This document shows, one piece after another, positions 1 to 64,000 of a stretch of 64,000 nucleotides of DNA (positions are counted from its first letter, which is position 1; the number at the start of each line of letters is the position of its first letter). Source of the stretch: Cyclobacterium plantarum (GTDB lineage: Bacteria; Bacteroidota; Bacteroidia; Cytophagales; Cyclobacteriaceae); the NCBI RefSeq assembly GCF_011290685.1, contig NZ_JAANYN010000007.1, forward strand, positions 62,001 through 126,000, read 5' to 3'. A program made the position numbers and the translations under genes. Under the pieces are notes generated by a model. That model had not been told where the DNA came from. It saw only the letters and a list, made by a program, of their open reading frames with translations, and searched no databases.

Positions 1-451
1 CACTGGAGGAAGAAATCGGGAAGATGGTCTCCTCACCCAAGCCAAGGGCATAAAACTCATTGGCCATCAGCATTTTGTCCAGGTTATCCGCTTTATTAGC
101 CACCATAAATACCGGTTTGTCCGTACTTCTGAGTTCCCTGGCAAATTCGGTATCCAAATCAGTTAGTCCATCGATGCAATCCACCACAAAAAGAATGACG
201 GATGCCTCTTCTATGGCCAGTTTGACTTGTTTCCGGATTTCCTTTTCGAACACATCATCAGACCCTGTCACGTAACCTCCGGTATCGATCACCGAAAAAA
301 ACTTGCCTCCCCACTGGGCATGCCCGTAATGGCGGTCCCGGGTCACGCCACTGAGGTTGTCCTCAATGGCTTTCCTTTCCTCTATCAACCGGTTAAAAAA
401 AGTGGATTTACCCACGTTAGGTCTCCCTACAATTGCTACTATATTAGCCAT
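1..451 (-). CDS. der: Ribosome-assembly GTPase Der (EngA), N-terminal 150 residues, cut by window edge
   Basis: Der is a double-GTPase needed for maturation of the 50S ribosomal subunit. Only the first GTPase domain is in the window. It shows the Walker A motif GRPNVGKS at residues 9-16, the G3 motif DTGG at 56-59 and the G4 motif NKAD at 119-122. The spacing is typical of Der, and the second GTPase and KH-like domains must lie beyond the left edge. The ATG at 449-451 lies 11 bases after the era stop on the same strand, so era and der probably form one transcription unit. Nothing unusual is seen in the visible part. Confidence 0.93.
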
Positions 452-462
452 AATGCGCTATT

Positions 463-1353
463 TTATTGGTCGTAACCAAATTTTTTCAACTTGTTTTTAT
501 TTTTTCTCCAGTTTTCTTCCACCTTGACAAAGGTTTCCAAAAACACCTTCTTTCCGAAAAAGGTCTCCATTTCAATCCGGGCTTCGGTACCCACCTTCTT
601 TAAGGCATTGCCTTTGTCTCCAATGATGATCCCTTTCTGACTCTGCCTTTCCACAAAAATCAAAGCCCGCATGCGAATCAGTTTATCCGTTTCCTCAAAA
701 TCTTCAATTCTCACCTCCGTACTGTAGGGGATTTCCTTTTTGTACCGTGTAAATATCTTTTCCCGAATGATCTCAGAGGCAAAGAAACGTTCCGGGCGGT
801 CGCTCAGTTCTTCCTTATCATAAAACGGTGGATGAACCGGCAGCCTGTCCAGGATTTCCTGCATGATTTTTTGCAAATTAAACTGCTCCAGGGCTGATAT
901 GGGTATGACCACCGCTGCCTTGATCCTTTGGGTCCAGTAATCGGTGACTTCCTGTAGTTTCTCTTCTTTGTTCAGGTCAATTTTATTGATCACCAGCAAA
1001 ACAGGTACTTCAGAAGCATTGACTTTCTGAAGTATTTCCTGGATATCCTCATCAGTTTCAAACAAATCTGTCACAAAAACGATTACATCTGCATCCTCCA
1101 GAGAAAGATTGACAAAGCCCATCATGCTTTTGTGCAGTTCATACTTGGGTTTCAGCATACCGGGGGTATCCGAGAAAACAATCTGGTAATCCTCTTCATT
1201 CATAATGCCAAGGATACGATGTCGGGTAGTCTGTGCTTTGGAGGAAATGATAGACAATTTTTCTCCGAGCAGGGCATTCATCAGGGTGGACTTCCCTACA
1301 TTGGGTTTACCTATGATATTAACAAAGCCTGCCTTGTGTGTACTTTCGGACAT
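463..1353 (-). CDS. era: GTPase Era
   Basis: Era binds the 3' end of 16S rRNA and is required for 30S ribosome assembly. The 296-residue protein has normal length. It shows GKPNVGKS at 15-22 (G1), the threonine pair of switch I near 42-43, SDTPG near 61-65 (G3) and NKID at 123-126 (G4). A C-terminal KH domain carries the GxxG loop GDKG near residue 246. The ATG at 1351-1353 gives MSEST before the first strand. Translation into der follows directly downstream. A match to the Bacteroidota -7 element lies 18 bases upstream. Confidence 0.97.
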   Translation of the reverse strand: MSESTHKAGFVNIIGKPNVGKSTLMNALLGEKLSIISSKAQTTRHRILGIMNEEDYQIVFSDTPGMLKPKYELHKSMMGFVNLSLEDADVIVFVTDLFETDEDIQEILQKVNASEVPVLLVINKIDLNKEEKLQEVTDYWTQRIKAAVVIPISALEQFNLQKIMQEILDRLPVHPPFYDKEELSDRPERFFASEIIREKIFTRYKKEIPYSTEVRIEDFEETDKLIRMRALIFVERQSQKGIIIGDKGNALKKVGTEARIEMETFFGKKVFLETFVKVEENWRKNKNKLKKFGYDQ

Positions 1354-1370
1354 GGTTTCAGATTTTTTTA

Positions 1371-1378
1371 CAAAGGTA
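1371..1378 (-). promoter_or_regulatory. Possible -7 promoter element for era
   Basis: On the minus strand the octamer reads TACCTTTG, matching the Bacteroidota consensus TAnnTTTG, and lies about 18 bases before the era start codon, implying a very short leader. No clear TTG -33 element was found at 17-23 bases upstream. A second TACCTTTG sits on the plus strand at 1402-1409, making an inverted pair. Confidence 0.35.
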
Positions 1379-1563
1379 CTTGATTTTTGAGAATATGTCC
1401 TTACCTTTGTACCACAATAAAGGAAAGGGCAACAAAAAACGTTTGCTGCCGTATAAAATACCGAAAAGCGGTGATTTATTTGACAAGCTATATTGTGTAG
1501 GATTTTTTTCTCGCTGCGCTTGACAATGAGTTACAAAATTTGAAATAATTAATAAAAATATAT

Positions 1564-1636
<73 letters not shown>

Positions 1637-1642
1637 CACTAG

Positions 1643-1669
1643 AAGGCACTGGAAACGGTGCCTTTTTTT
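1643..1669 (+). terminator. Rho-independent terminator of tRNA-fMet
   Basis: The stem AAGGCAC/GTGCCTT has 7 pairs around an 8-base loop and is followed by a T run (TTTTTTT). It lies 6 bases after the tRNA 3' end. Confidence 0.75.
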
Positions 1670-1690
1670 ATTTATAACCGAATTTATTCC

Positions 1691-1739
1691 GGGCTCATAT
1701 CCGCCGCGGCGGACACAGGTTCGAGTCCTGTTCCCGCTA
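1691..1739 (+). pseudogene. Broken tRNA-fMet copy 1 (anticodon-region and 3' half)
   Basis: The sequence GGGCTCAT matches the functional tRNA up to the anticodon. The following anticodon-stem strand and variable loop are replaced by a self-complementary GC block. The last 26 bases (1714-1739) are identical to the tRNA T-arm and acceptor 3' strand. No D-arm or 5' acceptor strand is present, so it cannot fold as a tRNA. Confidence 0.8.
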
Positions 1740-1745
1740 CACTAG

Positions 1746-1772
1746 AAGGCACGGGAATCGGTGCCTTTTTTT
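1746..1772 (+). terminator. Duplicated terminator hairpin
   Basis: This is the second copy of the tRNA terminator, displaced by 103 bp. The stem AAGGCAC/GTGCCTT is unchanged, and two loop-region bases differ from the first copy. A T run follows. Confidence 0.65.
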
Positions 1773-1793
1773 ATTTATAACCGAATTTATTCC

Positions 1794-1842
1794 GGGCTCA
1801 TATCCGCCGCGGCGGACACAGGTTCGAGTCCTGTTCCCGCTA
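1794..1842 (+). pseudogene. Broken tRNA-fMet copy 2 (anticodon-region and 3' half)
   Basis: It has the same structure as copy 1: GGGCTCAT, the GC palindrome, then 26 bases identical to the tRNA 3' end at 1817-1842. The downstream terminator differs from the first two, so the duplication boundary lies about here. Confidence 0.8.
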
Positions 1843-1848
1843 CATGCG

Positions 1849-1877
1849 AGGGCACTGGAAACAGTGCCCTTTTTTTG
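1849..1877 (+). terminator. Strong terminator hairpin with GAAA tetraloop
   Basis: A perfect 9-pair stem AGGGCACTG/CAGTGCCCT closes a GAAA loop and is followed by seven T. It stands between the second tRNA fragment and the GIY-YIG gene, so the nuclease gene probably needs its own promoter or read-through. Confidence 0.75.
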
Positions 1878-1891
1878 TTATTTTTAATCCC

Positions 1892-2140
1892 ATGTTTACT
1901 GTTTATGCACTTTACAGTGAAAAATTCGATAAAATCTATATCGGATTTACTTCTAATCTTCAAAAACGCCTAATCTCACATAACGAGCTGGGTACAAAGG
2001 GATGGACGATTGCTTTTCGACCATGGAAGCTTATCCATACTGAAACATTTAAATCCAAAAAAGAGGCCATGAATAGAGAAAAACACCTCAAAACAGGAGT
2101 GGGTAGAGAATTTATCCGGAATCTTATTCCCAAAATTTAA
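1892..2140 (+). CDS. Small GIY-YIG endonuclease-domain protein (82 residues)
   Basis: The protein starts MFTVYALYSE and carries the GIY-YIG pair as VYALY (residues 4-8) and IYIGFT (15-20). Next comes the arginine-containing helix with NLQKRLISHN (22-31) and a glutamate-bearing segment AMNREKHLKTG near 59-69. This is the full length of stand-alone GIY-YIG proteins of the UvrC-N/UPF0213 group, which cut DNA with one domain. I chose the ATG at 1892 because the conserved fold begins at once; the frame is open upstream into the terminator. The gene is flanked by two nearly identical 23-bp direct repeats (1794-1816 and 2147-2169). Many Bacteroidota genomes hold several such genes beside RNA genes; the cellular role is unknown. 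Confidence 0.8.
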   Translation: MFTVYALYSEKFDKIYIGFTSNLQKRLISHNELGTKGWTIAFRPWKLIHTETFKSKKEAMNREKHLKTGVGREFIRNLIPKI

Positions 2141-2146
2141 TCCCAT

Positions 2147-2169
2147 GGGCTCATATCCGCAGCGGCGGA
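2147..2169 (+). repeat. Third copy of the 23-bp GC-palindrome repeat, right flank of the GIY-YIG gene
   Basis: It matches the copies at 1691-1713 and 1794-1816 at 22 of 23 bases (one C to A change inside the palindrome). It is followed by other hairpin-forming sequence (CCCGAGAATCGGG) and a T-arm-like stretch GGGATTCGATCCC ending near 2215, which is not the fMet sequence. Confidence 0.8.
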
Positions 2170-3098
2170 CAAAGAGCTTGCCCCGAGAATCGGGATTCGA
2201 TCCCAGTTATCGCGACACAAAACCCCTATACTGCACACAATTGTTTTTTTTCGGAGCTATTTAGAGGGCCTTTTTGCGGCAAACTGCCGGACTTTTAACT
2301 TGTTTACCGACTCCAAACAGTCATTATACGCTTTGCGGGCACCATTCGCTTATTCCTTCGCCTTCTTATTGCCTTGGCAAAAGAATTGCAAATCAATTTT
2401 ACGGAAATAATATTGCCTCCGGATTAGGTGGCTGCGACCCCCATAGGGTATTGCATCCCAGAGGACACCATTTATTCTTCTTTCTGTCAGTAGAGGACTG
2501 ATCTGGAGAGGACTGATTTTGGTTGGGTAAATGGTTTTTGCTTGGCTGGAAGGATATTAAATCTGCTTCAAGGTCGTTAATTGTAATTGTTTTATTAAAA
2601 CCTAAAAGCAAAAGGTGAGCATTCCGCTCAAGCTAAAGGTACTATTGGAATTTTTGAAAAAATCTCTAAAAAACATTATCAGAGTATTATAAATTAATTT
2701 TCATGTATTAATTTGGAGATTTTCCATTTAAATAGCTATAATATTATATGAGATCATACTTTAACAAAATAGTTTTTTTTCTTTTTTTTAAATTTTTTTT
2801 AACTAATATTGCCAACATTAAAATAGGACGATGATATTTTTCCTGCTTGTATTTTCTATGTTTCCGTCCTGTTGATTTTCTTAAGAAATGGATTAGCACA
2901 TATCCAGTTTCCATCCGGATGGAGCTTGTGTGTTATCTAGGTAGTTTTAGTATTTTTAATTAAAAAAGAAATGTTTGATTATGGTTAAAAAAAAAGCATA
3001 AAGCACAATACCGGCACTTTTAACAAATTTAAAAGTTTTTCAAATGCTCAAAAATAGGGGCATCATTTCATTATTTGATTAACAACAACCCAATATTT
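2170..3098. other. Long intergenic region before the first SusC gene
   Basis: The left part (2170-2600) holds hairpin-rich debris and open frames without a recognisable family. From 2640 to 3060 the sequence is strongly AT-rich with long A and T runs, which fits a regulatory leader of the SusC gene. I found no exact TAnnTTTG element here. A near match, TATGTTTC, lies around 2857. Confidence 0.5.
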
Positions 3099-6000
3099 AT
3101 GAAAAAAAGAATCCCAATCCTCTCAGCGAGGATAGGGAAAGCCTCATTTGGCATGGCAATGGTCTTGCTTTTTGCGACCAATGCTAGCGCCCAGGAAATG
3201 GCTTTCGCTACACCTCCCATTCCTAAAAATGCTTCCGTTTTTGGAATGGATTTTACAACAAATAATCCTGGATTATCACCAACAACTATGTCAATTACCA
3301 GGTCAAATAAGGTGGCAGATGTGGTAATCAAGGGAAGGGTCGTGGACAAAGATGGTTTGTCTCTTCCAGGAGTGACGGTGACCGTTCCAGGCACCACCTA
3401 TGGAACTGTTACCGACCTTGATGGTAATTATTCCATTACTGTTCCGGAAGGTTCTACGCTTGTTTTCTCTTTTATAGGTTTTGAGAGTCAAACGGTGGTA
3501 GTGGGTAATAAAAGCACCATTGATATAACCTTGGATGAAGAAGTGTCTGCCTTAGATGAAGTAGTGGTCATTGGCTATGGTACACAGGAAAGAAGGGATA
3601 TTTCCACGGCCATTTCATCGGTTTCTTCAGAAGATCTCAAAGACAGGCCAAACTCAAACTTTGCCCAATCCATTCAGGGCAGGATGGCCGGTGTTAGGGT
3701 TTCAAACAACAATACCGCACCTGGTGGTGGTTCAAATATCGTGATCAGGGGTGTAAGCTCCATCAATGCCAGTAATAGTCCATTGATCGTTATTGACGGA
3801 TTCCCCATAAAAGAGGGCTATAATAAAACAGAAAACCCATTAAACTCCATTAACCCTTCAGATATTGAATCCATTGAGGTATTGAAAGATGCTTCTTCCA
3901 GTGCCATTTATGGTACACAGGCTGCAAATGGAGTGATTTTGGTAACTACAAAAAAGGGAAAATCCGGAAAACCCACCATTTCGGTGAATGCCAGTTCAGG
4001 AATCCAATCGATGCTTAACAAGGTGGATGTGTTGAACAGGGATCAATTTTTGCAAATGATGGATGAATCCAGAGCGGCGGCCTACATCATCGAGGATCCC
4101 AATTTTGGCACTAATAATCCTGAGGCCCCTTTATGGCAATGGACGGATTCCGACGAAACCAGGATTTCCAATTGGAGAAACTTTTCCAGAAACAAAGAAG
4201 GTATGCAGGATCCCTACGAAATGTTCTATAGATGGATCACCGTTACCGATACCACCAAAAACAGCCCTCATGATACCGACTGGCAGGATGTGATCAGTCG
4301 AATGGGACGGGTGGATGATATCCAACTTTCTGCGGCAGGCGGTACTGACAATGTAAACTATAGGATATCCGGTGGCTATTTCGGCCAGGAAGGGATCATC
4401 AAGGCGTCAGGGTATGAACGTTTCTCCATGAGAGCCAATATAGACATGAAGGTAAACGAATGGTTAAAGTTAGGCCTTATGCTAGCTCCGTCCATTGAAA
4501 CGACTGATGTTTTGTCCAATACGGAAGGTGGTGCCAGCAACAATCCTTTTTACAATGCCCTGGCTTTACCTCCCATTTGGGCGCCTACGGATGAAAACGG
4601 TGTCCCACATTATTATGGTACTGAATCGACGTACGAAAACCCTTGGTTTTGGAATTTGGATTTTGCAGTTAACCCCTTGTCCACCTTCAAGATTAAGGAT
4701 ACACGAAAAACCATCAAAAACCTGGCAACGCTATATGGCGAATTCAGGCTTTTAGAAGACCTGACATTCCGGTCAGAGTTCCATACGCAGATCAGGTTCT
4801 GGGAAAGGGATTATTTTCTACCCAACTCAATGCCCACTACCCAACAACCTTTCTCGAGATCAAGGGGTATTCATCAAATGAACAATCACTTCATGTGGAA
4901 TTCCCAAAACTTTCTGACTTATGCGAAGAAGTTCAGCAGCCATTCTCTCAACGCCATGGTGGGTTACTCTGTAGATGAAGCAATTTATAGGAGTTCCTAC
5001 ATGAACAAATATGATTATCCCACAGATTTAGTCCCTACCCTTAATCAGGGCGTTACCGTCGTAGACGGACAAAATGATGCAAGGACAAATCAGTCCCGTG
5101 AAACAATGATTGGTAGTTTTGCCCGGGTAATGTATAATTATGACAGCAAATACTATTTTACAGGCAGTATCCGTCGTGATGGCTCTTCCAAGTTTGGTGA
5201 AGATAATAAGTGGGGAGTATTCCCTTCCTTTTCCGTCGCCTGGCGTGCTTCAGATGAAGGTTTCTTTGATCCCTTGAGAAGATATATCAGCGATCTGAAA
5301 ATCCGTGGTGGCTGGGGTGTGATTGGTAATGCCGGAATCAGCAATTACCTTGCGCTAAGTACTTTGAATTCCGGTGCTTATGTATTGGGTTCCGGTTCTA
5401 CTATTTCCCCTTCTTATGTAGATGGTAAGGTAGCCAACCCCTCTCTGGGATGGGAAGAAACTACTGACTATGGCGTGGGAACCGACCTGGAAATATTAGA
5501 CAGCAGGGTGATGTTCAGTGTGGATTACTTCTACCGGCAGACCGACAACATGTTGTTTAACATGCCGTTGCCGATCGTTACCGGTTTTGGTTCTTACATG
5601 GCCAATGTGGGCTCTATGCGAAACAGGGGATTTGAATATTCCATTACCACCCGAAATGTTACCGGGGTGTTTAACTGGAGGACCAGTGCCAATTTATCCT
5701 ATTACCGCAACAGGGTCTTGGATCTTGGAAAAGACAAACGTCCCATAATCACCAACAATGGCTATACAAGCGAAGGCAGACCGTTGGCCGGTATCTGGGG
5801 CTATTACAATCTCGGCGCATTCGATGATTGGGAAGATGTAAAAACTTCGCCTATTTTCAATCCTCAGCAGTCTATATGGGCCAACAGGTCCAATCCGGGA
5901 ACACCGAAGGCGGCAGATGTAAATGGAGACGGTATCCTGTCTGCGGCTGATCAGACAGTTATCGGCCAGAATAATCCCGATTTTGTATGGGGTATGACCA

Positions 6001-6479
6001 ATGATTTCGGTTATAAAAATTTCGATCTTTCGGTTCAGATAAATGGAGTCCAGGGAGGTGACCTGTCTATGGTGGAATTTGAAAGCATGCTGGGAAGAGG
6101 GGGAGGAAGAAGAAGTATGACCGTTGAATATTTTGAAAATTACTGGAGGCCTACCCAAACTGACGCGATATATGCTACTCCGATCAGAAAAAGTTCCGAT
6201 GGGGCCAGCGCTTCCGGAAGTTTGGTTTTCAAAGGTACTTACGTAAACATTCAGAACGTGATTTTGGGTTATACTTTGCCCAATAAAATTGCCAGCAGAG
6301 CCAAGATCGCCAATCTACGTATGTACCTGAGCGTACAAAATGCGTTTTTCTTTACTCAATATCCAGGCTATAACCCAGAGGTAAACTTTCAGGGGAATTC
6401 TGCACTTTCTCAGGGAATCGACCGTGGTGCCTATCCCCTGGCAAGGACTATTTCTTTTGGAATCAATTTATCTTTATAA
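3099..6479 (+). CDS. SusC/RagA-type TonB-linked outer-membrane protein (1126 residues)
   Basis: SusC proteins form the outer-membrane barrel that imports glycans or peptides bound by a SusD lipoprotein, using TonB energy. The start at 3099 gives MKKRIPILSA and a signal peptide ending ASA-Q near residue 31; an upstream in-frame codon at 3075 would only add eight residues before it. A carboxypeptidase-regulatory-like domain (about 75-155; GVTVTVPGTTYGTVTDLDG) precedes the plug, which opens with DEVVVIGYGTQERRD. A long barrel ends with the aromatic/hydrophobic terminus FGINLSL. No STN domain is present, so it is unlikely to signal to a FecR. SusD follows after 12 bases. Confidence 0.95.
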   Translation: MKKRIPILSARIGKASFGMAMVLLFATNASAQEMAFATPPIPKNASVFGMDFTTNNPGLSPTTMSITRSNKVADVVIKGRVVDKDGLSLPGVTVTVPGTTYGTVTDLDGNYSITVPEGSTLVFSFIGFESQTVVVGNKSTIDITLDEEVSALDEVVVIGYGTQERRDISTAISSVSSEDLKDRPNSNFAQSIQGRMAGVRVSNNNTAPGGGSNIVIRGVSSINASNSPLIVIDGFPIKEGYNKTENPLNSINPSDIESIEVLKDASSSAIYGTQAANGVILVTTKKGKSGKPTISVNASSGIQSMLNKVDVLNRDQFLQMMDESRAAAYIIEDPNFGTNNPEAPLWQWTDSDETRISNWRNFSRNKEGMQDPYEMFYRWITVTDTTKNSPHDTDWQDVISRMGRVDDIQLSAAGGTDNVNYRISGGYFGQEGIIKASGYERFSMRANIDMKVNEWLKLGLMLAPSIETTDVLSNTEGGASNNPFYNALALPPIWAPTDENGVPHYYGTESTYENPWFWNLDFAVNPLSTFKIKDTRKTIKNLATLYGEFRLLEDLTFRSEFHTQIRFWERDYFLPNSMPTTQQPFSRSRGIHQMNNHFMWNSQNFLTYAKKFSSHSLNAMVGYSVDEAIYRSSYMNKYDYPTDLVPTLNQGVTVVDGQNDARTNQSRETMIGSFARVMYNYDSKYYFTGSIRRDGSSKFGEDNKWGVFPSFSVAWRASDEGFFDPLRRYISDLKIRGGWGVIGNAGISNYLALSTLNSGAYVLGSGSTISPSYVDGKVANPSLGWEETTDYGVGTDLEILDSRVMFSVDYFYRQTDNMLFNMPLPIVTGFGSYMANVGSMRNRGFEYSITTRNVTGVFNWRTSANLSYYRNRVLDLGKDKRPIITNNGYTSEGRPLAGIWGYYNLGAFDDWEDVKTSPIFNPQQSIWANRSNPGTPKAADVNGDGILSAADQTVIGQNNPDFVWGMTNDFGYKNFDLSVQINGVQGGDLSMVEFESMLGRGGGRRSMTVEYFENYWRPTQTDAIYATPIRKSSDGASASGSLVFKGTYVNIQNVILGYTLPNKIASRAKIANLRMYLSVQNAFFFTQYPGYNPEVNFQGNSALSQGIDRGAYPLARTISFGINLSL

Positions 6480-6491
6480 AAATACTATCTT

Positions 6492-7976
6492 ATGAAGAAA
6501 TTATTTTCACTGCTCATATTAGCTGCCACTCTGATTTCCTGTTCGGAGGACTTCTTGAACACGCAGCCGGAAGATACCCTGTCGACGGGGGCTTTTTTCA
6601 ACAATCCGAGTGAGATCAAGGCAGGTTTAATTGCTTGTTATGAACCCTTGCAGTCCATTTATTCCCGGAACGAACTTCCCCAATACGTTGAAATCATTGC
6701 AGATGACGGAAGAGTTGTCAATTCCCAAAGCAACGATTACCTGTTCAAGAAAAACAGTGGTAACTCCAGGTTTAGCTTGTGGCGGGATCATTACAAGATA
6801 ATCGTCAATGCCAATAACATCATTGATATTATCAACAATTATGTACCCGCCAGCACCGCAGAAACTGCATTGCTAAATGCGTACCGCGGTGAGGCCAGTT
6901 TCCTTCGCGGACTTGCCTATTTTAACCTGGTAAGGCTTTATGGAGATGTGCCGAAAGTGGTGGAAAGGCTGAATGATCCTTCATCTGCTATTGGCATAGG
7001 ACGTACATCTGTAAGTGAAATATACAATACAGTTATCATTCCTGATTTCGAAACGGCCGTAGCCAATTGTTTTTCGAAGGGCGATGCAGATCTTCAAGGC
7101 GAGGAGGCAAGGGCCTCTAAAGGAGCAGCTCTGACCATGCTGGGAAAGGCACATTTGTTTCAGGGAAATCACTCAGAAGCAGCGGAAGCCCTAAAACGGT
7201 TAATTGTTGATAAGGAGGCAGGTAATTATACCCTATTATCTGATTTTTCCCAGATTCACACTTTTGAGAATAAATTCAATGACGAATCTATTTTCGAAGT
7301 AAATTATAATGCTACTGCCGGCCAACCGAATTTCCTTTTCAAATGGATGACAAACGAGAACGGATATCGATACGGTATTGCATCAGGTGGGGGTCCGATA
7401 ATCATGTTCAATTTTCTTCAGGAATTTGTAGCAGACGACGATTGGATCAGTGATCCGGATTGGAGCCGTTACACCACTACATTGGATTCAGGAATTTTGC
7501 TGGGGGGAAGCCCGGAACTACAACCATGGCCTAAAAAATTTGTTCCTGAGAAAACCACCTTGTCTCAGTACGATATCACCGGCACCGACAATAATTACAT
7601 GATCACCCGGTATGCTGATGCCCTGTTAATGTATGCTGAAGCCCTGCATGGAATGAACCAACCGAATGAGGCGATTACCTATATCAATATGGTGCGAGAA
7701 AGAGCGGGCCTTAATGGCATCACTGCCGACCAGTTGGATCTGGAGCGAATCCTTCATGAACGAAGATTGGAATTGGCATTTGAAGGCCACCGGTTTTTCG
7801 ATTTGGTCAGAACAGGTAAGGCTATTGAAAAGATTTCTTACGCTTTAATGACTCCAATTGTCTACGATACCCAGATTTATACGACGGAGCCGATTGAAGA
7901 ATACCAACTACTCCTGCCTATTCCTGTAAATGAGATAGAAAAAGATGCTTCTCTGGTCCAAAACCCTGGATATTAA
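6492..7976 (+). CDS. SusD/RagB-type nutrient-binding lipoprotein (494 residues)
   Basis: SusD proteins sit on top of the partner SusC barrel and bind the substrate. The N-terminus MKKLFSLLILAATLISC ends in a lipobox with the acylated cysteine at residue 17. The SusD-like N-terminal half contains the typical AYRGEASFLRGLAYFNLVRL helix. The C-terminal half has the diagnostic ILHERRLELAFEGHRFFDLVR segment and ends VQNPGY. The gene is translationally close to the SusC gene (12-base gap). Substrate cannot be read from the sequence. Confidence 0.95.
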   Translation: MKKLFSLLILAATLISCSEDFLNTQPEDTLSTGAFFNNPSEIKAGLIACYEPLQSIYSRNELPQYVEIIADDGRVVNSQSNDYLFKKNSGNSRFSLWRDHYKIIVNANNIIDIINNYVPASTAETALLNAYRGEASFLRGLAYFNLVRLYGDVPKVVERLNDPSSAIGIGRTSVSEIYNTVIIPDFETAVANCFSKGDADLQGEEARASKGAALTMLGKAHLFQGNHSEAAEALKRLIVDKEAGNYTLLSDFSQIHTFENKFNDESIFEVNYNATAGQPNFLFKWMTNENGYRYGIASGGGPIIMFNFLQEFVADDDWISDPDWSRYTTTLDSGILLGGSPELQPWPKKFVPEKTTLSQYDITGTDNNYMITRYADALLMYAEALHGMNQPNEAITYINMVRERAGLNGITADQLDLERILHERRLELAFEGHRFFDLVRTGKAIEKISYALMTPIVYDTQIYTTEPIEEYQLLLPIPVNEIEKDASLVQNPGY

Positions 7977-8007
7977 CCTGATACGGGAAAGAAAATCAAA
8001 AATCAGC

Positions 8008-8031
8008 GGGCAGGCCTTGATGGATCTGCCC
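8008..8031 (+). other. Hairpin between the SusD gene and the next lipoprotein gene
   Basis: GGGCAG and CTGCCC pair around a 12-base loop in the 71-base gap. No T run follows, so it is more likely an mRNA-stabilising or processing hairpin than a terminator. Confidence 0.4.
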
Positions 8032-8047
8032 TTAGAAAACAAAAAAT

Positions 8048-8551
8048 ATGAAAAAAATAAAATATTCTGTACTTATAGGTTTGGTTACTCCCTTTATCTT
8101 CCTTTCCTGTCTGGAGGAGGATATTGTTCCTTATCCTCAAGTAAACGATGTGAAGATGTACATGACGGATATAGACGGTAATGATTCCCTTATTACCCAA
8201 CCAACAGTCAACATGCCCATGAAGTTTGTTGTGGATACGGAGGCCGATATTGCTTCGGTATGGCCAGGAGGGGAAAGAAGAATTATGAAAATGAAAAATT
8301 CTGAAACGGATTCCATTGACATGTTTGGAAACCCCGTGTTGATTGTAAGTGACCGCTATCAGGATTATGGTTTGGTTAAAGCCCGTGGTCTTACTACTGC
8401 CCTTGGTGAAACAGGATGGTATGCGGCCTACACGTATAAAACGGCTGGAGAATTTGATGTCACCGTGTTAGCTACCAATCACGGTTATCAAGGGTTTGAT
8501 TATAAGCAAATCGTTCATGATGTAGGTAAGGTTACCGTTGTAGCCCCATAA
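8048..8551 (+). CDS. Unrecognised lipoprotein of a SusCD operon (167 residues)
   Basis: The N-terminus MKKIKYSVLIGLVTPFIFLSC is a lipoprotein signal with the cysteine at residue 21. The remaining 146 residues are predicted beta-rich. They end in a segment (TYKTAGEFDVTVLATNHGYQ) that resembles the last strands of PKD-like or immunoglobulin-like domains. The gene is 71 bases after the SusD gene, on the same strand, and before a terminator, so it is the third gene of the operon. Small lipoproteins in this position often are surface glycan-binding proteins (SusE/F-like in role); that is inference from position. I recognise no specific family. Confidence 0.8.
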   Translation: MKKIKYSVLIGLVTPFIFLSCLEEDIVPYPQVNDVKMYMTDIDGNDSLITQPTVNMPMKFVVDTEADIASVWPGGERRIMKMKNSETDSIDMFGNPVLIVSDRYQDYGLVKARGLTTALGETGWYAAYTYKTAGEFDVTVLATNHGYQGFDYKQIVHDVGKVTVVAP

Positions 8552-8571
8552 GTATATCATCAAACTAAAAT

Positions 8572-8611
8572 AAGCATCTAACTCCTCAATTAAAAAATGG
8601 GGTTAGGTGCT
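8572..8611 (+). terminator. Terminator of the SusCD-lipoprotein operon
   Basis: The arms AAGCATCTAACTCC and GGGGTTAGGTGCTT pair almost fully (two mismatches) around an AT-rich loop, 20 bases after the stop codon of the lipoprotein gene. The following T content is modest. Confidence 0.6.
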
Positions 8612-8890
8612 TATTACTTTAAAAGAAAACGTATATTTTGGCGTTATATCCAGCCTGAAAGTGGATAACCTGAATTTCAAATGACGGGGTTAAATAACCA
8701 TAGCCCCCCAATCTAGAAATGTTTACCAAGCGTGCCTCCTATCCCGATTGCAGGGGACTTCAATGAACCTGAGTCTTAATAGCAGCCTGGCGCTATTGTT
8801 TACCGGGATTGTCGGATGGATACGCAGTCTTGCATTAGTTTTTTTATTTTCCTATATAATTAGGTAGGGCCATTTCAGTAGTCACATCCT
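8612..8890. other. Intergenic region without recognisable genes
   Basis: Short open frames here contain stops and show no family resemblance. The region lies beside a cluster of gene fragments and may itself be decayed coding sequence. Confidence 0.4.
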
Positions 8891-9439
8891 TTAGAAATTC
8901 ACCCCGAAATAGAGATTGGGTTCAAAAAGGAAGTAGTTTTTCCATTTATTATCCAAGGCCTTAAATTCATCCGGCGTATTGGTATCAAAAACCCAAAATT
9001 GAGAATGTACCTGTGGCTCGATAAATAATCGCTTCTTCTTGCCAAATGTGAAATGATAACCCAGATGGAGAGAATTGTATAGTTTAAAACCATTTCTTAA
9101 TTTGTTGTTATCCTCATCCAAATAGGTTTTGTACTGTGGTAAAACTTCAACGGTGGCAAACAGGCCCTTCCACAACATGCGTTGATAGCTTATTCCAATC
9201 CCGGTTTTCCGAATGTGTCCCGGATAGAACTCATATCCGGAATCTACTTTGTCCAGAAGTCCGTCCCACCAAAGAATCCCCATAGGCTGGAATAAGCGCC
9301 AGGTAGCCAACTTTAATCCAACGATATTCTTGTTATCGAGATTACACTTAACATGGATTTCGATATGCTGCGTATTCGTCCGGTCATCCCAGGATTTGGT
9401 AAAAAACTGGAGAACGGTGATCCCGGGCGATCGAATTGA
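8891..9439 (-). pseudogene. 5'-truncated outer-membrane beta-barrel protein
   Basis: The reading frame is open from about 9457 to the stop at 8891 and has no credible ATG or signal peptide. A usable start appears only at a TTG inside the homologous-looking part (9310). Translation upstream of that codon continues as barrel-like sequence (SPGITVLQFFTKSWDDRTN, IEIHVKCNLDNKNIVGLKLA). It then proceeds through WRLFQPMGILWWDGL and alternating strands to the terminal FLFEPNLYFGVNF with C-terminal aromatic residue. It looks like the C-terminal 180 residues of a small outer-membrane protein whose signal peptide was lost at a junction near 9440. Confidence 0.6.
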
Positions 9440-9747
9440 CGAACGGGGAGGGCTTGGTCAAGCTGGGCCTGATGACCGTAAAAGTGCTCAGAGGCGAGAC
9501 CGAGGGGGTACTCGAGGTACTGAAAAACAGTCACTACATTGATCCATGTGACCCGGCAGCCTTGTACAGCCTGATGAATCGACCCGATGAAGCCATTCAT
9601 TTCCTTCAAAAAGGCCTGGAGGAAAAATCAAGTATGATGGTCAGCTTGAAATATTGGTGGGTTTGGGACAATATCAGAGAAGATAAACGCTTTCAGGAGA
9701 TCTACTTTCAGATGAATTTCCAGGATCACAAAGCTCATCGACAGTGA
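9436..9747 (+). pseudogene. 5'-truncated TPR-like regulatory protein C-terminus
   Basis: The 103-codon frame reads as two tetratricopeptide-like helical pairs (DPCDPAALYSLMNRPDEAIHF, then a segment with YWWVWDNIREDKRFQEIY), a pattern found at the C-terminus of helix-turn-helix/TPR signalling proteins. There is no N-terminal domain, and the frame begins where the opposite-strand barrel fragment is broken. Both genes therefore seem to have lost their 5' ends at one deletion or rearrangement point near 9438-9445. Confidence 0.5.
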
Positions 9748-9784
9748 TAGTGTTTTTTGTAAACTCCCAGGTTGACGCCAATCC

Positions 9785-9913
9785 TCATTCGGAATCGAAT
9801 TGATCAGGGAAATATTTGTGCCAAAACGTTCCGCATCTGACAGGCGACCAAATTTCACAAATAAAACCATAGGGGCTAAACTCGTTTATGGTTTCCTCAA
9901 AGGTATTCGTCAT
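9785..9913 (-). pseudogene. Possible N-terminal remnant of an AraC-type regulator
   Basis: From the ATG at 9911-9913 a 42-codon frame begins MTNTFEETINEFSPYGFICE and continues with IWSPVR, which resembles the start of the cupin-like sensor domain of Bacteroidota AraC regulators. It then runs into unrelated sequence and stops. No DNA-binding domain follows. This is read by eye and could be chance similarity. Confidence 0.35.
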
Positions 9914-9970
9914 TTAGGAATTCAATAGGTTTATGTAGAAATATAGGTAGTTTTGCAGGAAATACGAGGA

Positions 9971-9978
9971 TAAATTTG
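9971..9978 (+). promoter_or_regulatory. Possible -7 element upstream of the DUF1593 gene
   Basis: TAAATTTG matches TAnnTTTG and lies 58 bases before the start codon. A TTTTG at 9951-9955 is 15 bases upstream, shorter than the usual spacing. Confidence 0.4.
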
Positions 9979-10036
9979 CAACCAACCAATTATCATTGAA
10001 TCTTACCACTATGAGTTTTAAAAGAAAAAACAAAAG

Positions 10037-11329
10037 ATGAATTTCAAAAACGGTATAATATTGAGGTTGGCAGTAATACTCATTTTTGCAGGATTGATTA
10101 GCTGCAATGAGCCGAAAACAAAGTCCGCTAATCCCAGGGTATTGATCAGCTCGGACATAGGTGGCACAGATCCTGACGATTTTCAATCGATGATACACTT
10201 GTTGATGTATGCGGATCAATTTCAGATAGAGGGCTTGGTATCGTCGCCCTACGGAGAAGGTAACGTTCAGGATTTTCAGGATATGATTGACCTTTATGAA
10301 AAGGATTACAGCCAACTCCTCGATGCCGCTGAATTTCCGACTCCAGAGTCCCTGAGAGAGATTACCAGGCAAGGAGGAAAAGATGCCGCACCTTTTAAAG
10401 GACACACATCCTCTACTGAAGGCTCAGAATGGATAATTACATGTGCAAAAAAAGAAAGTGACCAGCCGCTTTGGGTGCTGGTGTGGGGAGGAATAGAGGA
10501 TCTGGCCCAAGCCCTACATGACGCTCCAGAAATCAAAGAAAACATAAGAGTGTACTGGATCGGAGGTCCGAACAAGAAATGGAGTATCAATGCCTATTCC
10601 TATATAGCAGAACATCATCCGGACCTTTGGATGATTGAGGCAAATGCAACTTACAGAGGCTGGTTTATGGACCAGGATTCCCCGGAAGAACTCAAAGGAG
10701 ATGCTTTCTATGATAATTACATTCAAGGTCGTGGCGCTTTAGGTAAGGAGTTTATAAAGTATTATGAAGGCAATATTAAAATGGGCGATACTCCGTCACT
10801 TGTTTACCTAATGAACGGCAATCCCGATGATCCAACTGGAGAAAGCTGGGGAGGAAGTTTTGAAAAGGTGGGCTATAGTCCCAAAAAGGTATTTTACGCT
10901 GGTAGTAGTATAACAGATACGGTAGCCGCTTATGCTACCATTGAGTGGAGGTTTGAAGGACCAGAAATAGATGTTCCGGAAGATTCTGTTGTATTCGAAA
11001 TAGAAATTCAAAATCAAACCTGGCCAGGGTATTATCTGGGTAAGGGAATTTTTGGAGTAAAATATGCGTCCAAAAAACCAGAAAAAGGATATTATAGAAC
11101 CAAGAGCACTATTCCCGAAATAGATGGTTTAGAAGGTGCGTATATCAGCACAACTCCCTGGCCCGGGAAGGCTTCCCCGGATGATTTCAAGCTTGGATCC
11201 AATTGGTATAGCGATAGGGTTAATGCGGAACTTTTTATCAAAGATCAGCAGGGAGCCAAAACGATCTCAAAATATCGAAAGGAGTTTTTGACTGATTGGG
11301 CTGAAAGATGGAAATGGTTGGAAAAGTAA
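10037..11329 (+). CDS. DUF1593 nucleoside-hydrolase-like lipoprotein (430 residues)
   Basis: The N-terminus MNFKNGIILRLAVILIFAGLISC is a lipoprotein signal (cysteine 23), so the protein is exported and lipid-anchored. The mature part opens with VLISSDIGGTDPDDFQSM, an Asp cluster like the calcium-binding DxDPDD motif of inosine-uridine nucleoside hydrolases. It continues with LWVLVWGGIEDLAQAL and IRVYWIGGPNKKW, as in DUF1593 proteins. A beta-rich C-terminal domain follows from about residue 300. DUF1593 proteins are secreted and have been linked to polysaccharide use, but the reaction is not settled. It stands alone, with gene fragments upstream and a non-coding stretch downstream. Confidence 0.85.
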   Translation: MNFKNGIILRLAVILIFAGLISCNEPKTKSANPRVLISSDIGGTDPDDFQSMIHLLMYADQFQIEGLVSSPYGEGNVQDFQDMIDLYEKDYSQLLDAAEFPTPESLREITRQGGKDAAPFKGHTSSTEGSEWIITCAKKESDQPLWVLVWGGIEDLAQALHDAPEIKENIRVYWIGGPNKKWSINAYSYIAEHHPDLWMIEANATYRGWFMDQDSPEELKGDAFYDNYIQGRGALGKEFIKYYEGNIKMGDTPSLVYLMNGNPDDPTGESWGGSFEKVGYSPKKVFYAGSSITDTVAAYATIEWRFEGPEIDVPEDSVVFEIEIQNQTWPGYYLGKGIFGVKYASKKPEKGYYRTKSTIPEIDGLEGAYISTTPWPGKASPDDFKLGSNWYSDRVNAELFIKDQQGAKTISKYRKEFLTDWAERWKWLEK

Positions 11330-11734
11330 TTATCACTAACTCAAACTCAAAGAATTAATAAAGCTCCCATAAGTATGAATTAGGATCATGTTTCTTCCAG
11401 TCGGAGCTTGGACGGAACAATTTCAATTAATCATTGCGTTAGCATCAGTGTACAATGGCGTATTATATCAGAGAGCATACATCAATTAAATCGTGTTAAA
11501 GGAGCTCTTGGTTTTGGATGTTTTGGGGGATCAAACTAAGGTAGCTATCCCCATAGTCTTCTGGCCCGTCATGGGAGCTTAAACCCAAGAATGGCTTCAG
11601 GGGAACAGGTGCCTTCTGCAGATTACCGCTGTCCATCCACCTACCACTTGTCCAGCTATCGCTACCGTTTCGAAGGGGCTGTCATCGAAAAGCCAGACCT
11701 CATTTTTATCTAAAACCCTTAATTCTCGACCAAA
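11330..11734. other. Intergenic region, possibly decayed coding sequence
   Basis: The composition (about half GC after 11500) is coding-like, but all six frames are interrupted. Minus-strand fragments such as LFDDSPFETVAIAGQVVGGW and, in another frame, SSHDGPEDYGDSYLSL suggest a frameshifted remnant. I cannot name the family. Confidence 0.35.
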
Positions 11735-13579
11735 TTGAAAAAGACGTATTTCTCCCTACTCCTATTGAGTACCCTATGGCAGCTGCCAGGCATCCATTCA
11801 GCCTCGCTTGCGCAATCGCAGGAGATTGAATTTGCATTTCTTTCCGACATCCATTTACAGGATGTCTATGCCAATTTGCATTCAATGGATTTCAAGGGGG
11901 CGTTCAATCCCAAAACGGGCAAATATGCCACCATTCGCAGCATGAAAAGCCAATTGAATTCCACGCGGCTCTTCAATGAAAACTATTTTGCCTTTATCCA
12001 GGCCCTGGAGGATCTGAAGGACAAAGGCATACGACTGGTGGTTCTACCCGGTGACTTTACCGATGACGGACAGCCAATGAATGTACTGGCTTTACAAGGG
12101 ATTTTGGATCGATATGCGGAAGAATGCGGGATGCGATTTTTCTTGACTACGGGAAACCACGATCCTGTGAAACCTTTCGGGGGAATCGGGGGGAAGGAAG
12201 ATTTTCTGGCGCCGGATGGCTCCGAACAGGCCGTCGCAGGAGTTGCTGATTTTTTCCCATCCGAAGAAGTGGCCGTTTCAACTCAGATCAATTATTGGGG
12301 ATACGAAGAGATCACCCATGCCCTTGCTGATTTTGGCTTTTTCCCCGCTGCCCAAGATCTATTTTGGGCGCATCCCTTTCAGGAATTGAATGTGGACAGT
12401 TACGACTTTCACCGGGCAGTAGAGAATTCACGCCTGGATCAGCGGCTGTACAAGACCCCAAATTCCGAAAGGTTATTGCCGGACGCCAGCTATGTGGTCG
12501 AACCTGTGGCCGGTATTTGGCTTTTGGCACTGGATGGCAATGTGTATGCACCTTCAGGAAAGGATTGGAGCGGCTCTTCTGTGGGTTTTAATCAGGCGGT
12601 AACAGCTAAACGTCACCAATTAGATTGGATCAGGAAAGTAGCCATGGAAGCCGAAAAAAGGGGGAAAACCCTGATCTCCTTTAGCCATTATCCCTTGGTG
12701 GATTTCCACGATACCGCCTCGGATGCGATGAAATCACTATTTGGCGAACAAAAATTCCAGTTGGCACGAGTGCCATCCCGGGAGACCAGCAGGGAATATG
12801 CCAATGCGGGCATTCGCATTCATTTTGCCGGACACATGCACATCAACGATACGGGAGTTTTTACCGATGCCGCTAACGGAAAAACACTCGTCAATGTACA
12901 GGTTCCTTCTCTGGCCGCTTTTCCCCCGGCGTATAAAACACTGACGTTTCCAGAACCCAATATCGCTGAAATTGCTACCATTCCCCTTGTTGCTGTGGAT
13001 CGCATGGATGAGTTTTTTGACCTGTATCGCAGGGAGCAACGATGGCTACTACAGACCGATGATCCCAAACGCTGGGATCCGGGTATTTTGAATGCCAAAG
13101 ATTACCTGGATTATACCCATAACCACCTGTTACAACTGACCAAATCCCGATTTATCCCCTCGGATTGGCCTGAAAATCTTGCGGTACTGTTGCGAGGCCT
13201 CAGTCTTGAGGAATTGGATCGCTGGGCCGGTATGTATCCTGAAGCTGGAGAGGGATTGTTGAGGGAAAAACTAGAGAAACTTAGCGATCCAAAGCGAGGG
13301 GATCCTTTCACTCCCGAGCTTATTGATGATTTTTACCTGGTAAAGAACGGAGATGAACTCGGAAAAAACCTGATTCCATCGGTAAGGCTGCGTTTGTATG
13401 AAGGTATTTTTTCACAATTGGCGGAAAGACCGCTATCGGAAGAGCAGGCGTTGGATATGCAGTTGGTCCGGTTTTTTCATGTTTTTGAGAGGCTTTTTCA
13501 CAGCTTGCCCTCTGACCACTTTTTCATCGATCTTCAGAAGGGGGAGGTCAAGCGGGGCGGTACGGTAGAAAAACACTAG
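11735..13579 (+). CDS. Secreted calcineurin-type metallophosphoesterase (614 residues)
   Basis: The five metal-binding blocks of the calcineurin-like fold are all present. They are FLSDIH (35-40), LPGDFTDDG (104-112), GNHDP (140-144), a histidine in SFSHYP, and AGHMHIND. A signal peptide (MKKTYFSLLLLSTLWQLPG) ends before ASLAQS. The start codon is TTG at 11735; no ATG in frame gives a signal peptide, so TTG is the likely true start. About 200 residues after the catalytic domain are helical and of no known family. Substrate is unknown: such proteins cut phosphomonoesters or phosphodiesters outside the cytoplasm. The stop TAG is followed in frame by 49 more sense codons (see findings). Confidence 0.88.
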   Translation: MKKTYFSLLLLSTLWQLPGIHSASLAQSQEIEFAFLSDIHLQDVYANLHSMDFKGAFNPKTGKYATIRSMKSQLNSTRLFNENYFAFIQALEDLKDKGIRLVVLPGDFTDDGQPMNVLALQGILDRYAEECGMRFFLTTGNHDPVKPFGGIGGKEDFLAPDGSEQAVAGVADFFPSEEVAVSTQINYWGYEEITHALADFGFFPAAQDLFWAHPFQELNVDSYDFHRAVENSRLDQRLYKTPNSERLLPDASYVVEPVAGIWLLALDGNVYAPSGKDWSGSSVGFNQAVTAKRHQLDWIRKVAMEAEKRGKTLISFSHYPLVDFHDTASDAMKSLFGEQKFQLARVPSRETSREYANAGIRIHFAGHMHINDTGVFTDAANGKTLVNVQVPSLAAFPPAYKTLTFPEPNIAEIATIPLVAVDRMDEFFDLYRREQRWLLQTDDPKRWDPGILNAKDYLDYTHNHLLQLTKSRFIPSDWPENLAVLLRGLSLEELDRWAGMYPEAGEGLLREKLEKLSDPKRGDPFTPELIDDFYLVKNGDELGKNLIPSVRLRLYEGIFSQLAERPLSEEQALDMQLVRFFHVFERLFHSLPSDHFFIDLQKGEVKRGGTVEKH

Positions 13580-13964
13580 GGAATACAGGTGAATATCGGG
13601 CAACGAGCGCAGGTGCAGGCAGGAGTCCGTTTTCCGAGGGCAAAAGGAGAGCAGATCAGAATCAGCGAAGCGGTGAAAGGCAATTTAAATTCCGAGCGCA
13701 GTATAGTAAAACAGCAATTGCATGAATAAACTAAAAGGACCGGTCCGGGAAGGGAGGTGTCGGAATCTTCTATGAACAACTATAGGTTTGCATTACCTGA
13801 TGCTAGATGCAGCCGGGATGAAAACTGGTATTTTGTCAGTGTTTTTTTTAACGGTTTTTGCTCTGTTTCCTTATTAATAGTCTCGTTTACGGTTATTTAT
13901 GAGATAGAAGCAAGCCCAAAACATGGTTAATAATGGGCTTTCATTTGGTTTTTTGTCGTTGCAT
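13580..13964. other. Intergenic region with an in-frame 49-codon tail of the upstream gene
   Basis: From 13580 to 13729 the frame of the phosphoesterase stays open after its TAG and reads GIQVNIGQRAQVQAGVRFP and so on, with a barrel-strand-like pattern; it then stops at TAA. The rest to 13911 holds nothing recognisable. Confidence 0.4.
13912..13940 (-). terminator. Probable terminator of the merC-like/COG0523 operon
   Basis: AAGCCCA and TGGGCTT pair around a 15-base loop 25 bases after the GTPase stop codon. The following T content on the minus strand is weak. Confidence 0.45.
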
Positions 13965-15158
13965 TTATAAAGGCCACTCGTCATTCAGTTGCCTGGTAAG
14001 GGAGAAGTGTTGTGCCTCATGGTCCTGGATCAGACATGCATTTAGTTCTTTGGTGATGATTTCTTTATCCATATCCTGACCGATGATTACTAGTTCATTC
14101 ATTCTGTCACCATAGGTTGGATTCCACTTTTCCATGATAAGGGCTTTATTTTCTACGAAGCTTGGGTTTCGCTGGCGCTCCTTCTCTGAATACGCCGCCC
14201 ACCAAGTGCCAAAAGCCTCAGCTTTAAGTGATCCTCCGGCCTGACTCCAGAGCAAGGCTTGATGGGGACGGGAAGCCAGCCAAAACAAACCTTTACTTCG
14301 AACCACATTCCCGGGCCAGGAATTGCTGATATAATTCCAGAATCTTCCCGGATGAAAAGGACGTCGATTTCTGAATACAAAGCTACTGATCCCGTATTCC
14401 TCTGTTTCGGGTACATGTTCTTTGTTCAGTTCCTTGAGCCATCCTGCGGATTGCTCAGCTTTGTCGTAGTCAAACAGCCCGGTGTTCATGATTTCGGCTA
14501 TCGGAACTTGTCCATAGGAAGTCTTGATGATTTTTGCCTCCGGGTTCAGTTTGATGAGAAGCCCTTCCAATAGTTTTATTCTTTCCTCCGAAACCTGATC
14601 CGTCTTATTGAGCACAATGACGTTGGCAAACTCAACCTGATCGGTGAGCAGGTTGACAATGGATCGGGCATCGGCAGGATCATCCGTCATGTCCCTTTCC
14701 AAAATGGTGTCTGCTGAACCAAAATCTTTAAAGAAATTATAAGCGTCTACGACTGTCACCATGGTATCCAGCCTGCTGATATGGCAGAGATCAAGGAGAC
14801 TGTCACCTGTTTCAAAGGAGAAGGTTTGCGCCACAGGTATGGGTTCGGAGATTCCCGTGCTTTCGATCAGGAGGTAGTCAAATTTCCGTTGTTTTGCCAG
14901 TTTTTGTACTTCCTGAATCAAATCCTCCCGCAAGGTGCAGCAAATGCAGCCATTGGACATTTCGATGAGCTTTTCTTCGGTGCGGGAAAGTTTGATTTCA
15001 TTCTGCACCAATTTGGAGTCCACATTGAGCTCGCTCATGTCATTGACGATGACGGCAACTTTATAGCCGGCTCTATTTTGTAAAATATTGTTCAACAAGG
15101 TAGTTTTGCCGGCTCCTAGAAAGCCGCTCAAAACAGTGACCGGGATTTTATCTTTCAT
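13965..15158 (-). CDS. COG0523 (CobW/P47K) GTP-binding metallochaperone-type protein (397 residues)
   Basis: COG0523 proteins are GTPases that deliver or handle metals, often zinc under starvation. The Walker A loop SGFLGAGKTT lies at residues 11-20. The metal-binding GCICCTL motif (CxCC) is at 70-76, and the guanine-specificity NKTD is near 185. A CobW C-terminal domain follows from about 250. The ATG at 15156-15158 comes one base after the merC-like stop, so the two are co-translated. The operon is preceded by two TGCAA-N5-TTGCA operators that overlap its promoter. This context favours a role in zinc homeostasis; the metal itself is inference. Confidence 0.9.
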   Translation of the reverse strand: MKDKIPVTVLSGFLGAGKTTLLNNILQNRAGYKVAVIVNDMSELNVDSKLVQNEIKLSRTEEKLIEMSNGCICCTLREDLIQEVQKLAKQRKFDYLLIESTGISEPIPVAQTFSFETGDSLLDLCHISRLDTMVTVVDAYNFFKDFGSADTILERDMTDDPADARSIVNLLTDQVEFANVIVLNKTDQVSEERIKLLEGLLIKLNPEAKIIKTSYGQVPIAEIMNTGLFDYDKAEQSAGWLKELNKEHVPETEEYGISSFVFRNRRPFHPGRFWNYISNSWPGNVVRSKGLFWLASRPHQALLWSQAGGSLKAEAFGTWWAAYSEKERQRNPSFVENKALIMEKWNPTYGDRMNELVIIGQDMDKEIITKELNACLIQDHEAQHFSLTRQLNDEWPL

Positions 15159-15159
15159 T

Positions 15160-15639
15160 TTAATTGCTTTTGAAATCAGGCATCATGCAGCCTGATTTTG
15201 TCTTTTTTATGTATAGCCAGTTGGTATAGTGTCCAAGTGATACAATCATAGCACCAATAGGTGTGACTAGATGCTCGATTGAGCTGTGTTCATTTTTTAT
15301 CTCCTTTAGTGCGATCGGACCAGCGGTTTCTATGAATTCCCAAGCATGCCCATGCCCAAAGATCAATCCGATTGCAATAATGATGAATCCAAGGGTAATC
15401 ACGATTATGGGCAATAGTTTTTGGTGATGATTTTTGAACCCATGGATCATGGCCAAAACAGCCAACAAAAAACTCAGAATAATAATCAGGTATTCTATCC
15501 TGGGATTGGCCAAAAATCCCAACCCAAGAAAAGGCAGGATACTGATTAAAAAAGGCAAAGCCAGGCAATGTACAGCACAAAGCAGAGAGGCCGAAAATCC
15601 TACGAAGTCGAGTCGGGAGTCAATAAAAAAGGATTTCAT
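15160..15639 (-). CDS. MerC-domain membrane protein (159 residues)
   Basis: MerC proteins are four-helix inner-membrane metal transporters. The sequence has an N-terminal cysteine/histidine pair in SLLCAVHCLALPFL (residues 19-32), three further hydrophobic helices and a histidine-rich link (FGHGHAWEF). The ATG at 15637-15639 gives MKSFFIDSRLD. The frame is open another 19 codons upstream, but that part lies within the promoter and operators, so I reject it. In Bacteroidota this gene commonly sits with a COG0523 GTPase and a Fur-family regulator. Here the regulator gene is not adjacent. Confidence 0.85.
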   Translation of the reverse strand: MKSFFIDSRLDFVGFSASLLCAVHCLALPFLISILPFLGLGFLANPRIEYLIIILSFLLAVLAMIHGFKNHHQKLLPIIVITLGFIIIAIGLIFGHGHAWEFIETAGPIALKEIKNEHSSIEHLVTPIGAMIVSLGHYTNWLYIKKTKSGCMMPDFKSN

Positions 15640-15653
15640 TGTCGAAAATATTA

Positions 15654-15668
15654 TGCAATTATGTTGCA
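15654..15668. promoter_or_regulatory. Operator 1, inverted repeat TGCAA-N5-TTGCA
   Basis: A perfect 5-bp inverted repeat with a 5-base centre (TTATG) lies 15 bases before the merC-like start and overlaps the -7 element of its promoter. It has the size and symmetry of Fur-family (Zur-type) binding sites. Confidence 0.65.
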
Positions 15669-15696
15669 AATATACATTATGGTTTTTATTTTGCAA
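15667..15696 (-). promoter_or_regulatory. Promoter of the merC-like/COG0523 operon
   Basis: On the minus strand TATATTTG (15674-15667) matches TAnnTTTG, and TTG (15696-15694) lies 19 bases upstream, the usual Bacteroidota spacing. The -33 element is inside operator 2 and the -7 element overlaps operator 1, so a bound repressor would block RNA polymerase. Confidence 0.65.
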
Positions 15697-15706
15697 CTTT
15701 ATTGCA
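15692..15706. promoter_or_regulatory. Operator 2, inverted repeat TGCAA-N5-TTGCA
   Basis: It has the same arms and spacing as operator 1, with a different centre (CTTTA), 38 bp away centre to centre. It is 45 bases upstream of the truncated ABC-transporter gene on the other strand, so it may have served both directions. Confidence 0.65.
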
Positions 15707-15750
15707 TTTAAAAAATAACCTCCATACGTTGTCCCTTAATTGATAGCATT

Positions 15751-15936
15751 ATGCTTACTACCCAATCAGTTGCTTTTGAATACAATCAGGCAAATCACTT
15801 TGCCTTTCCCGATATCAGGTTATCAGCAGGATCCGACTTGCTTATTCTTGGAGAGTCAGGAGTGGGGAAAACCACCCTCTTACATCTAATTGCAGTTTAT
15901 AAAATCGATATTTCAAAGAGTCTTTCCAATGCTTAG
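15751..15936 (+). pseudogene. ABC transporter ATP-binding protein, truncated after Walker A
   Basis: Residues 1-48 read as the start of a LolD/FtsE-like ATPase. They contain the strand and turn before Walker A, then GESGVGKTTLLHLIA. After about residue 48 the similarity ends and a 13-residue non-homologous tail follows to a TAG. The Q-loop, signature motif, Walker B and H-loop are all absent, so the product cannot be an ATPase. The stop overlaps the start of the next gene by 8 bases. The simplest explanation is a deletion that removed the rest of the ATPase gene and probably a permease gene. Confidence 0.75.
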
Positions 15937-16363
15937 AATTAGCTTCTTTTCGCTATTACTCCTACTTTCCTTACCGTCTTTTTCTCAAACCAGAATCACC
16001 TGGGACAGGCTCTCAGATGTCACATTTACCGACAGGTACAGTAAGGAGTTAGATGCCTATTACTATTTTCCAAACTTCGGTCCGTCCGTTTTGGCCTTAA
16101 ATAACAAAGAAGTGATAATCAAGGGATATTTGTTGGAAATAGATGCTGGCAACGACATTTATGTGCTCTCGGCCAATCCATTTGCGGCTTGTTTTTTCTG
16201 TGGAGGCGCAGGGCCTGAGTCTATAATCGAACTGAAAGTGTCTAAAGACCACTCTCGTTTTAAGATGGATGAAGTACTTACTTTCAGGGGCAAACTCAAA
16301 CTCAATGCCGTGGATTTGTATCAGTGTAATTATATTCTGGAAAATGCCAGGGTGTATCAGTAA
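15929..16363 (+). CDS. Secreted DUF3299-like protein (144 residues)
   Basis: A signal peptide MLRISFFSLLLLLSLPSFSQ is followed by a small beta-rich domain. It has the pattern of DUF3299: a tryptophan-containing start (ITWDRLSDVTF), a strand EVIIKGYLLEI, then AACFFCGGAGPESIIEL with two cysteines, and a closing strand ending ILENARVYQ. Similar proteins accompany ABC transporters in zinc-regulated clusters. From memory, the Zur-controlled zrg genes of Vibrio are a parallel; I could not check this. The start at 15929 is preferred over 15890 because it begins the signal peptide. The upstream ATPase partner is broken. Confidence 0.65.
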   Translation: MLRISFFSLLLLLSLPSFSQTRITWDRLSDVTFTDRYSKELDAYYYFPNFGPSVLALNNKEVIIKGYLLEIDAGNDIYVLSANPFAACFFCGGAGPESIIELKVSKDHSRFKMDEVLTFRGKLKLNAVDLYQCNYILENARVYQ

Positions 16364-16500
16364 GGTTTGATATCATTGGTTGAAGAAGATACCCGAAAGC
16401 ATCCTTATCCAATAGTTTTTGACTTGGGGGCAGCATTTCTTAAAATCTGAATTGGATGTAGAAAACCACCTGTATTAGCTGAAACCCCAAAGAAATAAAA

Positions 16501-16532
16501 AAGCCGGACTGAAATTCAACAGTTCGGCTTTT
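16501..16532. terminator. Bidirectional terminator between convergent genes
   Basis: AAGCCGGACTG and CAGTTCGGCTT pair (one mismatch) around a 10-base loop, with A runs on the left and T on the right. It serves the DUF3299-like gene from the left and the SusD gene from the right. Confidence 0.7.
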
Positions 16533-16561
16533 CGCATTGCTTCGATAGAATTTAAATTGAT

Positions 16562-18307
16562 TTAGTAGCCGGGATTTTGTACCAGGAAACCTTCTTCGTT
16601 GGAGGCTCCGTCGATGGCTCGTTGCGGGATGGGAAACAGTCGTTTGTTTGGGTCGCTATCGGTTTTTCCCGTCCAGCTGTCTTCGTATTTTCCGTACCTG
16701 ATCTGATACACCCTCCGAAGACCTTCCCAATAGAGTTCGAAACCGGTCTCCCTGAAAAGAATATCCAAATCAATGCCATTCAGCGGGGCAGGTGTCTGGG
16801 CAGGGCGTGCATTTCTGGAAGTTCTAAGGGTGTTCACATCAGCTAGTGCGGCGGTATTGTCCCCCTTACGAAATTGGGCCTCGGCACGCATCAGGTAGAT
16901 TTCTCCCAATCGGATCAACACAATGTCCACGCTACTGTTGCTGCAGCAGTTGGGTGCTGTTCGGCTGAATTGGTATTTGGAGAAGCGGTGACCGGTATTG
17001 TGAAGGCTGCCTTCGTTGGTGAAATCCACCTGGAAGGTATGGTCCACATAGCGAATGTCAGCACCACTACTCCTTCGGTTGATCACCGGATATATTCTGA
17101 CCTTTCCATCTTCGCAGGTGAGAATATTGCCGCTATCATCTTTTCTGGGACCCCAAATGATCCCCCTGAGCAGGCCACGGTCCATTTCAAATTCTTCTGC
17201 CTCCACACAATAGTAATGGTCAGCGTCATTGTTTGGATTTACACCGGTCAGATCCCTGAGATTTTCTGGTATGATGGTATTTTCCTGAAAAAAACGAGCG
17301 TCTGCCTCAGCAGGGTCCACATTTCCATAAGCATTGTACCAGCTCATAATGAAATCCGGGGTTGCGGCCACGGCATCCGTTCCCCGCGTGTTGGGGAATT
17401 CGGGTCTGGGTATCTGATCACCTGAAATCGACCAATATTGCCATCGGCTATGTTCTGTTTGCAGTACACCCCGTTGATCGAGTGAAAAAATGATCTCTGG
17501 ATTGGTATTATTATCGTCATTGAACAAGTCAAAGTATTCCGGCGAAAGGGAGTAAGGGCCATTGATAATATTGGTAGTATATTGAATTACCTTGTCCATG
17601 TCTTCCGATCTGAAATCCGGGGTTCCGTAAGGATCTCTATACACCGCCGCATTCAAATACAAGCGTGCCAATAAGGCTTCTACAGCAAATTTGTTCATTC
17701 GCCCGGGACCGCTGTTGCTACTGATCACATCGACCACGGATAGAAGTTCTGTTTCCAGGTAGTCCAGGGCCTCCTGTGTTCTGAGTATTTCTGATTGCTG
17801 GTCAGTGGCGTCTTTTTTGAACACAAGTCCCCAATTATCCAGAGCCAGCATGTTCAAATAAGCTTTCATGGCGATCATTTCGTACAGTGGATTTTGGGCG
17901 TTGCTATTGCCGTTTTCCACTTCCAAACGCAATTGCTCTTCTGCAGTCACAGCCCTGGACAAGGTCAGGGTAATAAAGGTCCAGGCGTCACCCACCAAAC
18001 TGTTTCCCGGAGTCATCAGGTGCTGATGGACGGCGATAAATTTTCCGCCATCAAACCAGTCTGTTCCACCGCGATAGGGAAGAATTCCCTCGTCAGAGGC
18101 GACTTCCTGAAGTCCAAAATTAACGGTATGCAGCCATACCTGACGCAGCATTCCGTACACAGGGGCAATAGACCCGCTGACAATTTCCGCCTGCCCGGTT
18201 CCAGTCAATGATTCATCCAGGACTTGTTCCTCCAGATTCGTGCAACTTAGAAATGCCAGGAAGAAAGCAGCAGTTGGAATAAATTTTCTTAAACGTATCG
18301 TCTTCAT
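16562..18307 (-). CDS. SusD/RagB-type lipoprotein (581 residues)
   Basis: The surface lipoprotein partner of the SusC gene just upstream. MKTIRLRKFIPTAAFFLAFLSC ends in a lipobox with cysteine 22. A helical TPR-like body follows, and the C-terminal half has the segment ILFRETGFELYWEGLRRVYQ before the terminal VQNPGY. At 581 residues it is longer than the other two SusD proteins here. The ATG at 18305-18307 starts the signal peptide; an in-frame codon at 18346 would prepend 13 residues and is rejected. The distance to the SusC stop is 45 bases. Confidence 0.94.
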   Translation of the reverse strand: MKTIRLRKFIPTAAFFLAFLSCTNLEEQVLDESLTGTGQAEIVSGSIAPVYGMLRQVWLHTVNFGLQEVASDEGILPYRGGTDWFDGGKFIAVHQHLMTPGNSLVGDAWTFITLTLSRAVTAEEQLRLEVENGNSNAQNPLYEMIAMKAYLNMLALDNWGLVFKKDATDQQSEILRTQEALDYLETELLSVVDVISSNSGPGRMNKFAVEALLARLYLNAAVYRDPYGTPDFRSEDMDKVIQYTTNIINGPYSLSPEYFDLFNDDNNTNPEIIFSLDQRGVLQTEHSRWQYWSISGDQIPRPEFPNTRGTDAVAATPDFIMSWYNAYGNVDPAEADARFFQENTIIPENLRDLTGVNPNNDADHYYCVEAEEFEMDRGLLRGIIWGPRKDDSGNILTCEDGKVRIYPVINRRSSGADIRYVDHTFQVDFTNEGSLHNTGHRFSKYQFSRTAPNCCSNSSVDIVLIRLGEIYLMRAEAQFRKGDNTAALADVNTLRTSRNARPAQTPAPLNGIDLDILFRETGFELYWEGLRRVYQIRYGKYEDSWTGKTDSDPNKRLFPIPQRAIDGASNEEGFLVQNPGY

Positions 18308-18352
18308 CTGATTCGTGTTTTTTGAGATTTTTATACCTTGCTTCAAGGTTTA

Positions 18353-21300
18353 TTAAAAGGTTACATTAAAGTTGACCATAAAAGTCCTTGCCCGAGGGTA
18401 GGTAAATCGGTCAATTCCAAAGGTTTGAATACCGGCAGTAGTTGACCCTGTATTGACCTCTGGGTCAAATCCGGTGTAATCCGTGAGGACAAAAAGGTTT
18501 TGGCCGGTTAGGGATACACGGATCGCCTGGAATGCATTGCCTGCTCCAATCCGAGTAGGATCCAAATTGTATCCCAAAGTCGCATTGTTGAGCCTGAAGA
18601 ATGCCCCGTTTTCCAGGAACCGGGTTGACACGGTATTGGAGTTGTTGAATGACTCCTCTGGAAACTGAATCGCAAAATCAGTAGTATTATTGGATCTGGA
18701 AAGTTGGGCCTTGGTGAAGAGCGACATGTTGGTGTGGTTGTAGATCTTATTTCCAGCTGCTCCGTTGAAGTTCAAACCCAGGTCAAAATTTCTATATCGG
18801 AAATTGGTATTGATTCCATAGATAACCTTAGGTATGGCACTTCCTACTACCGCCCGGTCGTTGTCGAGGATTTCTCCATCACCATTGGTATCCACAAATC
18901 GGTTTAGCCCATCTTCACCAATCCCGTCAAACTGCAGCATGTAAAATGCCCCAATCGGTTGATTGTTGATATAGCCATTGATGGTAGCACCTGTCTGTCC
19001 GGCACCCTGAGCAGCACCTGTGGTCAATACCGAGTAAGGAGAGTCCCGTACTTCATTCTGGATAAAGGTGATATTGCCTCCAATGTCATACGAAAAGCCC
19101 TGTCCTGACATACTGCTGTAATTCAAAGCCAATTCGACGCCACTGTTAACTATTTTCATGTCGTCAATATTGTCCCAAAACGTAGAGGTAGGCTGTACCG
19201 GGTCGGCAGGAACTACCTCCAGCAAAATATTGGAGGACACCTTGTTGAAATAATCCACCGTACCGCTCAGGCGATTGTCGAGAAAAGCAAAGTCAAGGCC
19301 CAGATCAAACTGGGTGGATACTTCCCACTGCAGATTTGGATTGGCTAACCGGGTAAAAACAATCCCATAAGGATAGCTGTCCAGGGTATTGCCATCGGTA
19401 TCAATCGGATAGGTGTTGAGACTACCCGCTCCTGTAGCCAATCGGTCCTCGGAGAAACTTGCTTTGGTGATTTTTGAAGGAATCTCCTGGTTTCCTGTTT
19501 GGCCCCAGCTTGTTCGGAGTTTCAGGTTGTCGAAAACCGAATTGGCCATGAAATCTTCCTTATTCAGGTTCCAACCCAGCGCAAGTGAGGGGAAGTAACC
19601 GTATTTATTGTTTGCACCGAATTTGGAAGAACCATCAGCACGGAAGGTTGCCGTAAACAGGTACTTTTCGGCAAAGGTATAATTTACCCGGCCAAAGAAG
19701 GATTGCAACTTATTTCGGGTAGCGGAGGAGTTGACAGTAGTCGGAAACTCGCTGGTGCTGTTGTGGTCCTGGTACCGTGGGTCAATGTTGTTTGCAGCAA
19801 AGCCTCGGGAGGAAGTCCTTCGAAACTCATCCAAAAAGGTCTGGTAGGAATGTCCTGCCAGGACCGTGAAATTGTGCTGGTAATTGTTCCAATTATAAGT
19901 TAGTGTATTCTCGACAAGCCTGTTCGTATTGGCAGTAATCAGCTCATCCAAAGTACCATCTGAGACATTGGATTCGTTCACCACTTCTGTATAAGGCCTG
20001 TATTGAATATAGCGGGAGGTATTGGAATAATCCACACCAATATTCATCTTATAGGTTAGTCCCTCGAAGATTTCGAAAGAGGGAGAAATGGTAGCCAATA
20101 TCCGGTTGTTTGCCGCATCATCACTGTAGAGCTCATTTCGCTTCAGCGGGTTGAGGGCATTGGTATTAAGCAGTGTGGGCTCACCATTGGTGAATGCAGG
20201 AATGGTCGGATTCAAATACAGCATATCGCTTGAGATGGAGCCGATTGCCGGTCGTAAATTTTCTGTAAACGAGGCGGTCATATTGTAGTCCACGATCAAC
20301 CTTCCCTCGAAGGCCTTCTGGTTCATATTCAGCTTTCCCGAATACCGCGTAAGTTCACTGTTTTTTAAAATACCCTCCTGATTCTGATAGCTTAGCGAGG
20401 CGAAATAGGAGAATTTGCCCGTATTTGCTCCACTCATGGAAAGGTTGTAATCCTGAGAGCGCCCCACCTGCGTCAGTTCATCCTGCCAATTGGTATTACC
20501 TCCGAAATCTTCCAATGCCCCGCCCACGGCCTGCACCTGCCGGCGAAATTCATCGGCATCGAAGACGTCAATCTGGTTGCTCATTGAAGACCAGGCAGTG
20601 GAGGCAGAAAGATTTATCTGGGATGTTCCTGACTTTCCCTTTTTGGTGGTAATTACCACCACACCATTTGAAGCGCGGGATCCATACAGGGCTGTGGCAC
20701 TTGCATCCTTCAATACATCGATGCTGGCAATGTCATTTGGATTTAAAAAATTAAGCGGGTTGGAAGCAATACCGGTATCGGAATTGTCAAGAAGAAATCC
20801 ATCCAAAACGTAAAGGGGTTGCGTTCCCGAGCGCAAACTACCAATCCCGCGGATAATTACGTTTTGGTTGGCACCAGGTTCGCCACTGGTCGAAGTGATG
20901 TTTACCCCTGCAATTTTTCCTTGTAACAAATCCACCGGATTAGTGATTACACCCCGGTTAAAGTTTTCGCTTTTAACGGAGCCAATGGCACCAGTCACGT
21001 CAGATCGCTTTTGTGTACCGTAGCCTACCACGACCAATTCTTCCAACTGAGCAGCATCAGGCTCCAATTGAATTTCCAGGATAGATTGCCCGTTGACGGC
21101 CACTTCCTTACGCATATAGCCCACATAGGAAACCTGTAGAATGGCATCCTCTGGTACATCCAGGGAAAATTGCCCATCCAGATCTGTAACCGTGCCTGTT
21201 GTGGAGCCCTTTACCAGTATGGTAGCCCCGGGTAATGGCATGCCGGCTTCGTCGGTAACTGATCCCCGGATGGACTCTCGCAGGACTTCCTGATCGACCC

Positions 21301-21433
21301 TGGGCTTTATTGTTTCGATTTCGGAACCCAAAGCCGCTGCATCGAGCGGTAAAGGGTTTGCAGCTAAACCCGCCCAGAGGAAAGAACATGCGGCGGCATA
21401 GCGGATTTTTGATACGTGTAATCGTAGATCCAT
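18353..21433 (-). CDS. SusC/RagA-type TonB-linked outer-membrane protein (1026 residues)
   Basis: The start at 21431-21433 gives MDLRLHVSKIRYAAACSFLW, a signal peptide ending near AAALG. A carboxypeptidase-regulatory-like domain (GATILVKGSTTGTVTDLDGQ) is followed by LEELVVVGYGTQKRSDVTGA, the usual entry to the plug. DASATALYGSRASNGVVVITT and a long barrel end at the aromatic terminus ARTFMVNFNVTF. No STN domain is seen. The frame is open 29 codons upstream but contains the promoter. Together with the SusD gene it forms the import pair of a likely polysaccharide-use region that includes the propeller-GH29 enzyme further right. Confidence 0.95.
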   Translation of the reverse strand: MDLRLHVSKIRYAAACSFLWAGLAANPLPLDAAALGSEIETIKPRVDQEVLRESIRGSVTDEAGMPLPGATILVKGSTTGTVTDLDGQFSLDVPEDAILQVSYVGYMRKEVAVNGQSILEIQLEPDAAQLEELVVVGYGTQKRSDVTGAIGSVKSENFNRGVITNPVDLLQGKIAGVNITSTSGEPGANQNVIIRGIGSLRSGTQPLYVLDGFLLDNSDTGIASNPLNFLNPNDIASIDVLKDASATALYGSRASNGVVVITTKKGKSGTSQINLSASTAWSSMSNQIDVFDADEFRRQVQAVGGALEDFGGNTNWQDELTQVGRSQDYNLSMSGANTGKFSYFASLSYQNQEGILKNSELTRYSGKLNMNQKAFEGRLIVDYNMTASFTENLRPAIGSISSDMLYLNPTIPAFTNGEPTLLNTNALNPLKRNELYSDDAANNRILATISPSFEIFEGLTYKMNIGVDYSNTSRYIQYRPYTEVVNESNVSDGTLDELITANTNRLVENTLTYNWNNYQHNFTVLAGHSYQTFLDEFRRTSSRGFAANNIDPRYQDHNSTSEFPTTVNSSATRNKLQSFFGRVNYTFAEKYLFTATFRADGSSKFGANNKYGYFPSLALGWNLNKEDFMANSVFDNLKLRTSWGQTGNQEIPSKITKASFSEDRLATGAGSLNTYPIDTDGNTLDSYPYGIVFTRLANPNLQWEVSTQFDLGLDFAFLDNRLSGTVDYFNKVSSNILLEVVPADPVQPTSTFWDNIDDMKIVNSGVELALNYSSMSGQGFSYDIGGNITFIQNEVRDSPYSVLTTGAAQGAGQTGATINGYINNQPIGAFYMLQFDGIGEDGLNRFVDTNGDGEILDNDRAVVGSAIPKVIYGINTNFRYRNFDLGLNFNGAAGNKIYNHTNMSLFTKAQLSRSNNTTDFAIQFPEESFNNSNTVSTRFLENGAFFRLNNATLGYNLDPTRIGAGNAFQAIRVSLTGQNLFVLTDYTGFDPEVNTGSTTAGIQTFGIDRFTYPRARTFMVNFNVTF

Positions 21434-21492
21434 AAAATGTTGGTATTGGTTGAGTAATTGGTTGTTAACTAGCTGAATTAAAACACATTGGA

Positions 21493-21521
21493 CAAAAGTA
21501 CTTTTGTGACCCAGCGGCAAA
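21493..21521 (-). promoter_or_regulatory. Promoter of the second SusCD operon, with palindromic -7 region
   Basis: On the minus strand TACTTTTG (21500-21493) matches TAnnTTTG, and TTTG (21521-21518) lies 17 bases upstream. The -7 element is half of a perfect 14-bp palindrome CAAAAGTACTTTTG (21493-21506). The expected transcript start is about 50 bases before the SusC ATG. Confidence 0.5.
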
Positions 21522-21953
21522 AGTAGGCGAAAAAATGTTGTGCTTTGGCATGCATTAGCTAACAGGGAAAGGATTTAAAAATAAATTAATATTCGGCTGA
21601 AAAGCATAATCTAAAGGTAAAAAATCGATCAATTTAGCTTTATACTAAGATAGTATTTGAGGTATGGGACTTTGCTTCTGGTAGAAGAAATAGATAGGAA
21701 TCGGGTGGCCTACCTAACCCCAACAATCCAAGGCCTGATGAAAAGCGAGGGGACGGGTGCTCAGGCCCTATACCGCCCGCAGGATGAAGGATCCGTCGAT
21801 CTCGCTTTGTATGGTTTCAGTATCAGGGAAATTACATCCGTCGCCGGAAGAAAGTGTCGGTGCCCTCTTTTTCCAGACTGAGGCGTTTTGTTGACCATTT
21901 TGAAAAAGTGGAATGAACCACTATGGAAAAAAGCAGCGGATCGATTCCGCCCG
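21522..21953. other. Intergenic region
   Basis: The right-hand part is GC-richer and the left part AT-rich. Open frames on both strands (for example 21657-21881) show no family resemblance. It may hold the leader of the SusC gene and debris. Confidence 0.4.
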
Positions 21954-23711
21954 TTAGTTTTTCTTCCGGACTTCAAAAATATCAATCAATTTTCCATCTC
22001 CTGTATATACCCGAAGTTCGAGTCTGCCTAGGGTAATGGAGATCGTACCATAATGAAACCCACGGAAAGTTTTGGCGGAAAACGGGACCCGGTTAGGTGC
22101 AAAATCTTCCAGATTGCCCCCCATTCCTCCTACCTGCACATAGGTGATCCCTCTGTCAAAATCGATTTGATCTTGGTTCAATGGAAAGCTCCGCATGTAT
22201 GTGTGCAAATGCCCAAAAAACATCATGTCTACATCAAAATCTTCCAACAACCTCAATAGCGGCTGAAACCGCCTGTCTCCATAGCTTCCTTTTCCTTGCC
22301 AGGTATCGCCATAGTCATCCTCATCCATGGAGTAGGGAGCATGGTGCATCATCACAAATTTCCAGGGGCTTTTTGATTGAGAAAGTTCATTTTTGAGCCA
22401 TTCGTATTGGGCACCTCCTTTTTGAAGTTCACCGGGTTGATTGGAGTTGAGCACAAAAAATGTCGCAGGTCCATAATCGGTGCTGTTGCAGCCCAATGCA
22501 TTGGTTTGCGGATGATAGGCTTTATACCAGAAAAGGTCACCTTCTCCATTTCCTGCTACCGGTATATTCGGTATCCTTGAATAGAGCGCTGAAGAGCCTG
22601 GAAAAAATTCCTGTGTCCATTGCCATTTTTCGGCTTCTTTTCCTCCATCAGTAATGTCTCCAAGGTGCAATACCAGATCTACCCGTTCATCCCAAAGCTG
22701 CATTCCGATCTGCTCATTGATTTGGGGGCGGGATTCGGTATCGGACACCAGACCGACCAGAATCGGGGAATTCTTCTCCGGAGCCGTACGAAACGTTAAT
22801 GGGCCGCTTTTTAGGATGTTTCCCTTTTCATCGGTTGCCTCAATCTCGTAAAAATACGGACTATTGGATTTCAGATCGTTCAATCGCACGTGGTAGCGAT
22901 TCTCATGTTGAGGCGATAGCTCTAAGGCCTCAAATGAACGGATATCTTCACCAAAGAGCAATTTTACCTCAGCTTTACGATCCAATTCAAAAGTGATTTG
23001 CATCTGATTGGGACCCGGGGCGTAGAGATAGGGTTCTGCCAGGAAATGAAATTTGCCGGGAATTCGAATTCCTTCTTTTTTCCAGAGCTGGTGCTGTCGA
23101 AATCGCTCTTTTACCCAATTTTCAGCCATCGCTCCTGAAAAAAATGACAGGTGTTTCACCCAGTGATCTAACTTCATAAAAGGCTCTTCCTGAAGGTAGG
23201 AACGCAGGAGTAAGACATGACCCCTGGCTTTTTCCCCCTGGAAAAGTAAATCGCCATTTTCGTAGATCCTCAGACCATTTTCTCCATTGGAAAGAACGAG
23301 GTGGGTAAAATACTTGCCCCAAAACCCTTGCGGCTCCTCGCGTCCGGGCAAAAGCCATTTTTTGTTCCAATTGGAAAGGACTGGTCGCTGCTCAAGAAAT
23401 ACTTCGAAGCCTATGGGCTGATTGACATGATTTATCAACCAAAACTCAATAATCCAAGGCTCCTCCGTATCCAGCATATCGTCTAAATCAATTTTATATA
23501 TGGCACTTGCCGGCTGGTTCACTATCGGAAAAATCTCCGGTTCCTGAAACAGCCGAAAAGGCCGTAAACTTAGCGAGTCTTGAAATAAGGGGCTATTGGC
23601 ATTTCGAGGCAGCCCTTTGTTTGGCCAAAACCAGCTTTCCCATTTGCTTTCCTGAGCAGTAGCATTCGGACAAATGAGCAAAACGAGCACTAAATAAAAA
23701 AGATTTTTCAT
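21954..23711 (-). CDS. Secreted purple-acid-phosphatase-like metallophosphoesterase with LamG-like domain (585 residues)
   Basis: The order is a signal peptide (MKNLFYLVLVLLICPNATAQ), a jelly-roll LamG-like region (about 60-200; ENGLRIYENGDLLFQG) and a fibronectin-type domain as in purple acid phosphatases (215-310). The catalytic domain runs from 315 to 570. Metal motifs are SDTE (323-326), LGDITDGG (350-357), GNGEGD (387-392), HHAPY (456-460) and GHLHTY (500-505). The usual GNHE is GNGE here, so one catalytic histidine is replaced by glycine, which may change the reaction or reduce activity. It probably works in the periplasm or outside the cell. It lies upstream of the SusCD pair on the same strand, but 520 bases away. 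Confidence 0.85.
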   Translation of the reverse strand: MKNLFYLVLVLLICPNATAQESKWESWFWPNKGLPRNANSPLFQDSLSLRPFRLFQEPEIFPIVNQPASAIYKIDLDDMLDTEEPWIIEFWLINHVNQPIGFEVFLEQRPVLSNWNKKWLLPGREEPQGFWGKYFTHLVLSNGENGLRIYENGDLLFQGEKARGHVLLLRSYLQEEPFMKLDHWVKHLSFFSGAMAENWVKERFRQHQLWKKEGIRIPGKFHFLAEPYLYAPGPNQMQITFELDRKAEVKLLFGEDIRSFEALELSPQHENRYHVRLNDLKSNSPYFYEIEATDEKGNILKSGPLTFRTAPEKNSPILVGLVSDTESRPQINEQIGMQLWDERVDLVLHLGDITDGGKEAEKWQWTQEFFPGSSALYSRIPNIPVAGNGEGDLFWYKAYHPQTNALGCNSTDYGPATFFVLNSNQPGELQKGGAQYEWLKNELSQSKSPWKFVMMHHAPYSMDEDDYGDTWQGKGSYGDRRFQPLLRLLEDFDVDMMFFGHLHTYMRSFPLNQDQIDFDRGITYVQVGGMGGNLEDFAPNRVPFSAKTFRGFHYGTISITLGRLELRVYTGDGKLIDIFEVRKKN

Positions 23712-24134
23712 CGGCTTAATTTCTTTTACAAGCTACGCCTTTTCGGGTTTCCTGAAGGTAAAGAAAAAATGAATGAATTGTGACATCTTACAAGATACTT
23801 AGGTCAGGTAATGTTATTGTGACTCGGGTTTTGTCCTTTTGTAATTGAGGCATTTCAAAGGGCGCGCAAAGCCTGGGCAGGGTGGTCAAGCCCAGGGAAT
23901 TTAAATTCTCTAAGCAGGGGGCGTTTCCAATTCGGAGGAGCAGGCAGAAAAAAACAACAGGGTACAAGCCCAAGATTCATTTTTGACTGCGTATCGACGA
24001 CAATTCCCGAAAAACACCTATCGAAACCACATAGCGTATAGGATGAGATTGGCCTTCCGTCTATTCCTAAAAAACATCAAAAGTTGTATATTGGTGAACA
24101 GTCACCATTAATCTAAAATTTCATTATCCATACC
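23712..24134. other. Divergent intergenic region between phosphoesterase and glycosidase genes
   Basis: It must hold the promoters of both flanking genes. No exact TAnnTTTG was found near either start. A GC-richer block at 23840-23960 has no recognisable coding content. Confidence 0.4.
24092..24107. promoter_or_regulatory. Possible operator TGGTGA-N4-TCACCA
   Basis: A perfect 6-bp inverted repeat with a 4-base centre lies 27 bases before the glycosidase start codon. Its position in the leader or over the start site would suit a regulator, but the motif is unassigned. Confidence 0.3.
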
Positions 24135-26486
24135 ATGTCCTCGTTCCGAAGCATTGCCTATATCGTCTTTTTCCTTTTTTGCCACCAACTGATGGCACAA
24201 ACCAACTGGCAAAACCCCATCCAAAAGCAGGGGCGGCTGGGCTCCCCAATGGTGGAAACCTCCCCTTTCGTGTTTAAGGACAAGTTGTACCTGCTGGAAA
24301 ACAACCAACGTTTTTGGGACATCCCCGGGGCCAAACCCGGAGACCATTTCCAGGAAGACGAAGTGCGCATCCGGGACCTTGCCACCAACCAAATCGTTTC
24401 CGTGCCGCTGAAAAACCATGCCTTCGGAACCGTCCTGACCTGGAAAGACCGGGTGTATGTGTTTGCCGGCTACTACGGAGAGAACAAGCCCTGGCGCAAG
24501 ATCACGGAAATCGTTGTCACCAGTTCGGCCGACCTGAAAGCATGGACCAAACCTGAAACCATACTGCAGGCCAATCCGGACGAACATTTTTTCAACACGG
24601 CCGTCTGCCGTGGTAAGGACGACTTCATTCTCCTCTACGAAACCAGCGATCCCCAATGGACTCCCTTTACATTTCGCTATGTCAGGTCCACAGACCTGAA
24701 AAACTGGCAGGAAATCCCGGAAGCCATTTATGGCACAGATAAGTATGTTGGTGGGCCTGCCCTGTATTACGAAAACGGATGGTACTATACCCTGTACCTC
24801 AAATCCCTTAACCCCGGATATGAAACGCACATTACCAGGTCCCGGGACCTGATCGACTGGGAAGATGCACCCGATGACAGACCGTTTGTCACCTTTGACC
24901 CAAACCATAAAAACATCCCCTTAATTGATCCACTTATATCCGAAAGCAATGCTTCCGATGTGGAGCTTTGCTATTTTCAGGGCAAAACAATTATCTATTT
25001 CACCGGAAGCGATCAAACTACAGGCGGAGACCTGCAACGGGCGACTTTTGATGGAAGGCCTGAGGAGTTGTTCGCTCACTTCTTTGCAGACAACATCGAG
25101 CAATCAACCGTTGCCCCCGCACATCAGGGAGATTGGTTGCCTGTGCTTGAGGCAGCCGATAGCAATCAGGAAATCTACAACAATCCTTCAAAGCCATTTC
25201 GAACCAGGCCCACAGAAGCTCAGTTGGCCTATCAGGAGCGGCAACTGGGGGCATTTATTCACTTTGGCCCCGCCACTTTTGTTGATTCAGACATGATGAG
25301 CGTACCTGCGGCGGAACTTTTTAACCCCAAAAGACTCGATGCCGAGCAATGGGCAAAAACAGCGAAATCCTTTGGTGCCAAACACATCGTACTTACAGCC
25401 AAACATCACAATGGCTTCTGTCTCTGGCCAACGGAAACCACGGATTATTCGGTAAAAAACGCTTCCTGGAAAAAGGGGAAAGGGGATATCGTCCGGGAGT
25501 TTGTGGATGCCTGCAGAAAATACGACCTGGAAATTGGTCTTTACCTATCCGGTGGAGACAAGCATTTTGGTTGTACCAGCACGCCTGACCCGCAAGGGAA
25601 GCGTAAAATTGTGGGTGACATCCACAAGTACTTCCCTGTTTTTCTGGAACAGCTTCGAGAATTGCTGACAAACTATGGAGCAATCTCCTATCTCTGGTTT
25701 GACGGTGCCTATGATCCTTTTGGATGGGATGTGATGGACCCTAAAACCAGGCAACCACTGGGAACGGCTTATGGCGATGCCATAGCGAACATGGTACGGC
25801 TGTTACAACCCCGGGCCATCATTATGGGAGGCACCAAGCCGGATGTACGGTGGTCGGGCAGTGAACAGGGCTGGGCAGAATACCCGCTGGAAAACGTCGT
25901 AAAACCAGGAGAAGGACTTGCCAAATGGGTTGGCCCTCAAAATGCAGGCTGGATACCGGCCGAGGCCAACCTGCACACCCGCTCAACCTGGTTTTGGAAA
26001 CCGGATTCGGAAAAAACCCTAAAAGATGTATCGTATTTAAAACAAGCTTACCTGGAAACGATAGGCAGGGGTGCGAATCTGTTGGTAAACATGACGCCGG
26101 ATACAAGTGGCCTTATCCCGACGGAAGAAGTTACTTTACTGGACAACTTTGGTAAATCGATAGAAAAAACCTTTACTAATCCAGTAGGAATCACCTCTTC
26201 TAAAAACCACCCTTCCTCAGAAATAACACTAACTCTCCCCCAAAGCCAGCTGGTGAATCTGATGCTCCTGGAAGAAGTATTGGGTAAAGGGCAACATATC
26301 CGGCAGTACATCCTGGAAGCCTGGCAGGATGGCCAATGGCAGCCTGTAGCAACCGGTGAGACGATAGGAAGAAAACGCATCCAATACTTTGATCCTATCG
26401 AAACGAAACACCTTCGGCTGCGCCTGTCCGGGTCGGGACCCCGTTTTGAACTTGATAATTTTGCCGTGTTCCGGTCTGAATTTTGA
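24135..26486 (+). CDS. Two-domain secreted glycosidase: five-bladed propeller domain fused to GH29 alpha-L-fucosidase (783 residues)
   Basis: A signal peptide (MSSFRSIAYIVFFLFCHQLM) ends before AQTNW. Residues 30-320 look like a GH43/GH117-type beta-propeller with repeated blades (FILLYETSD; STDLKNWQEI; SRDLIDWEDA). Residues 355-690 are a GH29 alpha-L-fucosidase: LGAFIHFGPATF, HIVLTAKHHNGF (418-428), and the nucleophile motif LWFDGAYD with Asp523. The last 80 residues look like a small beta-sandwich (HLRLRLSGSGP) as in discoidin-like domains. GH29 enzymes release fucose by a retaining mechanism. Whether the propeller is catalytic or only binds sugar is not clear. The protein probably degrades a fucose-containing polysaccharide imported by the neighbouring SusCD pair. 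Confidence 0.88.
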   Translation: MSSFRSIAYIVFFLFCHQLMAQTNWQNPIQKQGRLGSPMVETSPFVFKDKLYLLENNQRFWDIPGAKPGDHFQEDEVRIRDLATNQIVSVPLKNHAFGTVLTWKDRVYVFAGYYGENKPWRKITEIVVTSSADLKAWTKPETILQANPDEHFFNTAVCRGKDDFILLYETSDPQWTPFTFRYVRSTDLKNWQEIPEAIYGTDKYVGGPALYYENGWYYTLYLKSLNPGYETHITRSRDLIDWEDAPDDRPFVTFDPNHKNIPLIDPLISESNASDVELCYFQGKTIIYFTGSDQTTGGDLQRATFDGRPEELFAHFFADNIEQSTVAPAHQGDWLPVLEAADSNQEIYNNPSKPFRTRPTEAQLAYQERQLGAFIHFGPATFVDSDMMSVPAAELFNPKRLDAEQWAKTAKSFGAKHIVLTAKHHNGFCLWPTETTDYSVKNASWKKGKGDIVREFVDACRKYDLEIGLYLSGGDKHFGCTSTPDPQGKRKIVGDIHKYFPVFLEQLRELLTNYGAISYLWFDGAYDPFGWDVMDPKTRQPLGTAYGDAIANMVRLLQPRAIIMGGTKPDVRWSGSEQGWAEYPLENVVKPGEGLAKWVGPQNAGWIPAEANLHTRSTWFWKPDSEKTLKDVSYLKQAYLETIGRGANLLVNMTPDTSGLIPTEEVTLLDNFGKSIEKTFTNPVGITSSKNHPSSEITLTLPQSQLVNLMLLEEVLGKGQHIRQYILEAWQDGQWQPVATGETIGRKRIQYFDPIETKHLRLRLSGSGPRFELDNFAVFRSEF

Positions 26487-26830
26487 GTAAAGTCAGAACG
26501 GAGGGTATTGGAAACTAGTCCCAAGAAAATAGGGGCAAAACCGATCTTGGATCTACAAAATAAGAGAATGAGAATTGAGTCAACACCGAAATAAATTATC
26601 GATAGAACCCAATAATAACAGTGTTAAGCGTGAACATCTTCGAAGCCGTTCCCACGCATGCTACACCTGGAATTTCTTATCCAAATCTTGCCTCCCAATA
26701 ATCTACATTTTCTCCACCCTATCTTTTTCAAATCGGAAATACATGGTACCAGATCCGCAAACGCCACGGCTAAGACCCTTTTCTGATAAAATCCTTGCGT
26801 GGAATCAGGTAGGCTTGATCAGCAATTCAA
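26487..26830. other. Intergenic region between convergent genes
   Basis: No gene, repeat or clear terminator is visible. Confidence 0.4.
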
Positions 26831-28597
26831 TCAAAAAACATATTGCACTCCCCCTGTGAACCCGGCATGCAGGGCAAATAAGCCCCTGCTGTTGCGCTTT
26901 TCGGCGATTACCCATCCACCAACAGGCCAGGCCCATGACTGGTCCAACACACTGAAGGCCATGGTAGGCCCGCCAAAATATTTGATGCGGCCACTTTGAA
27001 AGCCATGCAGCATTCTAAAGACATTGGAATGATTTGAAATCCCGGCAAAATCGCCAGACAACCGGTTGACCAGCTCAATATCCATAAAATAAGACTTTTT
27101 GCGGATGGAATGCCAGCCAAAGCCCAGATCCAGGCCGAAAAGGGTAATGGGATGCAGCCTCAGCCCTGTCCCCAGCAAGCCATAAAGTTTTCTCCCTCCA
27201 CTTCTCAGGCTGAGCTGGGCAAAGGAAGATTCATCCAGGCCAACAGCAATACTTTTTTCCCCATCCCCAACGATATTGACCAAACCCAGCGTGTAATCAC
27301 TGGAGGCTGCCACATTCACCAAACTCAATTGCAGGCCTCCAACGCTATCTGCCTTATTGAACAAGCCACTAACCTGGTAATCCACATTAGCCCCGGATTG
27401 ATTAAGTATTCCTGCAATCTGAATTTTGCCTGCACCTGCTTTTGTTCGGTTATACAGGCCCGCCACCTGGAACCCATCGGTACTGTAGGAGCGATTAGCC
27501 AAACCGGCAATCTGAATCCTGGCTTTACCAGCTACCTGGTTGACCAATCCTGCCACCTGTGCTCCATTCAGATCATTTCCCACCTTATTAAGTATTCCAG
27601 CCACCTGAAATCCAGACAGGCTATCATATACATTATTAAAGATCCCTGCAGCCTGAAAACCGGAAACTCCCCCGCCAACCAGGTTAAAGAGCCCTGCTGT
27701 CTGCATGCCAGTCACCATCCTTTGATTCATATTAAAAAGACCAGCCACCTCCATGCCTTCCACCCCCGCCGTATAGCCCCCCAATAAATTAAGGGAAAAA
27801 TTATTGATCATCTGGCTGCTAAATACTCCCTGGGTACTCAAGCCCGGAGTCAATGACATTTGAACGGGACTTTCTGCAAAAAAACCGGCCAGGTTTAGCC
27901 TTTGCATCCTTTGCCTGAACCCAATAAACATCCCTCCCCAAAAACTTTCTTCTAAATTGTCTGAGGATCCATTTCCCGGCAAAAAGCGGAATCTACCTCC
28001 TGCATGCTTATCCAGATCCACCTGTACCGGGGGAAGCAGTACAAAAGAGGTATCCCTGTATGCTTCCTTGCGTAAAGTCAGCCATACAGATGAGGGAGAT
28101 GCAGCTTTCAGTCTCAACTCAAAATTACCCTGCCCATCAGACATGGCATAGGCCAAACCATTTTTTTCATAAATACTGGCAGTGGAAACGGGCTCCGCTG
28201 TGTGATAGTCCCGTATCTGGCCTTGTATCACCAGTGATTTGCCATCTGCCACCATCTCCAGATCTGCATCTAATTTGCCCGGAGCATAACGGATGATCAC
28301 ATATGCATCATGCTCCCTGAATTCGTAGGAATCACCAAAAACTCCCTGAAGGAATCCTGCTAACTTACCCTGATAAGAAGAGAAAGGGAGCTTTGATTCC
28401 AAATCAATCAAAGAGCTTTGGTAAGAAAAATAAAACCCTTGCCTGCCGGCAATTTCCTCCATAGCCGATCCCACATTCCCCTCAGCAGTGCCGGAAAAAT
28501 CTATTTCTCTTAAAAGGTAATCCTGAGCGTAAAGCAGCCCCTGAAATGTGGACCCGATCGCTAAAAGTAGTAAAACACAAAACCGATTAAAACGCAT
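26831..28597 (-). CDS. STN-domain protein with AGLxN surface repeats, partner of an ECF sigma/FecR pair (588 residues)
   Basis: The order is a signal peptide (1-25), an STN domain (about 28-103; SAMEEIAGRQGFYFSYQSS, then YVIIRYAP) and a carboxypeptidase-regulatory-like domain (122-190). After a linker come nine [AS]G[LI]xN repeats from 285 to 414 with a period of 15-16 residues (for example GMQTAGLFN, GFQAAGIFN, GAQVAGLVN) and a degenerate tenth. A conserved C-terminal region (430-588) ends in an aromatic residue, as in outer-membrane proteins. In FecA-type receptors the STN domain touches FecR to report ligand binding, but there it is followed by a plug and TonB-dependent barrel; neither is recognisable here. 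The gene is 34 bases after fecR in the same orientation. The repeats resemble those of the LA_2272-type surface-repeat family; function is unknown. Confidence 0.88.
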   Translation of the reverse strand: MRFNRFCVLLLLAIGSTFQGLLYAQDYLLREIDFSGTAEGNVGSAMEEIAGRQGFYFSYQSSLIDLESKLPFSSYQGKLAGFLQGVFGDSYEFREHDAYVIIRYAPGKLDADLEMVADGKSLVIQGQIRDYHTAEPVSTASIYEKNGLAYAMSDGQGNFELRLKAASPSSVWLTLRKEAYRDTSFVLLPPVQVDLDKHAGGRFRFLPGNGSSDNLEESFWGGMFIGFRQRMQRLNLAGFFAESPVQMSLTPGLSTQGVFSSQMINNFSLNLLGGYTAGVEGMEVAGLFNMNQRMVTGMQTAGLFNLVGGGVSGFQAAGIFNNVYDSLSGFQVAGILNKVGNDLNGAQVAGLVNQVAGKARIQIAGLANRSYSTDGFQVAGLYNRTKAGAGKIQIAGILNQSGANVDYQVSGLFNKADSVGGLQLSLVNVAASSDYTLGLVNIVGDGEKSIAVGLDESSFAQLSLRSGGRKLYGLLGTGLRLHPITLFGLDLGFGWHSIRKKSYFMDIELVNRLSGDFAGISNHSNVFRMLHGFQSGRIKYFGGPTMAFSVLDQSWAWPVGGWVIAEKRNSRGLFALHAGFTGGVQYVF

Positions 28598-28631
28598 TTA
28601 CAAATCATCTTCCGAACACGAAATTTAGGAA

Positions 28632-29606
28632 TTATTCCACAATAATGTTATCACCTTGGCGGATTACGCTCAAATCCAGGGTCTCCCTGAGCACCTCCAG
28701 GTTTTTTTCTAAGGAGCCGTATTCCAGGGTGGTGGTAATGAACATATTTTGAGCCCTTTCTGAGGCTATTCTTATTTTGCTTCCATAAGCTTTATTGAGT
28801 GCCTCCACCAAAAGCGGCAGGGCGGTAGATTCAGCCACAAACTTTCCATCCACATAGTAGCGGAAAAGCTGGCTGCCGTTGATATCTTTTTCTATTGAAC
28901 CGGAGGAAACATCAATCACTGCTTTCTCATCCTTTTTCAGCAAGATCAACTGATCGCCGAATTCCACCCTCACCAGTCCGGCATCTACTATGACTTCAAT
29001 GCTTTCCGGTGATTGATGAACATGAAAAGAGGTCCCCAAAACAGTAACGCTAATGTCACCTGTGACAACCACAAAGGGTTTTGCCTTATTTTTTACTACC
29101 TCAAAATAAACTTCGCCTCCAGACAAGCTTACCAGCCGCTGCTTTCCAAAAAGCTTCTGTGAATAAGTCAAACGTGAATTTTTATTCAGTGTCAACACCG
29201 AACCGTCCATTAAAACCTCCTTTACAGGCTCCTCCAGGGCCTCAAACACTACTCCGGTATAAAGTGCCCTTACCGGTCCGGGCAAATTGCTCAATAAAAC
29301 CCAACCTCCAATCAGTACCATAAAAATTGCAGCGGCGACGCGGAGCCAAACCGGTAAATTTACCCTATGCCTGCCATGCCTGTTTTTCCCTTCCCTACTC
29401 ACCCTACGATCCTTGAATTGCTTCCAGGCCTCATTTTCATCTATCTCTGACTTTTCAAGTAAGCGGGCTGAATGCTCCCAAATCCATCTGAGCTGTTCAA
29501 AATAGTGACTGTTTCGGTCATCAGCTGAAATCCACTTTTCAACTTCCTCTGCCTCACTACTATCCGTCTCACCAAGCAGGTATTTTATCAGTAGTTGATC
29601 CTCCAT
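28632..29606 (-). CDS. FecR-type anti-sigma factor (324 residues)
   Basis: FecR proteins span the inner membrane, hold the ECF sigma factor inside and sense the STN domain of an outer-membrane receptor outside. An N-terminal cytoplasmic helical part (LLIKYLLGETDSSEAEEVEKW) is followed by one membrane segment near residues 86-107 (LRVAAAIFMVLIGGWVLL). Next is the FecR domain (VLTLNKNSRLTY; LVSLSGGEVYFEV; VTVLGTSFHVH) and a C-terminal STN-like half (FVAESTALPLLVEALNKAYG) typical of the Bacteroidota group. It starts 3 bases after the sigma-factor stop. Confidence 0.95.
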   Translation of the reverse strand: MEDQLLIKYLLGETDSSEAEEVEKWISADDRNSHYFEQLRWIWEHSARLLEKSEIDENEAWKQFKDRRVSREGKNRHGRHRVNLPVWLRVAAAIFMVLIGGWVLLSNLPGPVRALYTGVVFEALEEPVKEVLMDGSVLTLNKNSRLTYSQKLFGKQRLVSLSGGEVYFEVVKNKAKPFVVVTGDISVTVLGTSFHVHQSPESIEVIVDAGLVRVEFGDQLILLKKDEKAVIDVSSGSIEKDINGSQLFRYYVDGKFVAESTALPLLVEALNKAYGSKIRIASERAQNMFITTTLEYGSLEKNLEVLRETLDLSVIRQGDNIIVE

Positions 29607-29609
29607 AAC

Positions 29610-30197
29610 TTAAAATAAAAAGGTCCAGGTAATGATTATGAGGGGAAGGAACTCCGCAAGCTCCACTCTAAGGGTCCTCAGGGCTTTGCCCATATGTGCT
29701 TCCACCGTTTTGACAGAGAGACCGAGGCGCAAAGCAATCTCCTGATATTTTAGCTCTTCGATTCTGCTGAGCAGAAAAACCGTCCTGCACTTTTCTGGTA
29801 AACGGAGCAATGCATGGTTCAATTTCGACTGTATCTCTTTATCTTCCACTGAGTATGCCGCATCGGCACTCTTGATACTGGCCATTTCATACCTGTTTTG
29901 TTCCAAATGTTTCATTTTGACCTTCTCATGTTTGAGGTAATTCAGACTGTCATAATACACACACTTGTACAAATAGGCTTTCAGGGAAATGGAAATTTCC
30001 AGGGTATTGCGCTTTTCCCAAAGCTTCAGAAAAACCGTCTGTACGATTTCATTGGCTGCTTCACTGTCTTTCAGTAAGGCCTGCGCATAAGCATGAAGTG
30101 GTTTAAAATAGGTTTTAAACTGCGCTTCAAAAACCGCTTCATCAAGGAGCTCTGGCAAATCATCATTTTCTCCGGAAATTTTTCTCACTCCATCCAA
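29610..30197 (-). CDS. ECF-type RNA polymerase sigma factor (195 residues)
   Basis: The protein belongs to the large Bacteroidota ECF group paired with FecR. Region 2 is YAQALLKDSEAANEIVQTVF and LKLWEKR; region 4 is LPEKCRTVFLLSRIEELKYQ with the helix-turn-helix EIALRLGLSVKTVEAHMGKA. The start codon appears to be TTG at 30195-30197, since a TAA lies two codons upstream and the first ATG is far inside. A GTG three codons later is the alternative. The last 15 residues are hydrophobic (FLPLIIITWTFLF), which is unusual but common in this group. It heads the sigma-FecR-STN repeat operon. Confidence 0.94.
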   Translation of the reverse strand: MDGVRKISGENDDLPELLDEAVFEAQFKTYFKPLHAYAQALLKDSEAANEIVQTVFLKLWEKRNTLEISISLKAYLYKCVYYDSLNYLKHEKVKMKHLEQNRYEMASIKSADAAYSVEDKEIQSKLNHALLRLPEKCRTVFLLSRIEELKYQEIALRLGLSVKTVEAHMGKALRTLRVELAEFLPLIIITWTFLF

Positions 30198-30381
30198 AGG
30201 TTATATTGGCAATCCTTTCTTTCCATTTCATTTTGCACTTGTTGGGAAAGATAAACAACTATTGATAAACTTTACGCCAACTTTGGGGCTTTTACATGAC
30301 CTCCATTTCACCTTTAAGCAAAATGGGCTTTATCATCTTTAATTATCAGTTATTTTCTTTAAGGTAAATTCATTTTAAGCA

Positions 30382-31470
30382 TCAATGGATAGTAAGCTGA
30401 AGTCCGGCATTGACACCCCAATGAATGGCTTTATAAGAATTCGACCGATGCCTTTCCCAAACCCTCAGCTGTGCCAGGTCAGATCCCTTTTGGTGTTCGG
30501 TATTCATGTAATTCAAACTTGGTCCGGCGTATAGTTGCAAACTTCTGGAGAGCTTTAATACCGGTAATATCCTTAATCCAGTTTTAGAATATCCACCCCA
30601 TTTCCTGAAATTGGTCCCCCATAAATTACTGGCTTCCATATCCAGCCTGAATCTTTTGCTATCTGTAAGTTTGAAACCTATCCCTGTCTCCATGGCGTAA
30701 GGAAGATCATCATAGGAGAAATTAGATCCCAAACCAATGATCCCATACATGCGATCCCCCCCGGACCTGAAACTGAGCAACTGGGTGAGATTTTCATCTA
30801 CGGAAAAGCCAATTCTTTTTTCTCCATTGGCTATCAGATTGATGATGCCTATGGGGTAGTCACTGCTGTCAGCGATGTTGATCAAACCAGACAGTTGAAC
30901 TCCTCTTACAGTTTTGGCTTTGTTTACCAAACCTGAAATCTGAATGCCATTCACCTCTTCCGCCTGATTCATGATTCCAGAAAGCTGAATTCCTTCTACC
31001 TTTTGAGAAAAATTGGCAATCCCTGACAATTGGGCCCCACGGAGAGATGCTGTGGAGTTGGTAATCCCTGCCAGCTGAGAGCCGGACCCCTCCCTGGATC
31101 TATTCACCAATCCTGCTATTTGAATGCCCTTACTGGCCTGTTGGGCCTGATTGATAAGCCCGGCTACCTGAGCCCCCTTCAGCTCTCCGGAGACGGAAAG
31201 CCATAATCCTGCAGTTTGAAACCCTGTAGCATCCCCCTGTATGAGACCCCCAAGTCCATATATGGCCAGGCCTCTTTCACCGCCTGAAAGACCTGTCAAG
31301 GCATGGATGCTGACATCATTGGTATAGTCTGCCGCCTTAACACCATTTGTACTGATGGGGTATAAAAAACCCAGGTGGGCGGGTCGATTTTCCTGAGCCG
31401 CAGCCTCAAACAGGCCAAACAGCAAGGCAAATCCGCTGCTAATAGCGATCAAGCAATAACTTTTCTTCAT
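30382..31470 (-). CDS. AGLxN surface-repeat protein, paralogue without STN domain (362 residues)
   Basis: After a signal peptide (MKKSYCLIAISSGFALLFGL to AAAQ, 1-25) there is a short beta-rich part. Seven [AS]G[LI]xN repeats follow (103-198, period 15-16 residues; GIQIAGLVN, GAQLSGIAN, GVQLSGLIN), preceded by a degenerate GFQTAGLW. The rest (199-362) aligns with the C-terminal region of the protein at 26831-28597: DSSDYPIGIINLIANGEKRI against SSDYTLGLVNIVGDGEKSI, then SFRSGG against SLRSGG. The two are paralogues differing by the STN and linker domains. It lies 184 bases upstream of the sigma gene on the same strand and may be part of its regulon. Likely outer-membrane or surface location. 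Confidence 0.82.
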   Translation of the reverse strand: MKKSYCLIAISSGFALLFGLFEAAAQENRPAHLGFLYPISTNGVKAADYTNDVSIHALTGLSGGERGLAIYGLGGLIQGDATGFQTAGLWLSVSGELKGAQVAGLINQAQQASKGIQIAGLVNRSREGSGSQLAGITNSTASLRGAQLSGIANFSQKVEGIQLSGIMNQAEEVNGIQISGLVNKAKTVRGVQLSGLINIADSSDYPIGIINLIANGEKRIGFSVDENLTQLLSFRSGGDRMYGIIGLGSNFSYDDLPYAMETGIGFKLTDSKRFRLDMEASNLWGTNFRKWGGYSKTGLRILPVLKLSRSLQLYAGPSLNYMNTEHQKGSDLAQLRVWERHRSNSYKAIHWGVNAGLQLTIH

Positions 31471-31722
31471 GATTTTGTTCTTTTCAATTTGTGGTATAGT
31501 CCTGTGACAACCATATCATCAATTACCCTTACTCCAAAAATGATTTTTTTATGCTATGGGATAAAAGAGGCTGTTCAACTTAATTCAAAAAGAAAAAATA
31601 ATCGGAAATGAGAAAGATTGAAAAATCAGACAAACCGGATAATCATACCATCTATCCTTTAAATGTCTCGGGCCTGGCCTTTGGCGTCAATACTCCCTTT
31701 TGGGATAACGTTTTTGGTGAAA

Positions 31723-31884
31723 AACTGAGTTCGAATTATAAGACCGTCAATAAAAACCAATTGAATCGTCACTGCGAACCCTTTGTCGTGGTTATAGGAG
31801 TTGGAAAGGGTGTGGTAGTCTCGTTTGGCTAGAGATTCCCAGGGCTTTCACCGCTCAAAACCCGCTCTAAGCCTCGGAATGACG
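31723..31884 (+). repeat. Dispersed 162-bp intergenic repeat, copy A
   Basis: It matches copy B at 42257-42417 over its whole length with roughly 85-90 percent identity by eye. Both contain the string TGCGAACCCTTTGTCG and end GCCTCGGAATGACG. It begins AACTGAGTTCG. It lies in a non-coding hub and has no transposase gene. Confidence 0.85.
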
Positions 31885-32174
31885 TGTTTATTAAACACCT
31901 GTAAATCAATGTGTTAAAAAAAAACACTATCATCCTGATTTGTGTATTTTCTAAATACTTAGCCTACCGGTGACGAAATTGAATCAGTTATTTTTGATAA
32001 AGAAGAAACCCTAAAAAATCTGTTAAAAAAAGAAGAAATATATTTAAAATACGCATAGAGGGCTGGCCTGACAAAAAACCGAGCCTGTCCCGATTTTTTT
32101 CGGGAGGGTGCGGCAGGTCGGCGGGGGGAAGGATTTTTTTGTCTTGATTTCCTGCCCTCCGGGAGGCGGGTTTG

Positions 32175-32200
32175 GTACTTTTTGATCAAGCAAAAAGTAC
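32175..32200. repeat. Perfect hairpin GTACTTTTTG-N6-CAAAAAGTAC
   Basis: The 10-bp arms are fully complementary. Similar hairpins occur as repeated intergenic elements in related genomes, as I recall; there is only one in this window. It has no run of T to suggest a terminator. Confidence 0.6.
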
Positions 32201-32335
32201 AATAAAAACATGATAAAATACCAAAAATAACCTTTAACTCCCAATTATCCATTAACCAATGAGACATTTATTTTCCCAAATAGCTAATTTTAAATCCTGA
32301 TAAAACGAACATCCCTACATATTCCAAAAACCTAT

Positions 32336-32418
32336 CGTCATTCCGATTTCTGCGTTTTTTAAAATGTTAGGTCTTGGAATGACAGTTTTTTAACGAAATT
32401 CAGTTGAATTCCGGTTAA
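32336..32418 (+). repeat. Short member of the dispersed repeat family, copy C
   Basis: CGTCATTCC and GGAATGACAG form an inverted repeat around a 34-base centre. The segment then ends with TTTTTTAACGAAATTCAGTTGAATTCCGGTT-like sequence that matches the right end of copy B (42418-42449). It looks like an internally deleted copy. Confidence 0.65.
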
Positions 32419-32422
32419 AAGC

Positions 32423-32457
32423 CAAAAAAAAGCCATCCTGAAAAAATCTGGATGGCT
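32423..32457 (-). terminator. Terminator of pdhA
   Basis: AGCCATCC and GGATGGCT pair around an 11-base loop. On the minus strand the hairpin is followed by eight T. It lies about 22 bases after the pdhA stop codon. Confidence 0.8.
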
Positions 32458-32479
32458 CAATAAACTTATTCAAAATCGA

Positions 32480-33502
32480 TTATTCCCTTACAAAGGGATA
32501 GTCATCTTCTGCGTAAACATCTTTAAATGCATCCTCTCCTTTTGGCCAGGGGGATTCTTCTGCAAATTTCACGGCATCGGCTACCTGCTTCTTCACCTTT
32601 GCCTCTATTTCCTTGATTTCGGCTTCGCTGAGAATTTTGTTATCAAGGATGGTGGCTTTAACCTGCTCCACAGGATCCCTTTGCTTGTATTCTTCCACTT
32701 CTTCTTTGGTGCGGTATTTCTGTGGATCAGACATGGAATGGCCCTTATACCTGTAAGTCCTGAATTCCAAAAGGGTTGGTCCATCACCTTTTCTGGCCCT
32801 GTCAGCCGCTTCTTTTACTGCTTCATGAACTTCTTCCACATTCATGGCGTCTACAGGAAATGAAGGAATATCATAAGATTCACCAAGGGTATACAATTCA
32901 TCCACATTGGAGGATCTTTTTACTGAGGTACCCATGGCATAACCATTGTTTTCAATCACAAAGATTACAGGGGATTTGTAAAGCATGGCCAGGTTCAGGG
33001 CCTCATGAAAAGCACCCTGCCTTACCGCACCGTCGCCCATGTAACAGATACATAGGTTTTTGGTACCTTTGTATTTTTCAGCAAAACCTATTCCAAGTCC
33101 CATGGGAATCTGGGCTCCGACAATGGCGTGCCCACCCGCAAAATTCTTGGATTTATCAAAAATATGCATGGAGCCTCCTTTGCCTTTGGTAGTTCCTGTT
33201 TCCTTACCAAAGAGCTCCGCCATTACAGCGCCAGGATCTGTTCCAAGACCCAATGGAGTAGCGTGACACCTATAGGCAGTAATCCATTTATCATCTTTTT
33301 CCAAAGCGGTAATTGCACCAGCAGCACAGGCCTCCTGACCTATATACAGGTGACAGAAACCCCTGATTTTTTGCTGCCCGTAAAGCTGTCCTGCTTTTTC
33401 TTCAAAACGCCTCATCAGCAACATGCTCTCAAACCAATAAGTGTAGGTTTCCTTTGAATATTTTACTTTAGATTTACTTGTACTAGTACTCTTCTTTGCC
33501 AT
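32480..33502 (-). CDS. pdhA: Pyruvate dehydrogenase E1 component, alpha subunit (340 residues)
   Basis: The E1 alpha subunit binds thiamine diphosphate and decarboxylates pyruvate in the cytoplasmic pyruvate dehydrogenase complex. The TPP motif starts GDGAVRQGAFHEALNLAM and runs to ENNGYAMGT. GHAIVGAQIPMGLGIG and the phosphorylation-loop region YRYKGHSMSDPQKYR are as expected. The start MAKKST at 33500-33502 is preferred: the frame continues 30 codons upstream, but that part contains the promoter. The beta subunit is not adjacent; the gene stands alone, divergent from recF. Confidence 0.95.
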   Translation of the reverse strand: MAKKSTSTSKSKVKYSKETYTYWFESMLLMRRFEEKAGQLYGQQKIRGFCHLYIGQEACAAGAITALEKDDKWITAYRCHATPLGLGTDPGAVMAELFGKETGTTKGKGGSMHIFDKSKNFAGGHAIVGAQIPMGLGIGFAEKYKGTKNLCICYMGDGAVRQGAFHEALNLAMLYKSPVIFVIENNGYAMGTSVKRSSNVDELYTLGESYDIPSFPVDAMNVEEVHEAVKEAADRARKGDGPTLLEFRTYRYKGHSMSDPQKYRTKEEVEEYKQRDPVEQVKATILDNKILSEAEIKEIEAKVKKQVADAVKFAEESPWPKGEDAFKDVYAEDDYPFVRE

Positions 33503-33523
33503 ACCGTATTCTATAAAATATGC

Positions 33524-33543
33524 TAACTTTGGGTTCAAATATA
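33524..33543. promoter_or_regulatory. Overlapping divergent -7 elements between pdhA and recF
   Basis: On the plus strand TAACTTTG (33524-33531) faces recF. On the minus strand TATATTTG (33543-33536) faces pdhA. Both match TAnnTTTG. No well-spaced -33 elements were found for either, so confidence is moderate. Confidence 0.4.
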
Positions 33544-33606
33544 ATGAAATGAAAGCAATTTCGACGCCTTTTTCAAAAATAGTAAACAACAACCGCTGAA
33601 ATATCC

Positions 33607-34719
33607 ATGCACCTAAAAAACCTGGAACTAATTCAATTTAAAAATTACCAAAGGGTGCAATTGGATTTCAACACAGAGGTAAATTGCTTTTTCGGGGAAA
33701 ACGGGGCAGGCAAAACCAATCTGCTGGATGCCATCCATTACCTGTGCCTTACCAGAAGTGCCCTGCTTCCCCTGGACAGTTATCACATCATGCACGGCAA
33801 AGATTTTTTCACCATCAAGGGAGATTTCGACCTGGACGAAAAAATACTGAGCCTGAATTGTGTGTTTGAAAGCCACAAAAAAAAACGGATGGAAGTGAAC
33901 GGCAAAGCGTATCACCGGCTCAGCGAACATATTGGTCTTTTGCCACTGGTATTGATTGCACCGGACGACACCCTGATGATCAATGGAGGGAGTGAGGAAA
34001 GAAGGAAATTTTTCGACGGAATGATCAGTCAGACCGACAACCAATACCTACAGTTATTGATCCGCTACCAGCACTATTTGAAACAAAGGAACGCCTTGCT
34101 GAAAAGGTTTGCAGAAGCAAAACGTGCCGACAAACAACAACTACTTCCCTATGACAGGCAGTTGATACCCCTTGCTCAGGCCATATTCAAAAAAAGAACT
34201 GATTTTCTGGCCGAATTCACCCCCTATTTCACAGACCACTACAGGGCTATTTCCGGAGAAAAGGAAGAGGTAAGCATTGCCCACCAAAGCCAGGTCCAAA
34301 AGGAAGATTTCCCACAGGCTTTCGAAAGCTCACTTGAGAAAGACCTTATGCTGAAAAGAACCCACTACGGAATTCATAAAGACGATTATCTTTTCCGGCT
34401 GAATCAGCACCCCATTAAAAAATTCGGCTCTCAGGGGCAAAAAAAATCCTTTTTGATAAGTTTGAAACTGGCCCAATTTTTTGTTTTCAAAGCTATCAAA
34501 GGCACCAAACCGCTATTGCTGCTGGATGACATTTTTGACAAACTGGATGATCAGCGTATTTTTCACTTAATGGACAGGGTGGCCAAAAAGGAATTCGGGC
34601 AATTATTCATCACAGATGCCAGACCGGAAAGATCCAAAGAAATCCTCAAAACCATCAGTGCTGATGCCAGGTTTTTTGAAATCAAAGACAATCAAATCTA
34701 TCCGGGCGGCACAGATTAA
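33607..34719 (+). CDS. recF: DNA replication and repair protein RecF
   Basis: RecF is an SMC-like ATPase that loads RecA at gapped DNA with RecO and RecR. The 370-residue length is normal. Walker A is GENGAGKTNLLDAI near residues 30-43. The signature-like segment is GSQGQKKSFLISLKLAQF near 277-294, and the Walker B LLLLDDIFDKLDDQR lies near 303-317. It is not next to dnaN or gyrB. The stop codon TAA overlaps the stop codon of the converging DoxX gene. Confidence 0.96.
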   Translation: MHLKNLELIQFKNYQRVQLDFNTEVNCFFGENGAGKTNLLDAIHYLCLTRSALLPLDSYHIMHGKDFFTIKGDFDLDEKILSLNCVFESHKKKRMEVNGKAYHRLSEHIGLLPLVLIAPDDTLMINGGSEERRKFFDGMISQTDNQYLQLLIRYQHYLKQRNALLKRFAEAKRADKQQLLPYDRQLIPLAQAIFKKRTDFLAEFTPYFTDHYRAISGEKEEVSIAHQSQVQKEDFPQAFESSLEKDLMLKRTHYGIHKDDYLFRLNQHPIKKFGSQGQKKSFLISLKLAQFFVFKAIKGTKPLLLLDDIFDKLDDQRIFHLMDRVAKKEFGQLFITDARPERSKEILKTISADARFFEIKDNQIYPGGTD

Positions 34720-35132
34720 TACCGGCGGCGCTTTAGAATTTGACCATCCAGAGATATTTTACCAGGCCCCATTAGCATCAGTACAACAAATACCAATAGA
34801 TATAACAATGGTAATTCCTGCCTGTTAAAAGCGTCGTCTCCATGAGAAATAAAGGCAATCACAGCCATATTGATAATCAGGGGAATCAAAAAGACCCGGC
34901 TCATAAAACCCAGAATCAAAAATATCGCACAAAAGACCTCTGCAAAAATGACCAATTGCAAAGATAAAGAGGGGCCCAAACCAATGGGATCGGAAAAATT
35001 ATTTAAACGTTCACTGTAATTCGTGATTTTTGACCAGCCATGGGTGAGCAGCATGACAGCGGCTCCAACTCTTAATAGTAATAAGGCCACATCTGCTGCA
35101 ACAGGAAAATGGGAAAAAACTAATTTTTTCAT
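34716..35132 (-). CDS. DoxX-family membrane protein (138 residues)
   Basis: Four hydrophobic helices (ADVALLLLRVGAAVMLLTHG; LVIFAEVFCAIFLILGF; FLIPLIINMAVIAFI; LLYLLVFVVLML) and the LRVGAAVMLLTHGWSKI motif are typical of DoxX proteins. These are small inner-membrane proteins of quinone- or redox-related but poorly defined role. It converges with recF: the two TAA codons share the palindrome TTAA. It is a single gene. Confidence 0.88.
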   Translation of the reverse strand: MKKLVFSHFPVAADVALLLLRVGAAVMLLTHGWSKITNYSERLNNFSDPIGLGPSLSLQLVIFAEVFCAIFLILGFMSRVFLIPLIINMAVIAFISHGDDAFNRQELPLLYLLVFVVLMLMGPGKISLDGQILKRRRY

Positions 35133-35437
35133 GCTTAAAATATATAAGGGTGAAATGTTATATTGACTTAAAGTTAATTAAAAATAAATACGAATTACAA
35201 AATTTTATCCCTCTGATAGGCCTTCTGGCTTAAACTCCGGTAAGACATTTTAATTTCCCTTACCAAGCCGTGTCGGAAATCCTTGTAAGCCAAAACTCCT
35301 GTTTTTCCTTGGTAATAAACCCAATAAGGTTTGATTCTTCGATTGACAGTAAGTTTTAGCCAGTGGGCAAGGCACATCAATTGAATAAAAAGTTATCCGA
35401 CAAAGTCAATTTCAACAGGCCTAAAAAAAATCGCCAT
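35133..35437. other. Intergenic region
   Basis: AT-rich next to both genes. A 60-codon minus-strand frame (35195-35377; it contains KTGVLAYKDFRHGLVREIK) has coding-like composition but no family I recognise. It may be a small gene or a remnant. Confidence 0.35.
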
Positions 35438-36340
35438 TTACCATAGCTTCTCCGGATAAGCCCCTTTCTGGTGTAAATTTTTCAAGGCATTCATTACATG
35501 GTCCCTGTCCTCCGGATAGGTTACCCCAAACCAAATTTTCCCACCTTCCAGAATTTTTACTTTGGCCATGTCCTCCTGGATCAAGGAATTGACCACTTTG
35601 GGAATATAAAATTCAGATTTTAAATTCTCTTTATTCTCTTCTAAAAATGGAAACCATAGCTTTTCCGTTTGGTCAAATACCGCAGGATGAAAACCCCAGC
35701 AATTCATGGAAACGGGGTTTTCCGGCAAAATTTCAACCTTTTCAGCTCCATCTTCATGAAAAATTCCATTCGTGCTTCTGGATATACGTGTGCGTTCTAT
35801 CATTCCCAGGAGATACCCCTCTTTTGAAGCTTCACAAACTCCCCTGCTCACCGTACCGTGATCGGACAATACATTCTTAATTGCGTAACCTACCATACAA
35901 TGAAGGTCAGCCTTTACTTCCCGGGTCAAAAATGAAGCAAGCATCCTGAAGGCTTCCTCACCATAGAAATCATCGGCATTGATTACGGCAAAGGGTTCAT
36001 GGATTGCGTCTTTGGCACACAATAGGGCATGGGCTGTACCATAAGGTTTTTTCCTTTCGGGATTTTGGTAAACATCCGGCACCATGCTATCCAGGGCCTG
36101 CACGACAAAATCCAGTTCGATCTTTCCCCCAAATTTAGGAACAAACATGGCCTTTGCTTCTTCCAATATCTCCCTCCTCACAATGAACACCACTTTCCCA
36201 AAACCAGATCGAATGGCATCAAAAACAGAATATTCTAAAATGGTCTCTTTATTGGGTCCAAATCCATCGATTTGTTTGTCTCCTCCATACCTGCTGCCCA
36301 TTCCTGCAGCTAATATCAAAAGTGTAGGCTTCTTAGTCAT
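35438..36340 (-). CDS. Sugar nucleotidyltransferase-like protein (300 residues)
   Basis: The N-terminal signature LLILAAGMGSRYGGDKQ (residues 7-23) is the nucleotide-binding loop of NTP-transferase enzymes that make NDP-sugars. YGTAHALLCAKDAI, FAVINADDFYG (metal-binding Asp) and the fold's later strands follow. At 300 residues it lacks extra hexapeptide repeats. The specific sugar is unknown. Related proteins in Bacteroidota are often annotated only as nucleotidyltransferase. The ATG at 36338-36340 begins MTKKPTLLIL; an extension to 36418 is open but lies in promoter-like AT-rich sequence. Confidence 0.85.
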   Translation of the reverse strand: MTKKPTLLILAAGMGSRYGGDKQIDGFGPNKETILEYSVFDAIRSGFGKVVFIVRREILEEAKAMFVPKFGGKIELDFVVQALDSMVPDVYQNPERKKPYGTAHALLCAKDAIHEPFAVINADDFYGEEAFRMLASFLTREVKADLHCMVGYAIKNVLSDHGTVSRGVCEASKEGYLLGMIERTRISRSTNGIFHEDGAEKVEILPENPVSMNCWGFHPAVFDQTEKLWFPFLEENKENLKSEFYIPKVVNSLIQEDMAKVKILEGGKIWFGVTYPEDRDHVMNALKNLHQKGAYPEKLW

Positions 36341-36711
36341 ATCTTCAAAAGAATTGTTGGTAAGTATAAAATTTAAAGCTAACAATTCCTGCAAAGTTAA
36401 TTTTTTTACCTTTCCCAAGGGGACTTACCCTTGCCTTTTTTTTGATACTTTTTCTTCACATACAGCCTAATCTATAGCCAATAAAAACATTATACATCTA
36501 ATCAATACGCATTGAAATTTTTAATAGAGGTATTTTTTTTACCTAATTTAAAGAGTCTATACATTTTTTTTACGATTTTAGGGGTAATAAATACCCAAAT
36601 ACCAATATTAAGCCTAAAATGTATTGATAAATCAGTTTTGATTTTATAATTTTGAAAAAAATAAATTTTTAATCGTAGAATCATTAATAAAACATTAACC
36701 CTGTTAGTAAA
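36341..36711. other. AT-rich divergent intergenic region
   Basis: It holds the glnB promoter on the right (36624-36654). Long T and A runs dominate the rest; nothing else is recognisable. Confidence 0.5.
36624..36654 (+). promoter_or_regulatory. Promoter of glnB-amtB
   Basis: TTG (36624-36626), a 20-base spacer and TAATTTTG (36647-36654) match the Bacteroidota -33/-7 pattern. The expected start site is about 50 bases before the glnB ATG. Confidence 0.5.
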
Positions 36712-37050
36712 ATGAAAAAAATTGAAGCTTTAATTAGAACTTCGAAATTTGAGGAAATTCATAAATGCCTATCGAGTCTGGGTGTTAAATTTCTTACATT
36801 TTTCGAAGTAAAAGGTATGGGTCTTCAACATGCCAAAATGCAAACCTATAGAGGGGTAGCCTATGAACCCACCTTTATTCCAAGAACAAAACTTGAAATA
36901 GTGGTGCCCGATGAAATGGAAGAAGATGTCATCAATTGTATACTCAAAGAGGGTAAAACGGGCGAAATTGGAGACGGTAAAATATTTGTCTATGAGGTAG
37001 GCAAAGCTTTTAGGATCAGGAATGACGACACCGGAGAAAGTGCCCTGTAG
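36712..37050 (+). CDS. glnB: Nitrogen regulatory protein PII
   Basis: PII is a trimeric sensor of 2-oxoglutarate, ATP and ADP that controls nitrogen metabolism and, through its T-loop, ammonium channels. The protein has 112 residues. The T-loop reads MQTYRGVAYEP with Tyr46 and the uridylylatable Tyr51 both in register. The C-terminal signature GKTGEIGDGKIFVYEV is intact. It lies 58 bases before the ammonium transporter gene, so it is the GlnK-type partner of AmtB in function. The name glnB is used as the general family name. Confidence 0.95.
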   Translation: MKKIEALIRTSKFEEIHKCLSSLGVKFLTFFEVKGMGLQHAKMQTYRGVAYEPTFIPRTKLEIVVPDEMEEDVINCILKEGKTGEIGDGKIFVYEVGKAFRIRNDDTGESAL

Positions 37051-37108
37051 TCAAAACAAAAGCCTATCATCAACCAAATTTTATTCCAACTTATAAAATC
37101 ATATACAA

Positions 37109-38341
37109 ATGAATCAGGAATTATTTACCGTTAATAACCTATGGATCATGGTGGCCACCATTTTGGTTTTCATCATGCACCTGGGATTTGCAGCCTTGGA
37201 GGCCGGACTGACCAGGGCAAAAAATACTGTCAATATTTTATTTAAAAACACCATCATCCCGGCCCTGGGATTGATTACCTATGCATTTATTGGCTTCAAC
37301 CTCATGTACCCTGGAGAAGCCTTTTCAGGAGGAGTATTTGGAATTGCTGGTCTGGGAATAAGTCTTCCGGAAGGGGGAAACACCTCGGCTTACAATGAAG
37401 GATATACCTTTTTTACAGATTTTATCTTCCAGGCAATGTTTGCAGCTACGGCAGCTACCATTGTTTCAGGAGCAGTTGCAGAAAGGATCAAGCTGGGTCC
37501 ATTTATCTTCTTTTCCCTTTTATATGTAGGTATATGCTATCCCATAGTTGGCATGTGGAAATGGGGAGGTGGATTTCTGGATACCCTGGCAACACCTTTT
37601 TATGACTTCGCAGGATCTACCATTGTTCACTCCGTGGGAGGCTGGGGTGCTTTGATAGGCGCTTATTTGCTGGGGCCAAGAATAGGGAAATACAAGGACG
37701 GGAAAACCAACGCCATACCAGGTCACAATCTCCCCTTGGCCACCTTTGGTGTGTTTTTGCTTTGGTTTGGATGGTTTGGTTTCAATGGAGGTTCTGTATT
37801 ATCAGCAGACCCCGGTGCCGTCTCTCTTGTTTTTGTAACCACTGCATTGGCAGCAGCCGCAGGGGCATTTGGTGCCCTTTTGGCCTCTTATTTGAAATTC
37901 AAGGCTTACGATATCACCATGGTACTCAATGGAATACTGGCTGGTTTGGTGAGTATTACCGCTGGTGCCGACCTTATGTCTCCGACGGATGCCGTAATTA
38001 TTGGCTTTATTGGCGGTATTTTGGTTGTGTTTGGTGTGGTTCTTTTTGACAAAATCAAAATCGACGACCCTGTTGGTGCGATCTCTGTACACCTGATTTG
38101 TGGGATATGGGGTACGCTTGCGGTAGGAATTTTTGGAGATTTGTCAGGCGGATCTCAGATTTTATCTCAGCTTGTCGGGATATTTTCCATAGGCGCATTT
38201 TGTGTATTATTTAGTTTCCTGGTATTCTTTGTCCTCAAGAAAACCGTTGGTATACGCGTGGATGAACGGGAAGAAATCGAAGGACTGGACATCAATGAAC
38301 ATGGCATGCATGCTTATCCTGATTTCGCTACCAAAGAATAG
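37109..38341 (+). CDS. amtB: Ammonium transporter Amt/AmtB
   Basis: The product is an 11-helix channel for ammonia and ammonium in the inner membrane (410 residues). The twin histidines of the pore can be seen in GSTIVHSVGGWGALIGA and in GAISVHLICGIWG. The family signature DFAGS precedes the first. There is no clear cleaved signal peptide: the first hydrophobic segment (LWIMVATILVFIMHLGFAALEAG) is helix 1. It follows glnB in one operon and ends before a strong terminator. PII closes the channel when nitrogen is plentiful. Confidence 0.96.
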   Translation: MNQELFTVNNLWIMVATILVFIMHLGFAALEAGLTRAKNTVNILFKNTIIPALGLITYAFIGFNLMYPGEAFSGGVFGIAGLGISLPEGGNTSAYNEGYTFFTDFIFQAMFAATAATIVSGAVAERIKLGPFIFFSLLYVGICYPIVGMWKWGGGFLDTLATPFYDFAGSTIVHSVGGWGALIGAYLLGPRIGKYKDGKTNAIPGHNLPLATFGVFLLWFGWFGFNGGSVLSADPGAVSLVFVTTALAAAAGAFGALLASYLKFKAYDITMVLNGILAGLVSITAGADLMSPTDAVIIGFIGGILVVFGVVLFDKIKIDDPVGAISVHLICGIWGTLAVGIFGDLSGGSQILSQLVGIFSIGAFCVLFSFLVFFVLKKTVGIRVDEREEIEGLDINEHGMHAYPDFATKE

Positions 38342-38373
38342 TTTCCAGCATTAAGCACTGTAAAATAAAAAAA

Positions 38374-38403
38374 AGAGGCAGTTAAGACTGCCTCTTTTTT
38401 TTA
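38374..38403 (+). terminator. Terminator of glnB-amtB
   Basis: A perfect 8-pair stem AGAGGCAG/CTGCCTCT with a 6-base loop is followed by eight or more T, 33 bases after the amtB stop. Confidence 0.9.
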
Positions 38404-38466
38404 TTTTACGGAAATGCTTTATGAAAAAAAGTAGCATTTCCCGAAATATTTTAGACTGAATTTTAA

Positions 38467-38510
38467 GCCTTGGAATGATGATTTATTATCAAATTAGGCT
38501 GAACTCAGGC
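38467..38510 (+). repeat. Right-end fragment of the dispersed repeat family, copy D
   Basis: GCCTTGGAATGATG is followed by an AT-rich spacer and GCTGAACTCAGGC. It matches the right end of copy B (GCCTCGGAATGACG to GTTGAACTCAGG) with several changes. It sits between the converging amtB and M1 peptidase genes. Confidence 0.55.
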
Positions 38511-38557
38511 AAAGGAAATGATCCTATGCTCAAGCGTTTCAATCCGAATTCGGTCCT

Positions 38558-40879
38558 CTATCTTTTCTTCTTCATAGGGTTTGGGCCTGTAGATGTGCCT
38601 CTGGCTGGTAATTGCTGTTTGAACATTTCAAATCTGGAAGGCTGGAATTGTCTCGGCCAGTAGTTGTTGCCTTCGTCTATATCGGCCGTTTCCCGGTAAG
38701 GGTCCAAAATGATCTGGGTGACTACTTTCTCTTTGGCAAATACTTTACTGACCTCATATTCATCCAGGCGCCAAATCTGTGCGGGAATTCTTTCAACTTC
38801 TGAACTACCATCTTCGTACTGAAATTCAAGGATGATGGGCATGACCAGGCCCCCAATGTTTTCAAAACTGATTTCATAGAAATTCAATCCGCTTTCCAGC
38901 ATGCCCCTCTCATTGCTGCTGAGACCATTGATAAAATCGTTATATGCTTTTTCATCCTCAGGTCCTACAGTAAACCTGTCATAACTGTTGTAAAAATCGG
39001 CTGCTTTGGGGTCTTTTTCCACAAAGGTCTCTGGAATGGCTGTGGCATTCCGTGTTTTTGAAATGTAAGACTCCTCCCGCTCATAGGCTTCCCGCTGATC
39101 CGCTTTTACCTCCACTGGTTTTTTACTGTCAATTTTATACCATTTCACATCCTGAATGGCCATATCCACAGGGTCGGTACCATAAAACCAACCTCTCCAA
39201 AACCAGTCCAGGTCAACGGCAGAAGCGTCTTCAAGCGTCCTGAATAAATCATCGGGAGTAGGATGCTTGAACATCCACCTTTGTGCGTAAGTCTTAAATG
39301 CATGATCAAACAACTCCCTGCCCATTACTGTCTCCCGAAGGATATTCAAAGCAGTAGCCGGTTTGGCATAAGCATTGGGTCCAAATTGGATGATATTTTC
39401 AGAATTGGTCATGATTGGTTCCAGCAGGTGTTTTTCGCTACTCATGTATGGGGCAATCTTGTGAGCAGGCCCCCTTCTGGAAGGATAATTCCGCTCCCAC
39501 TCCTGTTCCGCCAAAAACTGCATAAAGGTATTTAGTCCTTCATCCATCCAGGTCCATTGCCTTTCATCGGAATTCACGATCATTGGAAAGAAGTTGTGCC
39601 CTACCTCATGAATGATTACCGAAATCATTCCATATTTTATGGCCGCCGTATAGGTTCCATCACTATCTGGCCTGCCATAATTGAAACAAATCATGGGGTA
39701 TTCCATGCCATTGGTGGCCTCCACCGAGATAGCTACCGGATAAGGGTAATCAAAAGTTCGGGAAGAATACGATTTCAAAGTGTGAGCCACTACCCGGGTG
39801 GAATACTGCTCCCATAGTGGATTGGCCTCCTTGGCATAATAAGACATGGCCATCACATCTTTTCCTCCCAATTTTACTGCCATAGCATCCCAGATAAACT
39901 TACGAGAAGATGTCCAGGCAAAATCCCGGACATTATCGGCATGATAAACCCATGTCTTTTTTGCTGTGGATTTGCCTTTTTCAAGTTTCTCGGCTTCTCC
40001 CTGCGTGCGGATGACCACCGGCTCATCGTAGGAGGATTTGGCTTGATTCCATCTTTCCATTTCTTTGCTGCTGAGCACCTCTTCCGGATTTTGCAATACC
40101 CCTGTGGCCCCGACCATATGGTCTGCAGGTACGGTTATGGCCACTTCATAATCTCCAAATACAAGCGCAAACTCACCCCTGCCTACAAACTGCTTGTTTT
40201 GCCAACCTTCAAAATCAGAATACACTGCCATGCGTGGAAACCATTCCGACATGGTGTATAGATAGTTGCCATCCCCTTCGAAATACTCATATCCAGGTCT
40301 TCCACCTATAAAACTCATCCTGTCATGGATGTTAAAACTCCACTCAATATGAAAAGTAAAACTCTCACCGGGCATTAATGGACGTGCCAAATCCAATCGC
40401 ATCATGGTGTGATTGACAGTGGAAGGAATTTCATTGCCCTGATCATCAAGAACAGAATAAATCTTCAGGCCCAGGTCCATGTCGTGCCAGATGATATCCT
40501 GCAACTGCCCCAAGCTCATTTTTGGCTGAATGCTATTGCTGGATATTTTCGGGGTTTCGGAATCACTATCCCGCTGATTTTGATCCAATTGTAACCAAAG
40601 GTAGTCCAGTGGGTCAGGCGATTGGTTGTAATAGGTTACTTTCTCTTTGCCCCGAATGGATTGATTGTCATCATTTAACTCTACCTCAATCTCATAATCT
40701 GCTTTTTGCTGCCAATATTGATGACCTGGGGCGCCTGAAGCGGTCCGGTATACATTGGGAGACCTAAGCATTGGCCCCAGTTGTTCAAAGCGATTGCCAT
40801 GTCGTTGTTCATCGACCTGAGCCAGAATTGTCCCTGGCAACAGGATAATGGACAGAAAGAGGTAGCGTATGTTTTTCAT
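38558..40879 (-). CDS. Secreted M1-family zinc metallopeptidase (773 residues)
   Basis: M1 enzymes remove N-terminal residues from peptides. A signal peptide MKNIRYLFLSIILLPGTILAQ is present, so it acts in the periplasm or outside. The zinc motif HEVGH lies at residues 424-428, with the third ligand Glu in DEGLN near 447. The exopeptidase segment appears as NGMEYP (390-395) rather than GxMEN, a known variation in this subgroup. A long beta-rich C-terminal part follows. The ATG at 40877-40879 starts the signal peptide. HupE-like and DUF6702 genes upstream form a conserved Bacteroidota neighbourhood with this peptidase, though the reason for the linkage is unknown. Confidence 0.92.
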   Translation of the reverse strand: MKNIRYLFLSIILLPGTILAQVDEQRHGNRFEQLGPMLRSPNVYRTASGAPGHQYWQQKADYEIEVELNDDNQSIRGKEKVTYYNQSPDPLDYLWLQLDQNQRDSDSETPKISSNSIQPKMSLGQLQDIIWHDMDLGLKIYSVLDDQGNEIPSTVNHTMMRLDLARPLMPGESFTFHIEWSFNIHDRMSFIGGRPGYEYFEGDGNYLYTMSEWFPRMAVYSDFEGWQNKQFVGRGEFALVFGDYEVAITVPADHMVGATGVLQNPEEVLSSKEMERWNQAKSSYDEPVVIRTQGEAEKLEKGKSTAKKTWVYHADNVRDFAWTSSRKFIWDAMAVKLGGKDVMAMSYYAKEANPLWEQYSTRVVAHTLKSYSSRTFDYPYPVAISVEATNGMEYPMICFNYGRPDSDGTYTAAIKYGMISVIIHEVGHNFFPMIVNSDERQWTWMDEGLNTFMQFLAEQEWERNYPSRRGPAHKIAPYMSSEKHLLEPIMTNSENIIQFGPNAYAKPATALNILRETVMGRELFDHAFKTYAQRWMFKHPTPDDLFRTLEDASAVDLDWFWRGWFYGTDPVDMAIQDVKWYKIDSKKPVEVKADQREAYEREESYISKTRNATAIPETFVEKDPKAADFYNSYDRFTVGPEDEKAYNDFINGLSSNERGMLESGLNFYEISFENIGGLVMPIILEFQYEDGSSEVERIPAQIWRLDEYEVSKVFAKEKVVTQIILDPYRETADIDEGNNYWPRQFQPSRFEMFKQQLPARGTSTGPNPMKKKR

Positions 40880-40991
40880 AGGTTTTAGTTTATCCAATAG
40901 AACTTTAAATTAACCAATTCTTTCATTCTGGAATGAAATTTAATAAATAAAGCTTTAAATAATGGCTTTGGTTTTCAAAATTTAGGATTTT

Positions 40992-41573
40992 CTACCAATA
41001 TTTGTTTTCAAGAATCATCATGGTGGCCATTCCTAAAATAATAGAAGAGATAACCAGCACCCATTCTTTTCGACTTACGCCAAAAATGCCCACTATCAAA
41101 GAGGCGGCAATTAAAAACAGAACAACAATGACCAATTGACCTACTTCCAGGCCGATGTTAAAAGCAAGCAATGGCTGAAATATAGATTGCTCTCTCCCCA
41201 AAAGCGAGCGCAGATAATTGGAAAATCCCAAGCCATGGATCAGTCCGAAAAACAAAGCAAACAAGTAATTGAGCTGCAGCCCCCCGCCTCCCGAAGGCCT
41301 GGGTTTGAGGATATTGCTAAATGCAGTAATCGCAATGGTTACCGGGATTAAAAATTCGACCAGGTCGGAATTTATCCTTACCAATTCCAGGGTCGCCAGT
41401 GCAAGGGTCAGTGAGTGTCCGATGGTAAAAGCGGTGACCAAAACGACGATTTTCCCCCAATCCCGCAACATGTAAATCACGGCAAGGGAAATGACAAAAA
41501 GAATGTGGTCAAAACCTTTCAGATCAAGAATATGTTGGATTCCCAGATTAAAATACAACTGAAATTGACTCAT
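40992..41573 (-). CDS. HupE/UreJ-type membrane protein (193 residues)
   Basis: HupE/UreJ proteins are metal-linked (nickel-type) inner-membrane proteins. The sequence has the family pattern GIQHILDLKGFDHILFVISL with two histidines and an aspartate in helix 1, TAFTIGHSLTLALATL, and FGLIHGLGFSNYL, in about six hydrophobic helices. No hydrogenase or urease genes are in the window, so the transported metal or role is open. The gene diverges from the DUF6702 gene, with 89 bases between the starts. Confidence 0.85.
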   Translation of the reverse strand: MSQFQLYFNLGIQHILDLKGFDHILFVISLAVIYMLRDWGKIVVLVTAFTIGHSLTLALATLELVRINSDLVEFLIPVTIAITAFSNILKPRPSGGGGLQLNYLFALFFGLIHGLGFSNYLRSLLGREQSIFQPLLAFNIGLEVGQLVIVVLFLIAASLIVGIFGVSRKEWVLVISSIILGMATMMILENKYW

Positions 41574-41590
41574 AGGATTGGTAAATGTTT

Positions 41591-41598
41591 TACTTTTG
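41591..41598 (+). promoter_or_regulatory. Possible -7 element of the DUF6702 gene
   Basis: TACTTTTG matches TAnnTTTG. A TTG at 41565-41567 lies 23 bases upstream, at the long end of accepted spacing. The start codon is 64 bases downstream. Confidence 0.35.
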
Positions 41599-41662
41599 GT
41601 TTGAAAATTTTGTTGTAATATTAATGCATATTTTACAGATTAAACAAAAATCCTCTTCCTAA

Positions 41663-42154
41663 ATGCTTGCAATACATTTATTGATGGCACTGCTTACCTA
41701 TTGGCCAGGCGCACATCCATTCTATATCAGCCTCACCGACATGGTATACAATGACACAAACCAGACCATTGAAATCGCCCAAAAGATTTTTTGGGATGAT
41801 TTGGAGGTTGCCTTAACCAATATGAGCGGAAATCAGGTCAACTTCCTATCGCCAAATAGACCCGATGTATTGGAATCCCAAATAGAAAAATACATTTTGA
41901 CCCATAACACCTTGATTATCAAAGGAGACACGCTGAACATCACTTATTTGGGCCATGAGATTGAAGCAGAGGCTGCCTGGTTTTATATGGAATCGGAGAA
42001 AATTACGGCTCCGGAGCAGGTGACCATTTACAATAATATCCTGATCGATGATTTCCCGCAACAACAAAATATTGTGAATTTTTATAAGGACCGGAAACCC
42101 AAAAGCCTGATCACCAGAAAAGAGAAAACTTCGGGTGTTTTGAAGCTGGATTAA
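41663..42154 (+). CDS. DUF6702-family secreted protein (163 residues)
   Basis: A short hydrophobic signal (MLAIHLLMALLTYWPGAHPF) leads into the family opening HPFYISLTDMVYN. Alternating strands follow (IEIAQKIFWDDLEVAL; LNITYLGHEIEAEAAWFYME; VTIYNNILIDDFPQQQNIV). DUF6702 proteins occur with HupE-like and M1 peptidase genes in Bacteroidota; no reaction is known. The length is normal and a terminator follows. Confidence 0.8.
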   Translation: MLAIHLLMALLTYWPGAHPFYISLTDMVYNDTNQTIEIAQKIFWDDLEVALTNMSGNQVNFLSPNRPDVLESQIEKYILTHNTLIIKGDTLNITYLGHEIEAEAAWFYMESEKITAPEQVTIYNNILIDDFPQQQNIVNFYKDRKPKSLITRKEKTSGVLKLD

Positions 42155-42216
42155 GCATTAGAAAGACAGCCGGTTAGCCATCCGATAAATAACCAAAAAG
42201 GGTCAATAAAGAAAAA

Positions 42217-42249
42217 ACCATCCACTGGGAAAAGTGGATGGTTTTTTTA
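42217..42249 (+). terminator. Terminator of the DUF6702 gene
   Basis: AACCATCCACT pairs with AGTGGATGGTT around a GGGAAA loop and is followed by a T run. Confidence 0.85.
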
Positions 42250-42256
42250 TGCTTAT

Positions 42257-42449
42257 AACTGAGTTCGGATTAAGATCGTCAATAAAAACCAATTGAATCT
42301 TCACTGCGAACCCTTTGTCGTAGGTATAGGCGCTGGGAAAGGGTGTGGCAGTCTCGTTTGGTCGGAGATTCCCACGGCTTTCACCGCTCAAAACCCTCTC
42401 TAAGCCTCGGAATGACGGTTTTTTAACAAAATTAAGTTGAACTCAGGTT
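42257..42449 (+). repeat. Dispersed intergenic repeat, copy B (longest copy)
   Basis: The first 161 bases match copy A (31723-31884). A right extension to 42449 ends GTTGAACTCAGGTT. The left end AACTGAGTTCGGATTAA and the complement of the right end, AACCTGAGTTCAACTTAA, are imperfect terminal inverted repeats, as in MITE-like elements. No coding capacity. It lies between the DUF6702 and SusD genes, which converge. Confidence 0.8.
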
Positions 42450-42458
42450 AATAAAATT

Positions 42459-43874
42459 CTAATTGTATCCATCATTCTGAACCAATTCAGGATTGATGTC
42501 CAATTCTCTTTGTGGAATAGGCAAAATGGTTTTGTCCTGCCCTGCCTGAGAAGCAGCAAAATGATCATCTTCTTCAGGACGGAGGGCCCTTCCATACCTC
42601 AAAAGGTCCATTCTCCTATGGCCTTCAAAAGCCAATTCTTTCCTTCTTTCTTCCAGAATAAAATCCACAAAATCCTCCGTTCCGGAAAAATCTCCGGCCG
42701 CAACCTCAGCCAATCCAGCCCTCTCTCTCAACTGGTTGATCAGGTCCAGGGATTCCGTATTTACGCCCTCAAGTTGCGCAAGTGCTTCTGCCCTGTTTAA
42801 TACCACTTCTGTAGTCCGGATAATAGGAGAATTGTCGGAATTATTGATCGCATCCGGGAACTTGGTGGTATAGATACGCTCATTGTCCCCTTCTTTTGAA
42901 ATTTCTGTCAGCCTGCGGTCATCAGCATCGTACGCTTCCAACAGGTATTCAGAAAAAGGAGCATCTCCTCTGGCGCCGTCTTCCGCCGGGTTATAATAAG
43001 ATGCCCAACCACCAGAACCTGTTCGTCCGTTGTCTATCTCTGAATTTTGAATGGAGAAAACATATTCCTGGTTATTTTCTCCCCAGAACCCATAATTCGG
43101 GGCCAATCCATATAAAGTTTCATCATCCAAAACAAGCTGAGCTCTGTCAGCCGCCTGTTGCCACTCGCCGCGATACAGGTGAACCCTGGATAGCAGTGCA
43201 TTAGCTGCTCCCTGAGTAGCTCTGCCTCTGGTAAAAGAAGCCGAAGCATACGATTCGGGTAAATCTGAAACTGCGGTAGTAAGGTCCTCCAAAATAAAAG
43301 CATGCACCTCTCCCACTGTGCTTCTTGGGTAGCCCACAATTTCACCGGTAAAGGCATCTGAAACGATTGGAATTCCTGGGGAGGTTTCTCCCTGCTGAAT
43401 GGGCTGAGCAAACAAGTTTACCATTTGAAACATCAGCAATGCCCGCATAAATTTAGCTTCTGCTACAAATTGAGCTCGTTCCTCAGCGGTGAGCGATTCA
43501 TCCGGGGAATCAGGAGTAAATTCAATTACCGCATTTGCCGCCAATATGGCCCTGTAATGTCTTCTCCAAAGATCCCTGATAGTCGTATTGTCCGATTGAG
43601 TAGCATATAACCGGATATCCTGTAAGGTGGGAAAAGATCCAATAAAATCTACATTGTCTGCCTGAAAATCAGAGATCACATGGGGCAATGAACCAAATAC
43701 CTCAAATTCCTGAGACAAAGAGTATACACCCAATAACGATCCTTCCACTGCCTGCCTGTCGGCAAAAGCCAATTCCGTAGATAGGGATTGTTGGGGATCG
43801 ATCTGCAAATCCTCGCAAGAAGCCAGGCTTACGCCAAGCAATCCCATGAATAGTATTTTTGTTAAATTTTTCAT
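42459..43874 (-). CDS. SusD/RagB-type lipoprotein (471 residues)
   Basis: MKNLTKILFMGLLGVSLASC ends in the lipobox (cysteine 20). The SusD body has RHYRAILAANAVIEF, AEAKFMRALLMFQMVNLFAQP and the C-terminal FILEERRKELAFEGHRRMDLLR, ending VQNDGYN. It is the surface partner of the SusC gene 13 bases upstream. No glycosidase or peptidase is adjacent, so the substrate cannot be guessed; the pair may import something other than polysaccharide. Confidence 0.95.
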   Translation of the reverse strand: MKNLTKILFMGLLGVSLASCEDLQIDPQQSLSTELAFADRQAVEGSLLGVYSLSQEFEVFGSLPHVISDFQADNVDFIGSFPTLQDIRLYATQSDNTTIRDLWRRHYRAILAANAVIEFTPDSPDESLTAEERAQFVAEAKFMRALLMFQMVNLFAQPIQQGETSPGIPIVSDAFTGEIVGYPRSTVGEVHAFILEDLTTAVSDLPESYASASFTRGRATQGAANALLSRVHLYRGEWQQAADRAQLVLDDETLYGLAPNYGFWGENNQEYVFSIQNSEIDNGRTGSGGWASYYNPAEDGARGDAPFSEYLLEAYDADDRRLTEISKEGDNERIYTTKFPDAINNSDNSPIIRTTEVVLNRAEALAQLEGVNTESLDLINQLRERAGLAEVAAGDFSGTEDFVDFILEERRKELAFEGHRRMDLLRYGRALRPEEDDHFAASQAGQDKTILPIPQRELDINPELVQNDGYN

Positions 43875-43887
43875 GTCAAAATTATTT

Positions 43888-46863
43888 TTAGAATCCTAAA
43901 GAAACACCCAGGGTTACTGATTTGGCCTGTGCCGGAGTAAAGAAGGATTCTCCCTGTCGCTGGTTATTGTCCCCTCCGTCATTGACCTCAGGTTCCAGGC
44001 CATCTTCCAGGTTGGAAATGGTCAGGAAGTTTTGCAACATCCCATATACCCTGGCACTTCGGATGATTTTCGTATTTTCCAACAGCGTGGATGGGATATT
44101 GTAGCTAAGAGAAAGATTTCTCAACCGGATATGATCACCCTTTCGGAGATGAAGCGTAGAGCGCTGACCAAAACTGGATTGGGTATCACCATTTAACCTG
44201 GGAGCAAAGCTATTTCTATTGTCTTCCGTCCAGTAATTCAGCAATTGAGGATCCAGGTTAAAACTGTTCAGGTTATTGGGATTGTATAAGAACCGAAGGT
44301 CATCATACATGATGTGGTTTCCTTCCACAAAGGTAATCAAGGCAGAAAGCCGCAGCCCTTTGTAAGAAAAGGTATTGGTTATTCCACCTGAAACCCTGGG
44401 AATAGCTGATCCCACAATCACCCGGTCGTTGGCACTGTAAGTAGTGGTAGGCTCTCCATCTTTGGTCAACCACTCCGCCTCGCCGGTTTCCGGATTGATT
44501 CCATTATACCGAACCAGGTAAAAGGTGTTTACCGGGTGGCCTTCTATGGCCCGCTGGCTGGCAGAGCCCTCAACGAATCTTCTGCCTTCATTGTCTTCAG
44601 ATGCACCGGGTAGTTCCAGCACTTCATTCTTCAGGAAGCCCATATTCAGGGTGGTACTCCACTCAAATGAAGGAGTCTTCAGGTTCACTGACCTGATCAT
44701 CAAATCAACCCCCCTGTTCCGCATGGTACCTGCATTTTGGGTCAAGCTGGCATAACCTGTAGTGTAAGGAATGGGCACATCCAGCAGCAAGCCTTTGGTA
44801 TCCTTGTTCCAAAAAGAGGTTTCTATCTCCAGGCGGTTATCCAACAAGGCCGCATTTACAGTTACATCAAATTGAGCCGATTCCTCCCATCCAAGCAGCG
44901 GATTGGCAGGTTGACTTGGAAAAATCCCGGGACTACCCGCATAATCGCCAAGGGTACCTGCCTCGTATAATCCCAGGGATTCAAAATTACTGATCCTGTC
45001 ATTACCTGAGGTACCATAACTGGTGTTTATTTTCAGGTAGTCCAAAAAGCTGTTGTTCTGTAAAAATTCTTCCTCTGAAAGAATCCAGCCAGCAGAAAGT
45101 GCCCAAAAATTACCATAGCGGTTATCAGCACCAAATCGGGAAGAACCATCTCTTCTGGCACTACCTTCAAATAGGAACTTATCATCAAAGCGGTAATTGA
45201 ACCTGGCAAAATAGGAGGCCAGCCGCCAGTTGGTACCTGTAGAACTGGTAATAGTAGGAGTAGCTGCGGAAGCCACATTGGGCAATCTGTCGCTCACAAA
45301 CCCGGACCCTTCTACTGTCATGCTGGCAAAATCTGCCTGTTCATAGGAATAACCGAGTAAACCCGCCACGTAATGGGGGCCGAAATATTTTTCATAATTC
45401 AGCGTATTGGTAGACAACCATTTGTAATCCTGAATAATTCTCTTGTAACCACTCCCTGTAGGCTCCACAATATCAGGAAATCTGAAAGTTTCTTCTGTCT
45501 GAATTTGATCAATTCCCCAGTCTGTTTTGAAAGTCAGCTCAGGTAAAATGTCCAATTCAAAAAACGTATTGGCAGTAGTCCTGCGGGTAATATAATCCGT
45601 GATGGCCAGGTCTTCGATGGCCAACAGATTGGGAATAAAACCCAAACGCGAATAATTCCCATTGTCATCATAAGGCCTGGTATAGGGCAGATGAAGGAAG
45701 GCAGAAGTCAGCGGAGCATAGGTACTGTTATCGGAATAAATCCGGTCATTATCGGTTTTTGCCAAACCAATATTCGCTCCAATTCTTGCCTTCTCAGAAA
45801 ACTTATGGGTCATGTTCAGGCGTCCGTTAAACCTGTCCAGTTCATTTCCCAGGGCATAGGTATCCTGGTTGAAATAGGTACCGGAAATAAAATAGGTGGT
45901 ACTTTCACTTCCTCCGGAAGCACTCAGGTTTAAGTTGGATATGGACCCTTGCTGAATGACAGCATCCGGCCAGTCAAATCCCTGCTGCGGGAAGTCACTG
46001 GCAGGGGTTTCCTCCCGTAGGGAACGATACTGATTGTATTGCTGTAGCGACATGTAAGGCCTTACAGTGGTGGGGGTTTGTACTCCCTGATAATAGTCCA
46101 CATTGATCCTGGATTGCCCAGACTTTCCTTTTTTGGTTTCGATAAGGATTACCCCATTGGCACCCCTTGAACCATAGATTGCAACAGCCGAAGCATCCTT
46201 AAGGACAGAAATGGATTCAATCTCGTTGGGGTTCAATTCCATTAAAGGGTTCAGGGCTATAGCACCTGAAGTATTGGAATAATCCGAACTGCTGCCATCA
46301 TTCAACGGCACTCCATCAACAACAAACAGGGGGGAGCCTCCAGCTGTAAGAGAAGCGACTCCACGAATCCGAATATTTTGTTGTGCACCACCTACACCGG
46401 AAGTCCCGGTCAGTTGCACACCCGCTGCCTGACCCTGCAGGGCTTCCTGGGCGGTGAATATAGGCATGCCTTCAATTTGGGAATTGTCCAGAGAGGAGAT
46501 ACTCTGCACCGACAACCTGGAAGACTGGGTACCATATCCAACTACCACAACTTCTCCCAGGGTAGTGACATCTGGCGTTAGCAATACATTAATCTGGCTT
46601 CTGTTGCCGATACTGATTTCCTGGGTATTGAACCCAACAAAACTATACAGCAACACATCTGATCCTTCAGGAACCGTTAAGGAATAAGAACCATCAATAT
46701 CGGTAATGGTCCCTACCATGGTTCCTTTTACGCTTACATTTACACCAGGTATCCCCGCTGGCTCTTCTTCGGAGGTAACCCTTCCGGTCACCGTCCTGTC
46801 TTGAGCGAAAACGGAGATTACCCCTAGCATGGTGCATGCCAAGCCAAGTAAAACTCGTTTCAT
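43888..46863 (-). CDS. SusC/RagA-type TonB-linked outer-membrane protein (991 residues)
   Basis: The start at 46861-46863 gives the signal peptide MKRVLLGLACTMLGVISVFAQ. A carboxypeptidase-regulatory-like domain (GVNVSVKGTMVGTITDIDGS) and LGEVVVVGYGTQSSRLSVQS lead into the plug (VAIYGSRGANGVILIET) and the barrel, which ends TLGVSLGF. There is no STN domain. The frame is open 27 codons upstream, but that part is AT-rich leader. It is the first gene of a two-gene operon with SusD. Confidence 0.95.
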   Translation of the reverse strand: MKRVLLGLACTMLGVISVFAQDRTVTGRVTSEEEPAGIPGVNVSVKGTMVGTITDIDGSYSLTVPEGSDVLLYSFVGFNTQEISIGNRSQINVLLTPDVTTLGEVVVVGYGTQSSRLSVQSISSLDNSQIEGMPIFTAQEALQGQAAGVQLTGTSGVGGAQQNIRIRGVASLTAGGSPLFVVDGVPLNDGSSSDYSNTSGAIALNPLMELNPNEIESISVLKDASAVAIYGSRGANGVILIETKKGKSGQSRINVDYYQGVQTPTTVRPYMSLQQYNQYRSLREETPASDFPQQGFDWPDAVIQQGSISNLNLSASGGSESTTYFISGTYFNQDTYALGNELDRFNGRLNMTHKFSEKARIGANIGLAKTDNDRIYSDNSTYAPLTSAFLHLPYTRPYDDNGNYSRLGFIPNLLAIEDLAITDYITRRTTANTFFELDILPELTFKTDWGIDQIQTEETFRFPDIVEPTGSGYKRIIQDYKWLSTNTLNYEKYFGPHYVAGLLGYSYEQADFASMTVEGSGFVSDRLPNVASAATPTITSSTGTNWRLASYFARFNYRFDDKFLFEGSARRDGSSRFGADNRYGNFWALSAGWILSEEEFLQNNSFLDYLKINTSYGTSGNDRISNFESLGLYEAGTLGDYAGSPGIFPSQPANPLLGWEESAQFDVTVNAALLDNRLEIETSFWNKDTKGLLLDVPIPYTTGYASLTQNAGTMRNRGVDLMIRSVNLKTPSFEWSTTLNMGFLKNEVLELPGASEDNEGRRFVEGSASQRAIEGHPVNTFYLVRYNGINPETGEAEWLTKDGEPTTTYSANDRVIVGSAIPRVSGGITNTFSYKGLRLSALITFVEGNHIMYDDLRFLYNPNNLNSFNLDPQLLNYWTEDNRNSFAPRLNGDTQSSFGQRSTLHLRKGDHIRLRNLSLSYNIPSTLLENTKIIRSARVYGMLQNFLTISNLEDGLEPEVNDGGDNNQRQGESFFTPAQAKSVTLGVSLGF

Positions 46864-47394
46864 TGTAGTAAATAGATTAAGGTTTTTAACAATTTTAATA
46901 ATACAAAATTCCATCAATTTATTTATAAAACAAAATAATAACAAATAGATAATCGTATAAAAGGTGTAAAAAATTTTGTAAATACACCTTAAAGGAAAAT
47001 CTGTGTTTTCATAGACCTTGAATACAATAGAATAATATTCATTGAATATTCATTTTTCACTTATTAAACTATTTTATATTTTTATTCAGATATTTTATAT
47101 AATTTTATTTGTTTTAAATTAAAAAAAACCTTGAATCAGTCAAATGAAAATATAAATGTTACATCTAAAAATCAATATTTTATTTTATTTTTTGACGTTT
47201 TACAAAATATAAATAATAAAATGAGAATCCGAATTGTTATTGATTTCGGAAGAAAACAGAATTTAATTAGAGCAAGGCGCATTAAATCAAAATATAATAA
47301 TTTTAAAAAAAAATAACTTTTTATTAAAAAAGGGTTCATACCCGCCTATAACATTAAGGATGAAAACCTTAGGGCATAAATTAATTCAAAAAAG
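46864..47394. other. AT-rich intergenic region
   Basis: More than 530 bases of very AT-rich sequence hold the SusC promoter region and nothing recognisable. A 61-codon plus-strand frame at 47131-47316 is rich in Asn, Ile and Lys and is best seen as chance. Confidence 0.5.
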
Positions 47395-47946
47395 TTATTT
47401 AAGTAAATTAAAATTATTTTTTATTTCCCAATTAGATGTTGTTTTTTTTAATAAGGACACCTGATTTATTTCAACATGGTACCTGCTAACTTTCGATTTT
47501 AAGAACTCAAGTACTTCCTCAAATTGGTGTTTTTTGATGTCTTTAAAGGCAAGGGTAAGGTGGGGGGTATAATTCAAATCGCTCAGTTCAATATGCTGCC
47601 CCAGATTTCTTTTTCCATAGGAGATAAGGCGCTGCTGCAGGCCCAATAGTTCCGGAGGGTATTTTACCCTGAAAAAAGCTACCCTGTTGCCAAAATTACC
47701 TATACCAGAAAGGGACAAACTAAACCCTTTTTCTTCTTGAAAGAAGCCTTCCAGTTTACGCTCCAATACAGCTTCTTTATTCTCATTATACAAAAAGGGC
47801 ATTTTTAAAGTAATGTGGGGAGGGGATTTCAGTGCATATTTTACCCCAAATTCCTCTTTTAACAACCATTTCAATCGGGTGATTTCCTGTCTTACCGGTT
47901 CCTGAGGAACCAACGCAATAAAATATTTCCCCATTGTTTTAGGCAT
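47395..47946 (-). CDS. 2H phosphoesterase (2'-5' RNA ligase-like) protein (183 residues)
   Basis: Two HxT motifs define the 2H fold: HITLK (His44, Thr46) and HLTLA (His129, Thr131). The two half-domains have similar strand order (YFIALVP and VAFFRVKYPPE). Relatives act on 2',3'-cyclic or 2'-5' phosphodiester ends of RNA or tRNA. The substrate here is unknown. The first residue may be Met1 or Met5 (MGKYFIALV). It is a single gene, divergent from the stress-protein gene. Confidence 0.85.
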   Translation of the reverse strand: MPKTMGKYFIALVPQEPVRQEITRLKWLLKEEFGVKYALKSPPHITLKMPFLYNENKEAVLERKLEGFFQEEKGFSLSLSGIGNFGNRVAFFRVKYPPELLGLQQRLISYGKRNLGQHIELSDLNYTPHLTLAFKDIKKHQFEEVLEFLKSKVSRYHVEINQVSLLKKTTSNWEIKNNFNLLK

Positions 47947-48110
47947 TTTCTTCTTTGATTAACTGCAACTTCCCATTTCGAATGGATAAGCAGCCTTGAT
48001 TGCTAAATAGTTTTTCGAAAAAAACTTTAAAAGACGCTGCCAATAGGTTAAATTCATCATTTTAATCCACATTTACAATATAATCAGGCACCAGAAAAAG
48101 GGAATTATCC

Positions 48111-49022
48111 ATGAATCAATTCAAAAAAGTTATGGTGGGACTTGACTTATCTCATTTGGATGAGATATTGATTGCCCAAACAAAATCACTATCCAGCATA
48201 TTGGATATTGAAAAAATATATTTTGTCCATGTCTCCAAAAACCTCATTTTACCGGAGCAAGTATCCCAAGCCTATCCTGATTTAATAGCCCCCATAGATG
48301 AAACCATTAAAACGGAAATCCGGCATGAAATAGAAAAGGTAGATCAGGCTTTAAGTGTGCCCTACGAAATCCTTGTAAAGGAAGGAAACGCCCAGGACAC
48401 CATGCTGCGATGGAGCAAAATAAAAGATATCGATCTTTTGGTGCTGGGACGAAAAAAAGTTAAATCCTTGTCGGATTCCCTGGTTAATAATCTGGCCCAG
48501 AAATATCCGCACCCTGTACTTTTGCTTCCTGAAAATGAGCAAATCCTGGAAATAAAAAACATTTTATTACCCATTGATTTCTCCAACCACTCCAGGGTAA
48601 GCATCCTTTTGGCAAGGGAAATTATAGAGAAAACCAATGGAAAAATCCAATGTTGCCACCTCTATGAGGTACCTAAAGGCTACAGCAAGACTGGAAAATC
48701 TTTTGATGAATTCAATGCCATTATGCTTGAAAATGCAAAGGCAGATTATTCCAATTTTCTCCGGCAAAACAAACTGCCTGAAATACCCTGTACTTTCATT
48801 CTAAAACAAAAGAAAGATGAGGCAGACAATATCATGAAGCAGGCCAAATTAAATCAAACGGATCTTTTGATCATTGGTAGCAGGGGAAGGACAAAATCAG
48901 CTGCGATTCTACTGGGAAGTGTGGCCGAAAAACTGGTAAGCAGCAACCATGAAGTACCCATGCTGGTCATGAAAGAAGATGGCGAAAACATGAGCTTCTT
49001 TGAGGCTCTTTTCAAGATCTAA
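48111..49022 (+). CDS. Tandem universal stress protein (two UspA domains, 303 residues)
   Basis: Two UspA domains lie in a row (about 1-145 and 147-295). The first opens FKKVMVGLDLSHLDE; the second opens KNILLPIDFSNHSR and holds the ATP-binding G-2x-G-9x-G[ST] motif GSRGRTKSAAILLGS. UspA proteins help survival under stress by poorly known means; the second domain probably binds ATP. The first domain has GRKKVKSLSDSL in the matching place and lacks the glycines. Monocistronic, converging with the exopolysaccharide cluster. Confidence 0.9.
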   Translation: MNQFKKVMVGLDLSHLDEILIAQTKSLSSILDIEKIYFVHVSKNLILPEQVSQAYPDLIAPIDETIKTEIRHEIEKVDQALSVPYEILVKEGNAQDTMLRWSKIKDIDLLVLGRKKVKSLSDSLVNNLAQKYPHPVLLLPENEQILEIKNILLPIDFSNHSRVSILLAREIIEKTNGKIQCCHLYEVPKGYSKTGKSFDEFNAIMLENAKADYSNFLRQNKLPEIPCTFILKQKKDEADNIMKQAKLNQTDLLIIGSRGRTKSAAILLGSVAEKLVSSNHEVPMLVMKEDGENMSFFEALFKI

Positions 49023-49025
49023 AAC

Positions 49026-49946
49026 CTAAATTTTCCGAAAGTAAAATGCCGCCTGATCACCCCTGGATAAGGCATTGAGCGATTTTGCCTTGCTTTCCAG
49101 CTCCCAGGCATCCACTGCAGCAGATGAATGAAGATCATTTTTGCCATGGAGGGTTTGGCCCTCCTGGTATTTTTTACTCCCCCAAAACTGAAAAGCAGTA
49201 CTATCAAAGTCAATATGAAAAAGTTCCAATCCATGGCGTTCTGCCAATATTTTCATGGCGGCCAGACTGGGAATAAAATAATGCCTGGGTGCATCAAGTT
49301 GTACCCAGTTTTCCCTAAAAACTGACCAGGCTTCACCATCTGCAACAGGCACCCGGATCAAAAGCCTCCCGGAAGGGTTCAATAAGCCGGCTATCTTCCC
49401 AAAGGCGGCATCCGGATCTTTCATGTGTTCAAAAGCATGGTGCAGCATGATCACATCAAAGGTACTCCCGATATCAAAGAGATTTTTTTTATAGATATGC
49501 AAAGACCTGCTGACCTGGACCGAATCTTTAATAAATGGATCAAAACCTGACAAATGACGGTATCCTGAGGCATAAAGCTCATATAGCAACTGCCCGTTTC
49601 CGCAGCCAATATCCGCAATGGTATCCCTTTTACCCGCACCAAGCCTATCCAGCCAGCTGCCATAAATGGGTTTGAGAAAAGACATTCCTGATTTCAGGTA
49701 GAGCCAGAATCTGAATTGCTTCATCAAACGTACCTGCAAACTCGAGTAGGATAAGCCGGAGAAAGAATAATAAGCTTTTGGATAATAGGAAGCCATGTCT
49801 TCGGGAGGGTCAAGCTGCTGAATGGTCCCGCAATGGCTACATTGGACATATGGAAATTGATCTTTCATACCAAACATCATTTCCTTTACCTGATAAACCT
49901 GCCCATGGCTTTCCTGGTAACAAACCAAACATTTAAAACGCGCCAT
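49026..49946 (-). CDS. Class I SAM-dependent methyltransferase with N-terminal zinc-finger-like motif (306 residues)
   Basis: The N-terminus has two CxxC pairs (CLVC at residues 6-9 and CSHC near 36-39), as in methyltransferases that act on sugar intermediates. Next comes the SAM-binding motif IADIGCGNGQLLYELYASG and DVIMLHHAFEHMKDP (motif 4). It is the last gene of the leftward exopolysaccharide cluster. Its start codon overlaps the stop of the sugar-phosphate transferase by one base. It probably methylates a sugar of the polymer; the target is inference. Confidence 0.85.
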   Translation of the reverse strand: MARFKCLVCYQESHGQVYQVKEMMFGMKDQFPYVQCSHCGTIQQLDPPEDMASYYPKAYYSFSGLSYSSLQVRLMKQFRFWLYLKSGMSFLKPIYGSWLDRLGAGKRDTIADIGCGNGQLLYELYASGYRHLSGFDPFIKDSVQVSRSLHIYKKNLFDIGSTFDVIMLHHAFEHMKDPDAAFGKIAGLLNPSGRLLIRVPVADGEAWSVFRENWVQLDAPRHYFIPSLAAMKILAERHGLELFHIDFDSTAFQFWGSKKYQEGQTLHGKNDLHSSAAVDAWELESKAKSLNALSRGDQAAFYFRKI

Positions 49947-51313
49947 TAATACACCTCATCTCTGCGGGCAATCAATTCACCCATGGTTTTGAACACAATA
50001 GTCAGGTCCAGAAAAATGGACCAGTTTCTGATATAAAAATAGTCTAACCTGACCCTGGAGCGGATTTGCCAGTGATGGGAAACCTCCCCACGATAGCCCA
50101 ATACCTGTGCCAGGCCGGTAATTCCCGGTTTGATACGGTGCCGGTTATCGTATTTATGGATTTGTTTCTTAAAAACCTGATTCATCGGGACAGTATGCGG
50201 CCTGGGACCGACAACAGACATTTCCCCCTTCAGCACATTGATGAACTGAGGCAGTTCGTCCAATGAAAACCTGCGTAAAAAAGCACCCGTCTTGGTCACC
50301 CTGGGATCATCTTTTACCGCCTGATGGGTATCTGCCCAGGGATTCTCCAACATGGTTCGGAATTTGATGCAGTCAAACACCTTATTATTAACACCTGTCC
50401 TTTGTTGAAAAAAGAAAACGGGGCCATTCGTCTCCAGCTTAATTAACAAGGCCAGCAAAGGGGTAAGCCAACTCAATAAAAAAACCAAAACGAATAAAGC
50501 AAAACAAACATCAAAGACACGTTTAAAGAGTCTGTTTCCCCATCTATCCAATGGGATTTCATTAAGGTTTACGACTACAAAGCTCCCGTACCTGCTAAAG
50601 CTCAGGGCTTTGTTCCATTGCAGTTGTGATCCGGGAATGATCTTTACCTTGATGTGGTTTTCATCTGAATGATCCACAATTTTCCTCAACAAACCAGCTG
50701 AAACATCCTGTCCCAGGTAAACCAAATCAATGGCTCCTTGCCGTGCCTCCTTGAAAAAAGAGTCTATATCACCCAGTACATCTTCTCCTTTTCGACTGTT
50801 ATCGTAAAAACCCAGAAACTTGATGCCCAGGGCTTTCCTGGCCATCAAGGTATGGGCCAACCTGGCACTCCAATCATCCTTACCAACGATAACTGCCTTC
50901 CTGTAATTCCTACCGCTCATCCGGTACCGCCTCAGGGAAATATGTACGGCGATTCTGAAAAATGCCAGAAAGGAAAGGGCCGATACGTAAATATAAAAAC
51001 TGATTTTTTGGTCAGAAGGCGCAATAACTTGCTCTCTGATCAAAAAGAATATCAATATCGCCCATAAAAAAGAATTCGAAAAATGCTTCAGCGTATCTGC
51101 ATACACAGCCGTACGGGCAAGTTTATAATCCTTCCTGAGTAGTACCAACAATACCCAGATTATTCCCAACAAAGCAGATTCAATAATCAGACCAGGTACA
51201 ATCCTTGGATTGTAGCCTGAAAAAATCAATAAAATTGCAATTCCCCCAAACAATACAATGAGTTCCATAAGGACGAACAGCCAAGGGAAATACTTATAAA
51301 AACGTTTTGCCAT
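49946..51313 (-). CDS. Undecaprenyl-phosphate sugar-1-phosphate transferase (WcaJ-type, 455 residues)
   Basis: This enzyme starts repeat-unit synthesis by loading a sugar phosphate on the lipid carrier. Four to five N-terminal helices are followed by a cytoplasmic CoA-binding-like domain (KAVIVGKDDWSARLAHTL). The catalytic bacterial-sugar-transferase domain spans about 265-450: RLFKRVFDVCFALFVLV, FFQQRTGVNNKVFDCIKFRTM, and DELPQFINVLKGEMSVVGPR. The last segment is the family signature. The sugar is probably glucose or galactose as in relatives; it cannot be read here. Confidence 0.92.
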   Translation of the reverse strand: MAKRFYKYFPWLFVLMELIVLFGGIAILLIFSGYNPRIVPGLIIESALLGIIWVLLVLLRKDYKLARTAVYADTLKHFSNSFLWAILIFFLIREQVIAPSDQKISFYIYVSALSFLAFFRIAVHISLRRYRMSGRNYRKAVIVGKDDWSARLAHTLMARKALGIKFLGFYDNSRKGEDVLGDIDSFFKEARQGAIDLVYLGQDVSAGLLRKIVDHSDENHIKVKIIPGSQLQWNKALSFSRYGSFVVVNLNEIPLDRWGNRLFKRVFDVCFALFVLVFLLSWLTPLLALLIKLETNGPVFFFQQRTGVNNKVFDCIKFRTMLENPWADTHQAVKDDPRVTKTGAFLRRFSLDELPQFINVLKGEMSVVGPRPHTVPMNQVFKKQIHKYDNRHRIKPGITGLAQVLGYRGEVSHHWQIRSRVRLDYFYIRNWSIFLDLTIVFKTMGELIARRDEVY

Positions 51314-51567
51314 GTATCAAAAAAATATAACCACAGCAAACAGGCTGTTATTTTTTGGTTTGGTATGTGTGGGATAAGCTATCCGCATTGGAGTCCTTAA
51401 TTTTGGAATAATATGCTTTCAAATTTTTGATATTCGGGTCAAAGTAATCAACTTTGCCCCAAAATTATAAATTTATGGCCATTCAGCCATACATCCATGA
51501 AAAAATGCTTAAAAATGACAGTGGGAATACAAACCGGTTAGTTATTTTTAGAGCCTAATTCATTGAA

Positions 51568-52260
51568 ATGAAAAAAAAAATAAAGACACTTTTTGCTCCC
51601 TCTGATGAACCCCGATCCATTGGAGGTAAATTCCGGTTGCGCCGGTTTAGATTTTTTGAAGAGAAATTTTTGGAAACCTTTGAAGGCCAGGAAAAAATAA
51701 AAATTCTGGACGTGGGAGGAACGGAAAATTTTTGGACCAACCATAATTTTATCCTGCCAGAACGGGTCAGCATAACGCTATTAAACCTTGAAAAAGAAAA
51801 AACCAGGCTACAAAATGTAAGTAGTCTTTCCGGGAATGCAACTGATTTATCCCAATTCAAAGACAATTCCTTTGACCTGGTATTCTCAAATTCAGTGATA
51901 GAACACTTGCATACTTTCGAAAACCAGGAAAAAATGGCCCGGGAAATCCTGCGGGTGGGGAAAAACCATTTTGTACAAACCCCCAATAAATATTTCTTTC
52001 TGGAACCACACTATGCCCTGCCATTATTTCAATTTTTCCCCAGCTCAATTGCTTTTTTGGTTTTAACCAAAACCAAGCTAAGCCGGATGCAAAAGTGGGA
52101 ACCAGAGTTTGCAAAAGCCTATTTAAATGAAATCAGACTGCTATCTTTACGTGAAATGAAAGGCTTGTTTCCCCAATCGCAGATTTATTTTGAGAAAGTC
52201 TTTGGGATGAACAAGTCCTTCGTATTCCATACCCTTGGAGCAAAAAAAGACCCGGCTTAG
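51568..52260 (+). CDS. Class I SAM-dependent methyltransferase, opposite strand to its cluster (230 residues)
   Basis: The SAM-binding segment is IKILDVGGTENFW, followed by DLVFSNSVIEHLHTF and VQTPNKYFFLEPHY, as in Methyltransf_11-type enzymes acting on sugars or lipids. It starts MKKKIKTLFAPSDEPRSIGG. It is the only rightward gene inside the exopolysaccharide region, lying between the sugar-phosphate transferase and a glycosyltransferase. It ends in a bidirectional terminator that overlaps its own last codons. Confidence 0.85.
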   Translation: MKKKIKTLFAPSDEPRSIGGKFRLRRFRFFEEKFLETFEGQEKIKILDVGGTENFWTNHNFILPERVSITLLNLEKEKTRLQNVSSLSGNATDLSQFKDNSFDLVFSNSVIEHLHTFENQEKMAREILRVGKNHFVQTPNKYFFLEPHYALPLFQFFPSSIAFLVLTKTKLSRMQKWEPEFAKAYLNEIRLLSLREMKGLFPQSQIYFEKVFGMNKSFVFHTLGAKKDPA

Positions 52261-52273
52261 CCGGGTCTTTTTT
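52242..52273. terminator. Bidirectional terminator overlapping two gene ends
   Basis: GACCCGGC and GCCGGGTC form a perfect 8-pair stem with a TTA loop, with A runs on the left and T on the right. The left arm contains the last sense codons and stop of the methyltransferase gene, and the right T run abuts the stop of the converging glycosyltransferase gene. Confidence 0.88.
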
Positions 52274-53430
52274 CAATAATTGATTTCTACCAAACTTTCT
52301 TTGATTTTCCGTTTACACAGCGATTTGAATAAGTTCTCATATTGGTCTGTAACCGCATCCCAATTGTACTTTTGTGTCAGGCCTTCTCTGGAATGAGTCC
52401 TGAGGTATTCCATTTCATCGGGTGATTTCTCCGCTTTATCAATAATTTTTACAACGGCAGAGGCTTCTTTATCGAAATACCAGCCATATTTACCTTTTTG
52501 CAGCATTTCTTTATTGAACCTGGTGTCCATGGCCAGAATGGCACAGCCAAATCCCAGGGCCTTTAACATGGCAGGATTGGTGCCTCCATATTCGTGCCCG
52601 TGAAAGTAGGCATAACAATTATGATACAAGGCCGCCAGTTGTTCCTGGTCTCTAACATAGCCAGTGAAAACCAGACGCTTGTCCTGAATGCTTTTCATTT
52701 TTTGGGCAAATCTGTCATGGTAAGGCACATCGCCCACAATGACGAGTTTTCGCTTGGAATTGGACCTTACAAAGCCATCTACAATCAAATCCGCATTGTT
52801 GTCAGGAATCAAACGCCCAACAATTAAAAAATAAGATTCTTTTTGCAGGTTCCAGGTTTCTATCAAACTGCTGTCTGACGAGACGTTGGGATTAGCTCCA
52901 TAGGCAATCATCTTAGAAGGAGCATTGAATTTTTCCAGGTAGATTTTTTCCATCTCATCCGAATCCGTGATCAGCTGATCGTAAAGCTTGGTGGCCAGCC
53001 TGGAAGCAAAGAGATAATACCTGGCCCCTAAACCTTTCCACTTGGGCCGCAACCACTCCAGTCCATCTACATTGATGGCAGATGGTTTTCCAAAGATTTT
53101 GGTGAGAATTCCAAATGGTCCATTGGCACTGTTTACTACAAATACCACGTCCACTTTGGAAAAACATACGTGAATCATAGAGAGCAGTGAATTGGTCAAC
53201 TGGCTCAGCGATTTGGTTTCCACACAGGGGACATAGACCAGATTAATGCCATTGACCCGTTTGGGTTTTTGCTCAAACAATGGCGCATGACAATAGACGG
53301 TAACTTCAATGCCTCTTTGTACAAGTCGTTCTCCCATTTCTTTCACAAATGTCTCATACCCTCCGTAAACGTAGGGATATCCCCTTGTACCTACAATCGC
53401 CACATGCAAGGGCTTACTGTTTTTTGACAT
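52273..53430 (-). CDS. Glycosyltransferase family 4 with DUF1972 N-terminus (385 residues)
   Basis: The N-terminal half has the DUF1972 opening VAIVGTRGYPYVYGGYETFV, found in rhamnosyltransferase-like enzymes. The C-terminal GT-B half has YFLIVGRLIPDNNADLIVDG and HGHEYGGTNPAMLKALGFG, where the second Glu-containing motif contacts the nucleotide sugar. The donor is unknown. It starts 18 bases after the previous glycosyltransferase stop and ends at the bidirectional terminator. Confidence 0.9.
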   Translation of the reverse strand: MSKNSKPLHVAIVGTRGYPYVYGGYETFVKEMGERLVQRGIEVTVYCHAPLFEQKPKRVNGINLVYVPCVETKSLSQLTNSLLSMIHVCFSKVDVVFVVNSANGPFGILTKIFGKPSAINVDGLEWLRPKWKGLGARYYLFASRLATKLYDQLITDSDEMEKIYLEKFNAPSKMIAYGANPNVSSDSSLIETWNLQKESYFLIVGRLIPDNNADLIVDGFVRSNSKRKLVIVGDVPYHDRFAQKMKSIQDKRLVFTGYVRDQEQLAALYHNCYAYFHGHEYGGTNPAMLKALGFGCAILAMDTRFNKEMLQKGKYGWYFDKEASAVVKIIDKAEKSPDEMEYLRTHSREGLTQKYNWDAVTDQYENLFKSLCKRKIKESLVEINY

Positions 53431-53448
53431 ACTGTATTTATTTACTTA

Positions 53449-54600
53449 TCAAGAAAAAATTTTTGTTATTTTCTTACCATAAGCCGGTAATGAAAAGTTT
53501 TCTAAAACACTCCTTCTGGCATTTAACCCTATATTTTGAATTTGGTTTATATTATTCACCAACTTTCCCACTTTCCTGGCAGCGGCTGCAGCATTATCCC
53601 AGGGTATATGATAGCCAGATTTTCCTTCCTCAATCATTTCCAGAGCACCTCCATGAGCAGTGGCAAACACAGGTTTGGCAGCAGCCATTGCTTCCAAAAC
53701 AACGGTAGGAAAAGGATCCGGTAAAGTCGAGGGAAGAATAAAAATATCAATGGTAGCCAACACCTGGGAAATGTTTTTCCTAAAACCTAAATTATAAATT
53801 TTATCTTTAAATGTCTTTTCCAAAATCTTTTGTTCTAACCCGTCAAACAAGCACTCTTCACCTGGGAATGCATCTCCAACCAAAAGAAAATGTAAATCTA
53901 AAAACTTTTTGTTTAATTCTTCTGAAATCTCCAAAAAGTATTCCTGACCTTTCCAGCTGTTCACCCTGCCTATCATACCTATGACACATGCGTCTTTCGG
54001 AATGCCCAGCTCTTCCCTTAAATCTTTTGTCTCGTAAAGATAAGGATTATAATCTATCCCGTTATACACCAAATGCAGTTTATTACCAGATATGTACTTC
54101 TCCCAGTGGACTTTAACAGCCTGAGAGACCACAATCACCTTATCTGATCCATTTTCAACCATTTTACCCATCATGGAAGCAAACCAGGCCGGTTTGCCTA
54201 TGATTTCATGAAGGTGCCATATGTGGATATATTTTTTCTTTTTAGCCAGCAAAGCCCCCACCCAGACTGCTGCTGTATTCGAATAAACATGGGTAATACC
54301 ATTGGCATCAGCCAGCGCTGCAAGTGCCTTGTACGCTTTCAACATCACTTTTGACCGGTTTAATAAGCCCCTGGAATTAAAATACTTTCTTCTGATTACG
54401 CCAAGCCGAATGAATTCCACCCTAATCCCCAATTCCTGCAATTGCCCGGACAAAGGCCCTTCTTCTGAAAGTACTACAATCACCTCAATGCCATTTTGCT
54501 GTAAAATGGACGCTGTCAATAAAAAAATCTTACTGGCACCATATACATCAGAAGATCCATGCAGCATCAACACCTTGCTATTTTTCATTTGCTTGCTCAT
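53449..54600 (-). CDS. Glycosyltransferase family 4 (383 residues)
   Basis: A GT-B enzyme with the opening KVLMLHGSSDVYGASKIFL, the donor-domain strand CVIGMIGRVNSWKGQEYFL and the motif LPSTLPDPFPTVVLEAMAAA (EX7E type). This is typical of retaining cytoplasmic enzymes that add sugars to a lipid-linked repeat unit. It starts 10 bases after the methyltransferase stop codon. Confidence 0.9.
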   Translation of the reverse strand: MSKQMKNSKVLMLHGSSDVYGASKIFLLTASILQQNGIEVIVVLSEEGPLSGQLQELGIRVEFIRLGVIRRKYFNSRGLLNRSKVMLKAYKALAALADANGITHVYSNTAAVWVGALLAKKKKYIHIWHLHEIIGKPAWFASMMGKMVENGSDKVIVVSQAVKVHWEKYISGNKLHLVYNGIDYNPYLYETKDLREELGIPKDACVIGMIGRVNSWKGQEYFLEISEELNKKFLDLHFLLVGDAFPGEECLFDGLEQKILEKTFKDKIYNLGFRKNISQVLATIDIFILPSTLPDPFPTVVLEAMAAAKPVFATAHGGALEMIEEGKSGYHIPWDNAAAAARKVGKLVNNINQIQNIGLNARRSVLENFSLPAYGKKITKIFS

Positions 54601-54610
54601 ATACGCAAAT

Positions 54611-55372
54611 TCAATCTCTTCCAGATTTCTTTAGGGCATAAATTGCTCCCAGATGTCCTCCATGATCAGTGAACTCAATATGTACCTGCTTTGAATAACA
54701 GGAAAACAATTCGAATAATTTTTGAGGGGAATAATGGTTCATCTGCATGACCGGCTCGGAACATAACCTGCGGTGTTTCAAACTGGAATAAATAAAATTG
54801 TAGGGTTGAAATTTGGTACGGAGGAAAAAATTTGTGTATGTCTTCCAGGGCAGGCGGTGGCCAAAGGTTACCTGCACCTGCACAATCCCATTCTCCCTGG
54901 TGATTTCCAACAATTGACGCAATAACCCCATCCCTTTCCGGAATTCTATATGCTGGAACACGATATAAGCGTTGACAAAATCAAAAGCAGGGATTCCTTC
55001 CAGGTCCTTTCCATTATAGGTTTTGAAATGCAGGTTGTGCAATCCCATGGAATCCCTGTGCGCATTTGCCCTTGCTATGATGTCTTCGGAAATATCCAAA
55101 CCCCAAACTTCTTGTCGGGTCAATTTTGCAAAGGGTATGGCCAATCTTCCCACCCCGCATCCAAAATCCAGGATATTGCCCTGTGCAATATCTACTCCCA
55201 TCCATTCACTGATTCGTTTTCGGCTTTCTGCTACATATACTTCACCCGTTTCAAAAAACTCCTTCAGACGCTCTTCCGAAAGGCCTTCCATCCGGTATTT
55301 TTCATCCGAAAGCACGCCATAGTAGGGGTCTTTTTCTCCCCATTTCTTCCAATTGCTAATTGATTCCGACAT
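54611..55372 (-). CDS. Class I SAM-dependent methyltransferase (253 residues)
   Basis: The motifs are GNILDFGCGVGRLAIPFAKL (motif I), VWGLDISEDIIARAN (acidic loop) and DFVNAYIVFQHIEFRKG. The start codon overlaps the stop of the acyltransferase by one base. Probably a sugar methyltransferase of the polymer pathway; the target is inference from context. Confidence 0.87.
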   Translation of the reverse strand: MSESISNWKKWGEKDPYYGVLSDEKYRMEGLSEERLKEFFETGEVYVAESRKRISEWMGVDIAQGNILDFGCGVGRLAIPFAKLTRQEVWGLDISEDIIARANAHRDSMGLHNLHFKTYNGKDLEGIPAFDFVNAYIVFQHIEFRKGMGLLRQLLEITRENGIVQVQVTFGHRLPWKTYTNFFLRTKFQPYNFIYSSLKHRRLCSEPVMQMNHYSPQKLFELFSCYSKQVHIEFTDHGGHLGAIYALKKSGRD

Positions 55373-56073
55373 TACCTTGTTTTAATTACCTTGGCGGGAT
55401 TTCCAGCTACCACACTATAAGGAGGCACATCCCTTGTCACAATGCTGCCTGCCGCCACCACGGACCCCTTGCCTATGGTTACACCTGCAAGGATAACTGC
55501 ATGGGAGGCAATCCAGCAATCGTCTTCAATAATGACAAAAGAACGGTCAACACCCTGCTCAATCATGGGCCTGCCGGTATCTTTAAATACATGGTTCTCC
55601 GAATAAATACTTACTCTGGGTGACATCATGACATTGTTTCCAATTTCTATGTATCCCGAACAGCCGATGTAGGCATAAGGCCCGATGCTGGAATGATCCC
55701 CCACCTTTAACCCCAGGCCTGGTTCTCCGCCATACAGGTTGGTGGGGCGAATAATCGCATATGAACCCACCGTAACCTTATCTCCAAAAACGATCCCCTT
55801 TTGGGACAAACAGTTGATTTCACAGTGATCCTGAGCGACAAAATTTTTGCCCACCGTAAAATACCGGGCCTGACGAATGCTGACTCCCTTTCCAATCAAA
55901 AGCAGCCCTCTGGCAGATTTCATTCGCCACCTCAACCACAAGCCCCTTACCCACCAAATTCCCATCCTGCACAAAACGGCCAAAACCGATATACTGTCCC
56001 ATCCCGGTCCGAAACGATCCGATAAATCCATACCGGATATTCTGGAAATAACTTTTCCGGCAAAATTACCCAT
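55372..56073 (-). CDS. Hexapeptide-repeat acyltransferase (233 residues)
   Basis: A left-handed beta-helix with hexapeptide turns ([33 protein letters not shown]) ends in the family signature [19 protein letters not shown] and [20 protein letters not shown]. The His in SENHVF is the usual catalytic base. It transfers acetyl or a similar group to a sugar. The ATG at 56071-56073 overlaps the end of the upstream glycosyltransferase by 8 bases; a start at 56160 would lie deep inside that gene and is rejected. Confidence 0.88.
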
Positions 56074-57196
56074 GAAGTATCCTTTTGAAATATTCCTGCA
56101 AAGATAGAAAAAACTTTTCCCCGGAAAATTGCTCCAGCCTTTGTGTACCCAATGCAGCAAGCTTCTCCCTTAATTTCTCATCTCCGGCCAGGAGCTTCAG
56201 GGCTTTTGCAAAATCTTCCGGAAGAAAGGATTTGCTACAACAAACCGCAGGACCACCGACTTCCTGCAGGGCACCCTGAGGCCCTATGATTACCGGAAGA
56301 CCATAAGCAAAAGCTTCCAATACAGGAAGACCAAAGCCTTCATTCCGGGATGGAAAAACATAGGCCAAAGCATTTTGGTAGTATTTTGACAAGGTATCCT
56401 GCGACACATACCCAGGTAAAATCACCTTTTTCTCCAGCCCCAGTTCTTTTATTTGTTCCATCATTTCATCGAATGCATCCAAAGTAGCCCTTGGAGCCCT
56501 TTGCCCTACCAACACCAGCTGGTAATCTTTATCCGCCTGCTCTGAAAAGAGTGCAAAAGCTTTGATCAATGTGTTGAGATTTTTCCTTTTTTCCATTACC
56601 CCTACATGCAAAAAATAGGGCTTTGTCTGAGGAGAAGCTACATGGGCATTCCTGCTACGGTGAGGCATATCCAGACCAGTAGGAATGGCGGTAATGGGCT
56701 GTGCACTTTTCAAATATTGTGCGATTTGGCTTTTTGCAAAATGGCTTACCGTAAGGATATGGGCACCCTTTTGAACACTTTTGGTCAATAGATACAGGTA
56801 AATCTTTCTCCACAAAGGATGGTAGTGCCCTGGACTCTCCCAAAAAAAAGCATCATGGATCACAGAAACCCGTTCACCCCTGCTTCCTAATGGCGAAAGA
56901 AAATCAGGAGAGAAAACCAAATCTGATTTAAACCAATAACTCAATACTGGCAAAACGATCAATTTATGTGAAAAATACCTGAGTTGAAACAGCCAGTTTT
57001 TCCACCTTGCAGTTTTGCCTTTAAAAAATGACTGATTCCTTAATTTTCCGGGGGAAGGATAAACGATAAACTGAAAGGTCTCCCCCCGGTAAGATTCAAT
57101 CTGATCGAGCAAACTTTCGATATAAGTCTTGATACCGGTCTGGGCCAGGCGCAGAAAAAAAATATCCACCAGAATGATTTTTCTTTTCTCCTTCAT
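56066..57196 (-). CDS. Glycosyltransferase family 4, mannosyltransferase-like (376 residues)
   Basis: The opening [20 protein letters not shown] and [18 protein letters not shown] match MtfB/RfaB-like mannosyltransferases. The donor domain shows [20 protein letters not shown] and the EX7E motif in [20 protein letters not shown]. The gene overlaps neighbours at both ends (one base with the polymerase stop, 8 bases with the acyltransferase start), which supports translational coupling. Confidence 0.9.
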
Positions 57197-58611
57197 CAGC
57201 TGCTTAATTGTACCGTCTGACTGTCTTTGCTGCTAAAAAGCCCGTTATAGGCTGTAAGGGTGTACCCCATCATCCACCAGGTGGTAAGTGAAACATAGGC
57301 ATACAACTCGGCATTTGCCGTAAACAATGGCAACAAAAGACCAAATTTAGTAGTTGCTGCCACAAAAGCTACTCTGGCTACACTGCTATCCCTGCTGTGC
57401 CTGAAAACAAGAAGGCTTTTGTAAATCCCAATGCCCAAAACAAGGATATACAGCATCATTCCCAATACGCCCAACTGCACTCCGTAGATTAAAAATTGGT
57501 TTTCCCCACCTACCCGGACTTCATCTTCCACGCTTCCCGTATTGCCGCTCATGGCCAAACCCAGACCTTCAGGGTTGGCTATCATGGCATCCAGGGCCAA
57601 AAACCACTCCACCAAGTGACCTACACTGGAAGCATTTTGAAAGGTGATGGTATCATAAACGAAGTAGTAAAAATCCTCGGAAGCAAAATACAGTACATAA
57701 ATAAAGAAAAGGAACAACATCATAGCACCCAGGGCCAATAGGCGGTACAACCTGAATACCAGGGCAACGAAAAACAACATCACAAAGAAGGCACCGAAAG
57801 CGGCCCGGGAAGCGGAAAAAAACAAACTTCCCAATGCTGCTGCCATAACCAGTAAATAAAACCAGCTCTCTGCTCTGTTCCTGCTGAGGTACCAGATCAA
57901 TCCTGTGGCAAAGGCCAGCAAGCTTGAACTGGCCATCTCCAGTGGATCTGAGAAAAAAGAAGCCAGACGCATTCCAGTGGTCTGGGTTTCAAATGTCCAG
58001 GACAAGCCGTAATTACCAGAAGGTGCTATGTCGTTAATGGCAAAATTGAAAAGCGCATATCCTGTCAGGTTTTGAAAATGGATGCCTATGACTGTTTCCA
58101 CCACATTCAGGCAAAAAGCAGCAATAGCTATCACCATAATGCATTTAAATACCAGGTCGATTTTTCGGGAATCAAAATGGGTGTTTCTACCCAGAAAATA
58201 AAAAGCTCCTATGAGCAGCGTATTCTTAAGATAAAGCAGTTTATTCAAAAAAGTGGCTTCGCCCAGCGGTAAAAACAAATAAATGGTGGCCAAACCAAAA
58301 AAAGCCATAAACAGTTTATCTACTGTATTTAGCCTGAAAGGGTATAACCAGAAATCCTTTTGGTAAAACAAAAAACCCAGCAATGCCATCAAAAGGAGCA
58401 ACTCTTTAACATATTGGAACAGCGCTACCACAACTTCCGAACCGGTAGCCTGATAGACTATGCTCAAAATGGAAATATAAAAAGGCAGAAAAAGAATCAT
58501 GAAGAAAATGATGAATTCCCATTCTCCCTCAAACACTATTTTCTTGATTGTCACATAAAGCAACATCGAGACATACACCACCACCAATAAAAATAAAATA
58601 TAGGCCATCAT
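57196..58611 (-). CDS. Wzy/O-antigen-ligase-like polymerase (471 residues)
   Basis: An integral membrane protein with about ten to twelve hydrophobic helices and a large periplasmic loop (about residues 205-235 and 330-370), as in O-antigen polymerases/ligases. The segment SASRAAFGAFFVMLFFVALV carries the conserved SRxA. The ATG at 58609-58611 overlaps the stop of the upstream glycosyltransferase (ATGATG). The open frame to 58767 lies inside that gene and is rejected. It probably polymerises the flipped repeat units in the periplasm. Confidence 0.85.
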   Translation of the reverse strand: MMAYILFLLVVVYVSMLLYVTIKKIVFEGEWEFIIFFMILFLPFYISILSIVYQATGSEVVVALFQYVKELLLLMALLGFLFYQKDFWLYPFRLNTVDKLFMAFFGLATIYLFLPLGEATFLNKLLYLKNTLLIGAFYFLGRNTHFDSRKIDLVFKCIMVIAIAAFCLNVVETVIGIHFQNLTGYALFNFAINDIAPSGNYGLSWTFETQTTGMRLASFFSDPLEMASSSLLAFATGLIWYLSRNRAESWFYLLVMAAALGSLFFSASRAAFGAFFVMLFFVALVFRLYRLLALGAMMLFLFFIYVLYFASEDFYYFVYDTITFQNASSVGHLVEWFLALDAMIANPEGLGLAMSGNTGSVEDEVRVGGENQFLIYGVQLGVLGMMLYILVLGIGIYKSLLVFRHSRDSSVARVAFVAATTKFGLLLPLFTANAELYAYVSLTTWWMMGYTLTAYNGLFSSKDSQTVQLSS

Positions 58612-59513
58612 GCTTCCTTCTTCAATAAGGTATTCATTCCTGCCATAAGCCCATCCAAAATCGCTTTGCGTTTCAATTTGCGGTTTTTTACAGTAAAATG
58701 GACCAGCATCAAACCAAATATCAGGAAATGAACCGGCCAGGACAACCAGGTTATGGGATGCCTGCAATATTTCCGCAACTGGAAAATCTGGTTCCTTACA
58801 TTTAGAAAATGAACTTTGGGGCTCAAAAAGCCTTCATTTCCTTTATTTTTGCTTTTGGATGCCGCTCCAGCTTCATGATAAATGATTGACCCTGGATGGA
58901 CTTTAAGCAAATAGCCGGCTTTCCTCATCCGAAGCGACCAGTCCACATCTTCGAAATAAGCAAAATACCTTTCATCCAAAAGACCTATTTCCTCCAAAAC
59001 GGACGACCTTACCAAAATGGCGCAACCAGTAATCCAATCGGTGAGATAGGGAGCATTTCCTTTTGGTTTAAGTTTGGTCTGGGAAAAACCAATCCAGGAA
59101 TGGTACCTGCCACCCGCATTCCAAAGGACATTCTTGTCATTCAGGAAATAAATCAAGGGTTGAATGGCGGCAGTCCGACTGCTGGCTTCCATTTCCTCCA
59201 GCAGGGGTTCCCAAAAGCCGGGCGCTATTTCTGTGTCGTTGTTTAGCAACATGATATAGCGATACCCTTGGTTAACCGCCAAACGCATGCCTACGTTATT
59301 TCCTCCGGTAAAGCCCAGGTTTTGTTGATTTTGCAGCAGCTGAACAGTAGGAAAATGTTCTGCTATGGACTTGGGAGAGCCATCTTCAGATCCATTATCC
59401 ACAAGGATAACATCTTCCATAGGAAAACCAGCTTCCTGAAGAGATTGAAGACAAGCCCGGGTATATACCCAGCCATTCCAATTAAGTATGATGATGGCGG
59501 CCGAACAGGACAT
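58608..59513 (-). CDS. Glycosyltransferase family 2 (301 residues)
   Basis: A GT-A enzyme of the rhamnosyltransferase-like group. It shows AAIIILNWNGWVYTRACLQS, VILVDNGSEDGSP, the DxD-like LLNNDTEI and the acceptor-site motif FAYFEDVDWSLRMRKAGY. A C-terminal hydrophobic stretch (WLSWPVHFLIFGLMLVHF) may touch the membrane. The start may be Met at 59513 (MSCSAAII) or four codons earlier at 59525; either overlaps the flippase gene by more than 30 bases. Confidence 0.9.
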   Translation of the reverse strand: MSCSAAIIILNWNGWVYTRACLQSLQEAGFPMEDVILVDNGSEDGSPKSIAEHFPTVQLLQNQQNLGFTGGNNVGMRLAVNQGYRYIMLLNNDTEIAPGFWEPLLEEMEASSRTAAIQPLIYFLNDKNVLWNAGGRYHSWIGFSQTKLKPKGNAPYLTDWITGCAILVRSSVLEEIGLLDERYFAYFEDVDWSLRMRKAGYLLKVHPGSIIYHEAGAASKSKNKGNEGFLSPKVHFLNVRNQIFQLRKYCRHPITWLSWPVHFLIFGLMLVHFTVKNRKLKRKAILDGLMAGMNTLLKKEA

Positions 59514-60798
59514 TGTAAAATTCAATTATTGCTTGAGGCTGGTGTTTGTAAAGCAAATAGGAAGTGCTGATATAGGCTACCAATTCAGTGGAAATTAGTG
59601 CCAATGCCAGACCGGTTCCCCCAAATACCTTTGCGAGAAAAATGGCCGCTAGCAACATGTACAAGCAAAAAACCCATGTAGCATGCAAAAGAATTACCTT
59701 TTGGTCCATTGCCAGAATAACCAACATGTTGCCAATATTCAAGGCAGCCAGGAAAGGTAAAAAAGCCAAAATCTTAAGAAACAAAACCGATTCCTCCAAC
59801 ACATTTCCAGCCATTACCTTAATGATAAAGGGTGCCAGATAAAATACAGTCAGGCTGATAAGCAGGTTGAGCAACAATGATGACCACTGGACTTTTTTCA
59901 AGAACGGATAAAATTTTTCGGGCTCATTGGCAAAAAGCACGCTTGCCCTGGGATAGGCTGACTGGGTAATCAGGGCAGGTGCTATCCGCAAAACCATGCC
60001 TATACGTTCGGCCATCCCATATAGCCCCAAAATCTGAGCAGAAGCGAAAAAACTCAGAATGATCACACCCCCATTTACAGCAACATGAGCTGTCAAAGAA
60101 GAGAAAAAAAGTTGAATATTCTTCCTCCATGAATTCCAAATATGGGAGAATTTTGGCCATGAAATCTGAATGTTCATTCCAAAACAGATATAAACAATTA
60201 AACCCAGATTAGCTATTAAAGCCGTTGAGCCCAATAAGAAATTGGCCAAAAAACTATCTGAGGGCTCTTTGATAAATGCTGTCAATAACAACAGGTAAAC
60301 CAGCTTGCTGAAAATATTGGCTATAGAAACCCAATGAAGGCTTTCTCTTCCCTGAAAGAACCAGACCAGGGTAGTGGCCTCAGCAAACAATAAAATTGTA
60401 GACCAGCACAGTATCACCCAATAGTCCCCAAAAAAGCCGAAAATAAAACCCAGGATTGCAATCATCAAGAAAGCAAACAGGGCCAGGGTCAGTTTACTCC
60501 AAAGAATTTCGGAAAAACGCTCACCCATAACCGAAACACTCCCCCCGCTCAAGGCAATGTCTCTGGGACCGCTGAGGTTATAGCCATAACTTACCATCAC
60601 ATTAAAAAGTAAGATTACAGAAAAGGAGAGATTTACCAAACCAAATTCAGCCACACCTATGGAGCGGATCAGCAAGGGCATGGCCAGCAAGGAAACCAGG
60701 ATATTGGAAGACTGGATCAGGAAGAGAAAAAAGAAATTCCTGATAGACTTGTGTCTGATAAAAGAAAGAAAAGAAAGCTGTTTGATTCTTTCAAGCAT
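59482..60798 (-). CDS. Wzx-type polysaccharide flippase (438 residues)
   Basis: Twelve or more hydrophobic helices of the MATE/Wzx type. The N-terminal NFFFLFLIQSSNILVSLLAMPLL and RSIGVAEFGLVNLSFSVILL match polysaccharide flippases. It moves lipid-linked repeat units across the inner membrane. It starts 15 bases after the chain-length gene stop and overlaps the following glycosyltransferase gene. Confidence 0.9.
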   Translation of the reverse strand: MLERIKQLSFLSFIRHKSIRNFFFLFLIQSSNILVSLLAMPLLIRSIGVAEFGLVNLSFSVILLFNVMVSYGYNLSGPRDIALSGGSVSVMGERFSEILWSKLTLALFAFLMIAILGFIFGFFGDYWVILCWSTILLFAEATTLVWFFQGRESLHWVSIANIFSKLVYLLLLTAFIKEPSDSFLANFLLGSTALIANLGLIVYICFGMNIQISWPKFSHIWNSWRKNIQLFFSSLTAHVAVNGGVIILSFFASAQILGLYGMAERIGMVLRIAPALITQSAYPRASVLFANEPEKFYPFLKKVQWSSLLLNLLISLTVFYLAPFIIKVMAGNVLEESVLFLKILAFLPFLAALNIGNMLVILAMDQKVILLHATWVFCLYMLLAAIFLAKVFGGTGLALALISTELVAYISTSYLLYKHQPQAIIEFYNVLFGRHHHT

Positions 60799-60813
60799 AG
60801 AAAAAAGGCAATC

Positions 60814-61890
60814 TTATTGCTTCAAATGCCTGAAATACATCGTTTTTAAATAAACCCAGACTAAAGCCAAAATAAAAAAGAATACCGCTCCCAGAACAAT
60901 ACCGGTCAGTATTTTAATTTCTGACTGCTCAAGTGGATAACGGGGCTTGTCTATGATCTGGATCAATGGCGTGTTATTTCTGTGGTTGATTTTGGCTATT
61001 TCCAGGTTTTTCACTACCTCTTCATATACTGCCGCAGCAGCCTGTATATCAATTTGCAGTTGCTTTGAGACAACCATTCCTTCCTGAAGCAGGGGGTTTG
61101 GATTGGGCACATTATCCTGAAACCGGGCCAGGTCCTTAATTTTATCATCAAGAACTGTTCTGACACTATCTGCCTGGTTTTGAAGTACCCGTAAGTTTTC
61201 CGCCGTCTTTTTTGTCTTCGTTCTCAGGTAAAAATCATTCACTGTTTCTACCAGATTTTCATTAAACACCTTTGCAAAAGGCTGGTCCTTTGAGGAAATG
61301 GTAACTTTGATGATATTCAGCTTGCGGTCGGGTTTATCCACCATCAGGTTTTCCTTTCGGATCAATTTCACCACTTCTCTGAGCACACTATCCTGCTGTA
61401 TGGAAAAATCTTCTCTATTCAGAGAAAAGTCCAGGGCATCAAAATCCACTTCTTTTTCCCACTTTTCATCCAGTTCATGAAAACTAATAAACCTTTCCAC
61501 CAGCAACTGCCCTCCTGCGCTGGTATCAAAGGCTGCCAGCAGGGTATTGGACAACATGGCGTCCGAGCGGTACAGTTCCATAATATTATCCCCTTTAAAG
61601 AGCCCGCTTTCAGAGCCAATTGAACCAAGGTTTAAACCCAGCATAGAGGCAATTCCCGAAATATTTCCCAAACCAGCCATATCTGACTGTTCCAGTACAA
61701 ATGTGGTATCGGCATGGTAAACTGGCTTTTTTACGAGGGCAACAAGCAAGCCCAGCATTATACCAATCAAAACAAAAACAAGGAAGGTTCTGTAATGACG
61801 GATAAACACCATCAACCATTGACGTAGCCTGATCACAAGTTCCCTGAAGGTAATTTTATCATCCAAAATGTGGGGGTTCTCCTGCATCAT
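60814..61890 (-). CDS. Wzz-type chain-length determinant protein (358 residues)
   Basis: Two membrane segments (about 37-57 and 325-347) flank a periplasmic region with coiled-coil helices (TAENLRVLQNQADSVRTVLD), as in Wzz/Wzc N-terminal proteins. The second lies after the proline-containing PRYPLEQSEI. No tyrosine-kinase domain is attached. The start ATG at 61888-61890 overlaps the TGA of the exporter gene by one base; an additional TTG at 61893 is unlikely. It controls polymer length with Wzy and connects to the SLBB exporter. Confidence 0.88.
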   Translation of the reverse strand: MMQENPHILDDKITFRELVIRLRQWLMVFIRHYRTFLVFVLIGIMLGLLVALVKKPVYHADTTFVLEQSDMAGLGNISGIASMLGLNLGSIGSESGLFKGDNIMELYRSDAMLSNTLLAAFDTSAGGQLLVERFISFHELDEKWEKEVDFDALDFSLNREDFSIQQDSVLREVVKLIRKENLMVDKPDRKLNIIKVTISSKDQPFAKVFNENLVETVNDFYLRTKTKKTAENLRVLQNQADSVRTVLDDKIKDLARFQDNVPNPNPLLQEGMVVSKQLQIDIQAAAAVYEEVVKNLEIAKINHRNNTPLIQIIDKPRYPLEQSEIKILTGIVLGAVFFFILALVWVYLKTMYFRHLKQ

Positions 61891-63998
61891 CAATTGCTGT
61901 TTAGGATCTGAGTGATGACCAATGCTATGGTGGCCAGGCCTGTTGTCAGTCCTACCAAATCGCCTGGCCGGACGGGTATCCTGGGGCCTTTAGTAGGAAC
62001 AATGATTTCGGATCCCGGTTCCACCGAGGGATAAATGTTAAAAAACAAATAGTTTTTTGTCCTGGCCACCTCTCCGTTGGCATAGACCACGTAGGTCCTT
62101 TTCCTTTTGGCCCGACTGTCAAAGCCCCCTGCCCTGTCAATATAATAGGGCAATCCGCGAAAATCTTCGTGTCGGACAGTAGTGGGATAAATCACGTCAC
62201 CCCTTAAACGGACGGTCTGTAGCTGTCTCGGAACACTTAAAATATCCCCTTCCTCCAGGATGAGATCGAATTTTGAATCGGGGTTCCTTATAATTTCTTC
62301 CAGGTCTATGGCGATGGCTTCAGTTTCTTTTATTTTGATGGGATCTATTTCTTCCCGGGAGGCTGATATTTCATTTAAAAGGGTCCTTCTCGCATTGATG
62401 ACACTTTCTTCCATTTCATTTTGGGTGGAATCCTTTTCTCCAAAAAGGTAGGCATTGATCCGATCGATCATTTGTTTTTGTGATTCTGTTGGTTCCTCAT
62501 TTCCCCGGTTCAATCTTTCCAGGAGATTCAGCAAGTTTCTTTCCTTTCTTATGTTTTCCGATGCTGTCTGGTAAAATTCAGTGCGTCGAATGAGCGTGGC
62601 ACCTTTGGGGTAGGCAAAAGCTGTTAACCCCCCCGCCCTTTCAATCAGGTCAGATATGCGCTCCTCAGCATCTTTGATGGCAAAGGTCCCCGGAGCGTTT
62701 ACCTGACCTTCTATACTGGCCATCCTTTCCAGACTAAAATTTGTTTTCCGCCTGACGGTTAAATGGTCAAAAGGCATTAACCCTATGGGATTTTCCGAAA
62801 GTGCAAGGTCCTGTCTGACGGGCACAGGAATAATCCGGGCAAATTCCTTTCCATCCTGGTCAGCAGTCCTTCTGGCTATTTCAATATTTCCGACTGATGC
62901 GGCCTCTTTTAGTCCGCCAGCCATTAAAATAAGATCTTCAGATGTCATTTCACGGGAGTAAGGATAAGTCCCGGGATACAGTACTTCCCCAGAAACCTTA
63001 ACATAAAACTCCTCACTCAATTGATAAATAGATGGGACATGTACCACATCCTCCTTCCTGAGGGGAATATCCGGAGAGATTCCGGTCTCAATGGCATTCA
63101 GGTCCACCTGTAACATGTTGGTTGTCAGGTCTTCATTTGTTCTCACGATATTTATTCGCTTCCTGTAAGCTTCTCCGCTAAGCCCCTCCGCTTTTTTGAT
63201 CAATCCTGTGAGGGTAAGCCCTTCCTCATAGGCATAACTGCCTGGTCTGTATACAGACCCCTTTACCTGTACCCTATTGGTATACCTGTCCAGGACTTCA
63301 CCTACTTTATACCGGTCCCCTCCTTTTGCTAAAAATAGAGAAAACTGTTCATTAAAAATGTCTGAAACCGCCTTCTCCTTATCCGTGAGCCGGGTTACGT
63401 TTACCCTTTCCCGATAAGCATTATCCGTAAATCCCCCGGCATAAGTGAGAATATTGGCAAAGGTTTCGTCCGGCTTAATCTCAAAAATTTTAGGACGTTT
63501 GACGGCTCCTTCTACCTTAACCCGCTCTAAATAGGGCTGAACCAATATTACGTCCTGATCCTGAAGGGGTACATTTAAGCTGGGATCTCCATTGATTAGG
63601 AAATCGTATATGTCAATTTCTGCAATTTCCTTATTTTGACGGATCAATTTTATTTCTCTTAAGGTTCCGTTTCTATTCGGGCCACCCGCAGCATACAATG
63701 CATTGAAAACAGTACTGAAAGCACTGAGGGTAAAAGTACCGGGCAGCCGAACCTCCCCTACCATATTCACTTTGATGGTTCTTACATTTCCCAAATTCAC
63801 CTGTAAAAAAGTATTGGGGTTACTACCTCTTAATCCGGTATAAAAAACTGAAAGCCGGTTCTTTATGACAGCTGTTGCTTCATCAAGAGAAAGGCCCGAT
63901 ACATTAATAGGTCCTATATTTTCTAAAATTACCTGGCCTTCAGGAGTCACTGATGCCTTATAAAATTGCTCAGATTGGCCATAAACGTCCACATACAA
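61890..63998 (-). CDS. Polysaccharide export protein with multiple SLBB domains, N-terminus beyond the window
   Basis: A Wza-like outer-membrane exporter. The visible 702 residues begin inside the Poly_export domain (VILENIGPINVSGLSL). Six SLBB-type units follow, recognisable by G-x-V-x-x-P-G/T with a following AGG/AEG (GEVRLPGTF; GAVKRPKIF; GSVYRPGSY; GEVLYPGTY; GQVNAPGTF; GDVIYPTTV). An insert with helical charged sequence lies between units five and six (about 480-590). The C-terminus ends in a hydrophobic helix (LVGLTTGLATIALVITQIL), as in Wza pores. The start codon and signal peptide are outside the window. Confidence 0.9.
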   Translation of the reverse strand: MYVDVYGQSEQFYKASVTPEGQVILENIGPINVSGLSLDEATAVIKNRLSVFYTGLRGSNPNTFLQVNLGNVRTIKVNMVGEVRLPGTFTLSAFSTVFNALYAAGGPNRNGTLREIKLIRQNKEIAEIDIYDFLINGDPSLNVPLQDQDVILVQPYLERVKVEGAVKRPKIFEIKPDETFANILTYAGGFTDNAYRERVNVTRLTDKEKAVSDIFNEQFSLFLAKGGDRYKVGEVLDRYTNRVQVKGSVYRPGSYAYEEGLTLTGLIKKAEGLSGEAYRKRINIVRTNEDLTTNMLQVDLNAIETGISPDIPLRKEDVVHVPSIYQLSEEFYVKVSGEVLYPGTYPYSREMTSEDLILMAGGLKEAASVGNIEIARRTADQDGKEFARIIPVPVRQDLALSENPIGLMPFDHLTVRRKTNFSLERMASIEGQVNAPGTFAIKDAEERISDLIERAGGLTAFAYPKGATLIRRTEFYQTASENIRKERNLLNLLERLNRGNEEPTESQKQMIDRINAYLFGEKDSTQNEMEESVINARRTLLNEISASREEIDPIKIKETEAIAIDLEEIIRNPDSKFDLILEEGDILSVPRQLQTVRLRGDVIYPTTVRHEDFRGLPYYIDRAGGFDSRAKRKRTYVVYANGEVARTKNYLFFNIYPSVEPGSEIIVPTKGPRIPVRPGDLVGLTTGLATIALVITQILNSN

Positions 63999-64000
63999 TT

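Follow-up and report, generated by a model that had tools for sequence, protein, structure and literature searches.

An STN domain on a predicted solenoid-barrel protein, rather than on a receptor, in a sigma/FecR operon of Cyclobacterium plantarum

Introduction

Signalling from an STN domain to FecR is understood as the means by which a receptor for a nutrient makes known that its substrate is there, and the fecA promoter is of a form that carries a -10-like TGTC element. In E. coli, the fecIR genes are not autoregulated, according to PMC9249621. Among described relatives, VreA of Pseudomonas aeruginosa (VreA/VreR/VreI, PUMA3) is an STN protein that has no barrel and is not a TonB-dependent receptor; according to PMC2729926, it is mostly soluble, has a mass of 23 kDa and resembles TolA/TonB at its C-terminus, and the regulon of its system is not one of iron uptake. 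In the Dma anti-sigma factors of Bacteroides, which end in a C-terminal barrel, an anti-sigma domain, a membrane helix, a disordered tether and the barrel are combined in one protein, and the sigma factor is of the ECF21 type (PMC13088901). Here, we compare with these systems a sigma/FecR operon found in a 64-kb stretch of the Cyclobacterium plantarum genome (hereafter, the window), the STN domain of which sits on a repeat protein.

Results

Operon Layout and Conservation

Three contiguous minus-strand genes, encoding an ECF sigma factor (29610..30197), a FecR-type anti-sigma factor (28632..29606) and the STN protein (26831..28597), form a tight operon in which 3 and 34 bases separate neighbouring genes, and rechecking the coordinates confirmed the positions, shared orientation and gaps that an earlier note on this DNA had reported. 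The sigma factor is of the TIGR02985 type (Sig70_bacteroi1), with TIGR02985 (161.7 bits, cut-off 126.4), PF08281 and PF04542 all over cut-off, and the FecR product passes for both PF04773 (64.8 bits) and FecR_C (PF16344, residues 256-323; 27.5 bits, cut-off 24.4), the latter being the expected docking site for an STN domain. We propose that the third protein, of 588 aa, is the sensor/transducer, built from an STN domain, a SusC-type N-terminal extension, a predicted beta-solenoid and a predicted outer-membrane barrel. The second repeat gene named in the earlier note is present on the minus strand at 30382..31470, 184 bases upstream of the sigma gene, and encodes a repeat-only paralogue (signal peptide, beta-solenoid and 8-stranded barrel in its model) that has no STN. 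No receptor gene lies within the operon in the 64-kb window, and among the 21 FecR genes of the C. plantarum genome the one linked to an STN-repeat protein is the sole example of its kind.

The proposal that sigma/FecR is here linked to an STN protein other than a TonB-dependent receptor is supported by wide conservation. In a survey of relatives, as the earlier note had suggested, 58 of 61 STN-repeat proteins (window included) adjoin both sigma and FecR genes and 60 adjoin FecR, compared with none of 27 STN-less repeat proteins from loci that have no STN form. The first count had been 55 of 61 with both genes, to which a six-frame check added L112, L119 and L129; no sigma gene was found at L109, the sigma gene of L057 is about 5 kb away, and neither sigma nor FecR was found near the STN protein of L039. 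These 61 comprise the window's one, 6 from other Cyclobacterium loci, 17 from stretches of 38 of 61 matched genomes and 37 from 40 of 100 matched genomes; the stretches were picked by score and not by what their neighbouring genes are, and counts of 61 are no census. L137, counted as having no STN form, begins at the edge of a contig, where such a form may have been cut off, and its receptor and repeat genes therefore belong to the control set. The window's STN protein aligns with 23 other sequences at 25-95% identity, and the called frame exceeds 450 residues in 59 of 61 cases, L132 and L133 being split over two frames. The near-identical L032, L034 and L035 were left out of the dyad counts, and the tree was also made without L132 and L133.

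STN Domain and N-Terminal Extension

The order read earlier from the sequence, namely signal peptide, STN, carboxypeptidase-like domain, repeats and C-terminal region, is confirmed. The STN domain (about residues 27-106; 28280..28519, minus strand) has no Pfam match in the window protein's own sequence and was placed by a profile match to those of receptors encoded in the same genome. When the window protein is counted in the totals, an STN Pfam match is found in 16 of 21 full-length proteins (E<=0.1), and PF07660 matches 34 of 48 STN regions (E<=0.01), the window's being among those that do not match. In a profile-profile comparison, 7 Cyclobacterium STN regions matched 14 FecR-linked receptor STN regions of the same genome with an E of 8.2e-6 and a probability of 84 (ten column-shuffled control profiles gave at most 1.1), with rows L200 and L208 of the 14-region template looking off-domain. 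Against solved structures, FecA (1zzv) was reached only at E 0.8, ranked below two unrelated chains. We note that 3 of the 48 STN regions also match FecR_C, and thus the two folds are easily confused at such distance.

Next comes an Ig domain of the carboxypeptidase-regulatory or SusC N-terminal-extension kind (about residues 107-181; 28055..28279, minus strand), for which the PF13715 match is weak in the window protein (22.1 bits against a cut-off of 32.2) and which is matched in 20 of the 21 full-length proteins (E<=0.1). STN precedes the extension here, as it does in 14 receptors of this genome according to an STN-plus-extension profile; the opposite order is stated for SusCs in PMC7782687. 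The claim that no TonB-dependent plug or large barrel follows is upheld: no Plug or TonB-barrel family matches the window protein (E<=1), Plug is absent among the 12 families listed for the 21 STN-repeat proteins (E<=0.1), and residues 190-588 are taken up by the repeats and a predicted small barrel.

Repeats, Barrel and Predicted Structure

The predicted beta-solenoid (about residues 247-459; 27221..27859, minus strand) contains nine tandem [AS]G[LI]xN repeats at residues 285-410, spaced 15 or 16 residues apart, while a tenth match, at residue 518, is out of register. A chance origin was ruled out by 2000 shuffles (mean 0.14, maximum 3), confirming the nine repeats counted earlier. The C-terminal region (about residues 470-588, terminal F; 26834..27190, minus strand) is predicted to be an 8-stranded OmpA/OmpW-like outer-membrane beta-barrel. 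The model of the STN protein itself is poor (pLDDT 50.8, with the STN region under 50); structure prediction agrees with the earlier note in that no plug or large barrel appears, and adds a small C-terminal barrel, with low confidence for the protein's own model. The paralogue's model is good (pLDDT 83.5); every 15 residues of its solenoid contribute one strand, and its barrel most closely resembles those with 8 strands.

Structure matches of the solenoid to left-handed helices (GlmU, LpxD; rmsd about 9-11 Å) conflict with those to tailspike or tapirin beta-helices (rmsd about 3-4 Å), and we therefore use only the term solenoid and leave handedness aside. Foldseek comparison of the paralogue with the PDB gave a best E of 1.9e-3 and no match at or below 1e-3. 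When a solenoid-barrel profile was compared with solved structures, the sole matches were cystathionine beta-lyases (E 0.04-0.23), which we take as chance. A barrel with an even number of strands starts and finishes on the periplasmic side, and since the repeats are located between the STN and such a barrel, they more likely form a stalk within the periplasm than a structure on the cell surface; on these models, we regard a stalk as probable.

A Shared Promoter Motif

De novo discovery yielded a FecI-like promoter, ATAGGGGTA-N12-GTTGTC, that is shared by several gene classes, in whose upstream regions it lies: sigma or FecR genes, the repeat-only paralogue, a TonB-dependent receptor of ~780 aa that has no STN, and DUF2807 proteins; it stands at none of the 61 STN genes and is rare at other ORFs. 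Across 40 genomes, the pattern occurs 62 times against 10 control matches. The sigma/FecR operon carries it in 36 of 61 loci, and in 12 of 61 the strict motif is at no system gene.

In the window, an ECF-type promoter-like site, AAGGGTAA-N11-GTTGTC (31506..31530, minus strand), lies 35 bp ahead of the paralogue's start codon, is the single exact match in the C. plantarum genome, and is kept with small changes in all 7 aligned Cyclobacterium sequences. Upstream of sigma in the window the motif is absent, and only 2 of 7 Cyclobacterium loci have one upstream of sigma. A genome search with the Cyclobacterium form allowing 2 mismatches gave no enrichment (53 matches vs 98 in the control), and for this reason use was restricted to the exact match and to the site at the receptor described below. 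Similarly, the short dyad has 3 matches in the window against 1.34 expected, so that the window alone proves nothing about it and the weight rests on the cross-locus comparison. The dyad occurs in none of the 21 FecR-locus stretches of the genome, the 1.5-kb flanks of which miss this locus's site and in some cases fall short of the sigma promoter.

The STN-Less Receptor

The ~780-aa receptor is found in 33 of the 61 fetched loci (31 on the same strand, 2 solely on the opposite strand) and absent from the other 28 fetched stretches; it carries the motif in 18 of the 33, and none of the 9 receptors scanned matches STN (E<=0.001). In the C. plantarum genome, the motif stands upstream of an unlinked receptor of this family (G000:C11:700591-702933). 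Some member of the family occurs in 11 of 12 Cyclobacterium genomes, and a close orthologue (89-100% identical) in 3 of 12. Among 14 receptor stretches from these 12 genomes, which include L217 and L220, not oriented, the strict dyad is upstream in 3 (the close orthologue), L218, L219 and L221 show a GGGG-N15-TGTC variant spotted by eye, and 6 show no dyad in the 120 bases printed. L221 also holds one strict dyad elsewhere in its stretch.

Discussion

Proposed Mechanism and Alternatives

Taking these observations together, we favor, with a probability of roughly 0.7, FecI/FecR-type cell-surface signalling in which the STN is carried by a non-receptor protein with an outer-membrane barrel and a periplasmic solenoid stalk. 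The small barrel would span the outer membrane and have its two ends periplasmic, and the rigid beta-solenoid and SusC-type extension would carry the STN toward the inner membrane, where it would dock on the FecR_C domain. Ligand binding to the barrel's outer loops, envelope stress or an altered state of a partner receptor could each be the outer-membrane event that changes the STN-FecR contact, leading to processing of FecR and release of the sigma factor, which we infer would then recognize ATAGGGGTA-N12-GTTGTC. Its targets would be the repeat-only paralogue, the STN-less ~780-aa receptor, lipoprotein-like DUF2807 proteins, an OMP-like protein of ~206 aa and, in many relatives, the sigma factor's own operon. 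The two tasks of sensing and transport, united in one protein in FecA, would here be split. Several of the above results count against this reading: the motif is missing ahead of sigma in the window and in most Cyclobacterium loci, 12 of 61 loci have no strict motif at a system gene, L039, L109 and L057 depart from the gene arrangement, 28 stretches hold no ~780-aa receptor, Cyclobacterium receptors other than the close orthologue did not show the strict site upstream, the model of the STN protein is poor, the FecA match is weak, and 3 STN regions also match FecR_C.

The STN-less receptor could itself sense the ligand and signal sideways in the outer membrane to an STN-barrel subunit, as a split receptor, which would fit its presence in 33 of 61 loci, the lack of STN in all 9 scanned and the promoter in common; we nevertheless consider this unlikely, as 28 of 61 stretches have no such receptor, as it is unlinked in Cyclobacterium, with the close orthologue in 3 of 12 genomes, and as a common promoter would be expected of a target no less than of a partner. 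The STN-barrel protein might instead be a non-sensing feedback brake that binds to FecR, stabilizing it, as a sigma-induced shut-off, the signal reaching FecR otherwise (via a protease or envelope stress). Its gene does lie inside the sigma/FecR operon, motif-bearing in 36 of 61 loci, and the signalling domain of the Fox receptor shields its anti-sigma factor from proteolysis when signal is absent, according to PMC11637429; however, a pure brake would have no use for a long stalk or for a barrel in the outer membrane, and we consider this explanation unlikely too.

The view of the earlier note, a surface-exposed repeat sensor signalling without any transport, would agree with the NCBIfam repeat-family name "surface repeat-containing" (a name, not a test), with the absence of a receptor gene from the window's operon and with the 28 stretches that have no ~780-aa receptor. 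However, the repeats lie between an STN, which can reach FecR only from within the periplasm, and an 8-stranded-like barrel, the prediction of which would put them on the periplasmic side and weakens the idea of a repeat-built surface protein. Furthermore, the motif at 18 of 33 linked receptors and the site at the unlinked Cyclobacterium orthologue make "without substrate import" doubtful, and import is probably an output of the system; we thus hold this view to be quite improbable. Finally, a decayed TonB-dependent receptor, in which the N-terminus of a broken SusC gene came by chance to stand before a repeat gene, is rejected on conservation despite its SusC-like STN and extension and TIGR04056 matches in 3 of 21 proteins (E<=0.01), since one frame spans STN and repeats, the C-terminus is conserved across the 23 aligned sequences, the frame stays above 450 residues in 59 of 61, and the tree shows one split.

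Returning to the solenoid-stalk reading, the system would be a variant of cell-surface signalling that assigns sensing and transport to different proteins. More tentatively, and at somewhat less than even odds, it may represent a distinct, Bacteroidota-wide class of trans-envelope signalling, in which a non-transporter barrel conveys to FecR, via a rigid beta-solenoid rod of variable length, the condition of the outer membrane or its surface, with a conserved one-promoter regulon of STN-less copies, an STN-less TonB-dependent receptor and DUF2807 proteins; this would be a two-piece counterpart of Dma, or a FecA system with its sensor apart from its transporter. If true, such sigma/FecR circuits could sense other things than the cargo of an attached transporter, the basis being an STN on a barrel unable to be a nutrient receptor and an STN-less receptor as output. 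The AGLxN repeat proteins would gain a functional setting, and the regulon, being defined by sequence (62 vs 10 control matches, 40 genomes), is directly testable.

Comparison with Known Systems

Like FecI/FecR/FecA and the STN-bearing SusC receptors with an ECF sigma/anti-sigma pair, the system has an ECF sigma factor and a FecR with FecR_C, an STN on the outer-membrane partner, a SusC-type N-terminal extension and the -10-like TGTC. Unlike FecA, its STN partner has neither a plug nor a 22-stranded barrel, and thus should have no transport role of its own; unlike E. coli fecIR, the operon in 36 of 61 loci has this motif of the system ahead of it. The same AGLxN-type repeat is found in the LA_2272 and VC2662 families (NCBIfam NF047436 and NF047437), which match 13 and 9 of the 21 STN-repeat proteins, respectively (E<=0.01); these models are short (30 and 187 positions) with names that do not mention STN, and the window protein scores 24.3 bits for the LA_2272 surface repeat (NF047436), where the curated cut-off is 25.

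The earlier note knew of no described example, and this stands for the whole STN-solenoid-barrel architecture, of which we found no description in the open-licence literature; its parts, however, have precedents in VreA (PMC2729926) and Dma (PMC13088901). As in VreA/VreR/VreI, a non-receptor STN protein accompanies an ECF sigma factor and the regulator of that factor, but in the window's protein a carboxypeptidase-like domain, the repeats and a predicted barrel come after the STN. As in Dma, a Bacteroidota ECF sigma factor would be tied across the periplasm to a C-terminal beta-barrel, whereas here FecR and barrel are two genes, their products presumably joined via the STN, and the tether would be a solenoid.

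Operon Organization and Genomic Linkage

In the window, the genes for an ECF sigma factor (29610-30197) and FecR (28632-29606), both over curated cut-offs, precede a third operon gene, encoding the 588-residue STN-repeat protein (26831-28597). All three lie on the minus strand, separated by 3 and 34 bases, in agreement with the adjacency, co-orientation and gaps claimed in the earlier note. A paralogous repeat protein without STN (30382-31470) is encoded 184 bases upstream of sigma. The window's genome is Cyclobacterium-like, and a Cyclobacterium MAG holds a 95% identical protein. FecR matches cover 21 genes of this genome. For 20 of them the next frame is receptor-like, recognised in 19 cases through a receptor profile and in one through STN, and at 10 of these 20 loci it is seen to bear STN and to span 1114-1200 residues; only the window's FecR gene has a repeat protein next instead of a receptor. 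We also note that 16562-26486 resembles a polysaccharide utilisation locus, with SusD (16562-18346), a gene that is SusC-like as judged from its sequence alone (18353-21520), a calcineurin-like phosphoesterase (21954-23711) and, on the opposite strand, a fused alpha-L-fucosidase (24135-26486).

Matches occurred in 61/395 phylum genomes and 100/247 class genomes, some of the latter 100 being STN-bearing receptors. Separately, fetched stretches yielded 61 STN-repeat proteins, the window's included. Sigma and FecR lie nearby on the same strand for 55 of these and, after a six-frame check, for 58, such that the linkage to sigma/FecR pairs, for which the earlier note had suggested a survey, is seen well beyond the window; with the same check, FecR adjoins 60. 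As for the exceptions, neither gene was found near the protein of L039, no sigma was found near that of L109, and in L057, which has the longest end branch in the STN-plus-extension tree, FecR is adjacent and the nearest sigma found is ~5 kb off. Both genes are absent within 3 kb of all 27 STN-less repeat proteins (26 repeat loci without the STN form). In the tree, one supported branch (99/92) parts 56 STN-repeat proteins from 14 receptors, all from the window's genome alone, which fits a single origin of the fusion. Since neither sigma, FecR nor the promoter dyad was found beside the STN-less repeat proteins of family f24 (about 420-525 aa; another class; L056, L058-L060, L062-L065, L067-L069 and others), these must have a different or older role.

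A Shared Promoter Motif and Putative Regulon

An unbiased spaced-word search of the 111 regions that precede sigma, receptor or paralogue genes ranked GGGT-N15-TGTC first, in 56 regions vs 0 in each of three shuffles. It also leads within each gene class alone, although the overlapping GGGG-N16-TGTC equals it in the sigma class (22 each). The sites have the consensus ATAGGGGTA-N12-GTTGTC-N-TA. Across STN-form loci, the motif precedes sigma (22/56), FecR (14/59), the paralogue (17/27), the ~780-residue TonB-dependent receptor (18/33) and DUF2807 genes (5/16), 0/61 STN genes and 9/591 other ORFs; the reversed-motif control gave 0-2 matches per class. In stretches without the STN form, the counts are 0/27 repeat genes, 0/352 other ORFs and 1/3 receptors, the one being the window genome's own. 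Eight sites at "other" ORFs in one tally comprised six before the Cyclobacterium gene divergent from the paralogue and two before relatives of a 206-aa OMP-like protein (L112, L117). Over 40 genomes, exact TAGGGGTA-N14-TGTC occurs 62 times vs 10 for the reversed pattern; 26 of 31 examined sites precede sigma (6), receptor (8), repeat (3), DUF2807 (6) or 206-aa protein (3) genes, 21 of them 18-49 bases before the guessed start, and some far from the operon. The operon's sigma factor is proposed to recognise the motif.

In Cyclobacterium, the site upstream of the paralogue is exact in the window and aligned in 7/7; the window's own sigma promoter has no such site. The genome's receptor, unlinked to the operon (G000:C11:700591-702933), has a site 26 bases before its start, a perfect GGGT-N15-TGTC that departs from the Cyclobacterium form at two positions, and all three Cyclobacterium genomes with a close receptor orthologue have the receptor site. 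At four Cyclobacterium loci the dyad lies upstream of the gene divergent from the paralogue (L032:1214-1837; L033:1309-1932, L034:1309-1932 and L035:1309-1932); the one scanned, from L033, is a fatty-acid hydroxylase (PF04116), with which the other three align. Window 31566-32476 has no DNA match to the L032 stretch, the sole likeness found being 26 residues (31641-31718) resembling the C-terminus of its divergent protein. At two other Cyclobacterium loci (L036:1143-1763 and L037:1237-1857) this slot holds an unrelated 206-aa protein, again with the dyad upstream; it looks START-like by eye, and that of L036 has no Pfam match.

The receptor is present in 33/61 STN-form stretches (same strand in 31) and carries a carboxypeptidase-like domain and plug, with no STN match in the nine scanned. 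DUF2807 proteins occur at 16/61 STN-form loci vs 0/28 other stretches (the 26 repeat loci plus two receptor stretches of the window's genome). Five members of a ~206-aa OMP-like family, some far from the operon, have the dyad upstream (L166, L170, L171, L112:6598-7290, L117:10132-10866); that of L170 has no Pfam match.

Proposed Topology and Mechanism

An even-stranded outer-membrane barrel has both ends in the periplasm, and STN has to lie there too if it is to reach FecR. Placed between STN and the predicted barrel, the repeats are thus most likely a periplasmic stalk rather than part of the repeat-built surface protein envisaged in the earlier note. On our reading of the strands in the predicted structure, the longest outer loop of the paralogue would be the last (about residues 325-344).

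We propose that FecR holds the sigma factor, that STN on its stalked barrel would contact FecR_C, and that an outer-membrane event (candidates being a ligand on the barrel, envelope stress or a change in the co-regulated receptor) would alter this contact and release sigma. As a recent FoxA/FoxR study reports that the signalling domain protects the anti-sigma factor in the absence of signal (PMC11637429), loss of the STN-FecR contact may be the trigger.

Comparison with Known Systems

Like FecA systems, the window system combines sigma, FecR and STN, yet it lacks the receptor that defines them. VreA is an earlier STN protein that has no barrel, ends in a TolA-like region and is mostly soluble (PMC2729926). 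Dma factors join an anti-sigma domain and barrel in one protein (PMC13088901). The window system is intermediate between the two, and would resemble a two-piece Dma linked through STN.
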